Positions 1 to 64,000 of a stretch of DNA of 64,000 bases are shown in pieces. Position numbers and translations under genes: made by a program. How positions within the stretch are numbered: the first letter of the stretch is position 1; each line of letters opens with the position of its first letter. The notes under the pieces are model-generated. The model was given only the letters and a program-made list of their open reading frames with translations. It was not told where the DNA came from and ran no database searches. Source of the DNA: Symbiodinium sp. CCMP2592. Lineage: Eukaryota; Sar; Dinophyceae; Suessiales; Symbiodiniaceae. The stretch spans positions 74,300 to 138,299 of the forward strand of contig CAJNDT010000488.1 of the NCBI GenBank assembly GCA_905221615.1. The letters run 5' to 3'.

Positions 1-79
1 TCCTCGCACAACGTTCCCCCGCGTAGGGCGATGACCCGAGCCTCCAAGGCTTCCAGCTCCTCAGCTGCTAGCTCTAGCA

Positions 80-188
80 CCCAGAGACTCTAATATCCCT
101 TCAATAAGGAATATTCTTTCAATTATGTTAGGGATCCTACTGTAGTTTAAGGAATATTCCTTAATTAAGGGGTATTGGAGTCTCTGGG
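80..188. mobile_element. Hairpin element, family A (CCCAGAGACTCCAATAT ends)
   Basis: Inverted arms CCCAGAGACTCTAATATCCC and GGGTATTGGAGTCTCTGGG enclose a GGGATCCTACT core. Length 109 bp, no coding, MITE-like. Confidence 0.85.
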
Positions 189-549
189 GAGTTAGACTAG
201 GGTTCCTTTGAAGAGGTCTATAAGGGCTATTATAAGGATCTAGCTCTTCGAATTTTGGGTTTAGGGTTCCGTTAAAAGTGTCTATAAGGGCTGTTATAAG
301 GATTTAGCTCTCCGAATTTTGGGTTTAGGGTTTTGGGGTTCAGGGGCTTAGGGGATTTAAGTTCCGTTTTTTGTGAGCTCCTTTTCCACGTCCCAAAGGT
401 CTCCGAGAGGGTTTAGGTTTAGGTTTAGGGTTTAGGATGATTTTGAGGATCAGTTCTGCCGGGCTTGATAGGTCAAGGGGCTTTGAAGCCTATAGGGCTT
501 ATATTGCGCGGGCCTCAACAATGAGAATGTTTGACGCATGGGGACTACA

Positions 550-782
550 AGCGGATACTACCACTGCTACTACTGCTACTGCTACTACTGCTACTACTGC
601 TGATACTACTACGACTACAACTGCGACGAGGACTACCACTACGACGACGACTACTACTAGTGCCACCTCGACGACGACGACGACGACGACTGCTACGACG
701 ATGTTTGACGACAACGACGACCACCACCACTACCACCACTACCACCAGCAGCAGGACCACTCAGAGCGACAACGACGACAAT
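550..782 (+). repeat. CTA/CGA/CCA trinucleotide region
   Basis: Consecutive ACT, ACG and ACC triplets. All the open frames through it are Thr-, Leu-, Arg- or Val-runs, so they are not taken as genes. Confidence 0.9.
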
Positions 783-1198
783 CGTAGCGGACCAGTGTGT
801 TTCTTGCAGAGGGTGCTACATCCGATACTTCGCAATAGAGCAGCTAGCAGCTACAATCGAACCTTGAAGCCGCCACACACCTCATGAACAGCTCTTTGAA
901 TCTTCACTCTGGTATCCCTCCAAGCCATGCCAGCCCGGCCAGCCCCAAACATCAAGACCCTTAGCAAATACACCTTAAACCTTGAAGGAAGAAAGCCGCA
1001 TAGACAGCCCTAAACACCCGTAATCCCACTCAAGTTGCATGAGCCACTGCGAGCTGCCGGTTGTAGAGCTCTCCTTCAGCCTGTTCTATGGGCACGGATC
1101 CAAGGAGTTTTTGGTTTAGGGTGTAGAGTGAGTGTTTCATAAGAGATTGAACGGGCTCAGGGCCGGTGGCCCAGCGTCTGAAAAAGCCAGGTGGGACG

Positions 1199-1296
1199 GT
1201 TGATGATATAAATCCTGCATTACCTTAAATAAGGAATATACCATAATTCCCTTGATTTAGGGTCCTTAAGGTAATGCTGGATTTATATCATCAACC
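1199..1296. mobile_element. Hairpin element, family K (GTTGATGATATAAATCC)
   Basis: Arms GGTTGATGATATAAATCCTG and GGATTTATATCATCAACC, near-perfect complements. Confidence 0.88.
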
Positions 1297-1636
1297 GGAG
1301 GACAAGGCTAAAATGCGGAATCGCAGCTATGCGAATGTTGTTCTGCACGGGAACGCAGTCGCCCAAAACGCTTTGCTACTCGAGGAATACTTGGTAGTTG
1401 TTTCGGAAACAGGGACCCTAACAAAGAACCCAAAAGAGTCAAAGTCCTTCCTTATCGTCAGGACACCATGTTGTCGGCCGGTGTGTTAGAAGCTTCATAA
1501 GCCATAGAGCCTGAAAACTAAACCCTACCCATCAATTCCGAGTTTGGGGCTTTGGGTTTGGCGCACTGATGGAAACCTGCCATCGTGCCTCCAGCCGCAG
1601 TGGCCCAAACTGCTCCACGACCCGTCGGCGCACCTA

Positions 1637-1809
1637 CCCAGAGACCCCAATATCCCTTAATTAAGGAATACTCCTCAAATCATATTAGGGATCCTACTAC
1701 AATTTAAGGAATACTCCTTAAGTGAGGAATATTCCTCAAAGCATACTAGGGATCCTACTATACTTGCAGGAATACTCCTTAATTAAGGGATATTGGAACC
1801 TCTGCGTGG
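1637..1809. mobile_element. Hairpin element, family A, with duplicated core
   Basis: Arms start CCCAGAGACCCCAATATCCC and end GGATATTGGAACCTCTG. The core GGGATCCTACTA occurs twice (about 1690 and 1749), making this copy 60 bp longer than its relatives. Confidence 0.82.
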
Positions 1810-1840
1810 ATGCCACAAGCCCTAAGAGTTCCGGGCACTT

Positions 1841-1951
1841 CCCAGAGACTCCAATATCGCTTAATGAAGGAATATGCCTTAAATCATATCAGGGATCCTA
1901 CTAGAATCTAGGGAATATACTCCTTAATTAAGGGATATGGGAGTCTTTGGG
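1841..1951. mobile_element. Hairpin element, family A
   Basis: Arms CCCAGAGACTCCAATATCGC and GATATGGGAGTCTTTGGG around a GGGATCCTACTAG core. Confidence 0.85.
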
Positions 1952-1990
1952 TTTAGAGTCTGGGACTTCGGGCTGAAGATGAAGGTCTTT

Positions 1991-2188
1991 CCCAGAGGGC
2001 CCAATGCTCCTTATTAAGCAGGGCTTAGGATTATTAGGGTTTAGGATTAATTAGGGTTTAGGGTTTAGGGAGAATGGTTAATTAGGGTTTTGGGTTTAGG
2101 GTATTAAGGAGCATACCTTAAACTAGAAGGGGATTCATGTTATGATTTAAGCTATATTCCTCAATTAAGGGGTATTGGGCTCTCTGAG
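1991..2188. mobile_element. Hairpin element, family B, interrupted by TTTAGGG tract
   Basis: Arms CCCAGAGGGCCCAATGCTCC and GTATTGGGCTCTCTGAG. The left part is interrupted by about 70 bp of GGGTTTAGG-type sequence (2033-2103) before the family core resumes. Confidence 0.7.
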
Positions 2189-2282
2189 TAGGTCTTTGGG
2201 GTTCTAGGTAATCGAAACTGCGATCCATAAGCATTGAATTGCTAGAGTTGAGGGTTTCGGCCTCAAGCCAGCACCGAAGCCC

Positions 2283-2393
2283 CCCAGAGACTCCAATATC
2301 CCTGAAATAAGGAATCTTCCTTAAATCATACTAGGGATCCTGCTATAATTTAAGGAATATTCCTTATTTAAAGGATATTGGGGAGTCTCTGGG
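2283..2393. mobile_element. Hairpin element, family A
   Basis: Arms CCCAGAGACTCCAATATCCC and ATATTGGGGAGTCTCTGGG around GGGATCCTGCTATAA. Confidence 0.85.
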
Positions 2394-2460
2394 CCTCTCA
2401 CATCCTCAGACGCGAGGAGGGGGGTCAGATCTTGGCCCGAAAACTCCCAAAGCGCCCATC

Positions 2461-2553
2461 CGAACATTCGGGGTACCTGTACTTTGGGGGTCCTTATAAT
2501 AAGGATCCTGCTATTTAGGGTACCATATTAAGGGTCCCCTGTTTTCGGAAACT
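2461..2553. mobile_element. Hairpin element, family E (TTTCCGAAAAT ends), diverged
   Basis: CGAACATTCGGGGTACC opposite GGGTCCCCTGTTTTCGG, with ATAATAAGGATCCTGCTATT in the middle. Confidence 0.62.
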
Positions 2554-3439
2554 ACAAAATCGAGCTTGGCATCTGGGTCTGGAGTTCAGGGTCGAGATAC
2601 GAAGCCTGTAGCTCTCGTAGGTTCTTCTGCTGACCTGAAAAAAGGCCCAAACCACAAGCTTGAAACCTCGATGTCTCCGGACGTTGCCCCGACTGCAACG
2701 ACATGCCTAGACATGCAGAGGAAAAAACCCTTCTTGGAGCTGAGCCTAAGTTCTTAGGCTGGTGATTTCGGTTGTGCTGTTTCCAAGGCAGTCTAGAATC
2801 TTCAGAGATGCTGCATGGGCTGTCACAAATCTATATCATTGTTGTTAGTTAGCTTCCTGGCCAGCACCGTTGCTATGTTGCTATCTTGTGATGTTATGGC
2901 CTAAGTTGCGCGCGATTTATCCGGACCAGACATGGAGTACATGAAAGCCTGCGTTCCCGCTGCACGATGTGTTAAGACGGAATGCTGATGAGCTGCGGTT
3001 GTTCGGCTGCGGGACGTACCACACATCCTAGGGCCTCGAGCGCCACAGGACCCTACGCAATGAAGATCTCTCGCACCTCGTCCTGGGACTGATGGACAAG
3101 CTCCTGGAAAGCATGAGTGGAGAAAGCATCGTCAAGTTCTTAGCATCCTGTGTCATCACAATTACGCTGCGCGCCAAAGCGCTCGAGAGTGTTGGACTGC
3201 GATACTTTCGAAACAGGGTCTTCCAAAACCTGGCCCCACCACGGACATGACTTACATTCACAGAAACCCAATCCTTCCACTCGTGCTTCCGCGATGTCTC
3301 GGGAAGGCCACCGCCCCTGCAAAGCCCTACAAAAAGCCGATAGAAGCCCCTGAAACCCCTTTTACTTCCAGTGTTTACGCCTGCACGGTCAATCCCACCA
3401 TGTAGTACTTATTACACTAAAATTTCCTAAAACATGCTA

Positions 3440-3500
3440 TGTATGTATATATATATATATACACACACATGAATATGACATTAGATTATATATAGCTATA

Positions 3501-3571
<71 letters not shown>
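3440..3571. repeat. TA dinucleotide tracts
   Basis: Three TA runs, the longest about 65 bp in two parts (3507-3570). Confidence 0.95.
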
Positions 3572-3572
<1 letters not shown>

Positions 3573-3906
3573 TACTATAATGTACTACGTATAACATCCC
3601 ATTCCCCATCCCGGTCCTCCACGATCTGCTGCTGAGCTGATTCCGGGTCGGCGCCCTCGGCCACCATCGCGCGTACTCGCCTTGACATACGAGGCTTTCG
3701 GCGCCCGCACTCGGACAATCCAGGCGAGGCATGTTATTCGAGGCCTGATGAGTGTCTTGAAACGGTCTAGCGAAAGTTTGGTACGGGGCTTCAGGGTTTA
3801 TAAGGTCTGTCCAGCTCATGAATTTTCCTGGTTTTAAAGCGCCTTTCTACACCCTTTGTTCCAGGTATCAGACAGCTCATGGGTTTATGTAGGGTATAGG
3901 GCTTGA

Positions 3907-4016
3907 CTAACCAATGGTTTTGGGGTTCCCGTGGCTCTTCAGCTCCTTATTAACAAGGGATTATCATCACCCCTGGCTCCTTAGCTCCTCCCATGTCAAT
4001 GGTTAGTTGACCACCG
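3907..4016. mobile_element. Dispersed element, family J (CTAACCAATGGTTTTGGGGT)
   Basis: Ends CTAACCAATGG and CAATGGTTAG are inverted; the interior has two copies of GGCTCYTYAGCTCCT flanking GGGATTATCATCA. Confidence 0.84.
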
Positions 4017-4100
4017 GCCAGCGGCCCCCATCCTGACAGCCGAGATGCTGGATCAAATCTTTCTGGGATGCCGAGCCGGCATCCGCCTTGGCTTTGTTCA

Positions 4101-4440
4101 GGGTTTAAAGTAAAAGGGTTTAGGGTTTAGGGGTTTAGGCTTTAGGGGTTTAGGTTTGTAGGGTTTAGGCTTCGTTCAGGGTTTAAAGTAAAAGCCAGAA
4201 AGTTGGAATATGATTATCCTAAACCCTTTATGGTAAGTTATAGGGTATCCTACCCTGAAACCATATTCCAACTTTCTCGAGTTCCCTTTAGGGGCTTAGG
4301 CTTTAGGGGTTTAAGGGTTTAGGAGTTGAGGGGTTTGGGGTTTAGGGGGTTAAATGTTTAGGGCCTAGGGTTTAGGGTTGAGGGTTTCCGATTGAGGATT
4401 TAAGGGTTCAGGCTTGGGGTTTCGGGTTTAGGGGATTTGC
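4101..4440 (+). repeat. Degenerate TTTAGGG-rich region
   Basis: GGGTTTAGG-type units on both sides of the hairpin at 4190-4281. Confidence 0.7.
4190..4281. mobile_element. Hairpin element, family C (AGAAAGTTGGAATATG ends)
   Basis: Arms CCAGAAAGTTGGAATATG and CATATTCCAACTTTCTCGAG. Confidence 0.83.
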
Positions 4441-4569
4441 TTGGTCTGTGTCGGTTACTGTCAAGGCCTAGTGGCCTAGCGGGGACCTCAAGTCCTTGAG
4501 GCTTTGAAGCTTCGAAAGATTGGTTGTGCACCTTCTGTGCTGTCAACGCAACATTGCTAAAGTGTAATG

Positions 4570-4668
4570 TAGGAACCTGATTAAGAAACCCTGGGCCTGT
4601 AAGGTTAAAATAGAAGGATTTATATAAGGAGCCCTAACAAAGGCGCAAGGTTTCTTAACCAGGTTCCT
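4570..4668. mobile_element. Single hairpin (GGAACCTGATTAAGAAACC)
   Basis: Arms AGGAACCTGATTAAGAAACC and GGTTTCTTAACCAGGTTCCT. Confidence 0.82.
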
Positions 4669-5247
4669 AAATTAGGACTGAACCTGCAAAACCCGAGAAG
4701 CCCGCAAAGTCCGCGGGCCATCCTACAGGCACCGATTTAAGTGCAGGGTTGAGGCTTTCGGTGTTCCACATCAGGCCACTTCGAGGGTTCGGCTTAAGGT
4801 GTTTAGGGTAGCATGGCATTTAGAGTTAAGGTAACGTGACACTTAGGATCTGGGTCCGATGGTATTAGGATTCAGGGTGCTCTGGTTGTCCATGTTTTCA
4901 ACGACGCCTCTCTCGTATTGATTCTCTCTCTATCTCTCGCTCTCTGCCGCTGCATCGGGATGGTCCCGCTGAGGGAGGCAGCATTCCGCCAGCAAAACCT
5001 GCACAAAATCGCTACCTTTCCTCGCACCGGGTTTACCATTGACAGTGCTCACCAAACGTCTTAAGCTCAAACCTTGCAATGGCTGTAGATTGCGAATCCC
5101 AGCAGACTTGATTTCTCCAAGCCTTAGCTCCGGCCGAGTTGCATCTTGCAACATGCCAACCACCTGGACACCAACAGGCGATACCGGGAGTTTAAAGATA
5201 ATGCAGAACACTGCTACAAGTACACAATGGCTACCTATCCTAATATG

Positions 5248-5350
5248 GCGGTTTCCGAAAATAGGGGACCCTAATATAGTACCCTAAATAGTAGGATCCT
5301 TCTTATAAGGACCCCCAAAATAAGGTACCCCCCAATTTTCGGAAACTCCC
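5248..5350. mobile_element. Hairpin element, family E
   Basis: Arms GCGGTTTCCGAAAATAGGGG and CCCCCAATTTTCGGAAACTC around TAGTACCCTAAATAGTAGGA. A further right-arm fragment lies at 5400-5447. Confidence 0.84.
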
Positions 5351-5482
5351 AAACCCTAAACCCTTTATAGAACCCTTATAGATCCCTTTAAGGAACCCTT
5401 AAATAAGGTACACCCCCCAAGTTTTCGGAAACTCCCATATAAGTGGGACCATAAGTCCTGAAGTTTCGGAAATACCCAGTTA

Positions 5483-5549
5483 CTGGGTTTAGGGTTTAGG
5501 GTTTAGGGTTTAGGGTTTAGGGTTTAGGGTTTTAGGGTTTAGGGTTTCC
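5483..5549 (+). repeat. Telomere-like TTTAGGG tract
   Basis: Nine perfect or near-perfect units. Confidence 0.92.
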
Positions 5550-5559
5550 CTAGCTCAGT

Positions 5560-6589
5560 AGGGACCCAGCAAAGCACCTAAACAAAGATCATCATGTTGG
5601 GATACACGCCACTCAAGCAAGCCACTCACTGGCCCAAAACCCCAGGAAATAGTAGAAGTTGAAACTTTCAGAATCGACTACCTTGAAAGATCCTCAAAAG
5701 TTGAAAAGTTGAGTTTACAGCCAAATAAGGGAAGGAGATCCCTCTCGAGCTTTATTGTGTGAGTTCCCAAACCTTGCGACGGGAACCATCAAGCCACAGA
5801 AACACGAAAGCCCAAAAACTATCTAGAAACTACATCGGCATGTTACACAAAGAGGTAGGTTGTGGTAGGTCAAAGTTGAACTTCCACAGCTCTGAGCTCG
5901 AGCATATCCCAGGGCGGAACCTAACAATGGCTGGTTCCAGGATGCTTAAACCTAGACTCAGTGCAAGTTTTATACTAAATACGGAGACAGAAAGAGATAG
6001 GGTCCAAAGGCACTGCGGGGGGCAACCTGGCACAGCCTGAAACCGTGAGAGCCCGAAGAGACGACAACCTGCAGATGCCAGCAAGCTTGGATGCCGCGGT
6101 GCTCGAGCGGTTTCCTCTTTCTGTATACGGTCGTGCAAATCCTGGGTTTGGCTGCAAGTTGAAGCAGGGAGGGGGAGAGGATCAGAGTATACACTGTGAT
6201 GAATCAGAACAACATTAACAACATTCCGAGTACGTCTGAGATTTATGGCAAATGAACTAACATCACATGGACCAGGGCACCGTATTGAGTTGGCGTACTT
6301 CGGACCTGACCGCTTTGTTACGGCACCAGCAAGCCTAAAAGTGACTTTAATCAAAACGGAACAAGATCTGGAAGCAGAAACGGTAGCACGAGACATAGCA
6401 GCCAGGGCCATTCACTGGCGAGAAACGAACAGCAGGTCTGATAGGACGTCTGGAATTTCACGTGTATGATAGCCCAGCTCAAGGCATGCTAACAGATTGC
6501 AGTACCTCATGTCATCTGACCCCTTTCCATCTGGATTACAGCACGTCTAGCACATCGAAAGCTCAACCATAAAACTCCAACGCAATGCA
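5560..6589. other. Spacer, no gene supported
   Basis: A 193-codon minus-strand frame (6411-5830) exists but has no recognisable domain and a composition like neighbouring shadow frames. No repeats seen. Confidence 0.5.
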
Positions 6590-6689
6590 CTAACCAATGG
6601 TTTTGGGGTTCCCTTGGCTCTTTAGCTCCTTATCAAGTAGGGATTATCATCACCCCTGGCTCCTTAGCTCCTGCAATATCAATGGTTAG
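6590..6689. mobile_element. Dispersed element, family J
   Basis: Almost the same sequence as 3907-4016; ends CTAACCAATGG and AATGGTTAGG. Confidence 0.86.
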
Positions 6690-7432
6690 GCAAGCTTAGA
6701 GCCCCAAGCCCTGACACCCAAAGTCCTGCTTCCCCAAGCCGTGCAAGACCCTACATTTCCAATAACACTTTAAAAACCCGCAAAATCAAAGCTTACGAAA
6801 CCTACTGCATCTTTCGGCTGTCCGAATGCAGTGGCTTGCCAAGCCGAGCGTCCGCATGAAGTTGGCGCAGTCGCTCTTTCAACGGTCCTTCGTGCAGATC
6901 TGGGTGCGGTTGAGAGGTTTAAGGAGGCTCGGGGTGCAGTGTAGTCTAGATGCTGCAGGTGTCCATAGGATTTAAGTCAGTTTCGATTTAATGGCTGAGG
7001 CGCAAGGCAGAGAAAACAGGCTTCGGAATGGGTCTGGCTGACCAACATGTAGAGCATGAACGACTCAAACACAGCTCGGAGACCCGCCTCTACCCCAAAA
7101 CCCCATAAGACCTTTTTGCAACAGGCCTTGTTGTCCAGCAGCCCGGTCAACCCAAACACACACTCCCCTAACCATAACACCTAAAACCTAAACCCTAAAC
7201 ACAAAAAACCCAAAATCCTAAACCCTAACCTCTAAACCCTACACCCCTAAACCCTAAACTCTAAACCGTCCCTAACCTCAAACCTCTTCGGCTCGAAGTG
7301 CGCTGTGCGCCTTCTTCTGCAGCCAGGAGCTGGAGGCGGTCGTAAGCCCGGCGCTGCACCTTCGGAGAAATTGGGGGCTGCGGGGTCTATCAAACAGCTG
7401 GAACAGTCTAAGAGTTGTAGAAGGGAGGCCTT

Positions 7433-7535
7433 CTACTTGGAGGGTCAGTAAGTAGGTAGTAAGTAGACTTATAAGTACCCTAAAAGGGACCCTAATTGGG
7501 GTTATGGTACTTATACGTCCTTAAAATAACCAGGA
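7433..7535. mobile_element. Partial family D relic
   Basis: CTACTTGGAGGGTCAGTAAG with repeated AGTAAGTAG and a TATAAGTACC centre; no complete right arm. Confidence 0.45.
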
Positions 7536-8197
7536 GTGGTTTTACTAGTAAAGCCGTCTTCTATATTAGGGGTTTTTCGATTCGGGCTGAGGACGAGAAG
7601 CAGAACGATAGTAACCGTGCAGCGGCAGAGAAGGAAGAGGCAACCCAAGGCTAAATGAAAACGGAAACCTGAATCCTAACCCATAACCGAAGAGCCTGCT
7701 GAAACCCTGAACCCGACAGTAAACCCTAGAAGCCTTCGCCTTAAGCCCGTTCAACCCCAAGAACCCTTGAGGCGCGAGCCTCCACATACTGCTGGAGCTT
7801 CGACGCCACCATACCAGGACCTGGCATGTTGGGGTCCGAAGCAACGGGGCACCCTAGCGGTTTTGTGGTTGATGCTTCAGAGGCATTTCGTATTGTGGCC
7901 TTCGGGACCCTGAGATGCTCGTCGTTCAGAGCCTTGGTGAGGGAGGCGCTTGTGTTTCGCATTTCGCTGCTGTTGAGGAGACAGGCTTTCGGCAAGTAGT
8001 GGGCGGGCGGTCTTGGCGTTTGTACAGGCGGTCGCATCACCGCGCGATCTCCTCGCCCTTGCCAGGACCGGAAAGCCGAACCTCAAAATCGAACGCCCCA
8101 AGCCGAAACCTGAAGCCCGAAACCCTAAACCCCCAGACCATCAACCTTACAAATCCTAGGTCTTAGGGTCTTCAGTGAAGACCCTAAGCCCTCAACC

Positions 8198-8312
8198 CTA
8201 CTTGGAGAATCGTGAAACTTAGTAGGGTTGAAAGTACATTCCTCGGCGTTATAAGTAACGACAAGTGTAGTTTCCTTGCTAATAACCCTAGCTACTAAGT
8301 CAGAGGATCCTT
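8198..8312. mobile_element. Diverged family D hairpin
   Basis: ACTTGGAGAATCGTGAAACTTAG on the left (quoted in part) and CTACTAAGTCAGAGGATCC on the right, arms imperfect. Confidence 0.4.
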
Positions 8313-8382
8313 TAAGCCAGCCCTAAGCCATAAACCCTACACCCTTTTTTTGCATCCAGCCTGCAAAGCCTCTGCTACACCT

Positions 8383-8620
8383 TTAACACCCTAAACCCTA
8401 AGCCCTAAACCTTAAACCCTAAACCCTAAACCCTTAACCTGAAACCCTAAACCCTAAACCCCTAACCCTTCAACCCTAAACCCTAAACCCTTAACCTTAA
8501 ACCCTAAACCCTAAACCGTCTTAAAACCCTTAACCCTAAACCCTAAACCCTAAACCGTCTTAACCTTAAACCCTAAACCGTCTTAACCTTCAACCCTAAA
8601 CCGTCTTAAAACCCTAAACC
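8383..8620 (-). repeat. Telomere-like CCCTAAA tract
   Basis: More than 25 CCCTAAA or near units with CCGTCTTAA interruptions. Confidence 0.92.
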
Positions 8621-8723
8621 GAGGGGCTGAGCTGTCCAACGGTGGACGCCAGATCTTCGGCGATGGAGCCGGAGGTCCCCAACAAACTCTTAGGGGAGCC
8701 TCAGATGTCGGCTTTCGTGGGGG

Positions 8724-8884
8724 TTTAGGGTTTAGGGGTTTAGGGGTTTAGGGTTTAGGATTTAGGGTTTAGGGTTTAGGGTTTAGGGTTTAGGGTTTAG
8801 GGTTTAGGGTTTAGGGTTGAGGGTTTAGGGTTTAAGGGTTTAGGGTTTAGGGTTTAGGGTTTAAGGGTTTAGGGTTTAGGGTTT
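8724..8884 (+). repeat. Telomere-like TTTAGGG tract, opposite orientation
   Basis: About 20 TTTAGGG units starting 100 bp after the CCCTAAA tract, so the two tracts form a large inverted repeat. Confidence 0.92.
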
Positions 8885-9635
8885 AGTTCCCTCCTACCTA
8901 GCAAGGACGAAGCCCGCATTGCAGGGAGTCTCAGAAGAACAGCTGTAGGGCAGTAGCTGCTTAAGAGGGTTTAGGGTTGAGGATTTTAGGGCTTGGGGTT
9001 TCAGGGCGTTAGGGTTACGGGTGGGGGAGTGGGGGCGTTACGCTTCGTGTAGCCGTTGTTCATAATCCAGGCTCAATTCTCGGTTGCAACGACGTCCTGA
9101 TGTAGAGACCTGACTAGATTCATCGAACGCTCTTTCAGAAGGACCATACAAGTAGCTGTGTGGATACTGGCATTCAGGCCCGCTTGAAAAGGTGGGTTTC
9201 GAATCGGTGTCTACGTAAGCTATCCGCTTGTTCCGCACATCCCGGACATTGTAGCTCTGATCGAGAGTCTACCTGAGTCTACCTGCAAAGTCCACTCTGC
9301 TGACATGTCGACAAACATCCGGAAACCTTCCAACCCAAAGACTGCATGCAAGATTCTTCCACCAACCCCTTCAACTCGAATTACAATCTACGACCTCAAA
9401 CCCCAAGCACAAAATGCCAAAGCGTTGAAGCTCCCGTTCTACCGAGGCTGAGAAAACATCCACGGCTCGAAGCTATATGAAGGCAAGATAATTAGTTGCA
9501 GGCTTTCAGGCCAGGGTATCAGAGCTGATATCAGCTCATAAAAACCGCCCTCCGGCAATCATGGAAAGTTCAGCCTGAAGGACTCAGAAACGCCCTTTTT
9601 GCCACTGGACTCAAGTCTAGCCAGTTTAAGAAACG

Positions 9636-9703
9636 CCCTAAACCCTAAACCCTAAAACCCTAAAACCCTAAACCCTAAACCCTAAACCCATAAACCCTAA
9701 ACC
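9636..9703 (-). repeat. Telomere-like CCCTAAA tract
   Basis: Eight or nine units, some CCCTAAAA. Confidence 0.9.
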
Positions 9704-9799
9704 GGTCGAATCTCCTGGCTGCCGCGGCGTCGTCGGGCTGGAGCTTAGCTTCTTGACCTCGATCCATGCTCCAGTTCTCCTACGCCCCACACCCTACAG

Positions 9800-9893
9800 T
9801 AAAAGCCAGAAAGTTGGAATATGATTATCCTAAGCCCTTTATGGTAGAATATAAGGTATCCTACCCGGAAACCATATTCCAACTTTCTGGAGT
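9800..9893. mobile_element. Hairpin element, family C
   Basis: Nearly identical to the copy at 4190, including the spacer GATTATCCTAA and TATCCTACCC. Confidence 0.85.
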
Positions 9894-11550
9894 TCCCAGT
9901 ACCTGCCGAATGCCTAAACCGCGAAATTATGCTACATCCTAAGCCCCTAGAGGCCCCACTAGTAGGCAAGAGCCCCCTAAACACTAAAACCGCTAAATTA
10001 TGCGAAATCCTAAGCCCCTGGAAGTCCCACTAGTAGGCAAGAGCCCGCTAAAGCCTAAAACAAACTGCAGCACCGTGGCGAGGCAGGGGCGGAAGGTGCA
10101 GTCGCGGAGCCTGCAGTCCGTGCACGCAATCCGCAATCCGACAACTGCCCTAGCCGGATCCTCAAAGGCTGTGAAGCCTGCGGCCCCTCGGCCCCTGATG
10201 GGGTTACCTTTTAGGATCCTTAATATAAACTCGGTTAAGCCAAAAAAGGCACTACAATGGAGACTATAAGTTGTGACCAAAGTTGTGCTTAAGCGCATTT
10301 TTCTCACAGCGTTCCAGAGATATTTAATCGGGGTTTCATTCTCACAACTCGGACAATCCAGGCGAGGTGTATCGGGCTTAGTCAGCGTGAACCAAGTGGA
10401 GCCTCTGGTATTTCTACGGTTTAGCTTAGGTTACTGCAAGGGCTGTTATAATATCAGGATCTATCAGGCAAAACTCGGTGATCCCTGGTACTAGGGTCCC
10501 TCATCGAAGTCCTTAGACTGAACCCCACCTCAAACCAATGCCGATAGGTCAAGGGTTTTTGACCCTTTTTCCCCCTGGAAAAATCCCTAAACCATTAGCC
10601 TTAAACCTTAAACCCTAAACATTAAAACCTAAACCCTCAAACATGCTTCAGTCCTTACGCCTACTTGTGGGGAAAAGGGGAGGCGAGGGTTGTACAAGTG
10701 CAGCTTCTTCCGGACGGGAGGTGCTTCGGGAGCCGGGTTTTACGCTCTGGGTTTGGGTTTAAAGGCTGAGGGTTGTCCTGCACATTTGAGTTAAAGAGCA
10801 GCACAACGCGCGAAAGAGGACTACAGCTTCATGTGGGCATCATTCTACCAATGATTTTTATTTCGTCTCAATCGCACCTGCAAATGAAGTCATGTTCCGA
10901 CAGGTGCCTGACAGGGAGCCCTACTACCACAGAACCTCCACAGCCGAAATATCCACTGTCGGCAAGAACCTACGTACCCCATGTCCTAGCCGAGATCAAC
11001 TTGTATTGGAGCTAATCATGAACCACAACATGCCCTTTGGACCCTAAACCCTCAACCCCCTACAACCTGTAAACCCCCAAAACCCCCTAAACCCAAAAAG
11101 CCCATAGTCAACCCTAATCCCAAGAACCTACAGTCAACCCTAAACCCCGGACGTTTTGGGGTGAGGATCGGCAAGGTCTGCCAAGACGCTCGTCCATTTC
11201 CCTTATCTTCTGCTCCTCCGGAAGCCTGGGTGAACTCTGCGGTTTAGGGTTTTCGGCGCTCGCACTCGGCCGGAGCAGGCGAGGCATGTGTTTCGAAGTC
11301 TACGTTGCGGTGAGACAGTGTGGCAGCAGCCGTTGGCCACAGACAACGATCCGACGATACAACCCTCGGGGTTTAGGTGTTTTAGGGGTTTGGGTTCGGG
11401 GGTTTAGAGGTTCGGACTAATCAGTGTAAGGCGGCATCTGGAGGTACCCAGGCGGACCACTCTTCCCTGCTTGCGAATCTAGACAACTTTCAGGGGTGTA
11501 TGTGAACCCTGACACCCTCAACCCTTCCCAACTTTGCATCCGGGCTGTGA
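9894..11550. other. Spacer, no gene supported
   Basis: Contains a duplicated phrase (CCTAAGCCCCTRGARGYCCC followed by ACTAGTAGGCAAGAGCCC) at about 9938-9976 and 10009-10036, degenerate CCCTAAA near 10590-10640, and CACTCGGMCRGAGCAGGCGA-like phrases also seen at 3708 and 10348. No domain found in its short frames. Confidence 0.5.
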
Positions 11551-11660
11551 ACCCGGAGAGCCCAATACCCCTTAGTTCAGGAATATACCTTAAACAATAA
11601 GGGGGTTCAAATTCTGATTTCAGCTATATTCCTTAATTAAGGGGTATTGGGCTCTCTGGG
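11551..11660. mobile_element. Hairpin element, family B (CCCAGAGAGCCCAATACCCC ends)
   Basis: Arms GGAGAGCCCAATACCCC and GGGGTATTGGGCTCTCTGGG; core AAGGGGGTTCAAATTCTG. Confidence 0.85.
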
Positions 11661-11848
11661 AAGCTCCTTTCCAAACCCTAAGCCCTAGGCCCTAAACCCT
11701 GAACCTCTTACCAAAAATGGCTGAGGCTTCCCTCTTGCAACACCCGCTCCCTCGGGCCTCGATCGGTGCTCCTGGCGACGACGAATATTCTCCTGCAGCT
11801 AAGAACTAGAAGCGGATTTTGGGCTACATGGCTATACAAAAGTGATTA

Positions 11849-11947
11849 CCCAGAGAGCCCAATACCCCGTAATTAAGGAACATACCCTGAATCACAAAAT
11901 GAGCCCCCTTATAGCTAAAGGTACATTCCTTAATTAAGGGGTATTGA
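11849..11947. mobile_element. Hairpin element, family B, right end truncated
   Basis: Left arm CCCAGAGAGCCCAATACCCC is intact; the right arm stops at GGGGTATTGAATAC. Confidence 0.78.
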
Positions 11948-12117
11948 ATACCTGACCTGACGACTCTAGCATGCCAGACTGGTCTCCGGCATTTCTAGCT
12001 CTTTGGGGCCACGACATGCCGCAGGCGGCAGGGGCTTCCTGGTTTCTGGCGCTGGACTCTTGTATTTACTTACTCAGAGAAACCGCATACTCTTATTGCT
12101 TCAAAGTTCTGCGTACA

Positions 12118-12224
12118 CCCAGAGAGCCCAATACCCCCTTCATTGAGGAATATACCTTAAACTATAAGGGGGTTCATACTATGCTTTAAACTATGTTCCT
12201 CAATTAAGGGGTCTTGGGCTCTAG
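12118..12224. mobile_element. Hairpin element, family B
   Basis: Arms CCCAGAGAGCCCAATACCCC and GGGTCTTGGGCTCTAG around AAGGGGGTTCATACTATG. Confidence 0.82.
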
Positions 12225-12358
12225 AACCCTCGACTGGAATCTGAAACGCCAAACCCTGGAACGCGCTTGAAGGTCTACCAAGCCTTCGATGAAGGAATGT
12301 TAAAACCCACTGGGCGCTGTAAGGGAGGATGCCGCCGAAACGCAGCTATGCATGTAGG

Positions 12359-12412
12359 GATAGCTAGCTAGCTAGCTAGCTATCTAGATAGATGGATAGA
12401 TAGATGAGATAG
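12359..12412. repeat. TAGC/GATA tetranucleotide tract
   Basis: TAGCTAGCTAGC followed by AGATAGATGGATAGATAG. Confidence 0.9.
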
Positions 12413-12929
12413 GTACGTAAACGAAGTGAATGTGTATATTTGTATATACACACCTAGACTCGTTTGAAATTCATAAGCGACCCACAATATAGGCCAGTAG
12501 GCTTCTAGAGAAACTGTAGTGTCACAGGGCTCAGCCCGAGGCACTGCCGAACTCATGGGCGAGGCAGCAAGCTGCAATTCGTCCAGTGGTTTAGGGGTCA
12601 GGACCTGAGTTTTAGCGAAGGGGGTTGAGTTTTGCCTCCTGTTGATTGTAGAGCTTTGCCTCCTGTTGATTGTACATTTAAATTTTATTGCCGAGGGTTC
12701 TGAAAGCCTGTGCTTAATCACACCGCGTCTTGTCACCCTCTGCTTTTGGAAGTCCCGCCTGTTCAAACCCCAGTGAACAGCAGGAACTACAATGTGAAGA
12801 AACCAAGATCCCCACTCCCACAAGCCTACAACCCAGAAATGACCACCACACCCTACAGTACATAACCGTAAGCTCATACCTTCGCCCGAGTGACATGCCT
12901 CAACCAAATGTCCCAAAAAACAAACCATA

Positions 12930-13034
12930 ATGTAGTCTTAATAATCAGAGTAAGGTTGTCGGGCCCATCATACTATGCTGCTTATGATAAGGAACTGCCA
13001 AAATAGCATGGGTAATTATCAAGGCCCCTTTATT
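12930..13034. mobile_element. Hairpin element, family I (AGGGGCCTTAATAATTAGAA)
   Basis: ATGTAGTCTTAATAATCAG opposite GTAATTATCAAGGCCCC with CAAAATAGCATGGGTAATTA inside. Confidence 0.65.
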
Positions 13035-13334
13035 ACCACCCAAAGCCCCGAATGTTAAACCTTCCAGGAGGAGCTTATACCCCTTAGAACCATCATAAAA
13101 AGTAGTATGTTAAATATTCTCTTGGGCTTTACCTAAGGAGACCACAGGAGCCTCCTCGCGCTCCAGGTGAGACCTCGAGTCCACGTTGCCCCGGTAGTAG
13201 CGCCGGCGCTGCCTCGGTCTAGACTCGTCTAGCACTTCCAGGCTACTGTAAGCTACCAAAAACGACCTCTGTGTAGTTTCTTATAAAAAATGGGATTATA
13301 AGGCTCCGACACAAAGGGGATTTTGGTGGGTGAA

Positions 13335-13660
13335 GGTACTTGTACATGTACACAGATAGGTATGCGTGCCGTTCATTCACATGTGATATACGTACACATG
13401 TACATGTACATGTATCTGTACATCTACATAGACATATACATGTACACGAATCAATGCAGAAAATGTACAGGTACATGTACGCACACATTTGTGCATACCT
13501 ATACACTTACATGGCTTCTCGGACGCAAACATATGTGAAATTGCATGCGCATGTAAATGAACGTGTTCATGCATGTACACAGATGCTTATACATATACAT
13601 CAACCTATCTCTATACCTCTGCCTATACATACACACACAGACGTATACATGTTTGTACGT
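13335..13660. repeat. ACATGT-rich degenerate repeat
   Basis: GTACATGTACATGTACATGT-type units mixed with ACATATACA. The Met/Tyr/His-rich frames through it are artefacts. Confidence 0.85.
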
Positions 13661-14026
13661 CTAGCGTTGCATTTTGCCGACTCCCAGTGGTAGCTCCGGC
13701 CAAAAGCCCGTTTCGGCATCTCAAACCTACGGCTCTAGATCTCCCAAATATACCAAAAAATGGAATATGCCCGGAATAAAGGCTTTCGTTTTTTGGGGCT
13801 TAAGGCTTTAAGCTTTAGGTAGGGCTTAGGACTGGGCTAATGGCTTTGGTGTCATGGGGGTCTTCTGGGAGTTGATGAAGAAGAGGGCCGGTAACAAAGT
13901 CTTGTATGGATGCTGTACGGATTGAAGTGGGGGTTCAGGGCTCCCGAAAAGCCCAACACACCTTACAAGCAAGCAAGCAGTAGCAACTGCCGAAACCCTC
14001 AATCCCCTAAACCCTACAGAAAACCC

Positions 14027-14122
14027 CAAAAAGTTGGAAACCCCATAGCCTCAATCCTTAACCGTAATGTATAAGGAACCCAAGCACTACTTGGCCTTAA
14101 TCAGGTTTCCAACTTTATGGAG
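14027..14122. mobile_element. Hairpin element, family C, diverged, abutting the transposon
   Basis: Arms CCCCAAAAAGTTGGAAAC and GTTTCCAACTTTATGGAG. The transposon's left terminal repeat begins five bases beyond it. Confidence 0.72.
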
Positions 14123-14126
14123 TTTA

Positions 14127-14150
14127 ATGTAAGAGTGGCTTTATTAAACC
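14127..14150 (+). repeat. Left terminal inverted repeat
   Basis: This 24-nt sequence starts ATGTAAGAGTGGC and is preceded by TA. It matches the reverse complement of 25610-25633 except at three positions (A/T, A/G and T/A at TIR positions 5, 6 and 18). Confidence 0.82.
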
Positions 14151-14292
14151 GGGTGACAATTAAAATATTCCCCGGGCCAGAATTTCCGGGCGCAAGAGGA
14201 GTTTAAAGGCAAGGGCAGATTTGGCCAAACAACTGATCATAATTTTCCAGTCGCAATAATAAACGGGGTGACAATTAAAATATTCGGGCTCG
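14144..14292 (+). repeat. Left subterminal repeat, two copies of an AACGGGGTGACAATTAAAAT motif
   Basis: The motif occurs at 14144-14170 (with CCGGG variants) and again at 14255-14285, each followed by a short GC-rich stretch. The core AAACGGGGTGRCAAT also recurs once per unit in the 273-bp array of intron 1 (18961, 19234, 19507, 19780). Subterminal repeats of this kind are often transposase-binding sites; that role is inference. Confidence 0.6.
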
Positions 14293-14488
14293 GAAATCCC
14301 CAAAATTCTACAGACGAGGCTACGTATTTAGCAGAGACTCAAACAAAGAGGACCCTAACCCAGCCAGCAGAGTGCAGTTCGGCACAGACGACACTGAACT
14401 ACTAGCTCGCAGAGTGCAGTTCCAGACTGTTTCAACTACACCCCTCGGCAGATCCAATGGCATCCAGAGATCTGTGAAACAGAAGAAC
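14151..14488. other. Left non-coding end of the transposon
   Basis: Holds the subterminal repeat motif and the 3' flank of the transposase gene. From about 14355 rightward CAGA becomes frequent, including two similar copies of GCAGAGTGCAGTTC (14369 and 14409). Confidence 0.6.
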
Positions 14489-17400
14489 TCAGGCTGCCTT
14501 AGGCGGCAGACCCAGCTCCAGACGCAGTTTGTTCAGCAGATACCGCTCCAGCTTCGCAGGATCACAGTCCAAACATCCACTTTGCCAGTGGCATCTGGAA
14601 CAGACGCCCAGGCCTGTCAGACGGACGTGCTCGATGCGAGATTTGTCCTCTTCAGACAAATCACTGGCCTCAGGCTCCTTGTTCAGAGTGAGGAGCTGCT
14701 TGGCCAGATTCCAGAGCTTCAGGCCTGTGGCAGAGGCCTCTGCAGACTTCGCTGCCAGTTTTTCAGAGCGCAGGCGGTTGCTCTTCAGAAGCTTGTCCAG
14801 AGACTTCTCCTTGTCCAGAAGCTCTTTTGAGAGCTTGGCCTGCTCTCCAGACAGCTGGATGAGCCAGGCCTTCAGCTCAGACATGATCTCCAGAACCAGC
14901 TTGTGGCGAGAGCCATGAGAACAGGGTCCTTCCAGACAGAGAGGGTACAGGATCCAGAGCATGTTGGCCAGAACCCAGAAGCCGCACTCGTCAGACTTCT
15001 GGGTGCCAGAGGAGCTTCTCTCTGGCAGAGTCTCTGCCGGCAGAAGCAGAGACAGAAGCCTGGCAGCGTTCACAGAGCACTCCTCGTGCTTCTCAGACAG
15101 GCTGTCCAGGTACTTCACAGAGAAGCTTTCCGAGAGGTCTTCTCGCTGCAGGACCAGAAGGGTCCAGTGGTTCGGAGAGTGCCCCCAGACGGGCACGAAC
15201 AGCAGCTTGTTCTCAGAGCGAAGTCTGTCCAGAGCAGTCTGCAGAAGCTCGGGGCGGTCGTGTTCGGCGAGGAGCTGCCCAGAGAGCTTCGGGTCCACCA
15301 TGCAGATCTTGTTGTCCAGGAACCAGTTCTCGTCGGAGTCGCTCAGATTGTACCGCAGAAGTTCCCAGCCGTACCGAAGATGCTGGTCCAGAAGCATCTG
15401 CGGGAAAGACTTCTTGAACTTCAGCAACTCCACAGGCTCCGCAGCGAAGAACCCACCAGAAGCCTCCAAAAAGAGGGCTGAGCCACCGCAAGCTCGCAGA
15501 ACAGTCTGCTTCAGCTCCCTCTTCAGGCGCAGATTCTTCCACTTCTTCGGAGTCTGCCAGAGTGGATCAACCTCGCAGACGTCCTTGTCAGAGAGGATCA
15601 CGGTGGCACAGGCATCCCCTACACCTGAGCAGACAATGAAACAGAAACTGTCTTAATTATTGAAGAAAATAAATTAAATGCGACTCAGTGGCCAATCAGA
15701 GACACCTGGTTCGTCAGAAGGTTGTGCATAGAGCACTTGCCAGACTTGCCACAGGTGTGGTCCTCTCGCAGAATCCTGCAGACTCGGCCGTAGAGAGGGC
15801 CCTTCGTTGCCTCCTTGAGCTCAGAGGCCTTCTCAGCGACGGGGTCAGCAGGAGCAGGGCCAGGAACCAAAGCAGAGTCGCCGGAGGGCTTGTCGTCCAG
15901 AGCCTTGGCCTTCGCCAGAGCCTTCGCAGCGTGGGCCAGGGCCGTCTTTTTCTTTTGCTTCAAAACGGCCTTCTTCACGACAGAGGGCTTCTTCTCAGAG
16001 GCTCTCGGCACCAGACGTTGCAAAGCTTGCTGTCGGGACATCTGTGTCAGACGATGCCTCATGGCTTCCAGAAGCTTTCCTCGAAGCTTCCGCTTGGCCA
16101 GAGTGATCATCTGCTTCACGTCTCGCTTGACAGTTTTCTTGTGCAGAGTGTCTTTGTCCGCAGAGAGCTGCTTCTGCCAGGCTGCACGTTGCAGGTCCAG
16201 AGAAAGTGTCAGGACGCCAGATTCGATGCAGGGGAGCTGCAGATCCAGTGGCATCTCGTGCACGTTCAGAAGGGCCTCGGAGACCTGGTTTTCCAGAGCC
16301 TCGTCCTGCGAGTCCGAGTGGTAGTAGCTCCATTCCACCAGATCCGCCACGACTTTGGCTCCGTGCAGAGCAGACCAGTCCGGCTGGGCTGGAATGCCAG
16401 ATGCATCCAGCCAGGAGTAGCGGTCCTTCAGCCAGGCTGGCTTCGTCCTTGCAGAACCTCGGCTGCCAACATGTCGAGGAAAAAAAAAGCTAGAGATTAC
16501 TTGAAGCTGGAAAAATAATTAATTAGAGGAGAGCAGAGCGGCCCATGGAGGCGCCGCAGCAGTCTTCGTCTTTCAGAGGCACCAGAGTCTGCTTGGAGAA
16601 GTCCGGTCTGTAAGCCAGCAGACCCTTTCGGCGAAGACCAGACACGATCCAGTCTTTCGAGGCCTGTCGCTCAGACATCTTCGTCTGAGCTTGCACCACA
16701 GCCGTCGCCATGTCCAGATGGCTCGCTCGCCAGAACTCCTTCTCGCCAGCTGCCAGCAGAGCAGTCTGACCGGCATGCCTGCAGGCACGTATGGTTTAGG
16801 ACAGTGTAATTAAACCGGACATCAGAGAAGGGAAGCAAAAAACAAAATGATTAGAGCAGCCTCAGGTCGTCCATGGCAGACCTTGCCAGACTTTTGAAAG
16901 ATCTGGCATAGTCTGTGTCAGTCAGTTGCAGACTCGCAGTCAGTTTCGGTCCAATGACCGTCTGCAGACTCTGCGAGTAGAACAGAGACTCTGCCCCAGA
17001 GACAGACCAGGCCGCCGCGAAGCAGTCGCGGACATGGACAGAGGCAGGTGCCAGAGCAGCCAGCTCCTCCTGAGCCCAGGCGAAGATGATGCCATCCACA
17101 TTCGCAGAGGGCTGGCTCATCAGACTGATCTGGCGAAACAGAGAAGGATCCTTGTCCCGGGCCTGCCTCCAGCCACGGAGCAGATTGCCAGCAGAAGAGC
17201 CTGCTTTGCGGCAGATCATCTTGCCAGAGAACTCAAACGTCTCGTCTCGCAGAAATCGACCAGAGCTGTCGATGTTGTTCAGACGAGCGTGAGAGCCGTG
17301 CACCACCAGAAGACCAGGCAGAACTTGCCCGCTCAAACCAGACTCGCCCTCCAGAGCAGGGTCTTTGCAGAGGCCGAACAGAGCTTGCCTGGCCTCGTAG

Positions 17401-20204
17401 GTGACACGGTAGCGCACAGAGTCCGCGTCCAGAAAGGCCCTCTTCTGCCTCTGACCAGAGGCACGGGCAGCTTCAGCAGACGGCTTCACAGCCTGCAGCA
17501 GAGGTGCCACCAGATCGCCAGACTTCACCTGGTCAGAGGAGGACAGATGGTGATTCTTCAGAGCCTCTCGCAGATGCTGCTGGGGCAGAGGGTTGTGCTC
17601 CCACTCAGCAAACAGCTCTTGCTCGCTGCCAGACTTTATCCACAGAGGGATTTGGTCGGAGCAGATCACGACCAAATCAGAGACATGCTCTCTGAACTCA
17701 GAGGGCTTGGCAACCCTGGTCGCCAGATCCTCCAGAGGTGCGAAGCAGGCTGTCCACAGAGTGCGGTCCAGACTCTGGTAAGTGAGCTTCGCAGAGACCA
17801 TCTCCTCAGACTCAGACAGCTTCGTCTTCAGATCCGGCTCCAGATTCTTGGCACCGACATCCAGCAACAGCTGCCTCAGACGGTTCTTGCCAGAATCTTT
17901 CGCAGCAGACTGCAGCTGCTTCTCGCCTTCAGAGATCTTTTGATCCAGACGACCCCGCTCGAAGGAGTCTGCAGAGGCACTCTTCGCAGACTTGAGCTTC
18001 AGAAGCTCGTGGCTCAGCAGAAGCTGCCACTGCGACAGCAGATGCCGCTTCTTCACAGAGTGCCCGTAGGCACGAGACTCCTCGAACCAGGTCCGCAGAG
18101 CGGTCTTCACGGCAGAAAACTCTGTCTTGCGGCCAGCTCCTGTCAGACGGAAGCCTTGCCCTCTTTTTCTGGCAGTAACCTTCGCACGGCCCTTACCAGA
18201 CCTGGCAGAGAGGTGCTTGCCAGGGAGCACAGAAAAGTTCCGCGCAGACTGTTGCAAGAGAACGTGGTCTCTTCTAGCCCAGAGCTTCTTGACGTACTTC
18301 TTGTCCAGACCAAGTTTCTGGCTCATGCTTTTAGCAAAGTCCTGCTCAGAACTAAAGCCAGGCATCTCTGTCCTCATCTGCTTCAGAACACGGGCTTGCA
18401 CTGCCAGAGGCATCTCTGCAGAGCGCTTCTTAGAAGGAGCTCCAGGCAGATTCTTTGGTCTGCCAGTGTTCTTCTTCTTCGCGTAGCGTCGCTGAGCTTC
18501 CAGACGAGCTTCTTCGTCAGTCTGTTCTACAACAGACTCTCTTGCCACTTCTGCCAGAATCTGCTTCATGGCAGCGGACAGTGGCCTGCCCTTGGGCTGA
18601 GCTTCCTTCTCCAGAGGAGGCTTCTCTGCTAGAGGGTGCTCAGGCTTCCAGAAGTGCAGCAGTCTCTTCTGCTTTCCAGAACCTGCTGCGGTTGAATCAA
18701 GAAACAAGAAAGAAGCCTTGTCACTTGCATGAAAACATATCAGTAAATAGTCAGTAATTTTGTCAACTGGCAAAGACGTGATGTTAGTAGGAAAACAGAG
18801 GCTTTGGTATTCGAGAGCTGCTGGCTTTGGCAAGAAGCCAGGGACTCCGGATTCCAGGAACTGCAGCAGCTAAACTTGAGGTCGGTTCCTTATTCCAATT
18901 CTATATAAACGGAGCCATTTCACAAAGCCGGCAAGGGTAACCCTTTGCAGCCCTTCTTCTGGCAATTATAAACGGGGTGGCAATAATAAACTCCTCCGGG
19001 GGAGGGGCTCCCGATGGGAAGCCTTGCTTTTGGGAAAGCTATGAAGCCAGTGGCTTTGGACAAGAAGCCAGAGGCTTTGGTATTCGAAAGCTGCAGGCTT
19101 TGGCAAGAAGCCAGGGACTCCGGATTCCAGGAACTGCAGCAGCTAAACTTGAGGTCGGTTCCTTATTCCAATTCTATATAAACGGAGCCATTTCACAAAG
19201 CCGGCAAGGGTAACCCTTTGCAGCCCTTCTTCTGGCAATTATAAACGGGGTGGCAATAATAAACTCATCCGGGGGAGGGGCTCCCGATGGGAAGCCTTGC
19301 TTTTGGGAAAGCTATGAAGCCAGTGGCTTTGGACAAGAAGCCAGAGGCTTTGGTATTCGAGAGCTGCAGGCTTTGGCAAGAAGCCAGGGACTCCGGATTC
19401 CAGGAACTGCAGCAGCTAAACTTGAGGTCGGTTCCTTATTCCAATTCTATATAAACGGAGCCATTTCACAAAGCCGGCAAGGGTAACCCTTTGCAGCCCT
19501 TCTTTTGGCAATTATAAAAGGGGTGGCAATAATAAACTCATCCGGGGGAGGGGCTCCCGATGGGAAGCCTTGCTTTTGGGAAAGCTATGAAGCCAGTGGC
19601 TTTGGACAAGAAGCCAGAGGCTTTGGTATTCGAGAGCTGCTGGCTTTGGCAAGAAGCCAGGGACTCCGGATTCCAGGAACTGCAGCAGCTAAACTTGAGG
19701 TCGGTTCCTTATTCCAATTCTATATAAACGGAGCCATTTCACAAAGCCGGCAAGGGTAACCCTTTGCAGCCCTTCTTCTGGCAATTATAAAAGGGGTGGC
19801 AATAATAAACTCTCCGGGGGAGGGGCTCCCGATGGGAAGCCTTGCTTTTGGGAAAGCTATGAAGCCAGTGGCTTTGGACAAGAAGCCAGAGGCTTTGGTA
19901 TTCGAGAGCTGCTGGCTTTGGCAAGAAGCCAGGGACTCCGGATTCCAGGAACTGCAGCAGCTAAACTTCAGAACGAATTAAATAATCAGTCTTTGCCAGA
20001 AGCAACATGGAATGACAGAAGCAGCTCGCCTGAAGAAGGCTGTGAGGTAGAACTCTCTGCAGTCGCCAGAGCTTGCTCCGACAAGCTTCCTTCAGAAGCT
20101 GCCACAAGCTGCTCAGACACGTCCTCGCTGGACACCAGAGCAGCAGAAGAAGCGGCCACACCACCGCCGCCATCTTCCTCATCAGAGGAGATCGCCACAG
20201 ACAT
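14489..20204 (-). CDS. Pogo/Tc5-like DDxD transposase fused to a C48 (Ulp1-like) cysteine protease, 5 exons
   Basis: Inferred exons on the minus strand are 20204-19997, 18682-16861, 16778-16543, 16457-15693 and 15624-14489. They sum to 4167 nt, or 1388 codons plus stop, in one frame. Residues about 1-69 are acidic and Ser-rich. An AT-hook-like GRPKN is at 143. A CENP-B/Tc5-type HTH lies at about 251-287 (GAGRKTEF...WFEESRAYG). The catalytic Asp candidates are D412 (CSDQIPLW), D622 (VRDCFAAAW) and D658 (LTDTDYARSFKS, aligning with the pogo pattern LQPLDxxxxxxFK), spaced DD35D. A Lys/Ala-rich linker with Cys/His follows, then a C48 protease with H1163 (NHWTLLVL), D1184 (YLDSL), Q1219 and C1224 (DECGFW), a coiled coil, and CSRC-x5-CLDC near the end. 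The product should cut and move the element; the protease may process the polyprotein or remove SUMO-like tags. The start is the first ATG after an in-frame stop; upstream exons cannot be excluded. Exon borders are inferred; the domain calls rest on visible motifs. Confidence 0.78.
15625..15692 (-). other. Intron 4 of the transposase gene (GC-AG, 68 nt)
   Basis: The donor is CTGATTG/GCCACTGAGTCG and the acceptor GTCTGCTCAG/GTGTAGG, phase 1, rebuilding GGT. It is AT-rich with AATAATTAAGA. Removal reads NQVSLIGVGDACATVILSD into the protease exon. A GT donor at 15705 was considered but leaves the wrong phase. Confidence 0.66.
16458..16542 (-). other. Intron 3 of the transposase gene (GC-AG, 85 nt)
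   Basis: The donor is TCCATGG/GCCGCTCTGCTC and the acceptor GCAGCCGAG/GTTCTGC, phase 1, rebuilding GGT. It contains TAATTAATTA and a long T run. Removal links ...CCGASMG to SARTKPAWLKDRYSWLD without a stop. Confidence 0.66.
16779..16860 (-). other. Intron 2 of the transposase gene (GC-AG, 82 nt)
   Basis: The donor is CTGAG/GCTGCTCTAATC and the acceptor TGCCTGCAG/GCATGCC, phase 2, making AGG (Arg). It is AT-rich with TTAATTA. Removal joins the transposase region ending SAMDDL to RHAGQTALLAAG, which reads naturally as the C-terminal part of a pogo domain. Confidence 0.68.
18683..19996 (-). other. Intron 1 of the transposase gene (GC-AG), holding a 273-bp tandem array
   Basis: The donor is TCTG/GCAAAGACTGATTA and the acceptor CGCAGCAG/GTTCTGG, phase 1, rebuilding a Gly codon (GGT). 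Without removal the frame stops at TGA (19986-19988). Most of its 1314 nt is the tandem array at 18797-19968. Confidence 0.6.
18797..19968 (+). repeat. 273-bp tandem array, about 4.3 units, inside intron 1
   Basis: The landmark CAAGAAGCCAGGGACTCCGG recurs at 18831, 19104, 19377, 19650 and 19922, giving spacings of 273, 273, 273 and 272. Units are nearly identical, so amplification was recent. Each unit carries TATATAAACGG and AAACGGGGTGGCAAT (or AAAGGGG), the latter shared with the left subterminal region. The array is poor in CAGA, unlike the sequence around it. The period equals 91 codons, so spurious 78-84-residue ORFs recur on the plus strand. Confidence 0.93.
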
Positions 20205-20226
20205 TGCTGGGCAGATCTACTAGCGA

Positions 20227-20238
20227 AGCCAAAATGGC
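20227..20238 (-). promoter_or_regulatory. Possible relict spliced-leader core upstream of the transposase ATG
   Basis: The minus strand reads GCCATTTTGGCT, identical over 12 nt to the centre of the dinoflagellate spliced leader (CCGTAGCCATTTTGGCTCAAG in the literature, core quoted here). It ends 23 nt before the ATG at 20204. The flanks (GGCAT before, TCGC after) do not match, so if it is a relic the ends have decayed. A chance 12-mer match in 64 kb on two strands is roughly a one-percent event before its position is considered. Confidence 0.4.
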
Positions 20239-20367
20239 ATGCCTGCAGATGCATGGACAATCAGAAAGCTTCTTCCTAATTAGGCTCTTCTCAGACAATG
20301 CAGGCAAAGCAGAACCTTGCAGAACAGATGCTCGGAATGTTTTCACTCTTCACTGCGAAGCAGATCA

Positions 20368-21253
20368 TCACTCCAGATCTCGGGAAGACCTGGGAGCAGG
20401 CGACAGATTCAGAATCTCCCAGACCTCGGCACCTTCGCCAGAGGCTTCGGCAGCAGATTCGCCGTTGGGATCAGAGGTTTCCTCCTCAGAGAACCCTAGA
20501 TCCCCCAGATCTCGCTCAGTCAGAGCGTGTCCTTGTGGAGGGTTCTTCCAGCAAAGCCAGAGATGATCTCCAACAGACAGATCCCGTCGCCTCACCAGCC
20601 AGCCATTCAGAGTCCAGCGCAGACTGACGGCACCGTTCCAGATGAGGCTGATCTGCTCACCAGATGCCAAGCAGAAGAACAGATCCGCTCGATCCAAGCC
20701 GAGGAACAGACCAAGCAAGGTCAGAATCTCCGGCTGCTTTCGCAGAAAGGCTTTGCCCAGAGCACAGACCGCCACGTAGGCAGAGACCACCGCAGAGGAC
20801 ACCATGTCAGTGTTCAGAGGAGCTACAGAACTGACACAGAGCTCGATCCAATCGGGAATCAGAGAGAACAAGAAGCTCGGCTGCAACCGGTGCTTGCAGA
20901 GCAACAACACTTCCAGAACGTGTGCAATGCGAGGTCAGACTCTTTTTCAAAAACTCCTGCGAGATCTGTTCTGCGGCTCACTTCAGAGCCTTCAATGCCT
21001 CAGAGGCTTTGCGAAGATACTCCTTCTGTTCAGAACTCAGAGTATCCCAGAGATGCAGGAAACAATCCGGTGCATACAGAGATGCCTCCTCGGACGGAGG
21101 CTCAGTCTCCTCAGAGGCTTCAGACAGAGCTTTCAGTCGCTGCAGCGGCTCAGGCACGGCAGGTGCCAGATCGTCGTTGGGGTCTTGCTTCAGAGACGGC
21201 TTCTTGACCACAGCGGAGGCAGACGGCTTCTTGAGCACCCCAGACTTGCCCAT
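20368..21253 (-). pseudogene. Broken gene, KKPS-rich N-terminus then hydrophobic domain, family unknown
   Basis: The first frame starts with ATG at 21253: MGKSGVLKKPSASAVVKKPS, then an acidic and helical stretch ending KASEALKALK at a TGA (20978-20980). The same frame reads on plausibly (AAEQISQEFLKKSL). The sense then moves to a second frame open from 20934 (IAHVLEVLLLCKHRLQ...), which continues for about 185 residues through a hydrophobic part (LFLGLDRADLFFCLASGEQISLIW) and an acidic tail to a stop at 20368. The nonsense codon plus frame change suggest a pseudogene. RNA editing or an unrecognised intron is possible, although the space for an intron is under 60 nt. KKP-repeat N-termini are common in Symbiodinium proteins, from memory. 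The gene is in the same orientation as the transposase and about 160 bp upstream of its ATG. No function is assigned. Confidence 0.45.
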
Positions 21254-21469
21254 CTTGCCGAAGAGAAGCGACCAGAGAGCTTGAGCAGAAGTTACTCAAG
21301 TACTTACATGTTGCAATCAGACAGGGGCTGCTTCTAGAAAGAGAGAAACCAAGACAGACACAGTGCGTCCAGATTTTTTCCTTCCTCTGCGACAGAGGTT
21401 CCTCTCGTCTGCAAGAAAAAAACACAGAGCCTGCGACCAGAGCTTCCAGAGCTTTGTACGAAAAACCAG

Positions 21470-21864
21470 AACCCTTAATTACCTAATTAGATATAGAAAC
21501 CCTTATGAATTAAAACAGTTGTTCATCCCTAAGTCATAAAAACCCAAAACCTAAGTTGGAGGTTTAAGTTTTAAGGTTGAGGGCTTAATTAAGGGGCTTA
21601 ATTAAGGGTTTAGGGTTTAGGGTTTAGTGGGTTGTTCGGGGTGGTGGGTAACCAGAAAGCTCCAGAGCTCTGGCACCAGAGGTCTCCGCACGTCTGCTCA
21701 GATCGGCTCCTGCCCACAGCCAATTATCTAACTAATTAATTAATTGTTATCGTGTTTGTAATTAGTGCTAGTGGTGGTGTTGGTTGCGCTGGTGGTGCTG
21801 GTGGTGGTTGCGGCGGTGGTGCTGGTGGTGGCGGCGGCGGTGCTGCTGGTGCTGGTGGAAATGG

Positions 21865-21897
<33 letters not shown>

Positions 21898-22185
21898 TGC
21901 TGTTGCTGATGGGTCTAATTAATTAATTAGTGGTGGTGGTGGTGGTGGCGGTGGTGGTGGCGGTGGTGGTGGTGGTGGTGGTGGCTTCTAAGTACTAATT
22001 ATGTATAATTAGGCTTTTATTTCTTATTGTTGTTGCTATCCTTATTGTTGTTGCTAGCTTTATTAATTAATTACTTATTACATAATTATTGATTTATTGT
22101 TCTTATTATCCTTATTCTCGTTGTTATTCTTAGAGTTATTAATACTAATTATTAATAAATATTGCTATATTATTTAGTTAAACCC
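21470..22185. other. AT-rich island with repeated TAATTA, no gene
   Basis: Around the GGT tract, TAATTA/TTAATTAA motifs occur repeatedly (for example near 21475, 21585, 21725, 21915, 22060, 22140). CAGA is scarce here. The four transposase introns share this character, so the island is probably intronic or intergenic. A short TTTAGGG tract lies at 21606-21626. Confidence 0.6.
21767..21987 (+). repeat. GGT/GCT trinucleotide tract
   Basis: Low-complexity GGTGGTGCT-type sequence interrupted at 21915-21930 by TAATTAATTAATTAG. Short poly-Gly or poly-Ala frames are possible but no bounded gene is seen. Confidence 0.9.
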
Positions 22186-22915
22186 TTCACCCCAAGCCCT
22201 TAAATAATTAATTATATAACTCCAAGCCCTTAAACCCAAACCCTGAAACCCTTAACCCCAAACCCTGAAACCCTAATTACACAAAACCCCAAACTCTGAA
22301 ACCCGTAACCCCAAACACTGAAACCCTTAACCCCAAACCCTGAAACCCTTAACCCCAAACTCTGAAACCCTTAACCCCAAACCCTGAACCCTAAACCCCA
22401 AACTCTGAAACCCTTAACCCCAAACCCTGAAACCTTTAACCTCAGACTCTGAAACCCTTAACCCCAGACTCTGAAACCCTTAACCCCAAACCCTGAAACC
22501 CTTAACCCCAAACTCTGAAACCCTTAACCCCAAACCCTGAACCCTAAACCCCAAACTCTGAAACCCTTAACCCCAAACCCTGAAACCCTTAACCTCAGAC
22601 TCTGAAACCCTTAACCCCAGACTCTGAAACCCTTAACCCCAAACCCTGAAACCCTTAACCCCAAACCCTGAAACCCTTAACCCCAAACCCTGAACCCTAA
22701 ACCCCAAACTCTGAAACCCTTAACCCCAAACCCTGAAACCTTTAACCCCAGACTCTGAAACCCTTAACCCCAAACCCTGAAACCCTTAACCCCTCTGAAA
22801 CCCTTAACCCCAAACCCTGAAACCTTTAACCCCAGACTCAGAAACCCTTAACCCCAAACCCTGAACCCTAAATCCCAAACCCTGAAACCCTGAACCCCAA
22901 ACCCTGACCCCTCCT
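22185..22915 (+). repeat. 22-bp tandem array (CTGAAACCCTTAACCCCAAA)
   Basis: More than 30 units of about 22 bp with alternating AAACCCTG and AAACTCTG or AGACTCTG variants, plus some shorter units lacking the CTTAA part. It resembles a degenerate CCCTAAA telomere-like tract stretched to a longer period. It contains no gene. Confidence 0.9.
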
Positions 22916-23499
22916 TGCCAGATACATCCAGATCGTTCCAGATCTGCAGCAGATCCTGGGCTTCCAAAACCCTAATTAGACTGGGGGTGCACCAGAGGGC
23001 GATTCAGATCTGGCCTCAGCCAGATGACCGGATACACCAGCCAAGCCAGAATCTGCGCCAAGAGCTCCTGCCAGCAGGAAAAGCACCAGAAGCCTAATCA
23101 ACCAGTTCAACCCGAGCGGACCTCAGGCTCCAGAGCCCTTCACACCAGCCACCGGCACCAGATTTGGCCAGAGCCTGGGCAGAGGCCACCGAAAGCAGCT
23201 AATTATGGAAACTGCAGAGGATACACATCAGATAAGGCACGGCTTCATGTAGTCAGAGGGGAAGTAGACCTGACAGTGGAAATTTAATAATTAATCATTA
23301 AAAAGTCAGTAATTAATTATCCAGATAATCAAGTCCCAGCCTTCAGACACACCTCCTCCCAAGACGGTCCCATCTGCCGAGAATGGTAGTACAAGCAGAG
23401 GTCCCGCAGATACACTTGGTGCTGTTTCTGGTCAGCCATAACTTGGATGGCAGATAAGCAATGGTCACAGACATGTCAAATGCCAGATACACAAGTGCT

Positions 23500-23824
23500 T
23501 CAGAACAGGTTATTGCAGGCAAGCGGCAGGAAGTGACCCAGAGTGCCCAATCCCCGACAGAGTCCAGACGGTACTCGCAGAACTCTTTCGCTTTGAAGCA
23601 GTCGCAGCTGGCAGGGCAGACAGAGAGTGCAGACCAGGGCAGACAGAGAATGCAACTGAAACAGGAATGTGCAACCCAGAAGCTGCTCCCAGAGGAACTT
23701 CACATTCCCATTCATTCTCAGAATGCTTTGCTCGTCCAGACCCTCCTGCAGAGCATCGAAATATGTACTTAAGCCAGAAACCCAGACTCGAGAACAAAGC
23801 ATCCTGCACGATCAGATAGAGCAT
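23500..23824 (-). pseudogene. Coding-like minus-strand segment with two competing frames
   Basis: Two overlapping minus-strand frames of about 100 codons are open. The better-looking one includes GLSTYFDALQEGLDEQSILR and a Leu/Cys-rich hydrophobic run. It lies between TAATTA-rich islands (23285-23325 and 23885-23905) that elsewhere mark introns. It may be a downstream exon of the gene starting at 25210, now damaged. A further short open piece, MADQKQHQVYLRDLCLYYHS and on, lies at about 23340-23440 on the same strand. Confidence 0.3.
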
Positions 23825-23892
23825 CTCGTTGACACAGCAGAGGATGCTGAGCCAACCTCGGATGGGATTAGGGTTATATCAGAGGTAATTAA

Positions 23893-25210
23893 TTAGGGCT
23901 TAATTACAAACAAGTCACAGATGCAGGGCCAGAGTGCCAGACAGCCCTTCGGCTCCGACAGAAACCTCTCGAGTTCTCCACGAACTCGAGAGGTCAGCAC
24001 AGAGCGTCTGCTGTTGCCAGCCTCAGCTTTCAGCCAGAAAAGCAAACAAAACCAGACAAAAAACATTGCGAACCAGGGCGCACTGTGCACCCATCCGCGG
24101 CCGTCCTTACAGACGTCGTAGATCTGGCATTCATGCGACAGAGTCCTTGGTTTGCCAGGCAGAACATCCGAATACTTCCAGAACTCCCGATCCAGACGAG
24201 GAGCAACACTCTGTCGCTGATCAGACGGCCAGAGGCTTCCTGCGACTGGAAGGTCTTCATGGCCGCCAGAAAAGAATCCTGCAGAGTGGCCTGGGATCGC
24301 AGATAAACCCGAGATTCCAAAACCCAGACTCTCTCTGCAGAAATGCAAGACAAGTGTCAGCAGAAAGCACGCCAGATGCTGCCTCAGATGCGACTAGAGG
24401 TCACAACCATAACCCCAAACCCAGACCCTTTCTCGCAGATAATAGCCAAGTCTCGCCAGGGCTGGCCGGTCCAGAGGGTGCCTCAGATAAGAGCAGAAAT
24501 CACACCCAGAACCCCAAACCCCAGACCCTTTCTTGCAGATAATAACAGCCAAGTCTCGGCAGAGTTGGGCAGGATTCCAGAGGGTGCCTCAGATAAGAGC
24601 AGAAGTCACACCCAGAACCCCAAGCCCCAGACCCTTTCTTGCAGATAATAGCCAAGTCTCGCCAGAGCTGGGCGGGAATGCAGATGGTGCCTCAGATAAG
24701 AGCAGAAGCCACAACCAGAACCCCAAACCCTTGTCGCAGGTAACAGCCAAGTCTCGCCAGGGGCCGGTCCAGATGGTGCCTCAGATAAGAGCAGAAAAGT
24801 CACACCCAGAACCCCAAAACACAGACCCTTCCTTGCAGATAATAGACAAGTCTCGCCAGACAAAGCAGGGGTTCCAGATGCCGGTCCAGAGGGTGCCTCA
24901 GATAAGAGCAGAAGTCACACCCAGAACCCCAAGCCCCAGACCCTTTCTTGCAGATAACAGCCAAGTGTCGCCAGAGCTGGGCGGTCCAGAGGGTGCCTCA
25001 GATAAGAGCAGAAGTCACACCCAGAACCCCAAACCCCAGACCCTTTCTTGCAGATACTAGCCAAGTCTCGCCAGACTCCGCAGGGGCTCCAGCCGTGGTC
25101 TCTTCAGACTCCTGTTCAGATACTTCCCAGAAACCCAGGCTCAAAGAAACAGTTCGAGAAGCCTCCCCAGCGCCGTTCGCCAGAGTCATGTCCACATCAG
25201 CGGCAGCCAT
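23893..25210 (-). CDS. Fragmentary gene upstream of the transposase, family unknown
   Basis: A first exon is proposed from ATG at 25210 (MAAADVDMTLANGAGEASRT..., acidic, 46 codons plus one base) to a donor TCTG/GCGAGACTTGG at 25072. After an intron filled by a roughly 100-bp tandem array, the acceptor TTTCTGCAG/AG at 24335 restores the frame (ERVWVLESRVYLRSQATLQDSFLAAMKTF written in parts: ERVWVLESRVYLRSQ, then ATLQDSFLAAMKTF). Near 24150 the coding-like frame shifts to one that reads a hydrophobic stretch (FAMFFVWFCLLFWL) and ends at a stop at 23893, next to GTAATTAAG, a possible donor. The shift could be an indel or another small intron. The donor matches the GC-type donors of the transposase gene. 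No domain recognised. Confidence 0.38.
24382..25075 (-). repeat. Roughly 100-bp tandem array with repeated donor-like sequence
   Basis: The landmark CCTCAGATAAGAGCAGAA begins at 24481, 24587, 24690, 24779, 24896 and 24996, with a diverged copy at 24382; spacings run 89-117 bp. On the minus strand most units contain a variant of TCTGGCGAGACTTGGCT, the same sequence that forms the proposed exon/intron border at 25072. The array occupies the proposed first intron of the upstream gene. Confidence 0.85.
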
Positions 25211-25371
25211 GGCCTCAGATAGTACGTGGATACTTATTTGTACAGAACCCTAGGCCGGCCAGACTCCTTGCTTCAGTCCAGTGGCGTCAGAGGGAGTTCA
25301 GAAGGAAAGCAGAACGGCAGAGGGCACAGAAGCCAGAGTGCTGCGAATGCCAGAGGTTGAGACTTCACGTA

Positions 25372-25508
25372 CTATTAATTACTATTACTACTATTACTAC
25401 TATTACTACTATTACTACTATTACTACTATTACTAATATTACTACTACTATTACTACTATTACTACTACTACTACTACTAATTATTATTACTACTATTAC
25501 TACTAGTA
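25372..25508 (+). repeat. TTACTA microsatellite near the right end of the transposon
   Basis: A run of ACTATTACT-type units. It separates the last CAGA-dense block from the right terminal 100 bp. Confidence 0.93.
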
Positions 25509-25595
25509 TACTAGGCCCAGAGCAGGCCAGAGGTTTACTGTTGCCACCCTGACCCCAGACCCTCCCCCAAGAGACCCCCGCGCAAAACAACCTCA

Positions 25596-25611
25596 GGGGG
25601 GGGGGGGGGGG
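25596..25611 (+). repeat. G16 homopolymer abutting the right terminal repeat
   Basis: Sixteen consecutive G bases directly inside the right terminal repeat. Length may be unreliable in the assembly. Confidence 0.9.
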
Positions 25612-25633
25612 TTTATTAAAGCCACTCCAACAT
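25610..25633 (-). repeat. Right terminal inverted repeat
   Basis: Reading leftward on the minus strand it starts ATGTTGGAGTGGC and is followed outside by TA at 25634-25635. Its inner end merges with a run of 16 G (25596-25611), so bases further inward cannot be compared with the left end. Confidence 0.8.
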
Positions 25634-26379
25634 TAGGCTTCGCGAATCTCGTATAATTGGGCTTAGGGTACATTCACCATATCCATCCTTAAACCCCACT
25701 TCCAGCCAAGGTAGCTGGAGTCAAAACTTCCTTTGCGGAAGCGCCGCAATTTCGAAAAGCACCCCCCCACTTGTGAAAAGTAATGAAAGATATGCAACGA
25801 AACCCGGTTGCCTGTTTACAAACTCAATGAACTGAGATCACCTGATTGCCTTTTCCTTCACATTTTAAGCGATGCCTGTTCATCTGCAAATGCTCAGAGG
25901 CTTGGCCCCCTTAACTGACTGCAGATGTTTCGGCCAAAAATGAAACAAATCACGGCATGCACCTCTGAAAGGCTTACGTAGTGTTCGGGGCTTCGCAGAT
26001 TTCCAGTGCAAGCTGAATCCGTGATTCTGGTCGGCTTGGGTTACAATCACTTCTGGACTAGCGACGTATCAGTTCGACACGACGTGAACCGTTGCAGCAG
26101 CAGGCGAAATGCTTGTGACATTGTGATTACGCCCTTTTCCTTGCACCAGCAAGCATACGCCTCCAAGCAGACACAACAAACACTAGTGGTACAGAGCCCA
26201 GTGACATAGCTTCGTCAAGGCATATGTCGAGACCATCACAGCCGGAGCAAGCAACGCCGAGTTTGGAGTTCAGAAAACCTATAACCTCCTTTGAACGTAG
26301 TTCGGGGAAGCTCACAGGATTAAGCAATGCTCTTCAAAACCAAACCTACACCTCAAAAGAACCCGAGGCGCTGTCCAGA

Positions 26380-26790
26380 TCATGGCACATCATGTCATGT
26401 CTTGTCATGTCATCTCACCTGTAAACATATGACCTCACATCATGACTCATCAAACCAAACCACACCTTCTCCATTCAGATCAGGAGACACTTCATAATAT
26501 CACAACACATCATGCCATCGCAGATCAGCTCACTTCAGACCAACTCAAATCACACCGTTTTGTGAGTTTTATCATATCATAGCATTTGAGATCGCATCAC
26601 AGCACCTGTTAACATGTCATGTTGTATCAACTCATGCCGTCTCATGTCATACTAAATCATGTCATGCCATGTCATGCCATAACGTATCAGATCATCTCAT
26701 TCAGTTCAGATCAAACTGAATCGTATCATGTCACACAATATCACATTATACCATGTCACATACGAGTCCTACCCTATCACATTATGTCGT
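26380..26790 (+). repeat. Degenerate 5-bp repeat (TCATG/TCACA)
   Basis: Long pentamer-like series such as TCATGTCATGCCATGTCATG and ATCACATTAT, strongly diverged. Confidence 0.7.
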
Positions 26791-27235
26791 CCCTTCGTTT
26801 CACTGCTGAATGGCCTAATTGCAGGGTTTGTGGTTAAGGAGCTTTAGGATAGAATGCTCGAAGGCGAGGGGCTCTGGCCGTTTCTCGGTGCGCGGTAGAT
26901 GTCGTTCAGGGCTTAGGGAATAAAATGTATAAGGTTTCGTGTTTCGTGTCTAGCTCGTCTAGCCGAATGTTTCACATCCACGCTTAGCGTCTTTGGAGTT
27001 TAGGGGCTTTCAGGTGTAGAGCTGCAGGCGTGGTAAAGTTGGGGTTGACGCGTCAGGAGTATCAGCAAGGGGCTGGCCTTCAACGGCGGTTCTGCACTCA
27101 GGACTTCTGAAACTCCAACACCTCCAGCTTGTTCATCCACGGAACGCTCAAGGCAATCACTTTCGCCCCGCTGTCGAACATGAAGCTATACCTGCGTGCT
27201 GTTAATTTGGCGTCCTAAAAATACGTATTGTAACC

Positions 27236-27351
27236 TACTATTTGCTTAAGAACCACCCAAAAAATTAAAAAATATAATCCCTATATTATCCCTATAAGGA
27301 ATATATATATATATATATATATATATTTGGGGGGTTCTTAAGCAAATAGTA
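27236..27351. mobile_element. Single long hairpin (ACTATTTGCTTAAGAACCAC)
   Basis: Arms TACTATTTGCTTAAGAACCA and GGTTCTTAAGCAAATAGTAG; centre is a TA repeat (27302-27326). Confidence 0.87.
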
Positions 27352-28450
27352 GTAGCTGGACTCAGGATGATAAGAACTTTAGGCGTTGTTTTTTGGCTGT
27401 GACGAGTAACATCACACCCGAGTAGATTTGGCAGGAACAGACAGGAGCCGCGGCACTTCCTGCACTGCGACTTGTTGTTGCGCCAATCGCCACAACATCC
27501 CTCCCTGCCGAGCTTTAAACAAACCCTGATATCCGACAACCTGTAACTATAAGAATACATATAGGGACGTTAGACTTTAGGCATGAAATTGGGGCGGGGG
27601 AGGGGCTTCAATTATGGCCAAGTATTGTATGGGGCACTCGTAGTATGACTGCCCAGACCGTTTGTTCACCTCAATGAATTGTGCCCGAAACCCTGGAGAG
27701 TTGAAAATCCCGAACCCTGAAGCCCTTACCGAAGCCCCATAATATACACACCGAACGCCCTAAACCCTAAACCTTCAACGCAAACCCAAATTACACCTTA
27801 AACCTGAACCGTAAACTCTACACCCTAAAACCGGGCCCCGAGCTTGATGCCAGCCACCACTTGCTCGGACACCGACGAGGGCATCCTCTGCATGCCTACT
27901 CTAGAATTTTTTGGGGGGTGTAGTGTTTAAGGTAGCACTGTAAGGGTTCGGGTTGTAGGGGCTCAGATTTAGGACTGGGGGATAGTTCTTTTTTTATTTG
28001 GGGTGTTGGATTTAAGGTTGTGGCAAGGGTTCAGATTTAGTTTAAGAGGTTGTAAGGTGTGTTCCAGACATGTATTCGGGGTGTAGGGTTTAGGGTTGCA
28101 GGGCCAAGGGTTATGAAGGGGTTCAAATTTGGGATCACCACGCCTGTGTGGCTCGTGGGAAATATGGATTTTATACGGGATTTAGATCTTAGCTATCATG
28201 TAGTTGTATGGTGGTGTTTCTTTGCTTAACATCATTTAGTATTCCCTCAGGATAACAGTTCGGACAAACGTTCGCCACACGACCGGTACCTGTAACTTAA
28301 CATGTCAGGCCCTGCAACCCCCGCTCGCCAGTAGCCTCCTCAAACAAGATTCTGACAGGCCGTTCTGTAGAACTTTTTCCCGGGAAGGAAGTAACTACTC
28401 TGCCACGCTGGCCATGCAAAATAGACCCGTGCCCTTTCCAGTTCTTCGCA

Positions 28451-28570
28451 ACATATGGGTGGTTGTCAAAATTAGGGTCCCTGTTTGGGTCCTTATTGTA
28501 GTACAGCACCTAATATTTAGGATTCAGGATGCCCAAAACGGGACCCTAATTTTGACAACCACCCATATGT
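28451..28570. mobile_element. Hairpin element, family F (GGTGGTTGTCAAAATTAGGG)
   Basis: Arms ACATATGGGTGGTTGTCAAA and TTTGACAACCACCCATATGT are a perfect 20-nt match, continuing into TTAGGGTCCC / GGGACCCTAA. Confidence 0.9.
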
Positions 28571-29650
28571 GCATGTTTCAGAGAAGATCCCCGGTTTGTG
28601 GAAACCTTCGTCCCGGCGAAGTATGCTCTTTTATGGGACTCTGCAAATGTCTAAACCGGAACAGCGAAAAATGCCAGAATCAAAGGTGGTGTAGTTCAGT
28701 ATAGAGCTTGAAGAACTAGCAATTAATCGGACCCCTCAGAATTCTTCAACACATACACCAGAACCTGCCACAGCTATCCTCATTATTCAGGCCCTTTTAT
28801 ACACAACTACACCGATGGGGGCATTCCAAACGATATCGAGGATGGTGGATGGCCGTGATTGTGACCTGTAGGGGCCGCAGCCATTTCTCCCCAACAACAA
28901 AACCCAAAGCTCTACGTGCATTCGGAACAAACTCTTGAATTATTCCGAAATCCAGGAGACTTAAATCCTAACCCCCCAAACCCTCAAACCCATATTTCAA
29001 CAACTCAGCCACGTTACCGTAAACTCCCAGCCCAAACCCTTAGCCTGAAACCAACACCAAAACTGAATGAAACCCACGGATTGAGGGCTTAGTAACCCTG
29101 TACATAAATTCAACAACGAAATATTAGCCTAAAACCCTAAACCCTAACCTATAATCCTGAATCATGGCCTAAAGCCAACGGCGAAACCCTAACCAAACCC
29201 TCAACCCTAACCTAAATGAGCTAAAGCCCTGAATCCTGGCCAAAGCCAACACCAAAGCCCTAAACCCCAAATCCATCCGCGAAGCCCTAAACCCCAAACC
29301 CCCACACCCAACAGCGAAGCCCTAAACCCCAAACCCTCATGGCTGACACTGACCTGACGGATGCCCGACCGAACCACGAGCCCCAAACCCCAAACCCGAA
29401 ACCCCAAACCCTAACCCTATTCTAACCATTAAGGCCCCTATATCATAGACCCCTACTATAGATCCCCTATAGACCCCTTTAAAGGGACCCTAATCCCTAA
29501 ACCCCAAGAACCCTAAACCCCAAACCCCCCAAACCCTAACCCCCAAACCCGAAACCCAACAGCCAAACCTGATTTGCTGCTCGCGGCTCCCCAGTGCTCC
29601 GAGCTCCGCTTCTCGCGTTTTGCACAGCTGCGCCCAAACCTCAGGGCTCT

Positions 29651-29841
29651 TTGCTTACCTTTGGTTAGTAGGGAACGGCCTCAAAGTATTCCCTATGTAG
29701 GTAAATTGGGCCCATAGTATATAATGTTTGGGTACATGGACCCATTGCTTACTTTTGGTTAGTAGGGAATGGAGGAATGGGGTACAATTATAACTACTAT
29801 TACTACCATTCTTCCGTTCCCTACTATAAGCAAAAGTAAGT
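29651..29841. mobile_element. Hairpin with doubled left arm (TTGCTTACTTTTGGTTAGTA)
   Basis: The left arm occurs twice (TGCTTACCTTTGGTTAGTAG at 29651 and the like at 29746); the right arm is CCCTACTATAAGCAAAAGTA. Confidence 0.7.
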
Positions 29842-30769
29842 TTACCGTCAATGTTTCGGGTTTGGAGGTTATGGGTTTGGGGTTTCAGATTTTGGGTGTA
29901 GGGTTCTGCACACTTAGGGTTTAGGGTTTTAGGTTAAAGGGTCCAGGTTCTGAGGTTGCTTATTTCAGCAGTTGAGTGTGATATGCAGAAATTTCCCTTC
30001 TATAGAGGAAGGGCGTTGCGGAGTACTCGGGATTACTTACTTGAGAAATATGCCCTGGAAGCATCAGGGGGGTGCTGAATATGGTTCCAGGTATATTCCC
30101 TAAACCCCAAAAACCCTAAACCCTACACCAAGGGGGTGGAGAGTCCCTTGGTCTGTGTTCGGGTTCGGAGATTGGGCCTCGCTATAAGTTTTGCACTACT
30201 CCTTGCGACAGCCTTCGGATATCAGGTTCGGAACACTGGTCCAAGGCGTCTGCTACGGCTTCGAGTTTCGGATTAGGTTTCGAGTTTACAGCTGGTTTAC
30301 GGTAATTACAGGGTTAAGAGGCTGTGATTTAGGGAGCTCATCGACTACCGCTCGGTAAATGGACAAACTCGGTTAGCTCTTTCAAAGATCCTTGGTCCTA
30401 CTATTTGCGCCTCAACACGTGCTCCCTGTGTTTGGGATGACGGACGCCGGGACTTTCACCGATTTGCCGTCTTTCGGTGAGTCGCTGGCTTAGGGTTTAG
30501 GGTTCAGGGGTTAAGGGTATGATAATGATCTTCTAATGTGCGGCATGTTCCGTCTTCCTAAACCCTGAAACCCCCGACCTCAAATGGGAAAGCGCAAATA
30601 AAACCATCTAAACCCTACCCGAGCCGCCAAAAACTTGCCTTCCTGCCGATGACTAGGGACTATAATAGGCATCTTAGTACGAAGGTCCTGAAGAAAACGG
30701 GTTTTGAAGCAGGGGTTTGCCCAAGAACCCTGAAACCTCAACCCAAAACCTGAAGCCCTAGCCCCTACG

Positions 30770-30866
30770 GTTGATGATATAAATCCTGCATGACCCATTA
30801 TAAGGAATATACCATAATTCCCATAGTTTCGGGTCCTTAAGGTCATGCAGGATTTATATCATCAAC
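30770..30866. mobile_element. Hairpin element, family K
   Basis: Arms GTTGATGATATAAATCCTGC and GCAGGATTTATATCATCAAC are perfect; interior nearly identical to the copy at 1199. Confidence 0.9.
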
Positions 30867-31139
30867 AGTATTACCTCGAACATTGACCGTTAGACCAGGA
30901 TCCTCCTTGTCTGCATCCTTCAGCGGTCGGCCGCCACTCCATCCACCGACCATCATGCCTCTTACGTTCGAGGGTTGATGGTTTAGGCTCAATGCCTTAA
31001 GAATCCGGAGAATGGAGACTTGGGCTATTCTTGCCATAGGTTTCGGTCGGTAATACATGGGGATGGGGATGTACACTCGTTTAGCTGTACCAAGGAATTG
31101 TAAGGAAGAGTAGTCGGCAAGCTCCTGTATTATATATAA

Positions 31140-31306
<167 letters not shown>

Positions 31307-31954
31307 AGTGCCAACGGGGCGCAACCGAAAAGCAGACAGTAGAGAGCAGTCAGACAGTCGGACGGTCACAGGAGTGGTTGCAGTTAGTAGTACTGTAGTC
31401 CTACTAATAGTAAAAGTAGTAATAGCAGTACTTGGAGCAGCAGTACAGCAGCGGCAATAGCATTAGTTTTAATCGTTTTTGCATAGTAGTAGCAAAAGTA
31501 ATGGCAGAGTAGTGTTCGTGACTAGGATAGGAACTGTAGTCATGCCCTGATTGTGTACGGGTCTGACTGTCCGATGTGGTTAAGAGGTTTTCCTGGCGGC
31601 GCCGCGTTTTCCGATTGTTGGGACTTTTAAAACCTGACTTCCCTAGACGAAAGAATCCAACATCCAACTCGAGGCACCACACCCAAAATCCTGGACCGCT
31701 CAAGCCCCCAACCCTTGCAGCCCTAAGCCATTTAGCTAAGAATTAAAATCGTAGGGTGTGCGCGGCATGGGGCTGGAAAACCACAGCCTTGCAAAACCCG
31801 CATTGCATGAGGGATCAGTTCACATCGTAATACCGGCTGAGGATTAGAAACCCTCATTACAAGGGTTTAAGGTTAATTTACCATATAAAGGTTCGCAGTA
31901 TATGGATATAAGGCCCCTTCTTGTAAGGGCCCTTTGGTCTCTAAGGACCTTGAA

Positions 31955-32057
31955 CCCAGAGACTCCAATATCGCTTAATTAAGTAATATACCTCAAACTA
32001 GAAATGAAAATATGGTAAGATCCCTAATATGATTTAAGGAATATTGGAGCCTCTGGG
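31955..32057. mobile_element. Hairpin element, family A, shortened right arm
   Basis: Left arm CCCAGAGACTCCAATATCGC; the right side ends AAGGAATATTGGAGCCTCTGGG in substance but lacks the usual TTAATTAAGG segment. Confidence 0.75.
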
Positions 32058-35000
32058 AAGCTCCAGCCCAAGCTGGCCTGCACCACCGGCAGCGCCGCCG
32101 GGGTAGCTCGGGGCTCCACCACCGCACTTCATGGGTTGCGATGCAGCCTTAGCCGAAACTGCAGGCTAAAGCCCTACACCAGGACCCCCCGTGTCCCTTT
32201 AATAGAGCCCTCAGGGTCCATAATAGTGGGTAATTGGGGTTAATAGTCTAGGCATATCCTTAAACCCTAAACCCTGCGAGACATTTTACATGCGTCTGTT
32301 TCTGGATTGGGGTAGAAGTGGTGTTCTGACCCCGACAAGGTTTAACGAGAGCTTCCGAATGTACAGCTAAAACGCACCATGAACCTACACCTTGACTCCT
32401 GATTTCGGAACCGATAGAATAAGGGCCGTCTTTTTCTGTTCGGAGGGGTTGCCCAGACTGGAAGACATTGAAATGATACAGATACAGTGCTCTCTACAGT
32501 GAATGACCTCGTGCATGCACACTGACATGAAGATCTATGTGCTTCAAAGCCCCAGCGTGCGACAGTTGTTTCTAAAGACTGTAAACACTCTAAACACACA
32601 CCCTGTCTTGTGCTGAGGGGGGACTGATCCGAGGGCTTTTAGAAATTTGTCTTGGTGCGGGCGATAATGGGTGCGACCAGGTGCGACATTTTTTTTTGAA
32701 GGTCGCACCTGTCTTGTCTGTAAGATGCTGAAAGAGGATAAGGGTACAACTTATCCCTTCTTAAAATGAGCCCAGGATTGAAGGAAACCCGACTTGTACT
32801 ACAGGGACCCTTTTCGCCCTATTCCCTGCGAAACGATGGGTCCCGGAGTTTGCCAGCTCAGTTCTAGAACTCGCCTCCTGACTGCGGTAGTCCCAGGTTA
32901 AGTTTAGTTTGTCTGAAGCCTTACCTGGGCCCGACAACACCTAGCTTTTTGGCACGTGACCATGGAACCCTAAACCCTAAACCCCTAAACCCTTAAACGC
33001 AGAGCCACATGCCCCCATCAAAAAGCGAGGCTCTTCAGGTAGGTTTATGATTTAGTTGCTCGGGTTGATGTTCTCACTGGTAGATATGCTAGGTTCCCCA
33101 ATGTCCCCTTGAGACTAAGGGTGGGCACCCGGTTTCCTGCTATTCGGATTTAGAGTGGGGCCCACAAAGAACAATAATGGGGAACATAGCCTCTAAGCGA
33201 GACCGACCCTGCCCCTGCCCACACATACATGGGAGTTTCCGAAGTGCGGGAACCCTAAATGCCAGAATCACTAGTAGTAGCAACACTATAATATCAGGAC
33301 AAAGTGTATGATCACAATACAAAACAAGAAGAATCATAATGCCCCTGTTTAAAGTAACCGCCATGTTCCGATCGTCCACCCGAGACCGGCTTCTGTGCTT
33401 CGACGTGGCTTGAAGCTCATCATTCAGGTACCAGAGCCCACATACTTTGGACCTGGCACAACTCGGCTGCAGGTTCAGTGTGTAGGGGTCGAGGGTTTTT
33501 CTGTCTGCCCGGATATGTTATGCATTGCTTTCCTGCAAGCATCCAGGGGTGTGTTGCTTGGGTAGAGCGCCCGATACGTAAGGTTCAAGCGTGTGAAACT
33601 CTAGCGCTTGCGGCTCATGCTGTTAGGCTTCAGCTGCACTGCTGGAACAGCATGCAGAGGGATGGAGTTTGTTAAGACTTCGAGCACGTATCGTCGAATA
33701 GACCCGAAATCCTGAACCATGCGGAACGGATACGTCGACAAGATGTGTGCGACGACGGATGTGCCATCGGGGAAACAGTGAAGCTTTCGGAGTGCAGGTG
33801 TTCAACCCGCGTTTAGCATTTAAGGTCAGATTAAGGGTTCGCAGTTGAAGGTTCGGGGGATGGATTTACAAGACGAGCCTCAGTTTGGAATAGCCGCAGC
33901 CTGACATAGCCACCGTGAACAGTCCAAACACTATACCCCAAAAAACAATCGAAACACCCTAACCCTATGCTGCCAAGGTTGGGTCCCCAGACCCCTTAAG
34001 GACCCATAAAAAGGTCCCTGGAAGCATGGGGTAAGCTAAGCACTCAATGCCGTCAGGATTCGCATGCCCATTACTCTGCGAGACGGCACCGGAGGCACCC
34101 GTGGCTTTGACCACCACCTGCTGCTTCTTTGTTTCGGGTTTAGGGTTTCGGGTTTGATTAGGGTTTAGGGGTTCATTTAGTCGACCCGAACCATAATGCC
34201 TAAGTCTCAAGCCCTCAAGCCTAAACCCTTAGCCAAGCAACCTAGCTGGTATCATGTATGCTGCCCTGCTTTTGGCTGGAGCAGGACATAACAGGACTGA
34301 CGAGAGTAGCATGTCTAAAAGTTCTCATCTACGCAGGGCACGACCCGCATACGTCAATCCCAGCCGTGTCTTTGGAACTGCTTCGCAGGGTGATCTTGTG
34401 TCCGCTGTCAGAAGGCGTTTCAAAGCCAGCTTTCTGCTAGCATACTGTCTCTGGCCCTTCACAGCCCGAATGCCCAAATTGATAAGAAGCCTTGAACTTG
34501 TATAAATAGTACGGGATTTAGGTCCCCCCAAACCTGAAGCATGACTAGCGTGAACCCCAAACCCCTAAACCCCTAAACCCTAGACCCTATGAACCCTTAA
34601 AAGCCCTATTATAAACCCCAAGCCCAAAGCAGACCAACATTTTCGGGGAACCCAAAGTCTATTTTGAAACGCTTGAGCCTGAAGGGCAAGTCAGCCTTTC
34701 GGTAGTAGCAATTTAGGCTTTTGCTGGTTTGGGTTGGAGTGTTGGTTTGGGGTGTAAGGTTTAGGGTTTAGTGTGTTCTGGATCGGGTTGGGGTTTTGAG
34801 TCGAGTTTAGGATTTACCATGATACGGGCTCGGTTCGCTATCCGTTTTCGGGCCTCAGCATCTCTTTACAAAAAGCCAATCACTGTAGGATTCAGGGACC
34901 CAAGCCTGCACCCAAAAGAATCCTTTTGGCATCGAAGCGAATGTGCCCAGGTTCAAGGCCTTGGGTCTTGAAGGGTCGGAAGTTTTCATTGCAATGAGTT

Positions 35001-36116
35001 CTTCAGTGCCCATGCCCTGCAAGACTTGTGTGACTTTAAATAGCATTTCAGGTTCGCCATCTAGTGGGCATGAGGCTGGATGTCATCAAGATCGTGGTGC
35101 GCAGGCCCGCCCTCATTACACGCATAATAAAAATATCACGGGGAGAAGTGTGGACTATAACGGAAAAGACTTCCAATCTCTGAAAGACCCCCAAGTAAAA
35201 CTCGTCACAACCCAGGTTGTATGGACTCCTCCTTACAGGGCAGACCCTAATTCGTAATTCGTGTGCCGATGCGTCTTTCGAAATCTGAACTAATCGAAGC
35301 TCGAATGCCTCAACACGGGAGAATGAAGGCCTTGTCCCCCACGGCGACCATCGCAGAGACGTCGCAGGGGGCAAAAGGTCTTGAAGCTCCAAGCACGCAA
35401 ACCACCCAAGATCAATCCTGTACTATTATGTTTCGATTTCAACAGTTCCCAAATTTATTATTCACAATTAAGATTAATGCTCTGTATTACACTAGGGGAC
35501 AATGGCAATTATCCCAAATTGATATTTATGTGTATATGCACTCTCTAGTTCTCAGTCCAAGAGAATTCAAACCCTACCTAGACCCTAAATTCAGGACCCT
35601 AAATTCAATCCAAACCCAAATCAAGCAAAACTTCAACCTACGCCCCAGAACCCTGGACCCTGAACTAATACCCCGCTATGGCCCCTCAACCGAAAGCCCA
35701 ATGCCCTTTACCATTCAAGAAGCCGGGGTCAGACTCGAAGCCCTTGAGGTCCATGCAAACATGCGGTATGTGTACATATCCCTAAGGGTCCCATGTGCCC
35801 AAAATAGGGTTCCTTTAAGGGCACCATAAGGGTTCCTTTAAGGGTAGATTTAGGGTTTAGGGTTTAAGGGTCCAGGTGCCCAAATAGTATATACTTTGGC
35901 TCTGAAGTACCTATATAGGGATTACTTCAGGGTATGTTATACAGCGATCCCTACTGCTGAACAGGTGCAGTCCTGTTGGACCTATGTGACAGTTCCGGGC
36001 CGTGTGTCAGGAGGGTGAAAGTTGCCCAGACACTGGTGTCCCATGAATCCCAATGCGTTTTAGGGTGCACATGGTCTAAGATTACCTAAACTCCCTGCCT
36101 TTACTTCCAACCGAAA
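32058..36116. other. Long spacer, no gene supported
   Basis: Short frames only, the longest being 188 codons on the plus strand (35263-35829) without a recognisable domain. A 20-bp-arm hairpin may lie at 32646-32715 (GGTGCGACCAGGTGCGAC around a T run). Otherwise nothing clear. Confidence 0.5.
35780..35945. mobile_element. Family G fragments
   Basis: CTAAGGGTCCCATGTGCCCA near 35781 and AAGGGTCCAGGTGCCCAAAT near 35867, the latter followed by the family's TACTTTGGC...ATTACTTCAGGG interior; no closing arm. Confidence 0.5.
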
Positions 36117-36262
36117 GCACCCTAAACCCTAAACCCTAAACCCGGACAAGCTTCAATTTGCAAGAATCCGCATTGCCATTCGATCAACGAAGGAGCCTAA
36201 ACCTCCGAACCCTGCGCTAGATAGCTCTGAGCCCTAGGGTTTAGGGTTTAGGGTTTAGAAAC
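36117..36262. repeat. Facing CCCTAAA and TTTAGGG tracts
   Basis: Three CCCTAAA units at 36120-36142 and three TTTAGGG units at 36236-36258, about 95 bp apart. Confidence 0.8.
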
Positions 36263-36295
36263 CCTGTGCCCTATTTAGGGTGTATAGGGTTTAGG

Positions 36296-36412
36296 GCCAT
36301 GCAAGTAACTATACTGAGCTTAGAACCCTAGCAACAATCATAATTTTAGCTGTTTCTTAGAGATTGTAATAACCAAAAACTAAAAATTATTTCTAAGTAC
36401 CCCTAAGGTAAG
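36296..36412 (+). repeat. Dispersed direct repeat, copy 1
   Basis: The stretch including TTTTAGCTGTTTCTTAGAGA and ATTTCTAAGTACCCCTAAG recurs at 41946-42054 with few differences. It is not a hairpin over its whole length, but AGAAACAGCT and TTTCTAAGTACC suggest a weak inverted core. Confidence 0.8.
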
Positions 36413-36560
36413 TCAGTCAAAGAGGAATCCGGTTTGAGGCTTAGGGCTGCCCTCTACAAAGCCACATCGCTCCCTGCAGCAGTCAGGGCTCCGACTTTGT
36501 AGGTGTACGGTCTTCGCTCCTCAGGTTCATGGTTCCTGTTAATTAAGTGTGTTCAGCTTC

Positions 36561-36671
36561 TAGACCCAAGAGTGACCTAGGAATAAAAAGGGTGCTCTTT
36601 TGGGGTTAAAGGGTGTTTTAAGAGAACCTAAATCCTACAAAAAGGGAATAAGGGCCTACTCTAGGTCCCAG
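36561..36671. mobile_element. Dispersed element, family L (TAGACCCAAGAGTGACCTAG)
   Basis: TAGACCCAAGAGTGACCTAG opposite CCTACTCTAGGTCCCAGGC in imperfect inversion, with AAAAAGGG repeated inside. Confidence 0.8.
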
Positions 36672-39600
36672 GCTTTATCTACTGTTATGCGGAAAGCACA
36701 TTATTACTTGAGGCTCCTTAACAAGAGCCCAGATTCATGTCTACGGAACCATTTCAGATACTATCCCAAGCAATGGTGTGAGAATCGCCAACACGAACTC
36801 AAACCAGGCAGGCCAATCGATCCGAGTTTGTCGTCGCTGTAGTTGTGCCTGGTGATAGGGTTTCGGGCCAGTTGCTGTATGCTGCCGGAGGATGTAAGGT
36901 GGTGATGGTGCTGGTGTCGCACCTGCGGCATTTGCTTGACATCCAAGAAACGACATTTGTATTGCTCTGAGCTTCGACTCATGATCTTTGTGGTTTTGCT
37001 CTGGCTACTCTTTCCGTCTTCCTGCTGCTGCATGCTGCTACTGCCCCCTTCATTCATCCACGGATTATCGTCATCATCATCATGATGCGATGTTGGCTAC
37101 TGCGCCCGTCAGCACGATTGCAAAATAACAGTCAGAACATGTCGGTCATGTTGACAGTCATGGTGTCGTGATGACGGGGGACCCTGACTGCGACAACGAT
37201 CTTGATGCTGGTGATCGTGTTGAAGGATGTGCGATGAAAACAGGATGGCGACAACCACTATGACGTTATGATCATCATGAGCATGACGGTGGCCAGCACG
37301 ACAACATGACCGATAGTTCTCCGTGCTTCTGCTGATAGGTGTGGTGTGCCTGGCAGAACCGGCCAGTTCTTGTGCAGATCCCTCGCGAAATTGCAAGTGC
37401 CCTTCTCGTCTCGCCGTTGTGCGCTTGGTTCTCCGAGCCGGTAGGACAAGGCTCCATGCTGGCTTGACATCCAGTTCTGAACAGTCTTGCGATAGACTTG
37501 GAACAACAAAATGTATTACTCGCCCGAAATCCTAAACCCTAAACTCCATAAACTACCGTGCGACATTACAAAAAACTAAGATGACGGAGCTAGTATACGG
37601 CCCCTAGATTTTGTCCACATGTCTGCTGTCTTGAGCAAGTGCTGCTAATACTTCCGTTGATCGCTTACCGTGGTCCGGGGTGCTGTCAGCACAGCAGCAG
37701 AGAAGAGCCTCAGAAAATCCCCTGGCGTGCAACCTTCATCGAGGGCACAAGGCCCGGGTACAACTGTCTGCTTCGCAGGACGCTGTCCCATAATAACCAG
37801 GTTGGCCTTTTGAGCCTCACTTGGAAGCCCATGGTGTTTTCATATTTCGCGTGGAAGATCGTGGAAGTAATCCACGACAAGATATCCATAGACAGAAAGC
37901 CAACCCAGATAACTCACGAGGCAACTCAGCCTATCTGGGAAAAACGTCGTCCAGCACTCGAAGGACTAAGCCCTCGAGCGCCGGTCTACCTCCTACGGCC
38001 GCGATCAGGCAAACCTGGAGAGATAGAGAGAGAGCTGGTACAGGGCCAGAGAATTCAGGAAAAGGTTGCTGGGCATAACCGTATAACTTGCTCTCATCAT
38101 ATAGGGACTAGAAGAGGACGGTATTCAGGCCTGTTCAGGGTTACTGTCCTTTCAAACCATGTACTCATTTCCCGATGCCATGGAGCCGTCCCTGCAAGAT
38201 CCACCGCAATTCAACCATACCCCAACATACATGTGCGCCATATTATAGCTCCTAACATCCTAACATACAAAAGATAAGTTCAAGCTTCATAATTGATTCC
38301 CAAGGCTCCTATAATAGAACAGAAATGTTCAAACACCTTCATCCCTAAACACAGCCCTAAACCCGAAGGCCTAGGTCCTGATACCCTCGAAACGGAACCC
38401 GTTCACAACATTTAAGAATCCTTCCGAAACACTGAACAAGACCACTGAGACCCATAAAGAAACCTTTTCTGCTAGCTTTTAAAGCCTCTACGCCATCACT
38501 TTACGACCGCTTCAAACTGAATCTTGCTTCTGAAACCCTCACGAAACCCCTTTGTTTCACACCCCTAAACCCCAAACCCTATACCCTAAACCCTAATCTT
38601 GTGCGGCCTTCATCTCAAATACTCCAAGAAGAAGTCCGCGAGCGGAAGCACCTCCGCCTGGGAGCCAGGGGTTGGATTTCCGGTGCTCATAAAGCCACGG
38701 TTTAGGGTTTAGGGTAACCCTAAACCCTAAAACCCTAAGACTGCTAGCTGGAAATTTACGGTTTAGGTGTTCGGTCTTGGCTTGAGCTTGTTCCTTTTTT
38801 GCAATGGTGTCACTATAAAATTGGTATTCTTATTACTGTTCATATTACTATTGTTACTATTACCGTGATTGCTATTGTTGTATGTATTTGCGTGCGTGTG
38901 TATATATATATATATGTACGTTCTATGTAATAACGGCGTTCTGCCAAAACCCCGCCCGGTGAAGGGTTGAGTGCTCAAGGCTGGGCATTGAGCTTTTAGG
39001 GTTTTTTTGGTTTGGTCTTTTGTTGCAGGTAATTTAGGGTTGAGACGAACCGAGAGTTTTTGCACTTCCTGTCCCGACAGCACCAGATCCCTCAACCTGC
39101 TGCCAGGACCAGTCTCAATAGAGGTGAAGGTTAGGGTTCGTGGAGGCTTGGCAAGGCAGTTTCAATTCCAACTCCTGGAAAACTCATGCTAGCCCCAGTA
39201 CGTAGTCGGACGTGTACACTGACATGAACTGGCAGAGATATACAGTTGCTTATAAAGTGTGAGTGCTACACCTGTCCCTGAGACTGTGGGACCAGTGCAC
39301 TGGCAATACCTGGCATACATGCACAGCTCCGATGATTAGATGGTTACAGCTCGAAGTCTTTAATGGGGCTACTTACAAGCGCCGTATATATCCAGATTAA
39401 AACTACTGGTCAACTGTTACTGAGCCAGGGCAGTATCCAAGCTACAGCTACTCAAGAGTCCGTGGGCAATTGAACATCTGAGTCCCGGAAAGAGCTTCAG
39501 CTGTCACGCAGACCGCCTGAATCTACATATATAAATATATAGATATAGACATGCACATGTTCATACATGTTTATGTACACCTGTTTACCTACGCATCAGA

Positions 39601-40089
39601 GGATCTAGAAAGCAGATCCCCTAATTTGGGGCCCTATGCTACTAAGGGTAGTTTATAAGAACCCCCATTAAGGGATCTACTTTTTGGATCCTCCCCGGGG
39701 GTCTGGGAAACCCTAACCCTAAAACCCCAAAAACCTAAAAACCCTACAATCCCAAAATCCTAAAAACCCTAAAATCCTAAAACCCTAAAATCCTAAAATC
39801 CGAAATCCTAAACCCCTGGTATCCATCTTGGCCTGGCGATCGTCTTCTAGCATCTTCGTGGTCAGCGGAATGCTGTCGGTGGTGTAGAGCTTGCATGTAG
39901 GGCCTGCTTTAGGTTGTAGGGTTCATGCGGCTCATAGGGTTTATAGGGTTTATAGGACTTATATAGAGGGTTTATAGGCTATTTTGTGGGTTTATAGGGT
40001 GAAAAGGCTCTATAGGGTTTATAGGGTTTAGGGGCCTTTGCAGGAAGCACTGAAGCCACATGGCCCAGACGCCTACAAACGAAAGACGC
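36672..40089. other. Long spacer, no gene supported
   Basis: A 212-codon plus-strand frame (37639-38277) is the longest frame outside the transposon. It has no motif I recognise and no supporting context. CATCATCAT-like low complexity near 37070 and telomere-like sequence at 38565-38735 are present. Confidence 0.5.
39597..39706. mobile_element. Hairpin (AGAGGATCTAGAAAGCAGAT)
   Basis: Left GAGGATCTAGAAAGCAGATCC; right GGATCTACTTTTTGGATCC, inner CCCCTAAT / ATTAAGGG. Confidence 0.55.
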
Positions 40090-40275
40090 TGAAGTTGGTA
40101 CATACACTCATACAGACATGCATACACATATACATACATGAATTACATGAAGATACACATACACATACACACATATGCATACCTACATGCCTACATACGT
40201 AAATACAAACATGAAGACATCCATGCATACATATGCACACATACATAACCAACATGCATACATACATATTGACCC
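40090..40275. repeat. ACATAC-rich degenerate repeat
   Basis: CATACATACATGAATTACAT-type sequence for about 190 bp. Confidence 0.85.
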
Positions 40276-40934
40276 CCACGTAATTATAGGCCAGTATTGA
40301 GCATCATTTGACAATTTCCGGCCCAATAGTCAATAAGCTGCAGAGGTACTCAGCCTAGAAAACAGATCCAGGGCTTCACATCTCTCAGATTCAAGCTAAA
40401 ATCCCTGCGGCTACGGTCGGTTTTAGACCGGGTTTACACAGGCTCCTGTGGAGTATTGCTGATTATGTGGGTGAGTACGTGGTTGTTGGCTGATACTTGC
40501 GCTGAACACGCTCCTCCAAGTCGGCTTGGGGTGGAGTAGGATATTACGAGTGCTTGCAGACACACTGCCTGAGGAACCCTGCTACATTTTCCGGTTATAG
40601 GAGATGCGGAGCAGCTGGACTTGACTCAGGAATGGCAAAAACAAAACAGCACTGGAAGATCTGGACCCAACGAGAATAGCAGGAACAACAGTCAAGGACG
40701 AACAAAGCAACAACAATAACAACAACAGAGATAGTAGTAATGACAGCAACTGATGTTGAAACTACTAGTATAGTTCAGCAATATTGCTAGTAGTACTTCA
40801 TTCGTATTCACTCTCTTCTTATGGGTTTTATTCTTATCGTCATCATTATTGTTAGCACGCTTATTCCTACTGTTTACACTTGTTGTACTCACACAGTGGC
40901 GATCTTTCAACATGCGGATCTCCAAATATCTGAA

Positions 40935-41049
40935 CACATATGGATGGTTGTCAAAATTAGGGTCCCTTTGTGGGTCCCTATTTTAGTCCGGCACCTATTA
41001 TTTAGGGTACCTAAAAAGGGGACCCTAATTTTGACAACCACCCACATAT
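40935..41049. mobile_element. Hairpin element, family F
   Basis: Arms CACATATGGATGGTTGTCAA and TTGACAACCACCCACATATC. Confidence 0.88.
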
Positions 41050-41130
41050 CTTATGCTACCTCCATGGCCGTCGGGCCTGGGAAGCCAAGTCTTCTTACAA
41101 CGGCGAAGCAGCTTTGTTGCTTTATCCATC

Positions 41131-41210
41131 GGCCCCAAAGTGGTTCCCTTTTGGGATTACCTTATAGGATTCTAAATATGAACCCCAAAAAGGAACTACT
41201 TTGGGGCCTT
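41131..41210. mobile_element. Hairpin element, family H (GGCCCCAAAGTAGTTCC)
   Basis: Arms GGCCCCAAAGTGGTTCCCTT and AAAAGGAACTACTTTGGGGC. Confidence 0.86.
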
Positions 41211-41945
41211 AGGGTAAAACCCTAAACCCTAAACCCCTACACCCTAAACCCTAAGGGCAATTTGCTGAAAATTTCAATCAGAACTTTTATCTTACCTCCG
41301 TGGCCTTGGCTGTCCGGCCGCCCTCCATCTATTTTAAACACTTAAGCATAAATATTAACAGCAACAATAGAAATTGTACAAGCCATGTAATAAAACGAAT
41401 AGGAATATTCAGAAATCGCGAATCATATTACTAAAAGTAGTATTTTAACCGAATTATTAGTAATACTGTTTTGCGATTGTTGTTATCAGTCATGTTAAAC
41501 CTAACATGTAGCATATGTAATCGGCCCTTAATTAGCCGTGATACTGGTAATGATAAGACTCATAACAATGACAATAACAATATACAACAAACGTATGTAA
41601 GATATAAGACAATGATAACTGAAAAAACATGAATAGTGAGGCCCTCAGGCCGTTCAAGAGGACGGGAGGGGTCGAGGTTCACTGCCGCATGAAAAAAATG
41701 CCTAAACCCCTGGACATTAAATCCTGAAACCCTAAACCTGAAATCTTATGGCAGTGCCCTCAACTTAGTCTTCGGGTGAGCCTAAGGCCGCGAGCTTCTT
41801 CCGGATTTTTGTGACGGTCTCCTGCTGCCAGGCTTTTTGAAGGGTTTCATGATAGTGGGGCGTTACGCCTCAGGGCAGGATTTGGGCTTGAGAACTTCAG
41901 TCCTTGGGTGGCCTGTGGTATTTGCAGATTGGGGTGTAAGCCTGA

Positions 41946-42054
41946 AACTTAACTATATTGAACTCAGAACCCCAGCAAAGATGCTAGTTTTAGCTGTTTC
42001 TTAGAGATTACAATAACCAAAAATTAAAAATATTTCTAAGTACCCCTAAGTTAA
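41946..42054 (+). repeat. Dispersed direct repeat, copy 2
   Basis: Second copy of the 36296-36412 repeat, preceded by the same AACTATATTGAACTCAGAAC context, so the unit includes about 30 bp on the left. Confidence 0.8.
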
Positions 42055-42115
42055 GGTGAAAGCCTCACCTCCAAGAGCTCCACTCGTAAAGCCCCACATC
42101 GAAGGCCCTGAGCCG

Positions 42116-42241
42116 TACTTGGAAGGGCAGGGGACTTAGTAAGTATCTTATATGTAGAGTTATAAGTACCGTAAATGGAGTTACCTCGATTAGAACCCTA
42201 CTTATAACCTTTACTTACTAAGTCCCCTGCCCTTCCAAGTA
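42116..42241. mobile_element. Hairpin element, family D (GGGCAGGGGACTTAGTAAGT)
   Basis: Arms TACTTGGAAGGGCAGGGGAC and GTCCCCTGCCCTTCCAAGTA are almost perfectly complementary. Confidence 0.88.
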
Positions 42242-42384
42242 TGTGCTCTGGAAGCCAGGATCATGGAGATATTTGGGCCTTCAAGCTCGGGCTGAAGAAT
42301 AATGGGCTTAAGGGCTCTTAAAGGGCTCCTTAAAGGGATCTATAGGGCTCCTTAAAGGGATCTATGGGGTTTAGGGTTTAGGGT

Positions 42385-42510
42385 CTACTTGGAGGGGCAG
42401 GGGACTTAGTAAGTAGGGTTATAAGTAGGGTTATAATTGGGGTAACTCCAATTAGGGAACTTATAACTCTACTTATAACCTACTTACTAAGTCCCCTGCC
42501 CCTCCACGTG
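42385..42510. mobile_element. Hairpin element, family D, second copy in close tandem
   Basis: Arms CTACTTGGAGGGGCAGGGGA and TCCCCTGCCCCTCCACGTGG, starting 144 bp after the previous copy. Confidence 0.88.
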
Positions 42511-42932
42511 GAGACTTGAAGGCTGACTGCCCAAGATGCATTCCAGAGTCTCATTAGCCTGAACGGCAGAATCTAGGGCTTTGGCTGTGGCTGATACAGT
42601 CTTTCCCGTTCCTTACCATTCTTGCACAGTGTCTTATCTAAAAAACAAACTCCCTCCTGAAGCCTAAACCCTGAAGCCTAAATCACACTCCTTCCTTCTG
42701 GCCCAAACCTGAGTGGCTCTCATGCTCCTCATACCAAATGTCATGGCCATGCAAGCCCCCAGTCGCTCCTATTTGACGGGCCTTTGTACGGACTCTGACT
42801 CATCAGTAAACAGGAACAGCAACCACAAAACAAACAGCAGCAACAACAACACAAGTTGACATGACCGAATTGGAAGCTGCTTGCCAGTCTTGCCAGGTTA
42901 CTATTGGGGCAGCTGACCCCAAAGCAACATAC

Positions 42933-43037
42933 ATGGGAATTTCCGAAAATTCGGGGTGCCTTATTTTGGGGTCCATATAATAAGGATCCTAGTATTTGGG
43001 GTACAATATTAGGATCCCCTATTTTCGGAAACTCCCA
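42933..43037. mobile_element. Hairpin element, family E
   Basis: Arms ATGGGAATTTCCGAAAATTC and GATCCCCTATTTTCGGAAAC. Confidence 0.84.
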
Positions 43038-43346
43038 CATCGCATGTGAGCTCGGGGTGTCCGGCGTGTACGCAGCAACCAGATGGGAGACAAAGATCGA
43101 CACTGGCAAGCCTGAACTTGTGAACGGCTGCTGTCTCTTGGGTTTTTCCGTTTCTGGTAATTTTAGGGTTTTTAGTTACTAGATTTCCGCATAGATCGTT
43201 GGGGGTGGTCATTTGCTTCGCACATTGTGCGAGTTGGCAAACAGTTGCGGGCTTCGTGAACCCCAATCTCTAAATTCCGCTTGCAAAGCTTGAGGCCTCT
43301 GGGCTTCGGGGTTTCGGCCTGGAGAAAACTAAGTGGGCTTGGTGTC

Positions 43347-43375
43347 CTAAACCCTAAACCCTAAACCCTAAACCG
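43347..43375 (-). repeat. Short CCCTAAA tract
   Basis: Four units before CCGATCCGAC. A similar tract lies at 43679-43722. Confidence 0.85.
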
Positions 43376-43460
43376 ATCCGACTTTTTCTTGGGGCCTGGG
43401 GATCATCCGGGTCGAAATGGTTTGGAATCGAGTTTTCGTGATGTTTTCGTGATTCTTACA

Positions 43461-43570
43461 CAGAGAGCCCAGTACCCCTTAAATTAGGATTATAGCTTAA
43501 ATCATAATATGAAGCCCCTAATGGTTTAAGGTGTATTCCTTAATGAAGGAGTATTATTGGGCTCTCTGGG
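43461..43570. mobile_element. Hairpin element, family B
   Basis: Arms CAGAGAGCCCAGTACCCC and GTATTATTGGGCTCTCTGGG. Confidence 0.82.
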
Positions 43571-44220
43571 TACGGCTCCGACAAGGACTCAAGGGCGAGG
43601 TCCATGGGTTCAGGCTACCAGGAGCAGCATCTTGCTCTCGACTGTGGTCTCAGCAAGGAACGCTGAGGCTTGAGTTCCCTAAACCCTAAACCCTAAACCC
43701 CTAAACCCTAAACCCTAAACCTAGGCTTCAGCGCACGGGGGCTTTCGTGTTTCGTGTTTCGGGTTTGGGACGGCAACGGGCTTTTGGAGGCCAAAGGGTT
43801 GGCACATGGAAATAGGATGATTTATGATGGGGGGTTATACAAAGACCTAATTAAGGGGACATCGTTTCTGCTATTCAGACGCCTAAGCTAGAAAATACCA
43901 GAATTGATACCATGCAGCCTACCTCCCGCACAGCTGCACCCCCACCGCTGACAACAAGAATCGCAGTTGGGAGCCACATTGAAAACATAACACTAACAAC
44001 ACCCGAGATAGCAATGTCAGAAGAAGCGCCCGCACCGCAATCCGAAGCTTTCTTAAACCCTAAACCGGCCTAAACCCTAAACCGGCCTAGACCCTAAACC
44101 CCTAAACCATGCGCAACAAAGCCGCCTTCGATCTGCTCCTTCTCCTGTCAGAAGGAGGGGGATGAATCGGTTTCCCGGTTGTCCAGTTTAGAGGCTTTGG
44201 GTTCTGGGCTTGGGGTTTAG

Positions 44221-44320
44221 CTAAGCAGTGGTTTTGGGGTTCCCTTGGCTCTTTAGCTCCTTATTTAATAGGGATTATCATCATCCCTGGCTCCTTAGCT
44301 CCTCCGATATCAATGGTTAG
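44221..44320. mobile_element. Dispersed element, family J
   Basis: Third copy; the left end is mutated (CTAAGCAGTGG), the right end is CAATGGTTAG. Confidence 0.84.
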
Positions 44321-44854
44321 TTAGAGTTGTCTAGTATCCTAGGGGAGCTAAACTCTGAGGCTATATACGGATTTGAGTACTCCAAAAGTTTAAAGGTTGA
44401 CTACTTACTGTACTACCAGATCATTTCCGGCTAGGGGCCGGATAACTAATGGCATTGATGACCCGGGCTGAACCTACTGCTGCTTCCGTGATAGCTAGTT
44501 TATCTTCGTTTTGCTCAATCTCCTGTGACTGCTACTGCTACTGCCGTTGCCAGATTCCCTTCGAAGTGTTGTTTGTGACTGATTAGCACAGGGGTATTGC
44601 ATACTGGCAAACCTAAGCCCTGGGCCCGAAACCCGAAAACCCTAAACCCTATAAACCCTATACACCCTAAACCCTAAACCCGAAAACCCTATAAACCCTA
44701 TACGCTCTATACACCCCAAACCCTAAACGGCAAGTCTTCAAGATAGTACTGGGAGCCAGTCATCCTGAAGCCTCAAGCACTAAACTTCATTGAAGCATCA
44801 ACACCCGAAGCCAAAAACAAGCAGAAACCCCCCAAACCCCAAAACTACATTTGT

Positions 44855-44994
44855 AGTATCCTTAAGGGAGGGGGGTCCAAGGGGGGTATATAGCCTAGTG
44901 ATCCCTAATTCTCCCTAGTACTCCCTAAGGTTCCCTTACAGTCCCCTAAGGATTCCTTCCCCTTGAACCACCCTCCCTTAAGGATCCTATAAGC
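44855..44994. mobile_element. Single hairpin (ATCCTTAAGGGAGGGGGGTC)
   Basis: Left TATCCTTAAGGGAGGGGGGT; right CCACCCTCCCTTAAGGATCC. Confidence 0.72.
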
Positions 44995-45133
44995 CCAGGA
45001 CCCTGAGCTCGCAAACCCTGAAGCTCACAGAAGCTCTGAAACGCAAAACCGTAAACTCGGAGCCCTCGGACCATCGTAAAGCCAAGAAGATCTTTTGAGA
45101 CCCGAAAGCTCCAAACCCCAAACTCCCGAACCC

Positions 45134-45249
45134 TACTTGGAGGCCCTTTTGACTTAGTAAGTCTACTTAGTATCCCCTAGAAACCCTATTATAATCCCCA
45201 TAACCCAGCTTACTAATCCTAGTTACTAAGTCAAAAGGGCCTCCAAGTA
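45134..45249. mobile_element. Hairpin element, family D variant
   Basis: Arms TACTTGGAGGCCCTTTTGAC and GTCAAAAGGGCCTCCAAGTA are a perfect 20-nt match. The inner TTAGTAAGT is shared with other members but the GC-rich outer part differs. Confidence 0.86.
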
Positions 45250-45906
45250 AACTCCAGAACCCCAAACCCCGAAACCTCCAAACCTGAAACTCCTACACCC
45301 TAAACCACAAAACCCCCAAACTCTAAAACCCCCTAAAAACGGTACCTCCCGGTACTGAGGCTCGGACCGATAGTCCCATGAGGCCACCAGAGGAGCGGAG
45401 CAAGCTACCTGAGGTTTCTGGGAGTCTCAATGTTCATAAGGGTTCCTTTAAGGGCTCTTTTAAGGGTTCCTGTAAGTAGATCTACTGTAACGGGTCTGTA
45501 GAAATGCCCGAGTTTTCGTTTAGCTTTATTAGACTATGGGGTTTGAGGCTGAGGGTTTAAGTTTTGTTGCAATGATGCAGGGTTGTGCGGATCTTTAGGG
45601 TGTGAGGTTTAGCGTTCATTACCGGGTTGGGGGTTTATAGGCTTGATTATAGGGCTAAGGCGTTGCTCGACGGTTTTTTGTTGGCTTCCATCGGGCTTTA
45701 GCAGGCTACCTGGAGCTTCATCGGGGCTTTTGTAAGGGCTCCAATACCTAAGATTGAAAGTAAAGCCTCAGCCAAGCTGTCGTAAGGTTATGCAGCTTTC
45801 TTGTAAAGCTTGCAAGGGCTTTTGCAAAATTGGGGTTTCTGGGTTTGGTGGTTTGGGGCTAGAAGGGCTTTGGGCCTATATTCAGATTCACCGCTTTGGC
45901 TTCAGA

Positions 45907-46031
45907 TACTTAAAGGATCATGGGACTTAGTAAGTGGTCTTATAAGTAAGGTAACTGCATTTATAATCACTTATAATCCCACTTAGGGAACCGATAGCCT
46001 TACTTACTAAGTGCCATGATCCTCCAAGTAC
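45907..46031. mobile_element. Hairpin element, family D variant
   Basis: Arms around AGGATCATGGGACTTAGTAA and TTACTAAGTGCCATGATCCT, then CCAAGTA. Confidence 0.84.
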
Positions 46032-46395
46032 TGGGAAACTGCGGTGTCGTATGGCTTGGCACCCGAACGCGCGAAACAGCAAACCAGAGATCCCTCAACC
46101 CAAAGCCCGAAAAATGCCAAACCCTAAAAACCCAAACCCTAAACATTACACCCTAACACCCCAAAACACCAAGCCCCAAACCCGTGTGTATATATATATA
46201 TATAAGCCCTAAGACCTAAACCCCAAAGCCCAGACACTAAAACCTAAACACTATAAGCCCTAAAGAAGATTGGAGACCCTAACGCCCGAGCGCGCGAAAC
46301 CTGTCCTGCTGCCGTGGAGCGGACTAACGTGACCGCACCGAAGAGGGTGCTACCCGAGTTGGTGAAGTCGTCGATGACCAGCACCTGTAGAGTTC

Positions 46396-46504
46396 CCCAG
46401 AGAGCCCAATACCCCTTAATTAAGGAATATACCGTAAATCATTAGGGGCTTCATATTATGAGTTAAGCTATATTTCTTAGTTAAGGGGTATTGGGCTTTC
46501 TGGG
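46396..46504. mobile_element. Hairpin element, family B
   Basis: Arms CCCAGAGAGCCCAATACCCC and GGGGTATTGGGCTTTCTGGG; core AGGGGCTTCATATTATG. Confidence 0.86.
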
Positions 46505-47068
46505 TCGGGGATCGTGCCTGCTTTGGGTTCCGCGGTTTCAAGCCTGCGGTGCGAGGGTTTTCGTGTGCGACGCTGGGTTCCGTAATTATTGCTGTATTAA
46601 ACTCCTGTATGACCAGAACCTGTAGAGTTCGGGGAGTTCTGTTGCCGCATCGCTCTGATGAACAGCATGATTAACCAGCTGAAGTTATAGAGAAGCTTGA
46701 AGAAGTAGCAATATTGCCTCCTTCTCAATCATACTATTTTTCGTGCCACATATCCACAAACAAACATGTTTAACCACCACGGCCTCTTTTCGGAGGTCAG
46801 AACCAACAACTGCCCTGACCTTCATCCTAAGCACCTCAAACCGTCCAGAAAAAATCCTAAGACTCCAAATAGAGCCCAACGTAGGCGCCATTTATTGTCT
46901 CTAGACTCCAAAGGTAAGTACTATTTGTATACTTGGGGTCTTAAGGAAAAGCTGACATCCGAGGAGCATGGCTGCCCTTGTCGAAGAACGTCTTCTCCCC
47001 AGTTGCACCTGCCGAAACGAAACCCTAAACCCTAAACCCGAGCGCTGCGGCTTCATGTTTAAATCATG
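46505..47068. other. Spacer, nothing recognised
   Basis: Only short frames; AGAACCTGTAGAGTTC-like phrase repeated at 46381 and 46615. Confidence 0.5.
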
Positions 47069-47094
47069 CCCCCCCCCCCCCCCCCCCCCCCCCC
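47069..47094. repeat. C26 homopolymer
   Basis: Twenty-six C, then G, then six C. Confidence 0.95.
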
Positions 47095-47156
47095 GCCCCC
47101 CAAACTTGCGTTTACTCCGGAAAGGCTCAGAGCTAGCTTTGAACCCAATTTCTTAG

Positions 47157-47262
47157 GGGCTGAGTACCCTAGCCCAAAAAAGGTTGACCTGTTCAATTAT
47201 CGTAGGATTACATCAACCCCAAAAGGGTACCTACTCAGCTGCTAAGATTGTATATAACTGCT
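47157..47262. mobile_element. Hairpin (GCTGAGTACCCT)
   Basis: Left GGCTGAGTACCCTAGCCC; right AAGGGTACCTACTCAGCTGC; centre AAAAAAGGTTGACC. Confidence 0.65.
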
Positions 47263-47891
47263 GAACCCCAAACCAGGTGAAACCATCGGAGCTCAAACTA
47301 GTCCCGAGTGGATCCAACAGAGTGGGTGTTCAAGTCATGTGGACACCTGGACAACTAGTGCAATCAAACCTAAGGAACTGTACTACTCTGTAGTGTTGAC
47401 AGGTTGCAGGCGCTGGGTGCCTAGGTGCTTCTAAACTACCTAGTATAAGCAGGGGTGTGGGCATGCGGATTTGGGACCATTTGGGGGCTTGGTTTAAGTG
47501 GGATGAGAGTTATTTCGGGTGTGGGGACCCGAGATTACGGCCTAGCAGCTTAGCATAGTTGAGGGTTCAGGGCTACTTCCAATTGGGGGACAACCCGACC
47601 GGCAATTGCCCTCCAACCCTATGTACCTTAAATCGAGTCTTAGTAATGCCAGGAACAAAGCACGCGGAGCCTGCCGGAAGCTCGTAGTTTAGCTTCTGCT
47701 CCTGCTTGATCTGGTCGCCGACCTAGGACTGGCAGGGGTTTAACCAGGCAGGTTGAGCGAGGCTCGAGGGCTTAGGGTTGGCAGTTCAGGGTTTGATGGT
47801 TGAAGGTTTGAGGATCATTGTGGAAACAAGTTCCACAAACTTAACACCCCTAAACTTGGCCATAAACCCTAAACTTCCGAGCGAGGAAAAC

Positions 47892-47993
47892 CCTACCTTA
47901 AGCCGGAATAACCTACCTTTTTAAGGACTTATATAAGGAAATTATAATAAGGAACCCTAAAAAGGTAGGTTATTCCGGCTTAAGGTAAGACCA
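47892..47993. mobile_element. Hairpin element, family M (AGCCGGAATAACCTACC)
   Basis: Arms CCTTAAGCCGGAATAACCTA and TAGGTTATTCCGGCTTAAGG are perfect 20-mers. Confidence 0.88.
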
Positions 47994-48124
47994 AGACCTA
48001 GCCTCCAGGTTTTCTTGCGGGCGTAGAGGGAAGGTTTCTTGTTTTTTGCTGCAGTTCTAAGGACCCTTGAAAACCGCTCCAAACGAAGAGCCCACGACTC
48101 TTAGGGCTTATGGGGCTTATCCAA

Positions 48125-48210
48125 AGGCCCCAACCTAGTTCCCTTTTTGGGGCTCATATATAGAACCTTATAAGGTAGTACCAAAAAAGGAACTACTTTG
48201 GGGCCTATGG
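48125..48210. mobile_element. Hairpin element, family H
   Basis: Arms AGGCCCCAACCTAGTTCCCT and AAGGAACTACTTTGGGGCCT. Confidence 0.82.
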
Positions 48211-49092
48211 GTAGACATGTTCCTCTATGATTGGCGGTCTTCTGCGGTCGGAAGGTTCCAGGCGTCATCTTGCATGTGGGTAGTTATCTTCACTAGCCCC
48301 CGAAGCCTTCAAAGACTTCTTGGATTGAGGGTAGCTCCGTAAATCTTAATTAGAGCTTTCGAAAGGTGTGGGGTCGGGAGGCACCAAAAATCTGCAATTC
48401 CGAATGTTATGACCCTTCATTCTAAGATTTTCCCCATAATCGCACGAAGCTGTATCCAGGGGTAAACGCGGGACTCTCTGGACTTGGGTTGAGGAACAAA
48501 GGCTCTCAACCTGCATGGGTACTTCCCTAAATATGGGTCCCTTTTGGGGTCCTTCGTTCTTGTAAGGGGTATCAACTGTAGCATTTGTCATAATGGGGAA
48601 CGGGGCCATGATCAAACAGACTACTATAATTAAAGTGTTCTGCAATGCTGACACCAACGGGAACCGTGACAAGCCAGTAGCAAGATTGAATTGAAGCTGG
48701 TGCTGCTATAACAAGTTATCCCGCAAAGTCGCGATCTGACGACACAAGTTGGAATGATGGCCTAGTAGTACAGTAACTGTGAACCAACTGTTACATGATA
48801 TAGCCGCATGATTCCTGTGTGACACTGGCGCAGTGGTATTTAGTAACTCAGCGCGATCCGAGATCATGCACAAAGACCATGACCTTTGGGCCCAGCCCAA
48901 GCAAGGCTAACCTTTTTAACTATACTGGGGTTATATATAACCAACAAGAGCAAAAGTTAAACATGGTGAAAGTTACCCATCCAGCCCCTCAGTAACAAGT
49001 GCTTGCAGACACAGGTGCGCGTGTCTTGTTGATATACAAGATGTGGTCAGCCGCTAAGCCGAGGCGGTCCTTCACAAAGATTTAGTATATGC

Positions 49093-49195
49093 TAGGGGCC
49101 TTAATAAATAGAATAGGATTTTGGGGCCCACTATACTATAGTTATAGTTAATGAGGAACGTCCAAAATAGTATAGGTAATTATTTAGGCCCCTAT
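49093..49195. mobile_element. Hairpin element, family I
   Basis: Arms TAGGGGCCTTAATAAATAGA and GTAATTATTTAGGCCCCTAT. Confidence 0.84.
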
Positions 49196-49497
49196 ATTCG
49201 GGTACAAGGCTTAGGGTTTCTGGCTAGGGTGCCGACATGTCCTTCAACTTCAGAGCTTTGGAGTTTTGGATGGTGGGTCCCGAGGGCCGATACTATCCTG
49301 ACAGTCGAACCCTAAACTCTGAAACCCAAAACCCCTAAGCCCACAAACTTCCAAGCCCCTGAACCCCTGAACCCTGACCCCACCTCGACGCTGCTCTTGT
49401 AGCGGCTGAAAGCGCCGTGGTCTGGGAAAAGAACGAAGAGTTGCTCGGCGCCTGGATAGTTCCTAGGCACGGAGCATAGGAATTCCTAGGCTTTGGG

Positions 49498-49560
49498 GGT
49501 TTAGGGTTTAGGGTTTAGGGGTTTAGGGGTTTAGGGTTTAGGGTTTAGGGTTTAGGGCTT
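49498..49560 (+). repeat. Telomere-like TTTAGGG tract
   Basis: Eight units, two with GGGG. Confidence 0.9.
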
Positions 49561-49859
49561 ACATAGTTTCGTAGTCGCCTTTTGGATGTGGGATTTTGGT
49601 GATGGGGCTCGACTTTGGGCTCCGCTTGTGGTTTGTGGCGTGCTGCTTCACCTAGACACATAGCCAGGCTCGGTGGATCCAGAATTTGGGATCGCAGAAT
49701 AGAGCAATGGATGCCCCCCCAATCTTTTAAACCTTACACCGGAACCCGAACTACAAGGCGACGGAGTCATGAGGCCGAGACTTCTTGGTACCTTGTAGGG
49801 GGCCTTTCGGGTTAAGTGCCCTCAGGCAGTTCAAGGCTTACTTACTTTTGGGGCCTGAA

Positions 49860-49985
49860 TCGTGACGTATACTATTTTGGTGGTTCCTTATTATAGGTAC
49901 AGTGTAATATACGCCAAAACACTACTCTATTTATTAAGACCCATATATTACAGTACCCTTATAGATCCCTTGTAGTAGCCCATAA
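49860..49985. mobile_element. Family I-like hairpin
   Basis: GGTTCCTTATTATAGGTACA and CCAAAACACTACTCTATTTA with TTAAGACCCATATA; arms partly lost. Confidence 0.45.
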
Positions 49986-51937
49986 CGCCCGGTTTTAAGG
50001 AACCCTATTCTAACTACTTCCCTACCTGCAGTGAAACCCCAGAGAAAACACAACGAGAACATCGCCAAAAATCCTTTGAGACGAGTCACCAATGTGCCCT
50101 CAACCCTAAAAGGGAATCCTATTCTTCCCTTAACCCTAAAACCCTACCTAGACCCCCCAAAGTAGACAAAATAATGGCCCAAAACCTATAAAAGGCTATT
50201 ATTCTACATACTTTTGGGGTCCAGGTAAACCATAAACTACGGGGCCCCGCATATCCGAAATGCTGATTCATGAAACCTTAGATCCTGTAAGTCCTAAGCC
50301 CGAACACCCAAAGCCTCAACCCTAAGCAGGCCCTAAACCCTAAACCCTAAACCTTAAACCCCAAACCCCTACTGAGGATTCCGACAGGCCTCGGAATCCC
50401 TAAACCCTCAGGGCTAAGGTATCAAAAACCATAAATAAGGACCCCTAAACCATAAACCCTAAACCCAGCCGCAACGGGGTTTTGAGGTTCGGGTTGAAGT
50501 GTTCGCGTTCTCGAGCCCGGGGAGTGCTAGGAAAACGTAAAGCCTGCACATCCCAAACTCCAATACCAATAACACACAACCCTTGTAGATCCCTACATAG
50601 CCTTAGCTATAAGGTAGGGATCCTTGGTTTTAAGTCGGATCCGTACAGATCAGAACCCTTAAAACTCCACATCTCGACTTCCCGTACCACCCGAGGCAAG
50701 GTTTCAGTTATAACATTCTCAAGGAGCTCCATGCACATTCGCCATAAGCCTACAATAGACGTGCTCCATACGCGATTCCGGCAACAAGATTGGTCAGCTC
50801 CTTTTCGCTTACAAACCATGTCATGCATTATTTGAGTCTTGAGCCTGCCTTCGGGGATCAGATTTAGGGCACGTGAGTTTGGGTTGCACCAAGCAGCTTA
50901 AACCTTGCAACTTAAGTCTAAAGCCCCAAACTTGAAACCATTCCCGCGCAAACCTGATCAGAGTCGTCCTGCTGAAACACCTGCGAATCGACCGAGCTGC
51001 TTGCGGTCCTTGAAGACATCCAAGAAAAACCTTAGAGCTTGCCAGGGGAAATTAAATCGGCAAGTTTTGGGTCAATCAAAGTGGAAAGCTGCCTCCCGCC
51101 GCCACGGCATCATGCTTGCCAACGTGACACTGCAGATCAACATAGACATGATTTGCTATGCTGAGGGTTTAGGGTTTCCCATGCTCAAAGTTGTCCAAGT
51201 TCAAGACTTCAGCTTATTTGATTTCAACCAATTGCGATTACCCCCGTGCTGAGACACCAGGGTTCTCCCCCACGTTGATGCTTTATTTCACCTTGTTAGA
51301 GGAACTCACAACAAGAGAAAGGCTTGTTCGGGCCTTGTTGCCATCATGAGCCCTTAGGGATTTTGGGCGTAATTCTTCCATTCCGTGGTGATTCCACCCA
51401 AGACTTAATGTTTCGGCTACGCCGCAGCTCGAAGGATTCTCATTCTCCATGTTGGAGGGACCATGTTTGGCCAGATTCTAGCATAGGGCGTGCCCCGATG
51501 CTGAGAACTTAAGGAATGCAGTACTCCGTAGAACCCGAGAGCATATGATCCTGTATATGGAACCGTCGGAAACACACCTTAACTTCAAGAATCCCCGCCT
51601 TTTCTTCGAACGCTTTTAAAGCCTCAGAGATTAGCCCTCCCTCTGCTCCGCCGGTGCTACAAGGAACGGCACAAAGCGCTCTGTGCGTATGCTCACCTTC
51701 GACGGGACGGCTGAACGGACAGGCTCCTCCTGAGCTCACGACATGTTTCCGGTTCATGCGTTGGCTCAGGGGATTAAGGGTGTGAGAGTTTTGAGGTTGA
51801 GGATATTTAGGGTTTGTTCGGTAGCCGGTAGGCACGTGTGGCCGAACCTAGCATCACCAGGCACGTACCCTCATGTCAACAGATGAAAGTTTCAACTTTG
51901 TGTAGGGTTTCGAGTCCCGGGTTTCCGGGTTTAGAGC
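49986..51937. other. Spacer, no gene supported
   Basis: Degenerate CCCTAAA near 50330-50470; frames up to 117 codons without recognisable domains. Confidence 0.5.
50408..50466 (+). repeat. Short dispersed repeat (TATCAAAAACCATAAATAAG)
   Basis: CAGGGCTAAGGTATCAAAAA and ATAAATAAGGACCCCTAAAC; the same unit recurs at 52388-52516 and, inverted, at 52780-52932. Confidence 0.7.
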
Positions 51938-52000
51938 TTTAGGGTTTAGGGTTTAGGGGTTTAGGGGTTTAGGGGTTTAGGGTTTAGGGGTTTGGGTTTG
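51938..52000 (+). repeat. TTTAGGG(G) tract
   Basis: Seven units with variable G count. Confidence 0.88.
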
Positions 52001-52387
52001 GAGTTCAGGGTCTAGGGAAAACTAAACCTGCAGAGGCTCCACAAGTGTGGGGGCAGACCAACCCTGAAACCGACACCGCACCTTGAGTTTCATAGTGGTA
52101 GGGAAAATAAGACAAGATATAACTAAGTTGGCGTACAACCATATACATTCAGCAAAACATATGCATAATCGCTAAGTCCTGGGTTATCAACTCTCTCCTG
52201 GAGTGAGTGAACCAACACTAAAGAGTCTGAAACCCCGCAGGTTAAAAACTCCAGGCCCCCGAACCCCAAACCCCTAAAGCTGCACGCCAACTCCCTAGCC
52301 CGATACTCAAGCTCTCTACACACCATCAATCCCTTAAACACCCACTCCCCTCCAAGTACTCCTTAGTATAGGACTTGCGGAACTTGT

Positions 52388-52516
52388 TAGGTACCAAAAA
52401 CCAAAAACCATAAATAAGGAGCCTTAAACCCTAAACCCTCAGGGTTAAGTCTAAACCATAAACCCTAAACCCTCAGGGTTAAGGTATCAAAAACCATAAA
52501 TAAGGACCCCTAAACC
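52388..52516 (+). repeat. Two copies of the AAAAACCATAAATAAGGA unit
   Basis: Units at about 52388-52425 and 52465-52516, each bounded by CCCTCAGGGTTAAG. Confidence 0.7.
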
Positions 52517-52634
52517 CGAAACCCAAAGCCCTAAACCCCACAGGACCTCGTGCAGTTCGACGAAGAACAGCGACAGCGGCGGCCGCCAGAGGGGAACGAT
52601 TGGACGAGAGTCCAGCCTCGGCTTCGGGCTTACA

Positions 52635-52743
52635 GTAGAAGCCGGAAAGTTGGAACATGGCTTTAGGAGGATTAGTGCAAGGATCTCTTATACTTTACCT
52701 TAAGGGCATGAGGAGAATGATGTTCCAACTTTCTGGCTTCTAC
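52635..52743. mobile_element. Hairpin element, family C, long arms
   Basis: Arms GTAGAAGCCGGAAAGTTGGA and TCCAACTTTCTGGCTTCTAC. Confidence 0.85.
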
Positions 52744-52779
52744 CATATACCTTAAACCCTTAAGGGTTTAGGGTTGGGG

Positions 52780-52932
52780 GGTTCTTATTCATGGTTTTTG
52801 GTACCTTAACCTTTAAGGGTTTAGGGTTTTTGGTGGATTAAGGGTTCTTACTTATGGTTTTTGGGTACCTTGACCCTTAAGGGTTGATAAGGGTTTGGGG
52901 CTTCTTTTTTATGGTTTTTGATACCTTAACTG
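52780..52932 (-). repeat. Three inverted copies of the same unit
   Basis: TTATTCATGGTTTTTGGTAC, TTACTTATGGTTTTTGGGTA and TTTTATGGTTTTTGATACC mirror the units at 52388-52516 on the other side of the family C hairpin. Confidence 0.7.
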
Positions 52933-53201
52933 GGCTTCATTATAAGGGGGTCTATATGGGAAATCACTTACCTCATTTTTGCTTATGCGCTTGTTGGGGG
53001 CCCTTTAGTTAGAATCGCGTCTTGGGGTCTACTCCACTATGTACACTATTTTTAATAAGGAACCCCCAAAACTAGTTCACTGTTGGGATTGGACGAAAAC
53101 ATGTACATGTTTATTCCTTATATTGGGTTTAAGTACCCCTAAAAATGTAAAATGTTACCAAACTATGACAAAGAAAATAGTAGACGTAACTATACCCTAC
53201 C

Positions 53202-53287
53202 ATAGGGCCCCAAAGTAGTTCCTTTTTTGGGATTACCTTAACGGATTCTATATACGAACCCCAAAAAGGAACTGCTTTGGGGCCTTA
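53202..53287. mobile_element. Hairpin element, family H
   Basis: Arms AGGGCCCCAAAGTAGTTCCT and AAAGGAACTGCTTTGGGGCC. Confidence 0.86.
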
Positions 53288-53419
53288 CCCGAACCAGCAT
53301 GCAGCTCGGGAGGCGCAATCGCTGGACCGGCCCCAGGTGGCGCAGGAGCCTCGCATTTTCTTGCGCCATTGTTGAGGGTTTAGGGTTTATAGGGTTTATA
53401 GGGTTTAGGGTTTAGGGTC

Positions 53420-54591
53420 TGATTCTCCTCCAAGGGCCCTTTGATGGAGCCCTTATGGCCCTTAGTCGTGGGTATTTGGGGTATAGTAGAGAGTAGTTGG
53501 GGGCTTTAGGAGGTTGAGGCTTTTCTAGGTTGGCCCTCTAAAGCCTCTGAAAAATCTTCGTAAGTAGCATCCTCCTAAGCCCACAAAGGGAAAACAGAAA
53601 ATGTCCCAAAGGACTAGCTAGACCATTGTTGAGAAAAAAGCCTGATTGCCACAGCATCACCACAAGCAGTCCACCGCCAGCAGAAGCGGCGACAGCAGAT
53701 AAGAAACAACAACGAATCATGATGAACAACACCGAGTTCATGACAACAAAAAAAGCATTTCTTACTTGACCAAAGGAAACCCAACACTTTTGACGAAAAA
53801 ACACTCGAATTCATGACAAGAAAACCACATTTCTGACAAAAAACAAAGAAACCTAAGGAAAAATCATAAAAAACAACCATCGACTAACAAGAAACGCAAC
53901 GGATGCGGGTCGGACAGGGCTCGTCCGACCGCCCGTTTACGTTCTACCCAAACCCCGCCCGATCCCCGTCCGAGGGTTCTACTTTTTTTGCTTCTCAGCA
54001 CACATTCTGACCTTGCTGACCTTGTCAGAGCACCCTTTTTATAACGCACCTTTGACACACCCTCAACCTCGACCACCATATCGGAACCTGTTTGCGTCTA
54101 CCTGCCTCGGCTGCCATCAGTGTAGCCAAAGTCCGCGCAGTGGGGACATCAAGCCAGCGCCCTTCTGGGACCTTCGGGGCACATAGCCAACAATCAGATC
54201 TTAGGTGTACGGTATGTGACACATTGACATTAGGCTTTTGGGATAGTACAGTTGGTGGTTTGAAATGTTGGTTTAGGCTTACGCAAAATTCCATGACGAA
54301 AAGCTTACAGGATTCTGCCAAGCCTGCCGTCACTAGCTTGCAAAACTTAGCCCCAAGGGTCCAAGCACCCAATAATCATATATTATCCAAAATCCTAGCC
54401 TACATAACTACTCTCCTAAAACCGAGTACATAATTATTAAGGCCCATATGATAGAAACCCTAGCCCCTTTTATTAAAGGAACCCTATTTCTGGGGTCCTT
54501 TAAAGGACCCTTGGGGTTAGGCGTCAGATCTTAGCGTGAGGGCCGAGTCCCTAAATGCCTACTACTTAAAGCAGCCTCTGGATGTTCTCCT
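53420..54591. other. Spacer, no gene supported
   Basis: Overlapping frames of 71-115 codons on both strands, none with a recognisable motif; A-rich segment at 53620-53880. Confidence 0.5.
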
Positions 54592-54722
54592 ACTATAATT
54601 GAAGGCATATCCCTTAATTAGGGAGTATTCCTGAACTCATATTCGGGATCCTACTATAAGTGAAGGCATATCCCTAAATTAAGGAGTATTCCTTAAATTA
54701 AATTATATTAGGGATCCCTCTA
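54592..54722. mobile_element. Partial family A relics
   Basis: Two incomplete units carrying GGGATCCTACTATAA and AAGGAGTATTCCT without the CCCAGAGA ends. Confidence 0.5.
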
Positions 54723-54729
54723 CTCAGAC

Positions 54730-54833
54730 TTAGTTGCTGAGTTCATAAGCCCCCAAAAGAGTACACTTTCAGCTTTATAATGGGTATTATTATCCCAAAA
54801 AGTGTAAAGTGCATCCACTCAGTTACTAAGCAG
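54730..54833. mobile_element. Hairpin (CTTAGTTGCTGAGT)
   Basis: Left GACTTAGTTGCTGAGTTCAT; right CATCCACTCAGTTACTAAGC, inner GTACACTTT / AAAGTGCAT. Confidence 0.72.
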
Positions 54834-54952
54834 AGGATCATGGCACTTGGTAAGTAAGGTTGGAAGTCAGGTAACTGTAGTCATAACTGCTTATAACCCC
54901 AATTCGGGTACTTATAATCTTAGTGCCCTATGTCGCATGATCCTCTGAGTAC
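54829..54952. mobile_element. Hairpin element, family D variant
   Basis: Arms CAGAGGATCATGGCACTTGG and GCATGATCCTCTGAGTAC with TAAGTAAGG inside; the right arm has lost part of TTACTAAGT. Confidence 0.75.
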
Positions 54953-55207
54953 TGGCCTGAGCTAGTCTCCGACCTCATCAACCTCGATAGATCCTGACCC
55001 ATGCCCTTAAGCTCCTTCTCGTATGTCCAGAACCCCTGTGTACCAATCCCAGAAGCCCCGCTGATGCTACGAAGTTCTTATTGCATTTGCACTTCTGTTA
55101 CAAGTATGGTTTTTTTCTTCGGTGTTATCCGCAAGTTGAGAAATTTTGCCGCACAACATCCTAGCCTGTTGCAAGTCAGCATGTGCTTATGGCCATTCCA
55201 TACAAGA

Positions 55208-55302
55208 GTATCCGAAAATAGGGGTCCCTAGTATAGCACCCTAAATAGTGGGGTCCTTATGAAAAAGACCCCAAAATTAGGTACCCCTTCGGAAGCTTCC
55301 AT
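55208..55302. mobile_element. Hairpin element, family E, decayed right arm
   Basis: Left GTATCCGAAAATAGGGGTCC; right GGTACCCCTTCGGAAGCTTC. Confidence 0.72.
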
Positions 55303-55669
55303 ACCTGATAATTACACATTAACAAGAAACCCGGCAGGGCCAGGGGTCGAGGAAATGCGGTAGCGAGAAGATCCAAGAACCCCCAAGGCCTGAACCCAAA
55401 AGCTCTTTCAGAACCCTTGTAGAACCCTCTGTTTGAGGGGCCCTTCAACAACAACTCCGAAACAGATCAACAAAACAGCCTGAGCCGTCCCACAAAATCT
55501 CTCATGTGCAACCCGACAAGGAGGGTTTCTGGTTTTAGGCCTGAAGGCTTCTGTCCCTAAGCCTACCTGTAGTCTCCATTGTCGTTCCTTTTGGAGAATA
55601 GGTATGCCCTAACCCGCCCACCCCCATAATTCAGATCCCTAATAAGGCACAGTAAGACGGAATGGTATA

Positions 55670-55762
55670 TAGAAGCCTTAATAATTAGAAAAGGGTTTGG
55701 GGGTATACTAAAGTATAACTATAGTCCCAACATAGTATAGGTAATGATTAAGTCCGCTACAT
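55670..55762. mobile_element. Hairpin element, family I, diverged
   Basis: AGAAGCCTTAATAATTAGAA opposite AGTATAGGTAATGATTAAG. Confidence 0.7.
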
Positions 55763-55782
55763 TTATCCCTATCCATAGGCTC

Positions 55783-55865
55783 CGTAGTAGTTCCTTCTTG
55801 GGATTACGTACCTTCTAGGATTCTAAATATGAACCCCCAAAAGGAACTGGTATGGAGCCTATGGG
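55783..55865. mobile_element. Hairpin element, family H, diverged
   Basis: Arms CCATAGGCTCCGTAGTAGTT and AACTGGTATGGAGCCTATGG. The interior TTCTAAATATGAACCCC is shared with the copy at 41131. Confidence 0.8.
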
Positions 55866-56529
55866 TACCCATGTCTGCTGCCAAGTTGCTGAGTTGGTCC
55901 AGGGCCCACCCGATTGGGGCTGAAGATCCAGGGCTTTTAGGGTTTAGGGTTCCTTGAAGTACCCGGATCCAAGTAAAGTGCAACTGCCTGGGAGATGCCA
56001 TCAGATACGAAATTTACTGCAAGTCTTCAGAAGTCCGCATTGGCGTACAGAATGCTCAGCTCTGACGAGGAAGTCCTCAAACATGATCTCGAGCTGCAAG
56101 TCACACAAACAACAAACAGCCGTAGTGACACAGGTGGGAAACAATCAGCAAGGCCAAACCAAAAACTCTGACGTCCTAAGTGATAACGAACGCTCAGCTT
56201 TACATAGGGCCCACGCCTCATTTGGGTCACAGGCGAGCAAGTGGAGATATCAGGACATCAGGGAGTTGGGAACTACAGGTTCAAGCTCCTCCGAAGAGGT
56301 CAATCCGAAAGGGGTTTTAGTCTTCCTTGTTCTTAGCTTCTTTTGGCAGGTTTCATAGGGTTCAGGGCTTTGGGTTCAGGGTTTTCGCCTTCTTGTTCTT
56401 CGCTGTTTTTTTTCGGGGGGTTTCTAGGGTTCAGGGCTTTGGGTTTAGGGTCGAGGGTTCAGGGCTTTCGAGCATAGGTCGCAGCTTTGCATTTGGGGGT
56501 TGAGGGAGGCGACTTGTCAGTAATTGCTA

Positions 56530-56635
56530 TAATTAGGGGCGTTAACAGTTAGAAATTTGGGGTATATTATACCATAAGTAGAATCAATAAGGAACCCCCC
56601 AAATAGTATAGGTAACTATTACTAGGCCGCCATAG
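56530..56635. mobile_element. Hairpin element, family I
   Basis: AATTAGGGGCGTTAACAGTTAG on the left (diverged) and AGTATAGGTAACTATTACTAGG on the right, both quoted in substance; interior GGGGTATATTATACC. Confidence 0.65.
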
Positions 56636-56715
56636 TATGACAACGTGACGATGAAAAGCTTCGACCGAGACCTCCGACCCGAAAGAAGCCTGACTCTATT
56701 CACCACAAGCTCTAC

Positions 56716-56829
56716 TAGACCCAAGAGTAACCTAGGAATAAAAAGGGTGCCCTTTTTGGGTTAAAGGGTGTTATAAGAGAACCTGAACCCTACAAAAAGG
56801 GAATAAGGGCCTACTCTAGGTCCCAGTCT
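56716..56829. mobile_element. Dispersed element, family L
   Basis: Second copy, over 90 percent alike by eye, ending CTACTCTAGGTCCCAGTCTA. Confidence 0.82.
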
Positions 56830-56916
56830 ACCGAGAGTAACCAGACAAGGTACCTAAACAGATTGAACCTTCCGTACCTTTAGGGTCAGATTCCTTTTTG
56901 ACAGATATAGCGGTTC

Positions 56917-57053
56917 CTCCAGGTAACGGAAACACCAAACCCAAAGGGTCCTATGTACCGATATAGAAGAATGTAAGGTTTCCATATTAGGCATTACTAT
57001 TATGACTTAGGGAAATATCCCCCGTAACAGTACATAGGACCCTTTGGGAAACA
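56917..57053. mobile_element. Hairpin (AAAGGGTCCTATGTACCG)
   Basis: Left CCCAAAGGGTCCTATGTACC; right AGTACATAGGACCCTTTGGG. Confidence 0.82.
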
Positions 57054-57155
57054 CAACAAACTACATGAGTCGACCACGATCCCAAGGCCGTACCGCGCCT
57101 CCCAACGACTGGTCCGCTCCATTTGGCAAGGACGGTACCAGGGAATCACGACCTT

Positions 57156-57263
57156 CCCAGAGACTCCAATATCCCTTAATTAAGGAATATACCTTAAATT
57201 ATAGTAGGATCCTCATATGATTTAAGGAATATTCCTTAATTAAGGCATATTGGAGTCTCTGGG
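57156..57263. mobile_element. Hairpin element, family A, near-perfect
   Basis: Arms CCCAGAGACTCCAATATCCC and GCATATTGGAGTCTCTGGG with intact TTAATTAAGGAATAT on both sides. Confidence 0.88.
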
Positions 57264-57395
57264 TTGGGGTGTGTCTTTGAAAAGCTTTCAAGGGGTTTAG
57301 GAGAGGAACTAGAACGTGGCGCTGCATCTGCTTTTGTTAAGTGAGCGAGAGATGGTGGCATTGTTTGTAACCGAGTCTCTAAAACCTACTTGTCG

Positions 57396-57486
57396 GGCAT
57401 CATGGGGAACTAAAGGTTAACCATTTGGGTCATATAGGGACTATACTACCAAAAAAGGTTAAAGGTTACCTACTCTACTACTAGGG
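57396..57486. mobile_element. Weak hairpin related to those at 47157 and 54730
   Basis: GGGAACTAAAGGTTAACC opposite GGTTAAAGGTTACC and CTACTACTAGGG; arms imperfect. Confidence 0.4.
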
Positions 57487-57554
57487 AAAGGCCCTGTCGG
57501 AACCGTCAACCCTAAAGCCACTATAACCTGCAAGCATGGAACTCTCAATCCCTA

Positions 57555-57656
57555 TAGGGGTCCATGTACCCAAGCAGCAGACAGCTTGGCCTTAAAATAG
57601 TTCCTATACAGGCACTTGAAGACCAAAGCATACATTTTTGGGCACATGGACCCTTC
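57555..57656. mobile_element. Hairpin element, family G (GGGTCCATGTACCC)
   Basis: Arms TAGGGGTCCATGTACCCAAG and TTTGGGCACATGGACCCTTC. Confidence 0.8.
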
Positions 57657-58149
57657 GGGAATCTTATTACATGGAGATGAAGCCCCTCTGCCCAAGGCCT
57701 TTAGGGTCTAGGGATTGGGGCCTACGGTTATCGGGGTTGAAAGAAACCATTGAAACACCAAAGCGCAGCAAACCTGCAAACTGATAGTCAGTTCCCTCAT
57801 GCCTTTAGGGTTTGGGGGTGTCGGGATTTAAGGTTTCAGGGCTCCAGGCTCGAAGGCTTTAGCGTGTGCGGGATTCAAGGCGGTAGCTGGGGCTGTGGTC
57901 CACTGACTTTAAGGTCTTGAGAACGAATAGCTTCTAGGTGTCAAGTCTACATACTAGGGTTCAGGTTCGAGGGATTGGAAACAGACATGAACACATAATT
58001 TTGCCTTGGTACATGGGCCCCGTGGTACGACCTTTACTTTGTTTACGTGATCTTCCGGGCCACTGGCTTAAGAGCTAGGCTACTTAACGCTTCAGGTGCT
58101 TAGAGCCGCGAAGCTGCCCTTTAAGGGCTTCAGTCTGCGGGTAAGAAAC

Positions 58150-58251
58150 CCTAAGGGTCCATGTACCCAAGTAGTAGATACTTTGGCCTTACTGTAGTTC
58201 CCATATGGGGGGCCCAAAGTATATACGATTAGGGTACATGGACCCTTAGGG
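58150..58251. mobile_element. Hairpin element, family G
   Basis: Arms CCTAAGGGTCCATGTACCCA and AGGGTACATGGACCCTTAGG. Confidence 0.87.
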
Positions 58252-58410
58252 AAAATTGAGTGCAGACTGGTACGCAAACTGAAGACTGAAGACACGCAGC
58301 CGTCACACGATGTGCACGTCCCCAAGCATAGCGTCCCTCCTGTCGTGGTTCCACCCGAAAAGCCCCTAAACCCCAAGCCCTGACACGAGAAATCCTCAGC
58401 CTGAAGTACT

Positions 58411-58518
58411 AGGTGGGTATTTATCGAAATTATGGTCCCTTTTTCGGTACCCTAAATAATAGGTGCCGTACGATTTTAAGGACCCAGAAAGGGACCCTAA
58501 TTTTGACAACCACCCAGG
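58411..58518. mobile_element. Hairpin element, family F, left arm mutated
   Basis: Left AGGTGGGTATTTATCGAAAT; right ATTTTGACAACCACCCAGGT. Confidence 0.82.
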
Positions 58519-58657
58519 TCAGGTCGCCAGCTGCCGACACTCAAACAGCTATAGAGTAGTCAAGTTAACCGAAACGAAAGTTGTGCTGATTCTTGCGGCA
58601 GTGACCATGTCTTTTCTTAGGTGTATACGGTGTATAAACGGACTTGCTCAGAAATTC

Positions 58658-58756
58658 AAACCCTAAACCCTAAACCCTTAACCCCTAAAGCCTAACCCCT
58701 AAACCCTAAACCCTAAACCCCTAACCCCTAACCCCTAAACCCTAAACCCTAAACCG
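58658..58756 (-). repeat. CCCTAAA/CCCCTAA tract
   Basis: About 13 units with variable C count. Confidence 0.9.
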
Positions 58757-58759
58757 CAA

Positions 58760-60146
58760 AAGCATTAAAAAGCCTCATGCCTTGATAAATACATCTGACA
58801 CCCCTTCAGCCCTGCAGAAACTTGTTCCGGCAAGGGTTCCTTAAAGGGATCTATAAGGGTTCTATAGATGGTTTAGGGTTTAAGGTTTCCGAAGATTACT
58901 TCAAGGGATCTAATTATACGGGTTCTATAGAGGGTTTAGGGTTTAAGGTTTCCGAAAATTAGGGATACCAATCCGAAAATCGAACCCAGAAAGCCCCAAA
59001 TTTCCTTCCCCAAGCCACTAGTTAATGAAACCTGTTTTTTCAAGGAATACTCTGTAGACTCAGCAGCAAAAGGCGTGTTGCTTTTGGCCTGTACGGTCAG
59101 AATGCATACTGGGCTTAGGAATGGGGTTTAGGTCCTTTTGCATTTGCAAGTTATCCGAGTTGAGGACTGACAGGTATTGGAGTAATATGCGGGCCTTAAC
59201 AATTACCACTACTATTTGGGGGGGTCCTTATTACAACTATAGTGCATTTTAATCCAAAACCCTCTTCTAATTATTAAAGCCCCTATATTACGTCTCTTTG
59301 ATCTGGTTCCTAAACCCTCAAAGCCAAACTCATTGATGCTCGTATGTGAATCTGCATGGCCTGGGTTCAATCTTCTCATCTGAAAGTTCAACTAGACACC
59401 TACATCACGCACAAGATGAACCCTGCACTGTATCTTCGGGCAAAACCTATCCTAACCTACCTTCTTTGCAGGGTAGGTTTCACGGTCGATATACAAGGTT
59501 TCAGAACTGGTTCTGCCGAATCGAGGCTTATTGTAGCTTCAAAAAGCTGGAGTTTCAGAAGATGACACGAACCCCAAAAAACCTACCAGTAGGGGGATTA
59601 CCTGCAAGGGCGAAAAACGAAGGAAGGATTCCTGCGCGTATGTCTTCCACTTGTTCGGGGCATCGTCGCTGTCGGGGAGCGCAAAGCCCTCGCCGTCAGA
59701 TGGGCCGTCGGTAGGACTTTAGGTTAGGGTTTTAGTGGGACTATTCTTGGCTCGACATCTAACAGGCTCAACCCTACAACATCAGAAATCAACCCAGCAA
59801 CCTCCAAGACATAAACCTTATCGGTGACCTCCAACAGTTGGAAACCCACGCCCCGAAATCTGCACCCCTAGGCGACGCCGAAACTCTTAATCCTGGATCC
59901 TTAAGCCGTGACGCCTGAAAGCCGTGAGAAACCGAAAAGCAATTTTTAAACCGATCCTCCAAGCATGAGCTCCAAAACGAGAAAAACCCTGAACACTGAA
60001 CCTCAAGCAAGAAAACAAACCCTTAAAACAGATCAGACATCACAAGCCCCAAAAGACTCAGACAAAAAACCCTAGCGGTTGAACAACCAGAGCCCCAACA
60101 CCCTGAGCGTAAAGCCTAAAGCCTAAACCATATAGACCCCCTTATA
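58760..60146. other. Spacer, one doubtful frame
   Basis: A 122-codon plus-strand frame (59346-59714) looks less repetitive than most but has no recognised domain. GGATCTATAAGGGTTCTATA-type sequence is repeated at 58850 and 58910. Confidence 0.45.
59181..59290. mobile_element. Hairpin element, family I
   Basis: Left GCGGGCCTTAACAATTACC; right CTTCTAATTATTAAAGCCCC; centre GGGGTCCTTATTACAACTAT. Confidence 0.7.
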
Positions 60147-60268
60147 ATGAAGCCCAATAAGGTAGGGATATCCCTATAAAACGCCACTAAACCTACCTTT
60201 TTAGGGTTCCCTAATATGATTTCTTTATATAAGTCCTTAAAAAGGTAGGTTACATGGGGTTAAGGTAA
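60147..60268. mobile_element. Hairpin element, family M, diverged
   Basis: ACCTACCTTTTTAGGGTTCC opposite AAAAAGGTAGGTTACATGGG with ATATAAGTCC inside, as in the copy at 47892; an outer AAGGTAGGGATA lies at 60160. Confidence 0.6.
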
Positions 60269-60400
60269 AGCCTAAACCGCTAAACCCTAAACATCGGTAA
60301 GCTTCAAGCGGAGCCTGGAGTTGCTGCAACAGAGACAGCTGATCGAAAAGTCGTTCCCTGCCCCCGCTCTGCTTGGTTCGAGGGTTTACCTTAACCCCAA

Positions 60401-60530
60401 ATAACCCCCAAAAGGGTCCAAAGGACCCAATAATGAGGTACTCGGTGTTAAGGATAGTAGTTATGTAGGTTAGGATTTCGGAAAGTATATGTTACATGTT
60501 TATTGGGTACTTGGACTCTTGGGGTAACCT
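60401..60530. mobile_element. Hairpin (ACCCCCAAAAGGGTCCAA)
   Basis: Left TACCTTAACCCCAAATAACC and AGGACCCAATAATGAGGTAC; right TTATTGGGTACTTGGACTCT and TTGGGGTAACC. Confidence 0.65.
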
Positions 60531-60549
60531 ACCGATCTGAGGACTCATA

Positions 60550-60651
60550 TTGGAGTTTCCGAAAATGGGGGACCCTAATATAGTACCCTAAATAGAAGGA
60601 TCCTCACTGTAAGGACCCCAAATAACGTATCCCGAATTTCGGAAACTCCCA
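60550..60651. mobile_element. Hairpin element, family E
   Basis: Arms TGGAGTTTCCGAAAATGGGG and ATCCCGAATTTCGGAAACTC. Confidence 0.84.
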
Positions 60652-61273
60652 TTTAACATCATATTAAGGAACCTTTTAGGTTATTTGGGGTCCAGATAGG
60701 GTTAGGGCTTCGGGCTTCAGGGTTCAGGTTGGGACGTGGGGGGGGCAAGGGCTGTGGAGTTTTCGACTTCGGGGTGTGGCGTTTCGGGTACACTGAGGGT
60801 GTGCGATCGTGTTTTAAGTTCACGGAATGACTAGGGCTTTTGGGGATTATATGTTCTTGTAAAGCCATGAACAGGATTTATCGGCTCATCTAGGGCATGT
60901 TTCAATGCGGCATAGCGGTTGTTTGTGGCTGAGGTCCATGGTCGCGAGGGTAGTCTTCAGGATTTACATGTCTAGGCCATGCTGTGTAGGTGTGCGCATA
61001 ACCTGGCGACAAATGAAATCTCTCGGTTCTCAAACCTTGTTACAACTGACGACCCTGGTAAAGTGCTCTACCCGATGATATCGTCACTTTGATACCGAAA
61101 CTCTTACACAACCTGGGCCGGGTTTTTCTCAGAATGACAGTGCCTCTAATCTTCGTTGTACTTCCTTCTTCGATGTACCGTGTGGAGGCCACATGTAAAA
61201 TCGGTTTAACCAGAAAAGGAACTACAATGGAGACTATAGGAGATCGGGTTACACAGGTCAGAGGGATTCTACC

Positions 61274-61378
61274 CTAAGGGTCCATGTGCCCACATAGCAT
61301 ATACGGTGGCCCTAAAGTACCTATACAAGAATTACTTTCAGGCCAAAGTACATATTCTTTGTGTACATGGACCCCTAG
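61274..61378. mobile_element. Hairpin element, family G
   Basis: Arms CTAAGGGTCCATGTGCCCAC and TTGTGTACATGGACCCCTAG. Confidence 0.85.
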
Positions 61379-62176
61379 AGCTGGCGCACAGGCCTCAGGG
61401 TGCAGGGTTGCGGATTGTGGATGTCGGGCACTAGGGGTGAGGATGTCGGCTGCTGAGAGGTGCCTCTGAACCTGTAAACTCCGACATTCCTAAATCCCGA
61501 AGGCCTCAATCAACCTCTATCCTCTGAACCACTGAAAACCCTAAATCCCCACAGCCTCAACTCTTATCCTTTAAACCTCATTTCCTAACGCCTCAACCCT
61601 ATCCTCTAAGCTCCCTTTCTTTAGGGCCAGATTGCAGCTGGCCACGGATCTTCTCAGGCTTCGGGTTTGGGGTCTAGGTTGGGGCTTGGAGCCGTGGGGT
61701 TCGGGGCTCAGGACTTTCAGGTGGGAAAATTGGAGATTGGGGTCTGGAATAAAGCTTAAGTTTGGGAACTTGGACCATTTCCCTACATCCCTGAACACTA
61801 AGCCCAGCCCTATATCCTGAAGCCTAAATCGGAACAACCACGGCAGCCTGTCCACCGTGTCAAAGAGGAAAATCACGTGCTGTCCTCCAAATAGTCACAG
61901 CATCTGTAGAATAATCAATTGTGGGTGTTTCGAGCTTGATCGCTCACGCACGGCTTTGGGCCATGTCTACATATGCATGTTTCTACAGAGTCTACAGGGC
62001 TACAAGGGGATTCACAATGCAGCGCAAACCTAAACCAGACGAACTTCAGTCCCTATCGGGAGATCCTAGCGGCACAAATGTGCACGTTGCAACCCCAGCA
62101 CTTCGTCTTTGAAGCACATGCTGGGCATTTTGGAGCATGAGGCAGAGTTTTTAGAATTTAGGGTTGAAGGTTTAGG
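61379..62176. other. Spacer, nothing recognised
   Basis: Only short frames; CTCAACTCTTATCCTCTRAAC-like phrases are repeated near 61508-61610. Confidence 0.5.
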
Positions 62177-62223
62177 ACCCACCCACCCACCCCACCCCAC
62201 CCCACCCCACCCCACCCACCCAA
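62177..62223 (+). repeat. CCCAC tandem repeat
   Basis: CCCACCCCACCCCACCCCAC-type units. Confidence 0.92.
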
Positions 62224-62383
62224 CCCATTTAGGACCCCTGCACAAAGGCGCAGCGCAGGCTCAGATCACAGGAACGGATAGATGACTTTTGTGCCGTATC
62301 GGATTGTGTAGGGCCTTCACGGTTCTGGCACATTCAGGCTGCGAAGGATTAACCCAGGCCTTCCAGTAATTCTTCATTCTGAA

Positions 62384-62428
62384 TATGTATATATATATAT
62401 ATATATGCACATATATATATATATATAT
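62384..62428. repeat. TA microsatellite
   Basis: Two TA runs separated by GCAC. Confidence 0.93.
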
Positions 62429-62507
62429 CAAATCATATCAGGGATCCAACTAGAATCTAAGATCTCTAAGGTGCATTCCTTAATTGAGGTATGTTGGAAG
62501 GTCTGTG
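62429..62507. mobile_element. Partial family A relic
   Basis: AAATCATATCAGGGATCC followed by CATTCCTTAATTGAGGTATG and a decayed right end (GGTCTGTGAG). Confidence 0.5.
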
Positions 62508-62604
62508 AGTCTGAAATATTGCCAATGGTCGTAGCCTTTGCGCAGGGCTGTCCTCCCAGGGCCCATCGGAGGGCCCAGGGATGTGACAGTTCCAACGTTT
62601 CGGA

Positions 62605-62712
62605 TGTGGGAGTTTCCGAAAATACGGAACCCTAATATAGTACCCTAAATGCTAGGATCCTTATCATAAGGACCCTCGAAATAGGGCACCCCCAGTTTTC
62701 GGAAACTCCCAT
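62605..62712. mobile_element. Hairpin element, family E
   Basis: Arms TGTGGGAGTTTCCGAAAATA and CCCAGTTTTCGGAAACTCCC. Confidence 0.86.
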
Positions 62713-62771
62713 GTTAAGCTGATTGTGCCGGGTGTAGAGTTGGGCAGCTTGGGGGTTCGGGGGTTAGCGTT

Positions 62772-62915
62772 CTGGGTTCAGGGGTTTAGGGGTTAGGGGT
62801 TTAGGGGTTTAGGGTTTAGGGTTTAGCGTTTAGGGGTTTAGGGGTTTAGGGTTTAGGATTTAGGGCTTAGGGTTTAGCATTCTGGGTTTAGGGTTTAGGC
62901 TTTAGGGTTTATAGG
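62772..62915 (+). repeat. TTTAGGG(G) tract
   Basis: About 17 units with TTTAGCGTT and TTAGCATTC interruptions. Confidence 0.9.
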
Positions 62916-63353
62916 GCGTATGGAACTGAAACACGAAAGCGCCACTTCCCAACAAACGTGACGCTTCTACACGGCGCGCCCTGATCCAAAGCCTGAATCA
63001 CTGGCTCCTTATTGCAAAAAGGGACAACAGTCTGTACTGGGATCCCATATGTTCCAACCACCATGAAGCATTCTCCGAAGGTGTCCGAAAACAAGCGTCA
63101 ACCCCAAGCAGTGGCCTCGCGATGTTATGTCATATCAGGTGGTTCCAAGAATGAGTCGGGACTAAGCCGCTGAGTTCCACCGTAGGTCTTTCTTGCCTAA
63201 ACTAACGTCATAGTTTGTATCCTATATGGTAACCCAGAGAAGCAACTACAATGAAGACTACGAGCAGTCCTCGGAAATCCAACACCTATCTCTTCAACCC
63301 TAGCTAGGGCTCTTGGCCAATGTAGTGGCTATGTTAGACTAAGGTCAACAATA

Positions 63354-63467
63354 ATGTAGGGGCCTTAATAATTAGAACAGGGTTTGGGGATATATCATAC
63401 TATGATTCTAACAACGATCCGCCAAAAACCCTATTCTAGCTGTTCAGGCCCCTACACTTACACCCTT
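63354..63467. mobile_element. Hairpin element, family I
   Basis: Left TGTAGGGGCCTTAATAATTA; right CTAGCTGTTCAGGCCCCTAC. Confidence 0.82.
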
Positions 63468-63540
63468 GCGACCGTAAACCCTAAACCCTACACTTGCACC
63501 CTTGCGACCCTAAACCCTAAACCCTACACTTACACCCTCG
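63451..63540 (+). repeat. 36-bp tandem repeat, 2.5 units
   Basis: CCTACACTT recurs at 63451, 63487 and 63523. Units end in CCCTAAACC, so it is a telomere-like derivative. In one frame it reads a 12-residue repeat (PYTYTLATVNPK), taken as incidental. Confidence 0.85.
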
Positions 63541-63629
63541 CGGTGTCCTTGAACATCCTGCCACCGGAACCGCACATTCGGATCACCCGAGGGGAAGCTG
63601 TTCCAGTCGACGCTCGGACCTGACTTTCC

Positions 63630-63765
63630 AAGGGTAAAAGGAGGGACCCTTAATAAGGACCCCTAGGTATATACCCTCAATATAGCGATAAAATGCCCAT
63701 TGTATAGCCCATTATAGGATAGGGGTCCCCATTCAGGGTCCCTCCTTTTCCCCTTTGAGACTTGG
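63630..63765. mobile_element. Hairpin (GTAAAAGGAGGGACCCT)
   Basis: Left AAGGGTAAAAGGAGGGACCC; right GGGTCCCTCCTTTTCCCCTT. Confidence 0.82.
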
Positions 63766-64000
63766 TGGCTTGGAAGAGCCGGGGGTTTTAGGGTGTTGGG
63801 TCTTAGGGTTTCAGGGCTTTGGTGTTTTAGGGTATTGGAGTTTTGGGTTTCAGGGTTTTGGGCTTTATGGTTGTGGGGTTTAGGATTTGTTTGGGGTTTA
63901 GGCTTTGGAGTTTGAAGCTTTGGGTGTTCTCTCCTACTGCTGACCTTGCATGGAGGGTTCAGGGGTTCAAGAAGGTTTCATAATGGATTCTGAACAAATC

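Follow-up and report, generated by a model that had tools for sequence, protein, structure and literature searches.

A tetranucleotide word saturates one strand of a dinoflagellate transposon and may act as a subfamily-specific self tag

Introduction

Why should a transposon carry the same four bases, on one strand, throughout its coding and non-coding DNA? The question is raised by a locus of Symbiodinium sp. CCMP2592, a coral-symbiont dinoflagellate alga, lying within a 64,000-nucleotide stretch of contig CAJNDT010000488.1 (the window). An earlier sequence-only reading of the window had noted CAGA (TCTG on the gene strand) at high density over an entire transposon. It had proposed a nucleic-acid-level code, with a protein-binding site or a mutational signature of the element's replication among the explanations. 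We recounted the word, shuffled the sequence around it, and compared copies, sister elements and host genes.

Results

The element and its genes

The transposon, a member of a multicopy family in the CCMP2592 genome, spans 11,507 bp (14127-25633) and has its genes on the minus strand. Its limits were placed by its inverted ends, the TA on both sides and blast alignments, which for other copies stop at 14127 and 25633 or no more than about 22 bp away. Terminal inverted repeats (14127-14150, plus strand; 25610-25633, minus strand) match over 24 nt with 3 mismatches and are flanked by the TA target duplication (14125-14126 and 25634-25635). TA directly preceded all 13 recognised ends, of which 2 belong to the window and 11 to fetched copy pieces, and was found on both flanks in all 5 copies with two recognised ends, among 9 copies looked at. 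In five of the 16 copy pieces fetched, namely L017, L018, L019, L022 and L024, we recognised no end. Such duplications and repeats are features of TA-inserting DDE transposons of the pogo/Tc5 (DDE_1) kind.

The main gene (coding sequence 4134 nt, minus strand) encodes a transposase-Ulp1 fusion of 1377 amino acids in five exons. Exon 1 (20030-20204) matches the N-termini of P0001 and P0010; exon 2 (16861-18682) holds a putative CENP-B/Tc5-like bipartite HTH and the transposase core; exon 3 (16543-16778) and exon 4 (15693-16457, boundary corrected against P0009) follow, and exon 5 (14489-15624) encodes an Ulp1 (C48)-like protease domain. All four introns are GC-AG, and intron 1 (18683-20029) contains a word-poor 273-bp tandem array (18796-19968). 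In the transposase region, candidate residues of a DDE/DDD catalytic triad in a putative RNase-H fold are Asp in SDQIPLW (invariant, 17/17 homologues) and in LTDTD (18/18 and 17/17). The predicted model has pLDDT mostly below 50 over the DDE candidate region; no DDE-transposase core was listed for it, which at this low confidence is uninformative.

The catalytic residues of Ulp1/C48 proteases are His-Asp-Gln-Cys, and this set was kept in 10/10 homologues whose sequences cover all four columns. The His column was also kept in P0006. UniRef names two relatives as 'Ubiquitin-like protease family profile' domain proteins. Pfam PF02902 gave no match in the window protein and remained below cut-off in the 7 homologues scanned (E 0.042 for P0016, 0.13 for P0018), and a sequence search gave no PDB relative.

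A second, word-saturated gene, gene A (20368-21330, minus strand, exact exons uncertain), has homologues P0013 and P0019-P0023; its product has no recognised domain and a poor predicted model (pLDDT 40). Beyond a 22-bp satellite array (22227-22907) lies the right arm (22910-25365, plus strand), which is devoid of convincing coding sequence and carries 121 CAGA to 9 TCTG. A Pfam scan of ten flank ORFs found none over cut-off, and following up relatives in viral contigs and prokaryote genomes was unproductive.

CAGA saturates one strand of the whole element

The saturated zone extends from 14355 to 25365 (CAGA on the plus strand), interrupted at 18796-19968 and about 21480-22907. Outside the arrays (8.49 kb) we counted 370 CAGA, against 36 expected at flank frequency and 125.2 +- 9.6 in 100 dinucleotide shuffles; TCTG numbered 57, against 46.3 in shuffles. 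The word thus recurs about every 23 nt on one strand, in exons and non-coding parts alike, while the flanks (51,491 bp) hold 219 CAGA and 172 TCTG. Earlier hand counts were reproduced at 15001-15600 (24 CAGA, 7 TCTG) and in the flank at 5401-6000 (3 and 1), and nearly so at 23401-24000 (28 and 1, formerly 29 and 1); 16801-17400 gave 26 and 6, overlapping 16861-17460, for which 28 and 8 had been claimed. The one-strand saturation of the whole element is therefore real.

The enrichment had been said to skip the tandem arrays. This was mostly so, save that in the CAGA-poor 22-bp satellite the reverse word takes over to some extent (22201-22800 has 5 CAGA and 12 TCTG). A few words do occur at the ends, 3 of them in 203 bp of left subterminal sequence and 3 in the 96 bp of the right end, and density climbs near 14330, about 160 nt beyond the stop codon. 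The three short introns hold 4 TCTG in 235 nt (17/kb, against 41.6/kb in exons; P 0.034), which is perhaps above composition (P 0.063); a signal confined to exons was not clean, about 40% of the density being kept there. TA is depleted within the saturated block. A longer consensus around CAGA was rejected, since flanking preferences are weak.

The word ignores codon phase and keeps its distance

Every codon phase of the gene strand contains TCTG (67/16/89), as had been noted. The coding sequence contains 172 TCTG against 88.9 in synonymous shuffles (z 16.9), the highest of the 4-mers scored (runner-up z 6.8), with the reverse word mildly enriched (41 against 28.2, z 4.2). The excess thus survives both synonymous and dinucleotide shuffles, and codon usage or dinucleotide bias does not explain it.

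The words also repel one another. CAGA-CAGA pairs at lags of 4-9 occur at 0.25-0.40 of expectation, compared with 0.8-1.0 for CAGA-CAG[CGT] and 0.8-1.5 for CAGA-TCTG, so that the repulsion acts below 10 nt and on the same strand only. Spacings below 10 nt make up 9.5% of the total, against 24.6% in an order-3 Markov model (minimum 17.6% in 100 runs).

Protein sequences by themselves were enough to recover the word blind. In a protein-only scan, TCTG ranked first of 256 words in P0002, P0003, P0005, P0011, P0013 and P0015, though merely 3-5 in P0006, P0007 and P0017. When only residues differing from the window were scored, it came first in P0015 and P0003 and ranked 4-6 in P0005, P0007, P0011 and P0017.

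The word is kept between copies

Six copies (88-90% nucleotide identity) were compared with the window element. At third codon positions, pooled, 68/1500 (4.5%) changed within the word and 928/6367 (14.6%) outside it; copy L013 by itself gave 10/251 and 147/1064 (p 2.5e-6). In introns and 3'UTR the figures were 24/264 and 383/1875. The arm repeats (24405-25360, plus strand), non-coding, changed at 5-7 of 193-219 positions in the word and at 91-121 of 606-701 outside it in four copies, about 3% against 15-17%, that is 5-6 fold less. First codon positions showed no difference (84/1346 against 486/6516, p 0.12). Losses and gains of words were balanced (19-28 and 20-23). In 5 other copies, arm segment 23080-24404 (plus strand) is swapped for non-homologous, equally saturated sequence, and both 1.2-kb arm types carry 38-44 words per kb. 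Together with the phase independence and the spacing, these results support the nucleic-acid-level code that had been proposed for the whole transposon. The word looks selected rather than compositional, and we infer from the copies that it is held by purifying selection.

Other comparisons were weaker. Counted as whole 4-mers, CAGA was only sixth-lowest of 101 in loss (12.5%, median 25.5%), and the right-arm repeat units taken alone showed weak conservation (316/5000 random draws as high). Arm segments of close copies gave p<0.05 in 0/6 comparisons. Nearby gains offset losses relative to L013 (36/2000 shifts as high) but not relative to L019 (326/2000). Close copies of a sister element with the word CTCT, being too similar, showed no difference in constraint (12/685 against 52/4373; 10/765 against 59/5380). 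A protein-level test on three pooled close copies, later superseded by the DNA copies, was suggestive only: Leu in T-CTG changed in 2/242 against 12/275 and Ser in TCT-G in 5/176 against 18/189. Partner residues showed no effect in this test (13/177 against 70/1021; 19/243 against 169/2521), and the protein-level signal was absent in P0002/P0003.

Sister subfamilies carry other words

Related elements of the same genome carry different words: TCTG, CTCT (two lineages) and TGAG, as expected of a self tag. Counted as word to reverse word, CTCT stands at 206:30 in coding sequence and 72:3 outside it in element C3668 and at 149:16 in C602, and TGAG at 96:11 in C5261. CTCT and TGAG each head the synonymous-shuffle list of their own exon. 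Element C617 favours CTGA (z 5.6, 33:11), which is only suggestive, because a different word scores z 5.7 in one of the host HSP70 genes; a downstream piece of C617 lacks CTGA among its top strand-asymmetric words. CTCT, TCTG, CTGA and TGAG are successive registers of the heptamer CTCTGAG. From protein-only dipeptide excess, P0008 and P0016-P0018 had seemed to lack a signature; this was overturned by the DNA of the P0018 lineage, which has CTCT. The protein-only CTCT signal is weak (z 2.8 in P0018, 2.9 in P0016), and CTCT lay outside the top six for P0018 among differing residues.

Host genes are not as CAGA-dense as the element in the 12 host HSP70 loci fetched of 101 matches, which hold 13-25 CAGA and 14-31 TCTG per 3.5-4.8 kb. 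These loci and the other words of sister subfamilies also disfavour a host-wide exonic signal.

Discussion

Our main reading, to which we give a probability of about 0.5, is that selection maintains the word as a self tag, specific to each subfamily of a transposon lineage and probably read on sense RNA by a co-evolving factor. A putative sequence-specific factor would read the word, each site taking up about 10 nt. Host factors are common to all subfamilies of one nucleus, and the specificity is therefore probably encoded by the element and co-evolves with the word; the gene A product or the transposase-Ulp1 protein is the candidate reader. Sites matter on just one of the strands, and sense RNA (UCUG) is therefore the most likely target of the reader. 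The reader would act during or after transcription, coating the element's own transcripts, and the coat would shield them from silencing, export them, or return the transposase to its own family.

A bolder version, which we put forward tentatively, is that the family marks its entire sense strand, including the coding sequence, with a tetranucleotide identity code that has a minimum pitch of about 10 nt and one word per subfamily, and that subfamily words evolve by register shift. If so, the CTCTGAG registers would exist because a modular, element-encoded single-strand reader shifts one base at a time. Old sites would then already match 3/4 letters of the new word, and the result would be a self/non-self code on RNA.

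Somewhat less probable is a DNA-level anti-silencing or chromatin tag of the VANC type, in which an element protein binds the word in double-stranded DNA and unsilences only its own family; gene A or a putative CENP-B-like DNA-binding domain would be the binder. A double-stranded site has no preferred orientation, but across the element the reverse word stays close to background (57 against 46.3) and is not repelled by CAGA, and four bases are short for a DNA-binding protein. That CAGA is a repeated binding site of the encoded HTH, as had been suggested, is possible; no evidence connects CAGA with the HTH, and such marked one-strandedness is a better fit to sense RNA.

We consider it improbable that a lineage-specific mutational or templated process (editing, conversion or a replication signature) writes the word, although one-strandedness and the TA depletion would suit it. 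Mutational sink words also change slowly, so low substitution alone is no proof of selection. The alternatives found at word sites, however, comprise 37 words in 86 distinct site-word pairs and cover 11/12 one-step kinds, the order-3 Markov model fails on the spacing, and a deletion relic retains 56 words against 111 in the aligned window sequence. All three disfavour the replication signature raised earlier. Different words in one nucleus would moreover require different mutators, and simple context-dependent mutation is disfavoured by the neighbour words and the spacing.

Equally improbable in our view is a sense-RNA signal for host machinery, such as an exonic splicing or export enhancer (m6A-like or SR-like) helping weak GC-AG introns. 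The four GC-AG introns and the lower density in short introns speak for it, and the rise near 14330 would fit a 3'UTR end; host HSP70 loci without the word and the other words of sister elements in the same nucleus speak against it. An artefact of codon usage, amino-acid composition or tandem duplication can practically be dismissed: although Ser-TCT and Leu-CTG are common codons here, the excess outlasts both kinds of shuffle and is present in non-coding, non-tandem DNA.

The element points to selection acting on a nucleotide word over the full length of a transposon, at the expense of codon choice and even of amino-acid choice. It also cautions that, for elements of this sort, codon statistics and protein alignments contain a non-protein signal. 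Many copies and several subfamilies with different words are natural replicates that make the reader findable. If the word is a self-recognition tag, it offers a handle on how transposons of large-genome dinoflagellates tell their own transcripts or DNA apart, and would show the VANC idea evolving in parallel beyond the plants.

The VANC analogue aside, none of the papers listed in our literature searches showed a word code of this kind. Bacterial DNA uptake sequences, Chi and KOPS are oriented or over-represented short words laid over coding sequence, but they are genome-wide and host-level, with other densities and readers. The periodic An/Tn clusters of C. elegans are a sequence-level licence against silencing in transcribed DNA; they differ in being AT-rich with a 10-bp periodicity, in having no tetranucleotide and in not being element-specific. 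VANDAL elements are Mutator-like, with a Mutator transposase, a long target duplication and a protein of their own, VANC, that binds the word and strips methylation, whereas our element has TA duplications and its Pfam scans gave no Mutator domain.

VANC/VANDAL of Arabidopsis is nevertheless the closest analogue: in the passages of the source that describe it, a short word is present many times over in a transposon family and is replaced by others in related families, and the scheme proposed is that a co-evolving transposon protein recognises its own element (PMC5735166). The VANDAL words, as described there, have 8-9 bases, lie in non-coding regions, were built up as tandem repeats and are bound as double-stranded DNA (PMC5735166); the dinoflagellate word has 4 bases, is one-stranded, keeps a minimum spacing, lies mostly off tandem arrays and occurs 172 times in 4134 nt of coding sequence. 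Kipferl of Drosophila resembles our case in that how densely a very short word covers transposons is linked there to binding by a factor recruiting a chromatin protein: GRGGN clusters guide Rhino to chromatin, and transposon sequences overall hold no more GRGGN than random genomic tiles (PMC9531945). Kipferl is a host reader, and the passages of that paper on GRGGN show no strand or spacing rule, whereas the dinoflagellate word is confined largely to one strand and is repelled by its own copies within 10 nt.

Word density in the transposon

The transposon (14127-25633 of the window, 11,507 bp) carries its genes on the minus strand and has 24-bp inverted ends with TA on both sides; a run of 16 G lies just inward of the right inverted repeat (25596-25611). 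The window (C488:74300-138299) comes from an assembly of 1.098 Gb in 5383 contigs, and the isolate, CCMP2592, is named S. tridacnidorum in a genome paper (PMC8045281). The main gene has five exons and four introns, all GC-AG. Its product has 1377 aa and differs from the homologous protein P0009 at 9 of 1281 residues. An N-terminal part is followed by a helix-turn-helix of the bipartite kind that resembles CENP-B, by a transposase-like core in which aspartates are nearly invariant and, at the C-terminus, by an Ulp1-like protease whose His, Asp, Gln and Cys are kept in 10 of 10 homologues. At 20368-21330 lies the second gene, gene A, for which there are homologues but no known domain. A 273-bp array lies inside intron 1; beyond it and the genes come a satellite block and a right arm (22910-25365) without convincing coding sequence. 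Pieces of the intron-array unit (18796-19968) were found as 38-bp matches at about 273-bp pitch on many other contigs for which no transposase match was listed (e.g. C5273, C5166, C4960, C4112, C2223, C1890), so this satellite may spread on its own.

We counted 370 CAGA on the plus strand (TCTG on the gene strand; hereafter the word) in the 8.49 kb of array-free element, against 36 expected at flank frequency. Dinucleotide shuffles gave 125.2 ± 9.6 of the word and 46.3 of its reverse, of which the element has 57. The right arm alone gave 121 words to 9 reverse words. The main-gene coding sequence contains 172 TCTG (codon phases 67/16/89) where synonymous shuffling predicts 88.9 (z 16.9; the next-ranked 4-mers reach z 6.8), with a mild excess of the reverse word (41 vs 28.2, z 4.2). 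Codon choice follows the neighbour: in three long ORF segments, serine is TCT in 57/71 cases before G vs 17/43 otherwise, and two-fold codons end in T in 18/22 cases before CTG vs 30/163 elsewhere. Amino acids bend to the word as well, V, A, D, E or G coming next in 84/139 cases after Ser and 121/404 after T, N, Q, P, K or R. Away from the element, the only CAGA-rich 600-base bin (31201-31800, 14 CAGA; next-highest 7) overlaps an AGAGAG microsatellite (31142-31308). Telomere-type CCCTAAA/TTTAGGG stretches are scattered across all 64 kb (e.g. 8388-8886, 49487-49561, 62752-62916).

HSP70 served as the host-gene comparison. In four HSP70 reading frames no word stood out to a similar degree (the top z was 3.0-5.7, for a different word in each frame), and CAGA was at background in the 12 loci examined of 101 matches. 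The top word of one gene (C5051:2748957-2750750) was GATC (40 vs 22.0 in synonymous shuffles, z 5.7). HSP70 matches on C5058, C4928, C515 and C5033 are repeated at regular spacing, apparently tandem copies.

Words keep their distance

Spacings below 10 nt made up 7% in coding DNA and 11% in the non-coding arm, vs 23% and 25% under random placement. Under an order-3 Markov model fitted to this sequence the share was 24.6% (minimum 17.6%, 100 runs) vs 9.5% observed. Synonymous permutations with matched word number gave 14.5 ± 2.3% for the first of the two exons tested (6.2% observed, 40 runs) and 19.9 ± 4.0% for the other (10.6% observed; the lowest of 40 runs, 9.8%, fell under this). Pairs of CAGA occurred at 0.25 of expectation at lags 4-6 and 0.40 at lags 7-9. 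No repulsion was found for CAGA-CAG[CGT] pairs at the same lags (0.80, 0.99) or for CAGA-TCTG pairs within 9 nt (0.83-1.52), so the repelling unit is exactly CAGA, on one strand.

Conservation and turnover among copies

Searching the assembly with exon 2 gave at least 18 near-full-query copies at 85-100% identity, that of the window among them, at least two partial ones of 719 and about 300 bases, and shorter fragments. The comparison drew on further stretches of 8 of the divergent copies and of two distant loci. The left 4.3 kb of each of these 8 copies holds 168-182 CAGA, and alignments of the copies stop at the same ends of the element or close to them. The C4090 copy (C4090:327504-334504) loses saturation soon after exon 1 and has no saturated arm in this stretch; it appears truncated or rearranged.

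Substitutions were scored in six copies (88-90% nucleotide identity over the left part) with words defined on the window; most such tests used one reference sequence. Fewer changes fell inside the word at third codon positions (68/1500 vs 928/6367 outside), at second positions (25/1076 vs 402/6790) and in introns and 3'UTR (24/264 vs 383/1875), with no difference at first positions (84/1346 vs 486/6516). Since the pooled copies have common ancestry, the test on L013 alone matters: 10/251 third positions changed inside vs 147/1064 outside (p 2.5e-6). Among 101 whole 4-mers, CAGA had the sixth-lowest loss (12.5%; median 25.5%). In the arm repeats (24405-25360; 4 copies, 77-79% identity), 2.6-3.4% of positions changed inside the word vs 15-17% outside, whichever copy defined the words, with register errors possible because the repeats are tandem-like. 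For 6 close copies, with words taken from either sequence, exon 1 plus gene A gave p<0.05 in 7/12 comparisons (0-4 changes inside) and arm segments in 0/6.

Gains and losses were near balance in the six copies (19-28 words lost, 20-23 gained); they were 10/9 in copy L021 and 6/12 in copy L023. The alternatives at these sites were CAAA (10), CACA (9), CAGC (9), CAGG (5), GAGA (5), AAGA (4) and 31 other words. Segment 23080-24404 exists in two forms, one in the window and L020, the other in L010, L012, L014, L016 and L024; plus-strand blastn at E 1e-3 gave no match reaching 60 nt between the two. Both carry 38-44 words per kb and 6-8 reverse words; thus the word is held and the underlying sequence is not. 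A relic on C266 with internal deletions has 56 words vs 111 in the aligned window parts, 42 of them common, near our own divergence-only estimate (0.764^4 of 111, about 38). Its remaining words differ from the window at 19/223 bases vs 577/2450 elsewhere, as would be expected of retained ancestral words.

Other subfamilies carry other words

All 256 words were scanned in 13 proteins from protein sequence only. TCTG came first in the window protein, P0002, P0003, P0005, P0011, P0013 and P0015 (S. natans), at rank 3-5 in P0006, P0007 and P0017, and at rank 21 or lower in P0008, P0016 and P0018; CTCT was first in P0018 and second in P0016, at z 2.8-2.9 only. For residues differing from the window, TCTG was first in P0015 (543 residues) and P0003 (168), rank 4-6 in P0005, P0007, P0011 and P0017, and low in P0008, P0016 and P0018; CTCT was first in P0016 and outside the top six in P0018.

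Within the same genome, the sister subfamily to which P0018 belongs has CTCT, not TCTG, as its saturating word. On C3668 (about 1154250-1164960), 8.8 kb hold 347 CTCT (overlapping CTCTCT counted) vs 35 AGAG, and CTCT ranks first in the exon (41 vs 19.3 expected, z 7.1); the CTCT copies are too close to each other for the substitution test. Further lineages are represented by one copy each, of 3.5-4 kb only. A second CTCT lineage, on C602, has 61 CTCT in its exon (29.1 expected; 2 reverse words) and 88:14 word to reverse downstream; pairs of its word at lags 4-9 fall to 0.11-0.16 of expectation. A third, on C5261, has 55 TGAG (25.8 expected, z 8.8); its downstream piece gives 41:4, and pairs at lags 4-9 are at 0.43. 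There (C5261:219420-221408) the palindrome CATG is also strongly over-represented (44 vs 26.2) and CATGAG is the commonest 6-mer, so that two words or one longer word may be present. A fourth, on C617, may lean to CTGA (33 vs 17.4, z 5.6). The words CTCT, TCTG, CTGA and TGAG can be read off CTCTGAG by moving along it one base at a time, which may be due to chance or shared composition given how few words there are.

A putative reader

A spaced, one-stranded and conserved word that varies among subfamilies sharing a nucleus suggests that a subfamily-linked reader recognises its sequence, and a reader so tied would probably be element-encoded. One-strandedness favours a reader acting on RNA, or in some other setting that is directional or single-stranded, since sites in double-stranded DNA would work in either orientation; a footprint of about 10 nt for each site would be plausible. 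Candidate functions include protection against silencing, export, cis-preference of the transposase and SUMO-related control via the Ulp1 domain.

We judged the novelty of the word code within the open-access literature; the terms CAGA, TCTG and CTCT are absent from the main text of a Symbiodiniaceae k-mer paper, as are 'Ulp1' and 'tetranucleotide' from that of a second Symbiodiniaceae genome paper. The nearest known logic is that of VANC/VANDAL, in which TE families are marked by short words particular to them and bound by an anti-silencing protein that likewise belongs to the family; those words, however, lie in non-coding DNA and are bound as duplex (PMC5735166).
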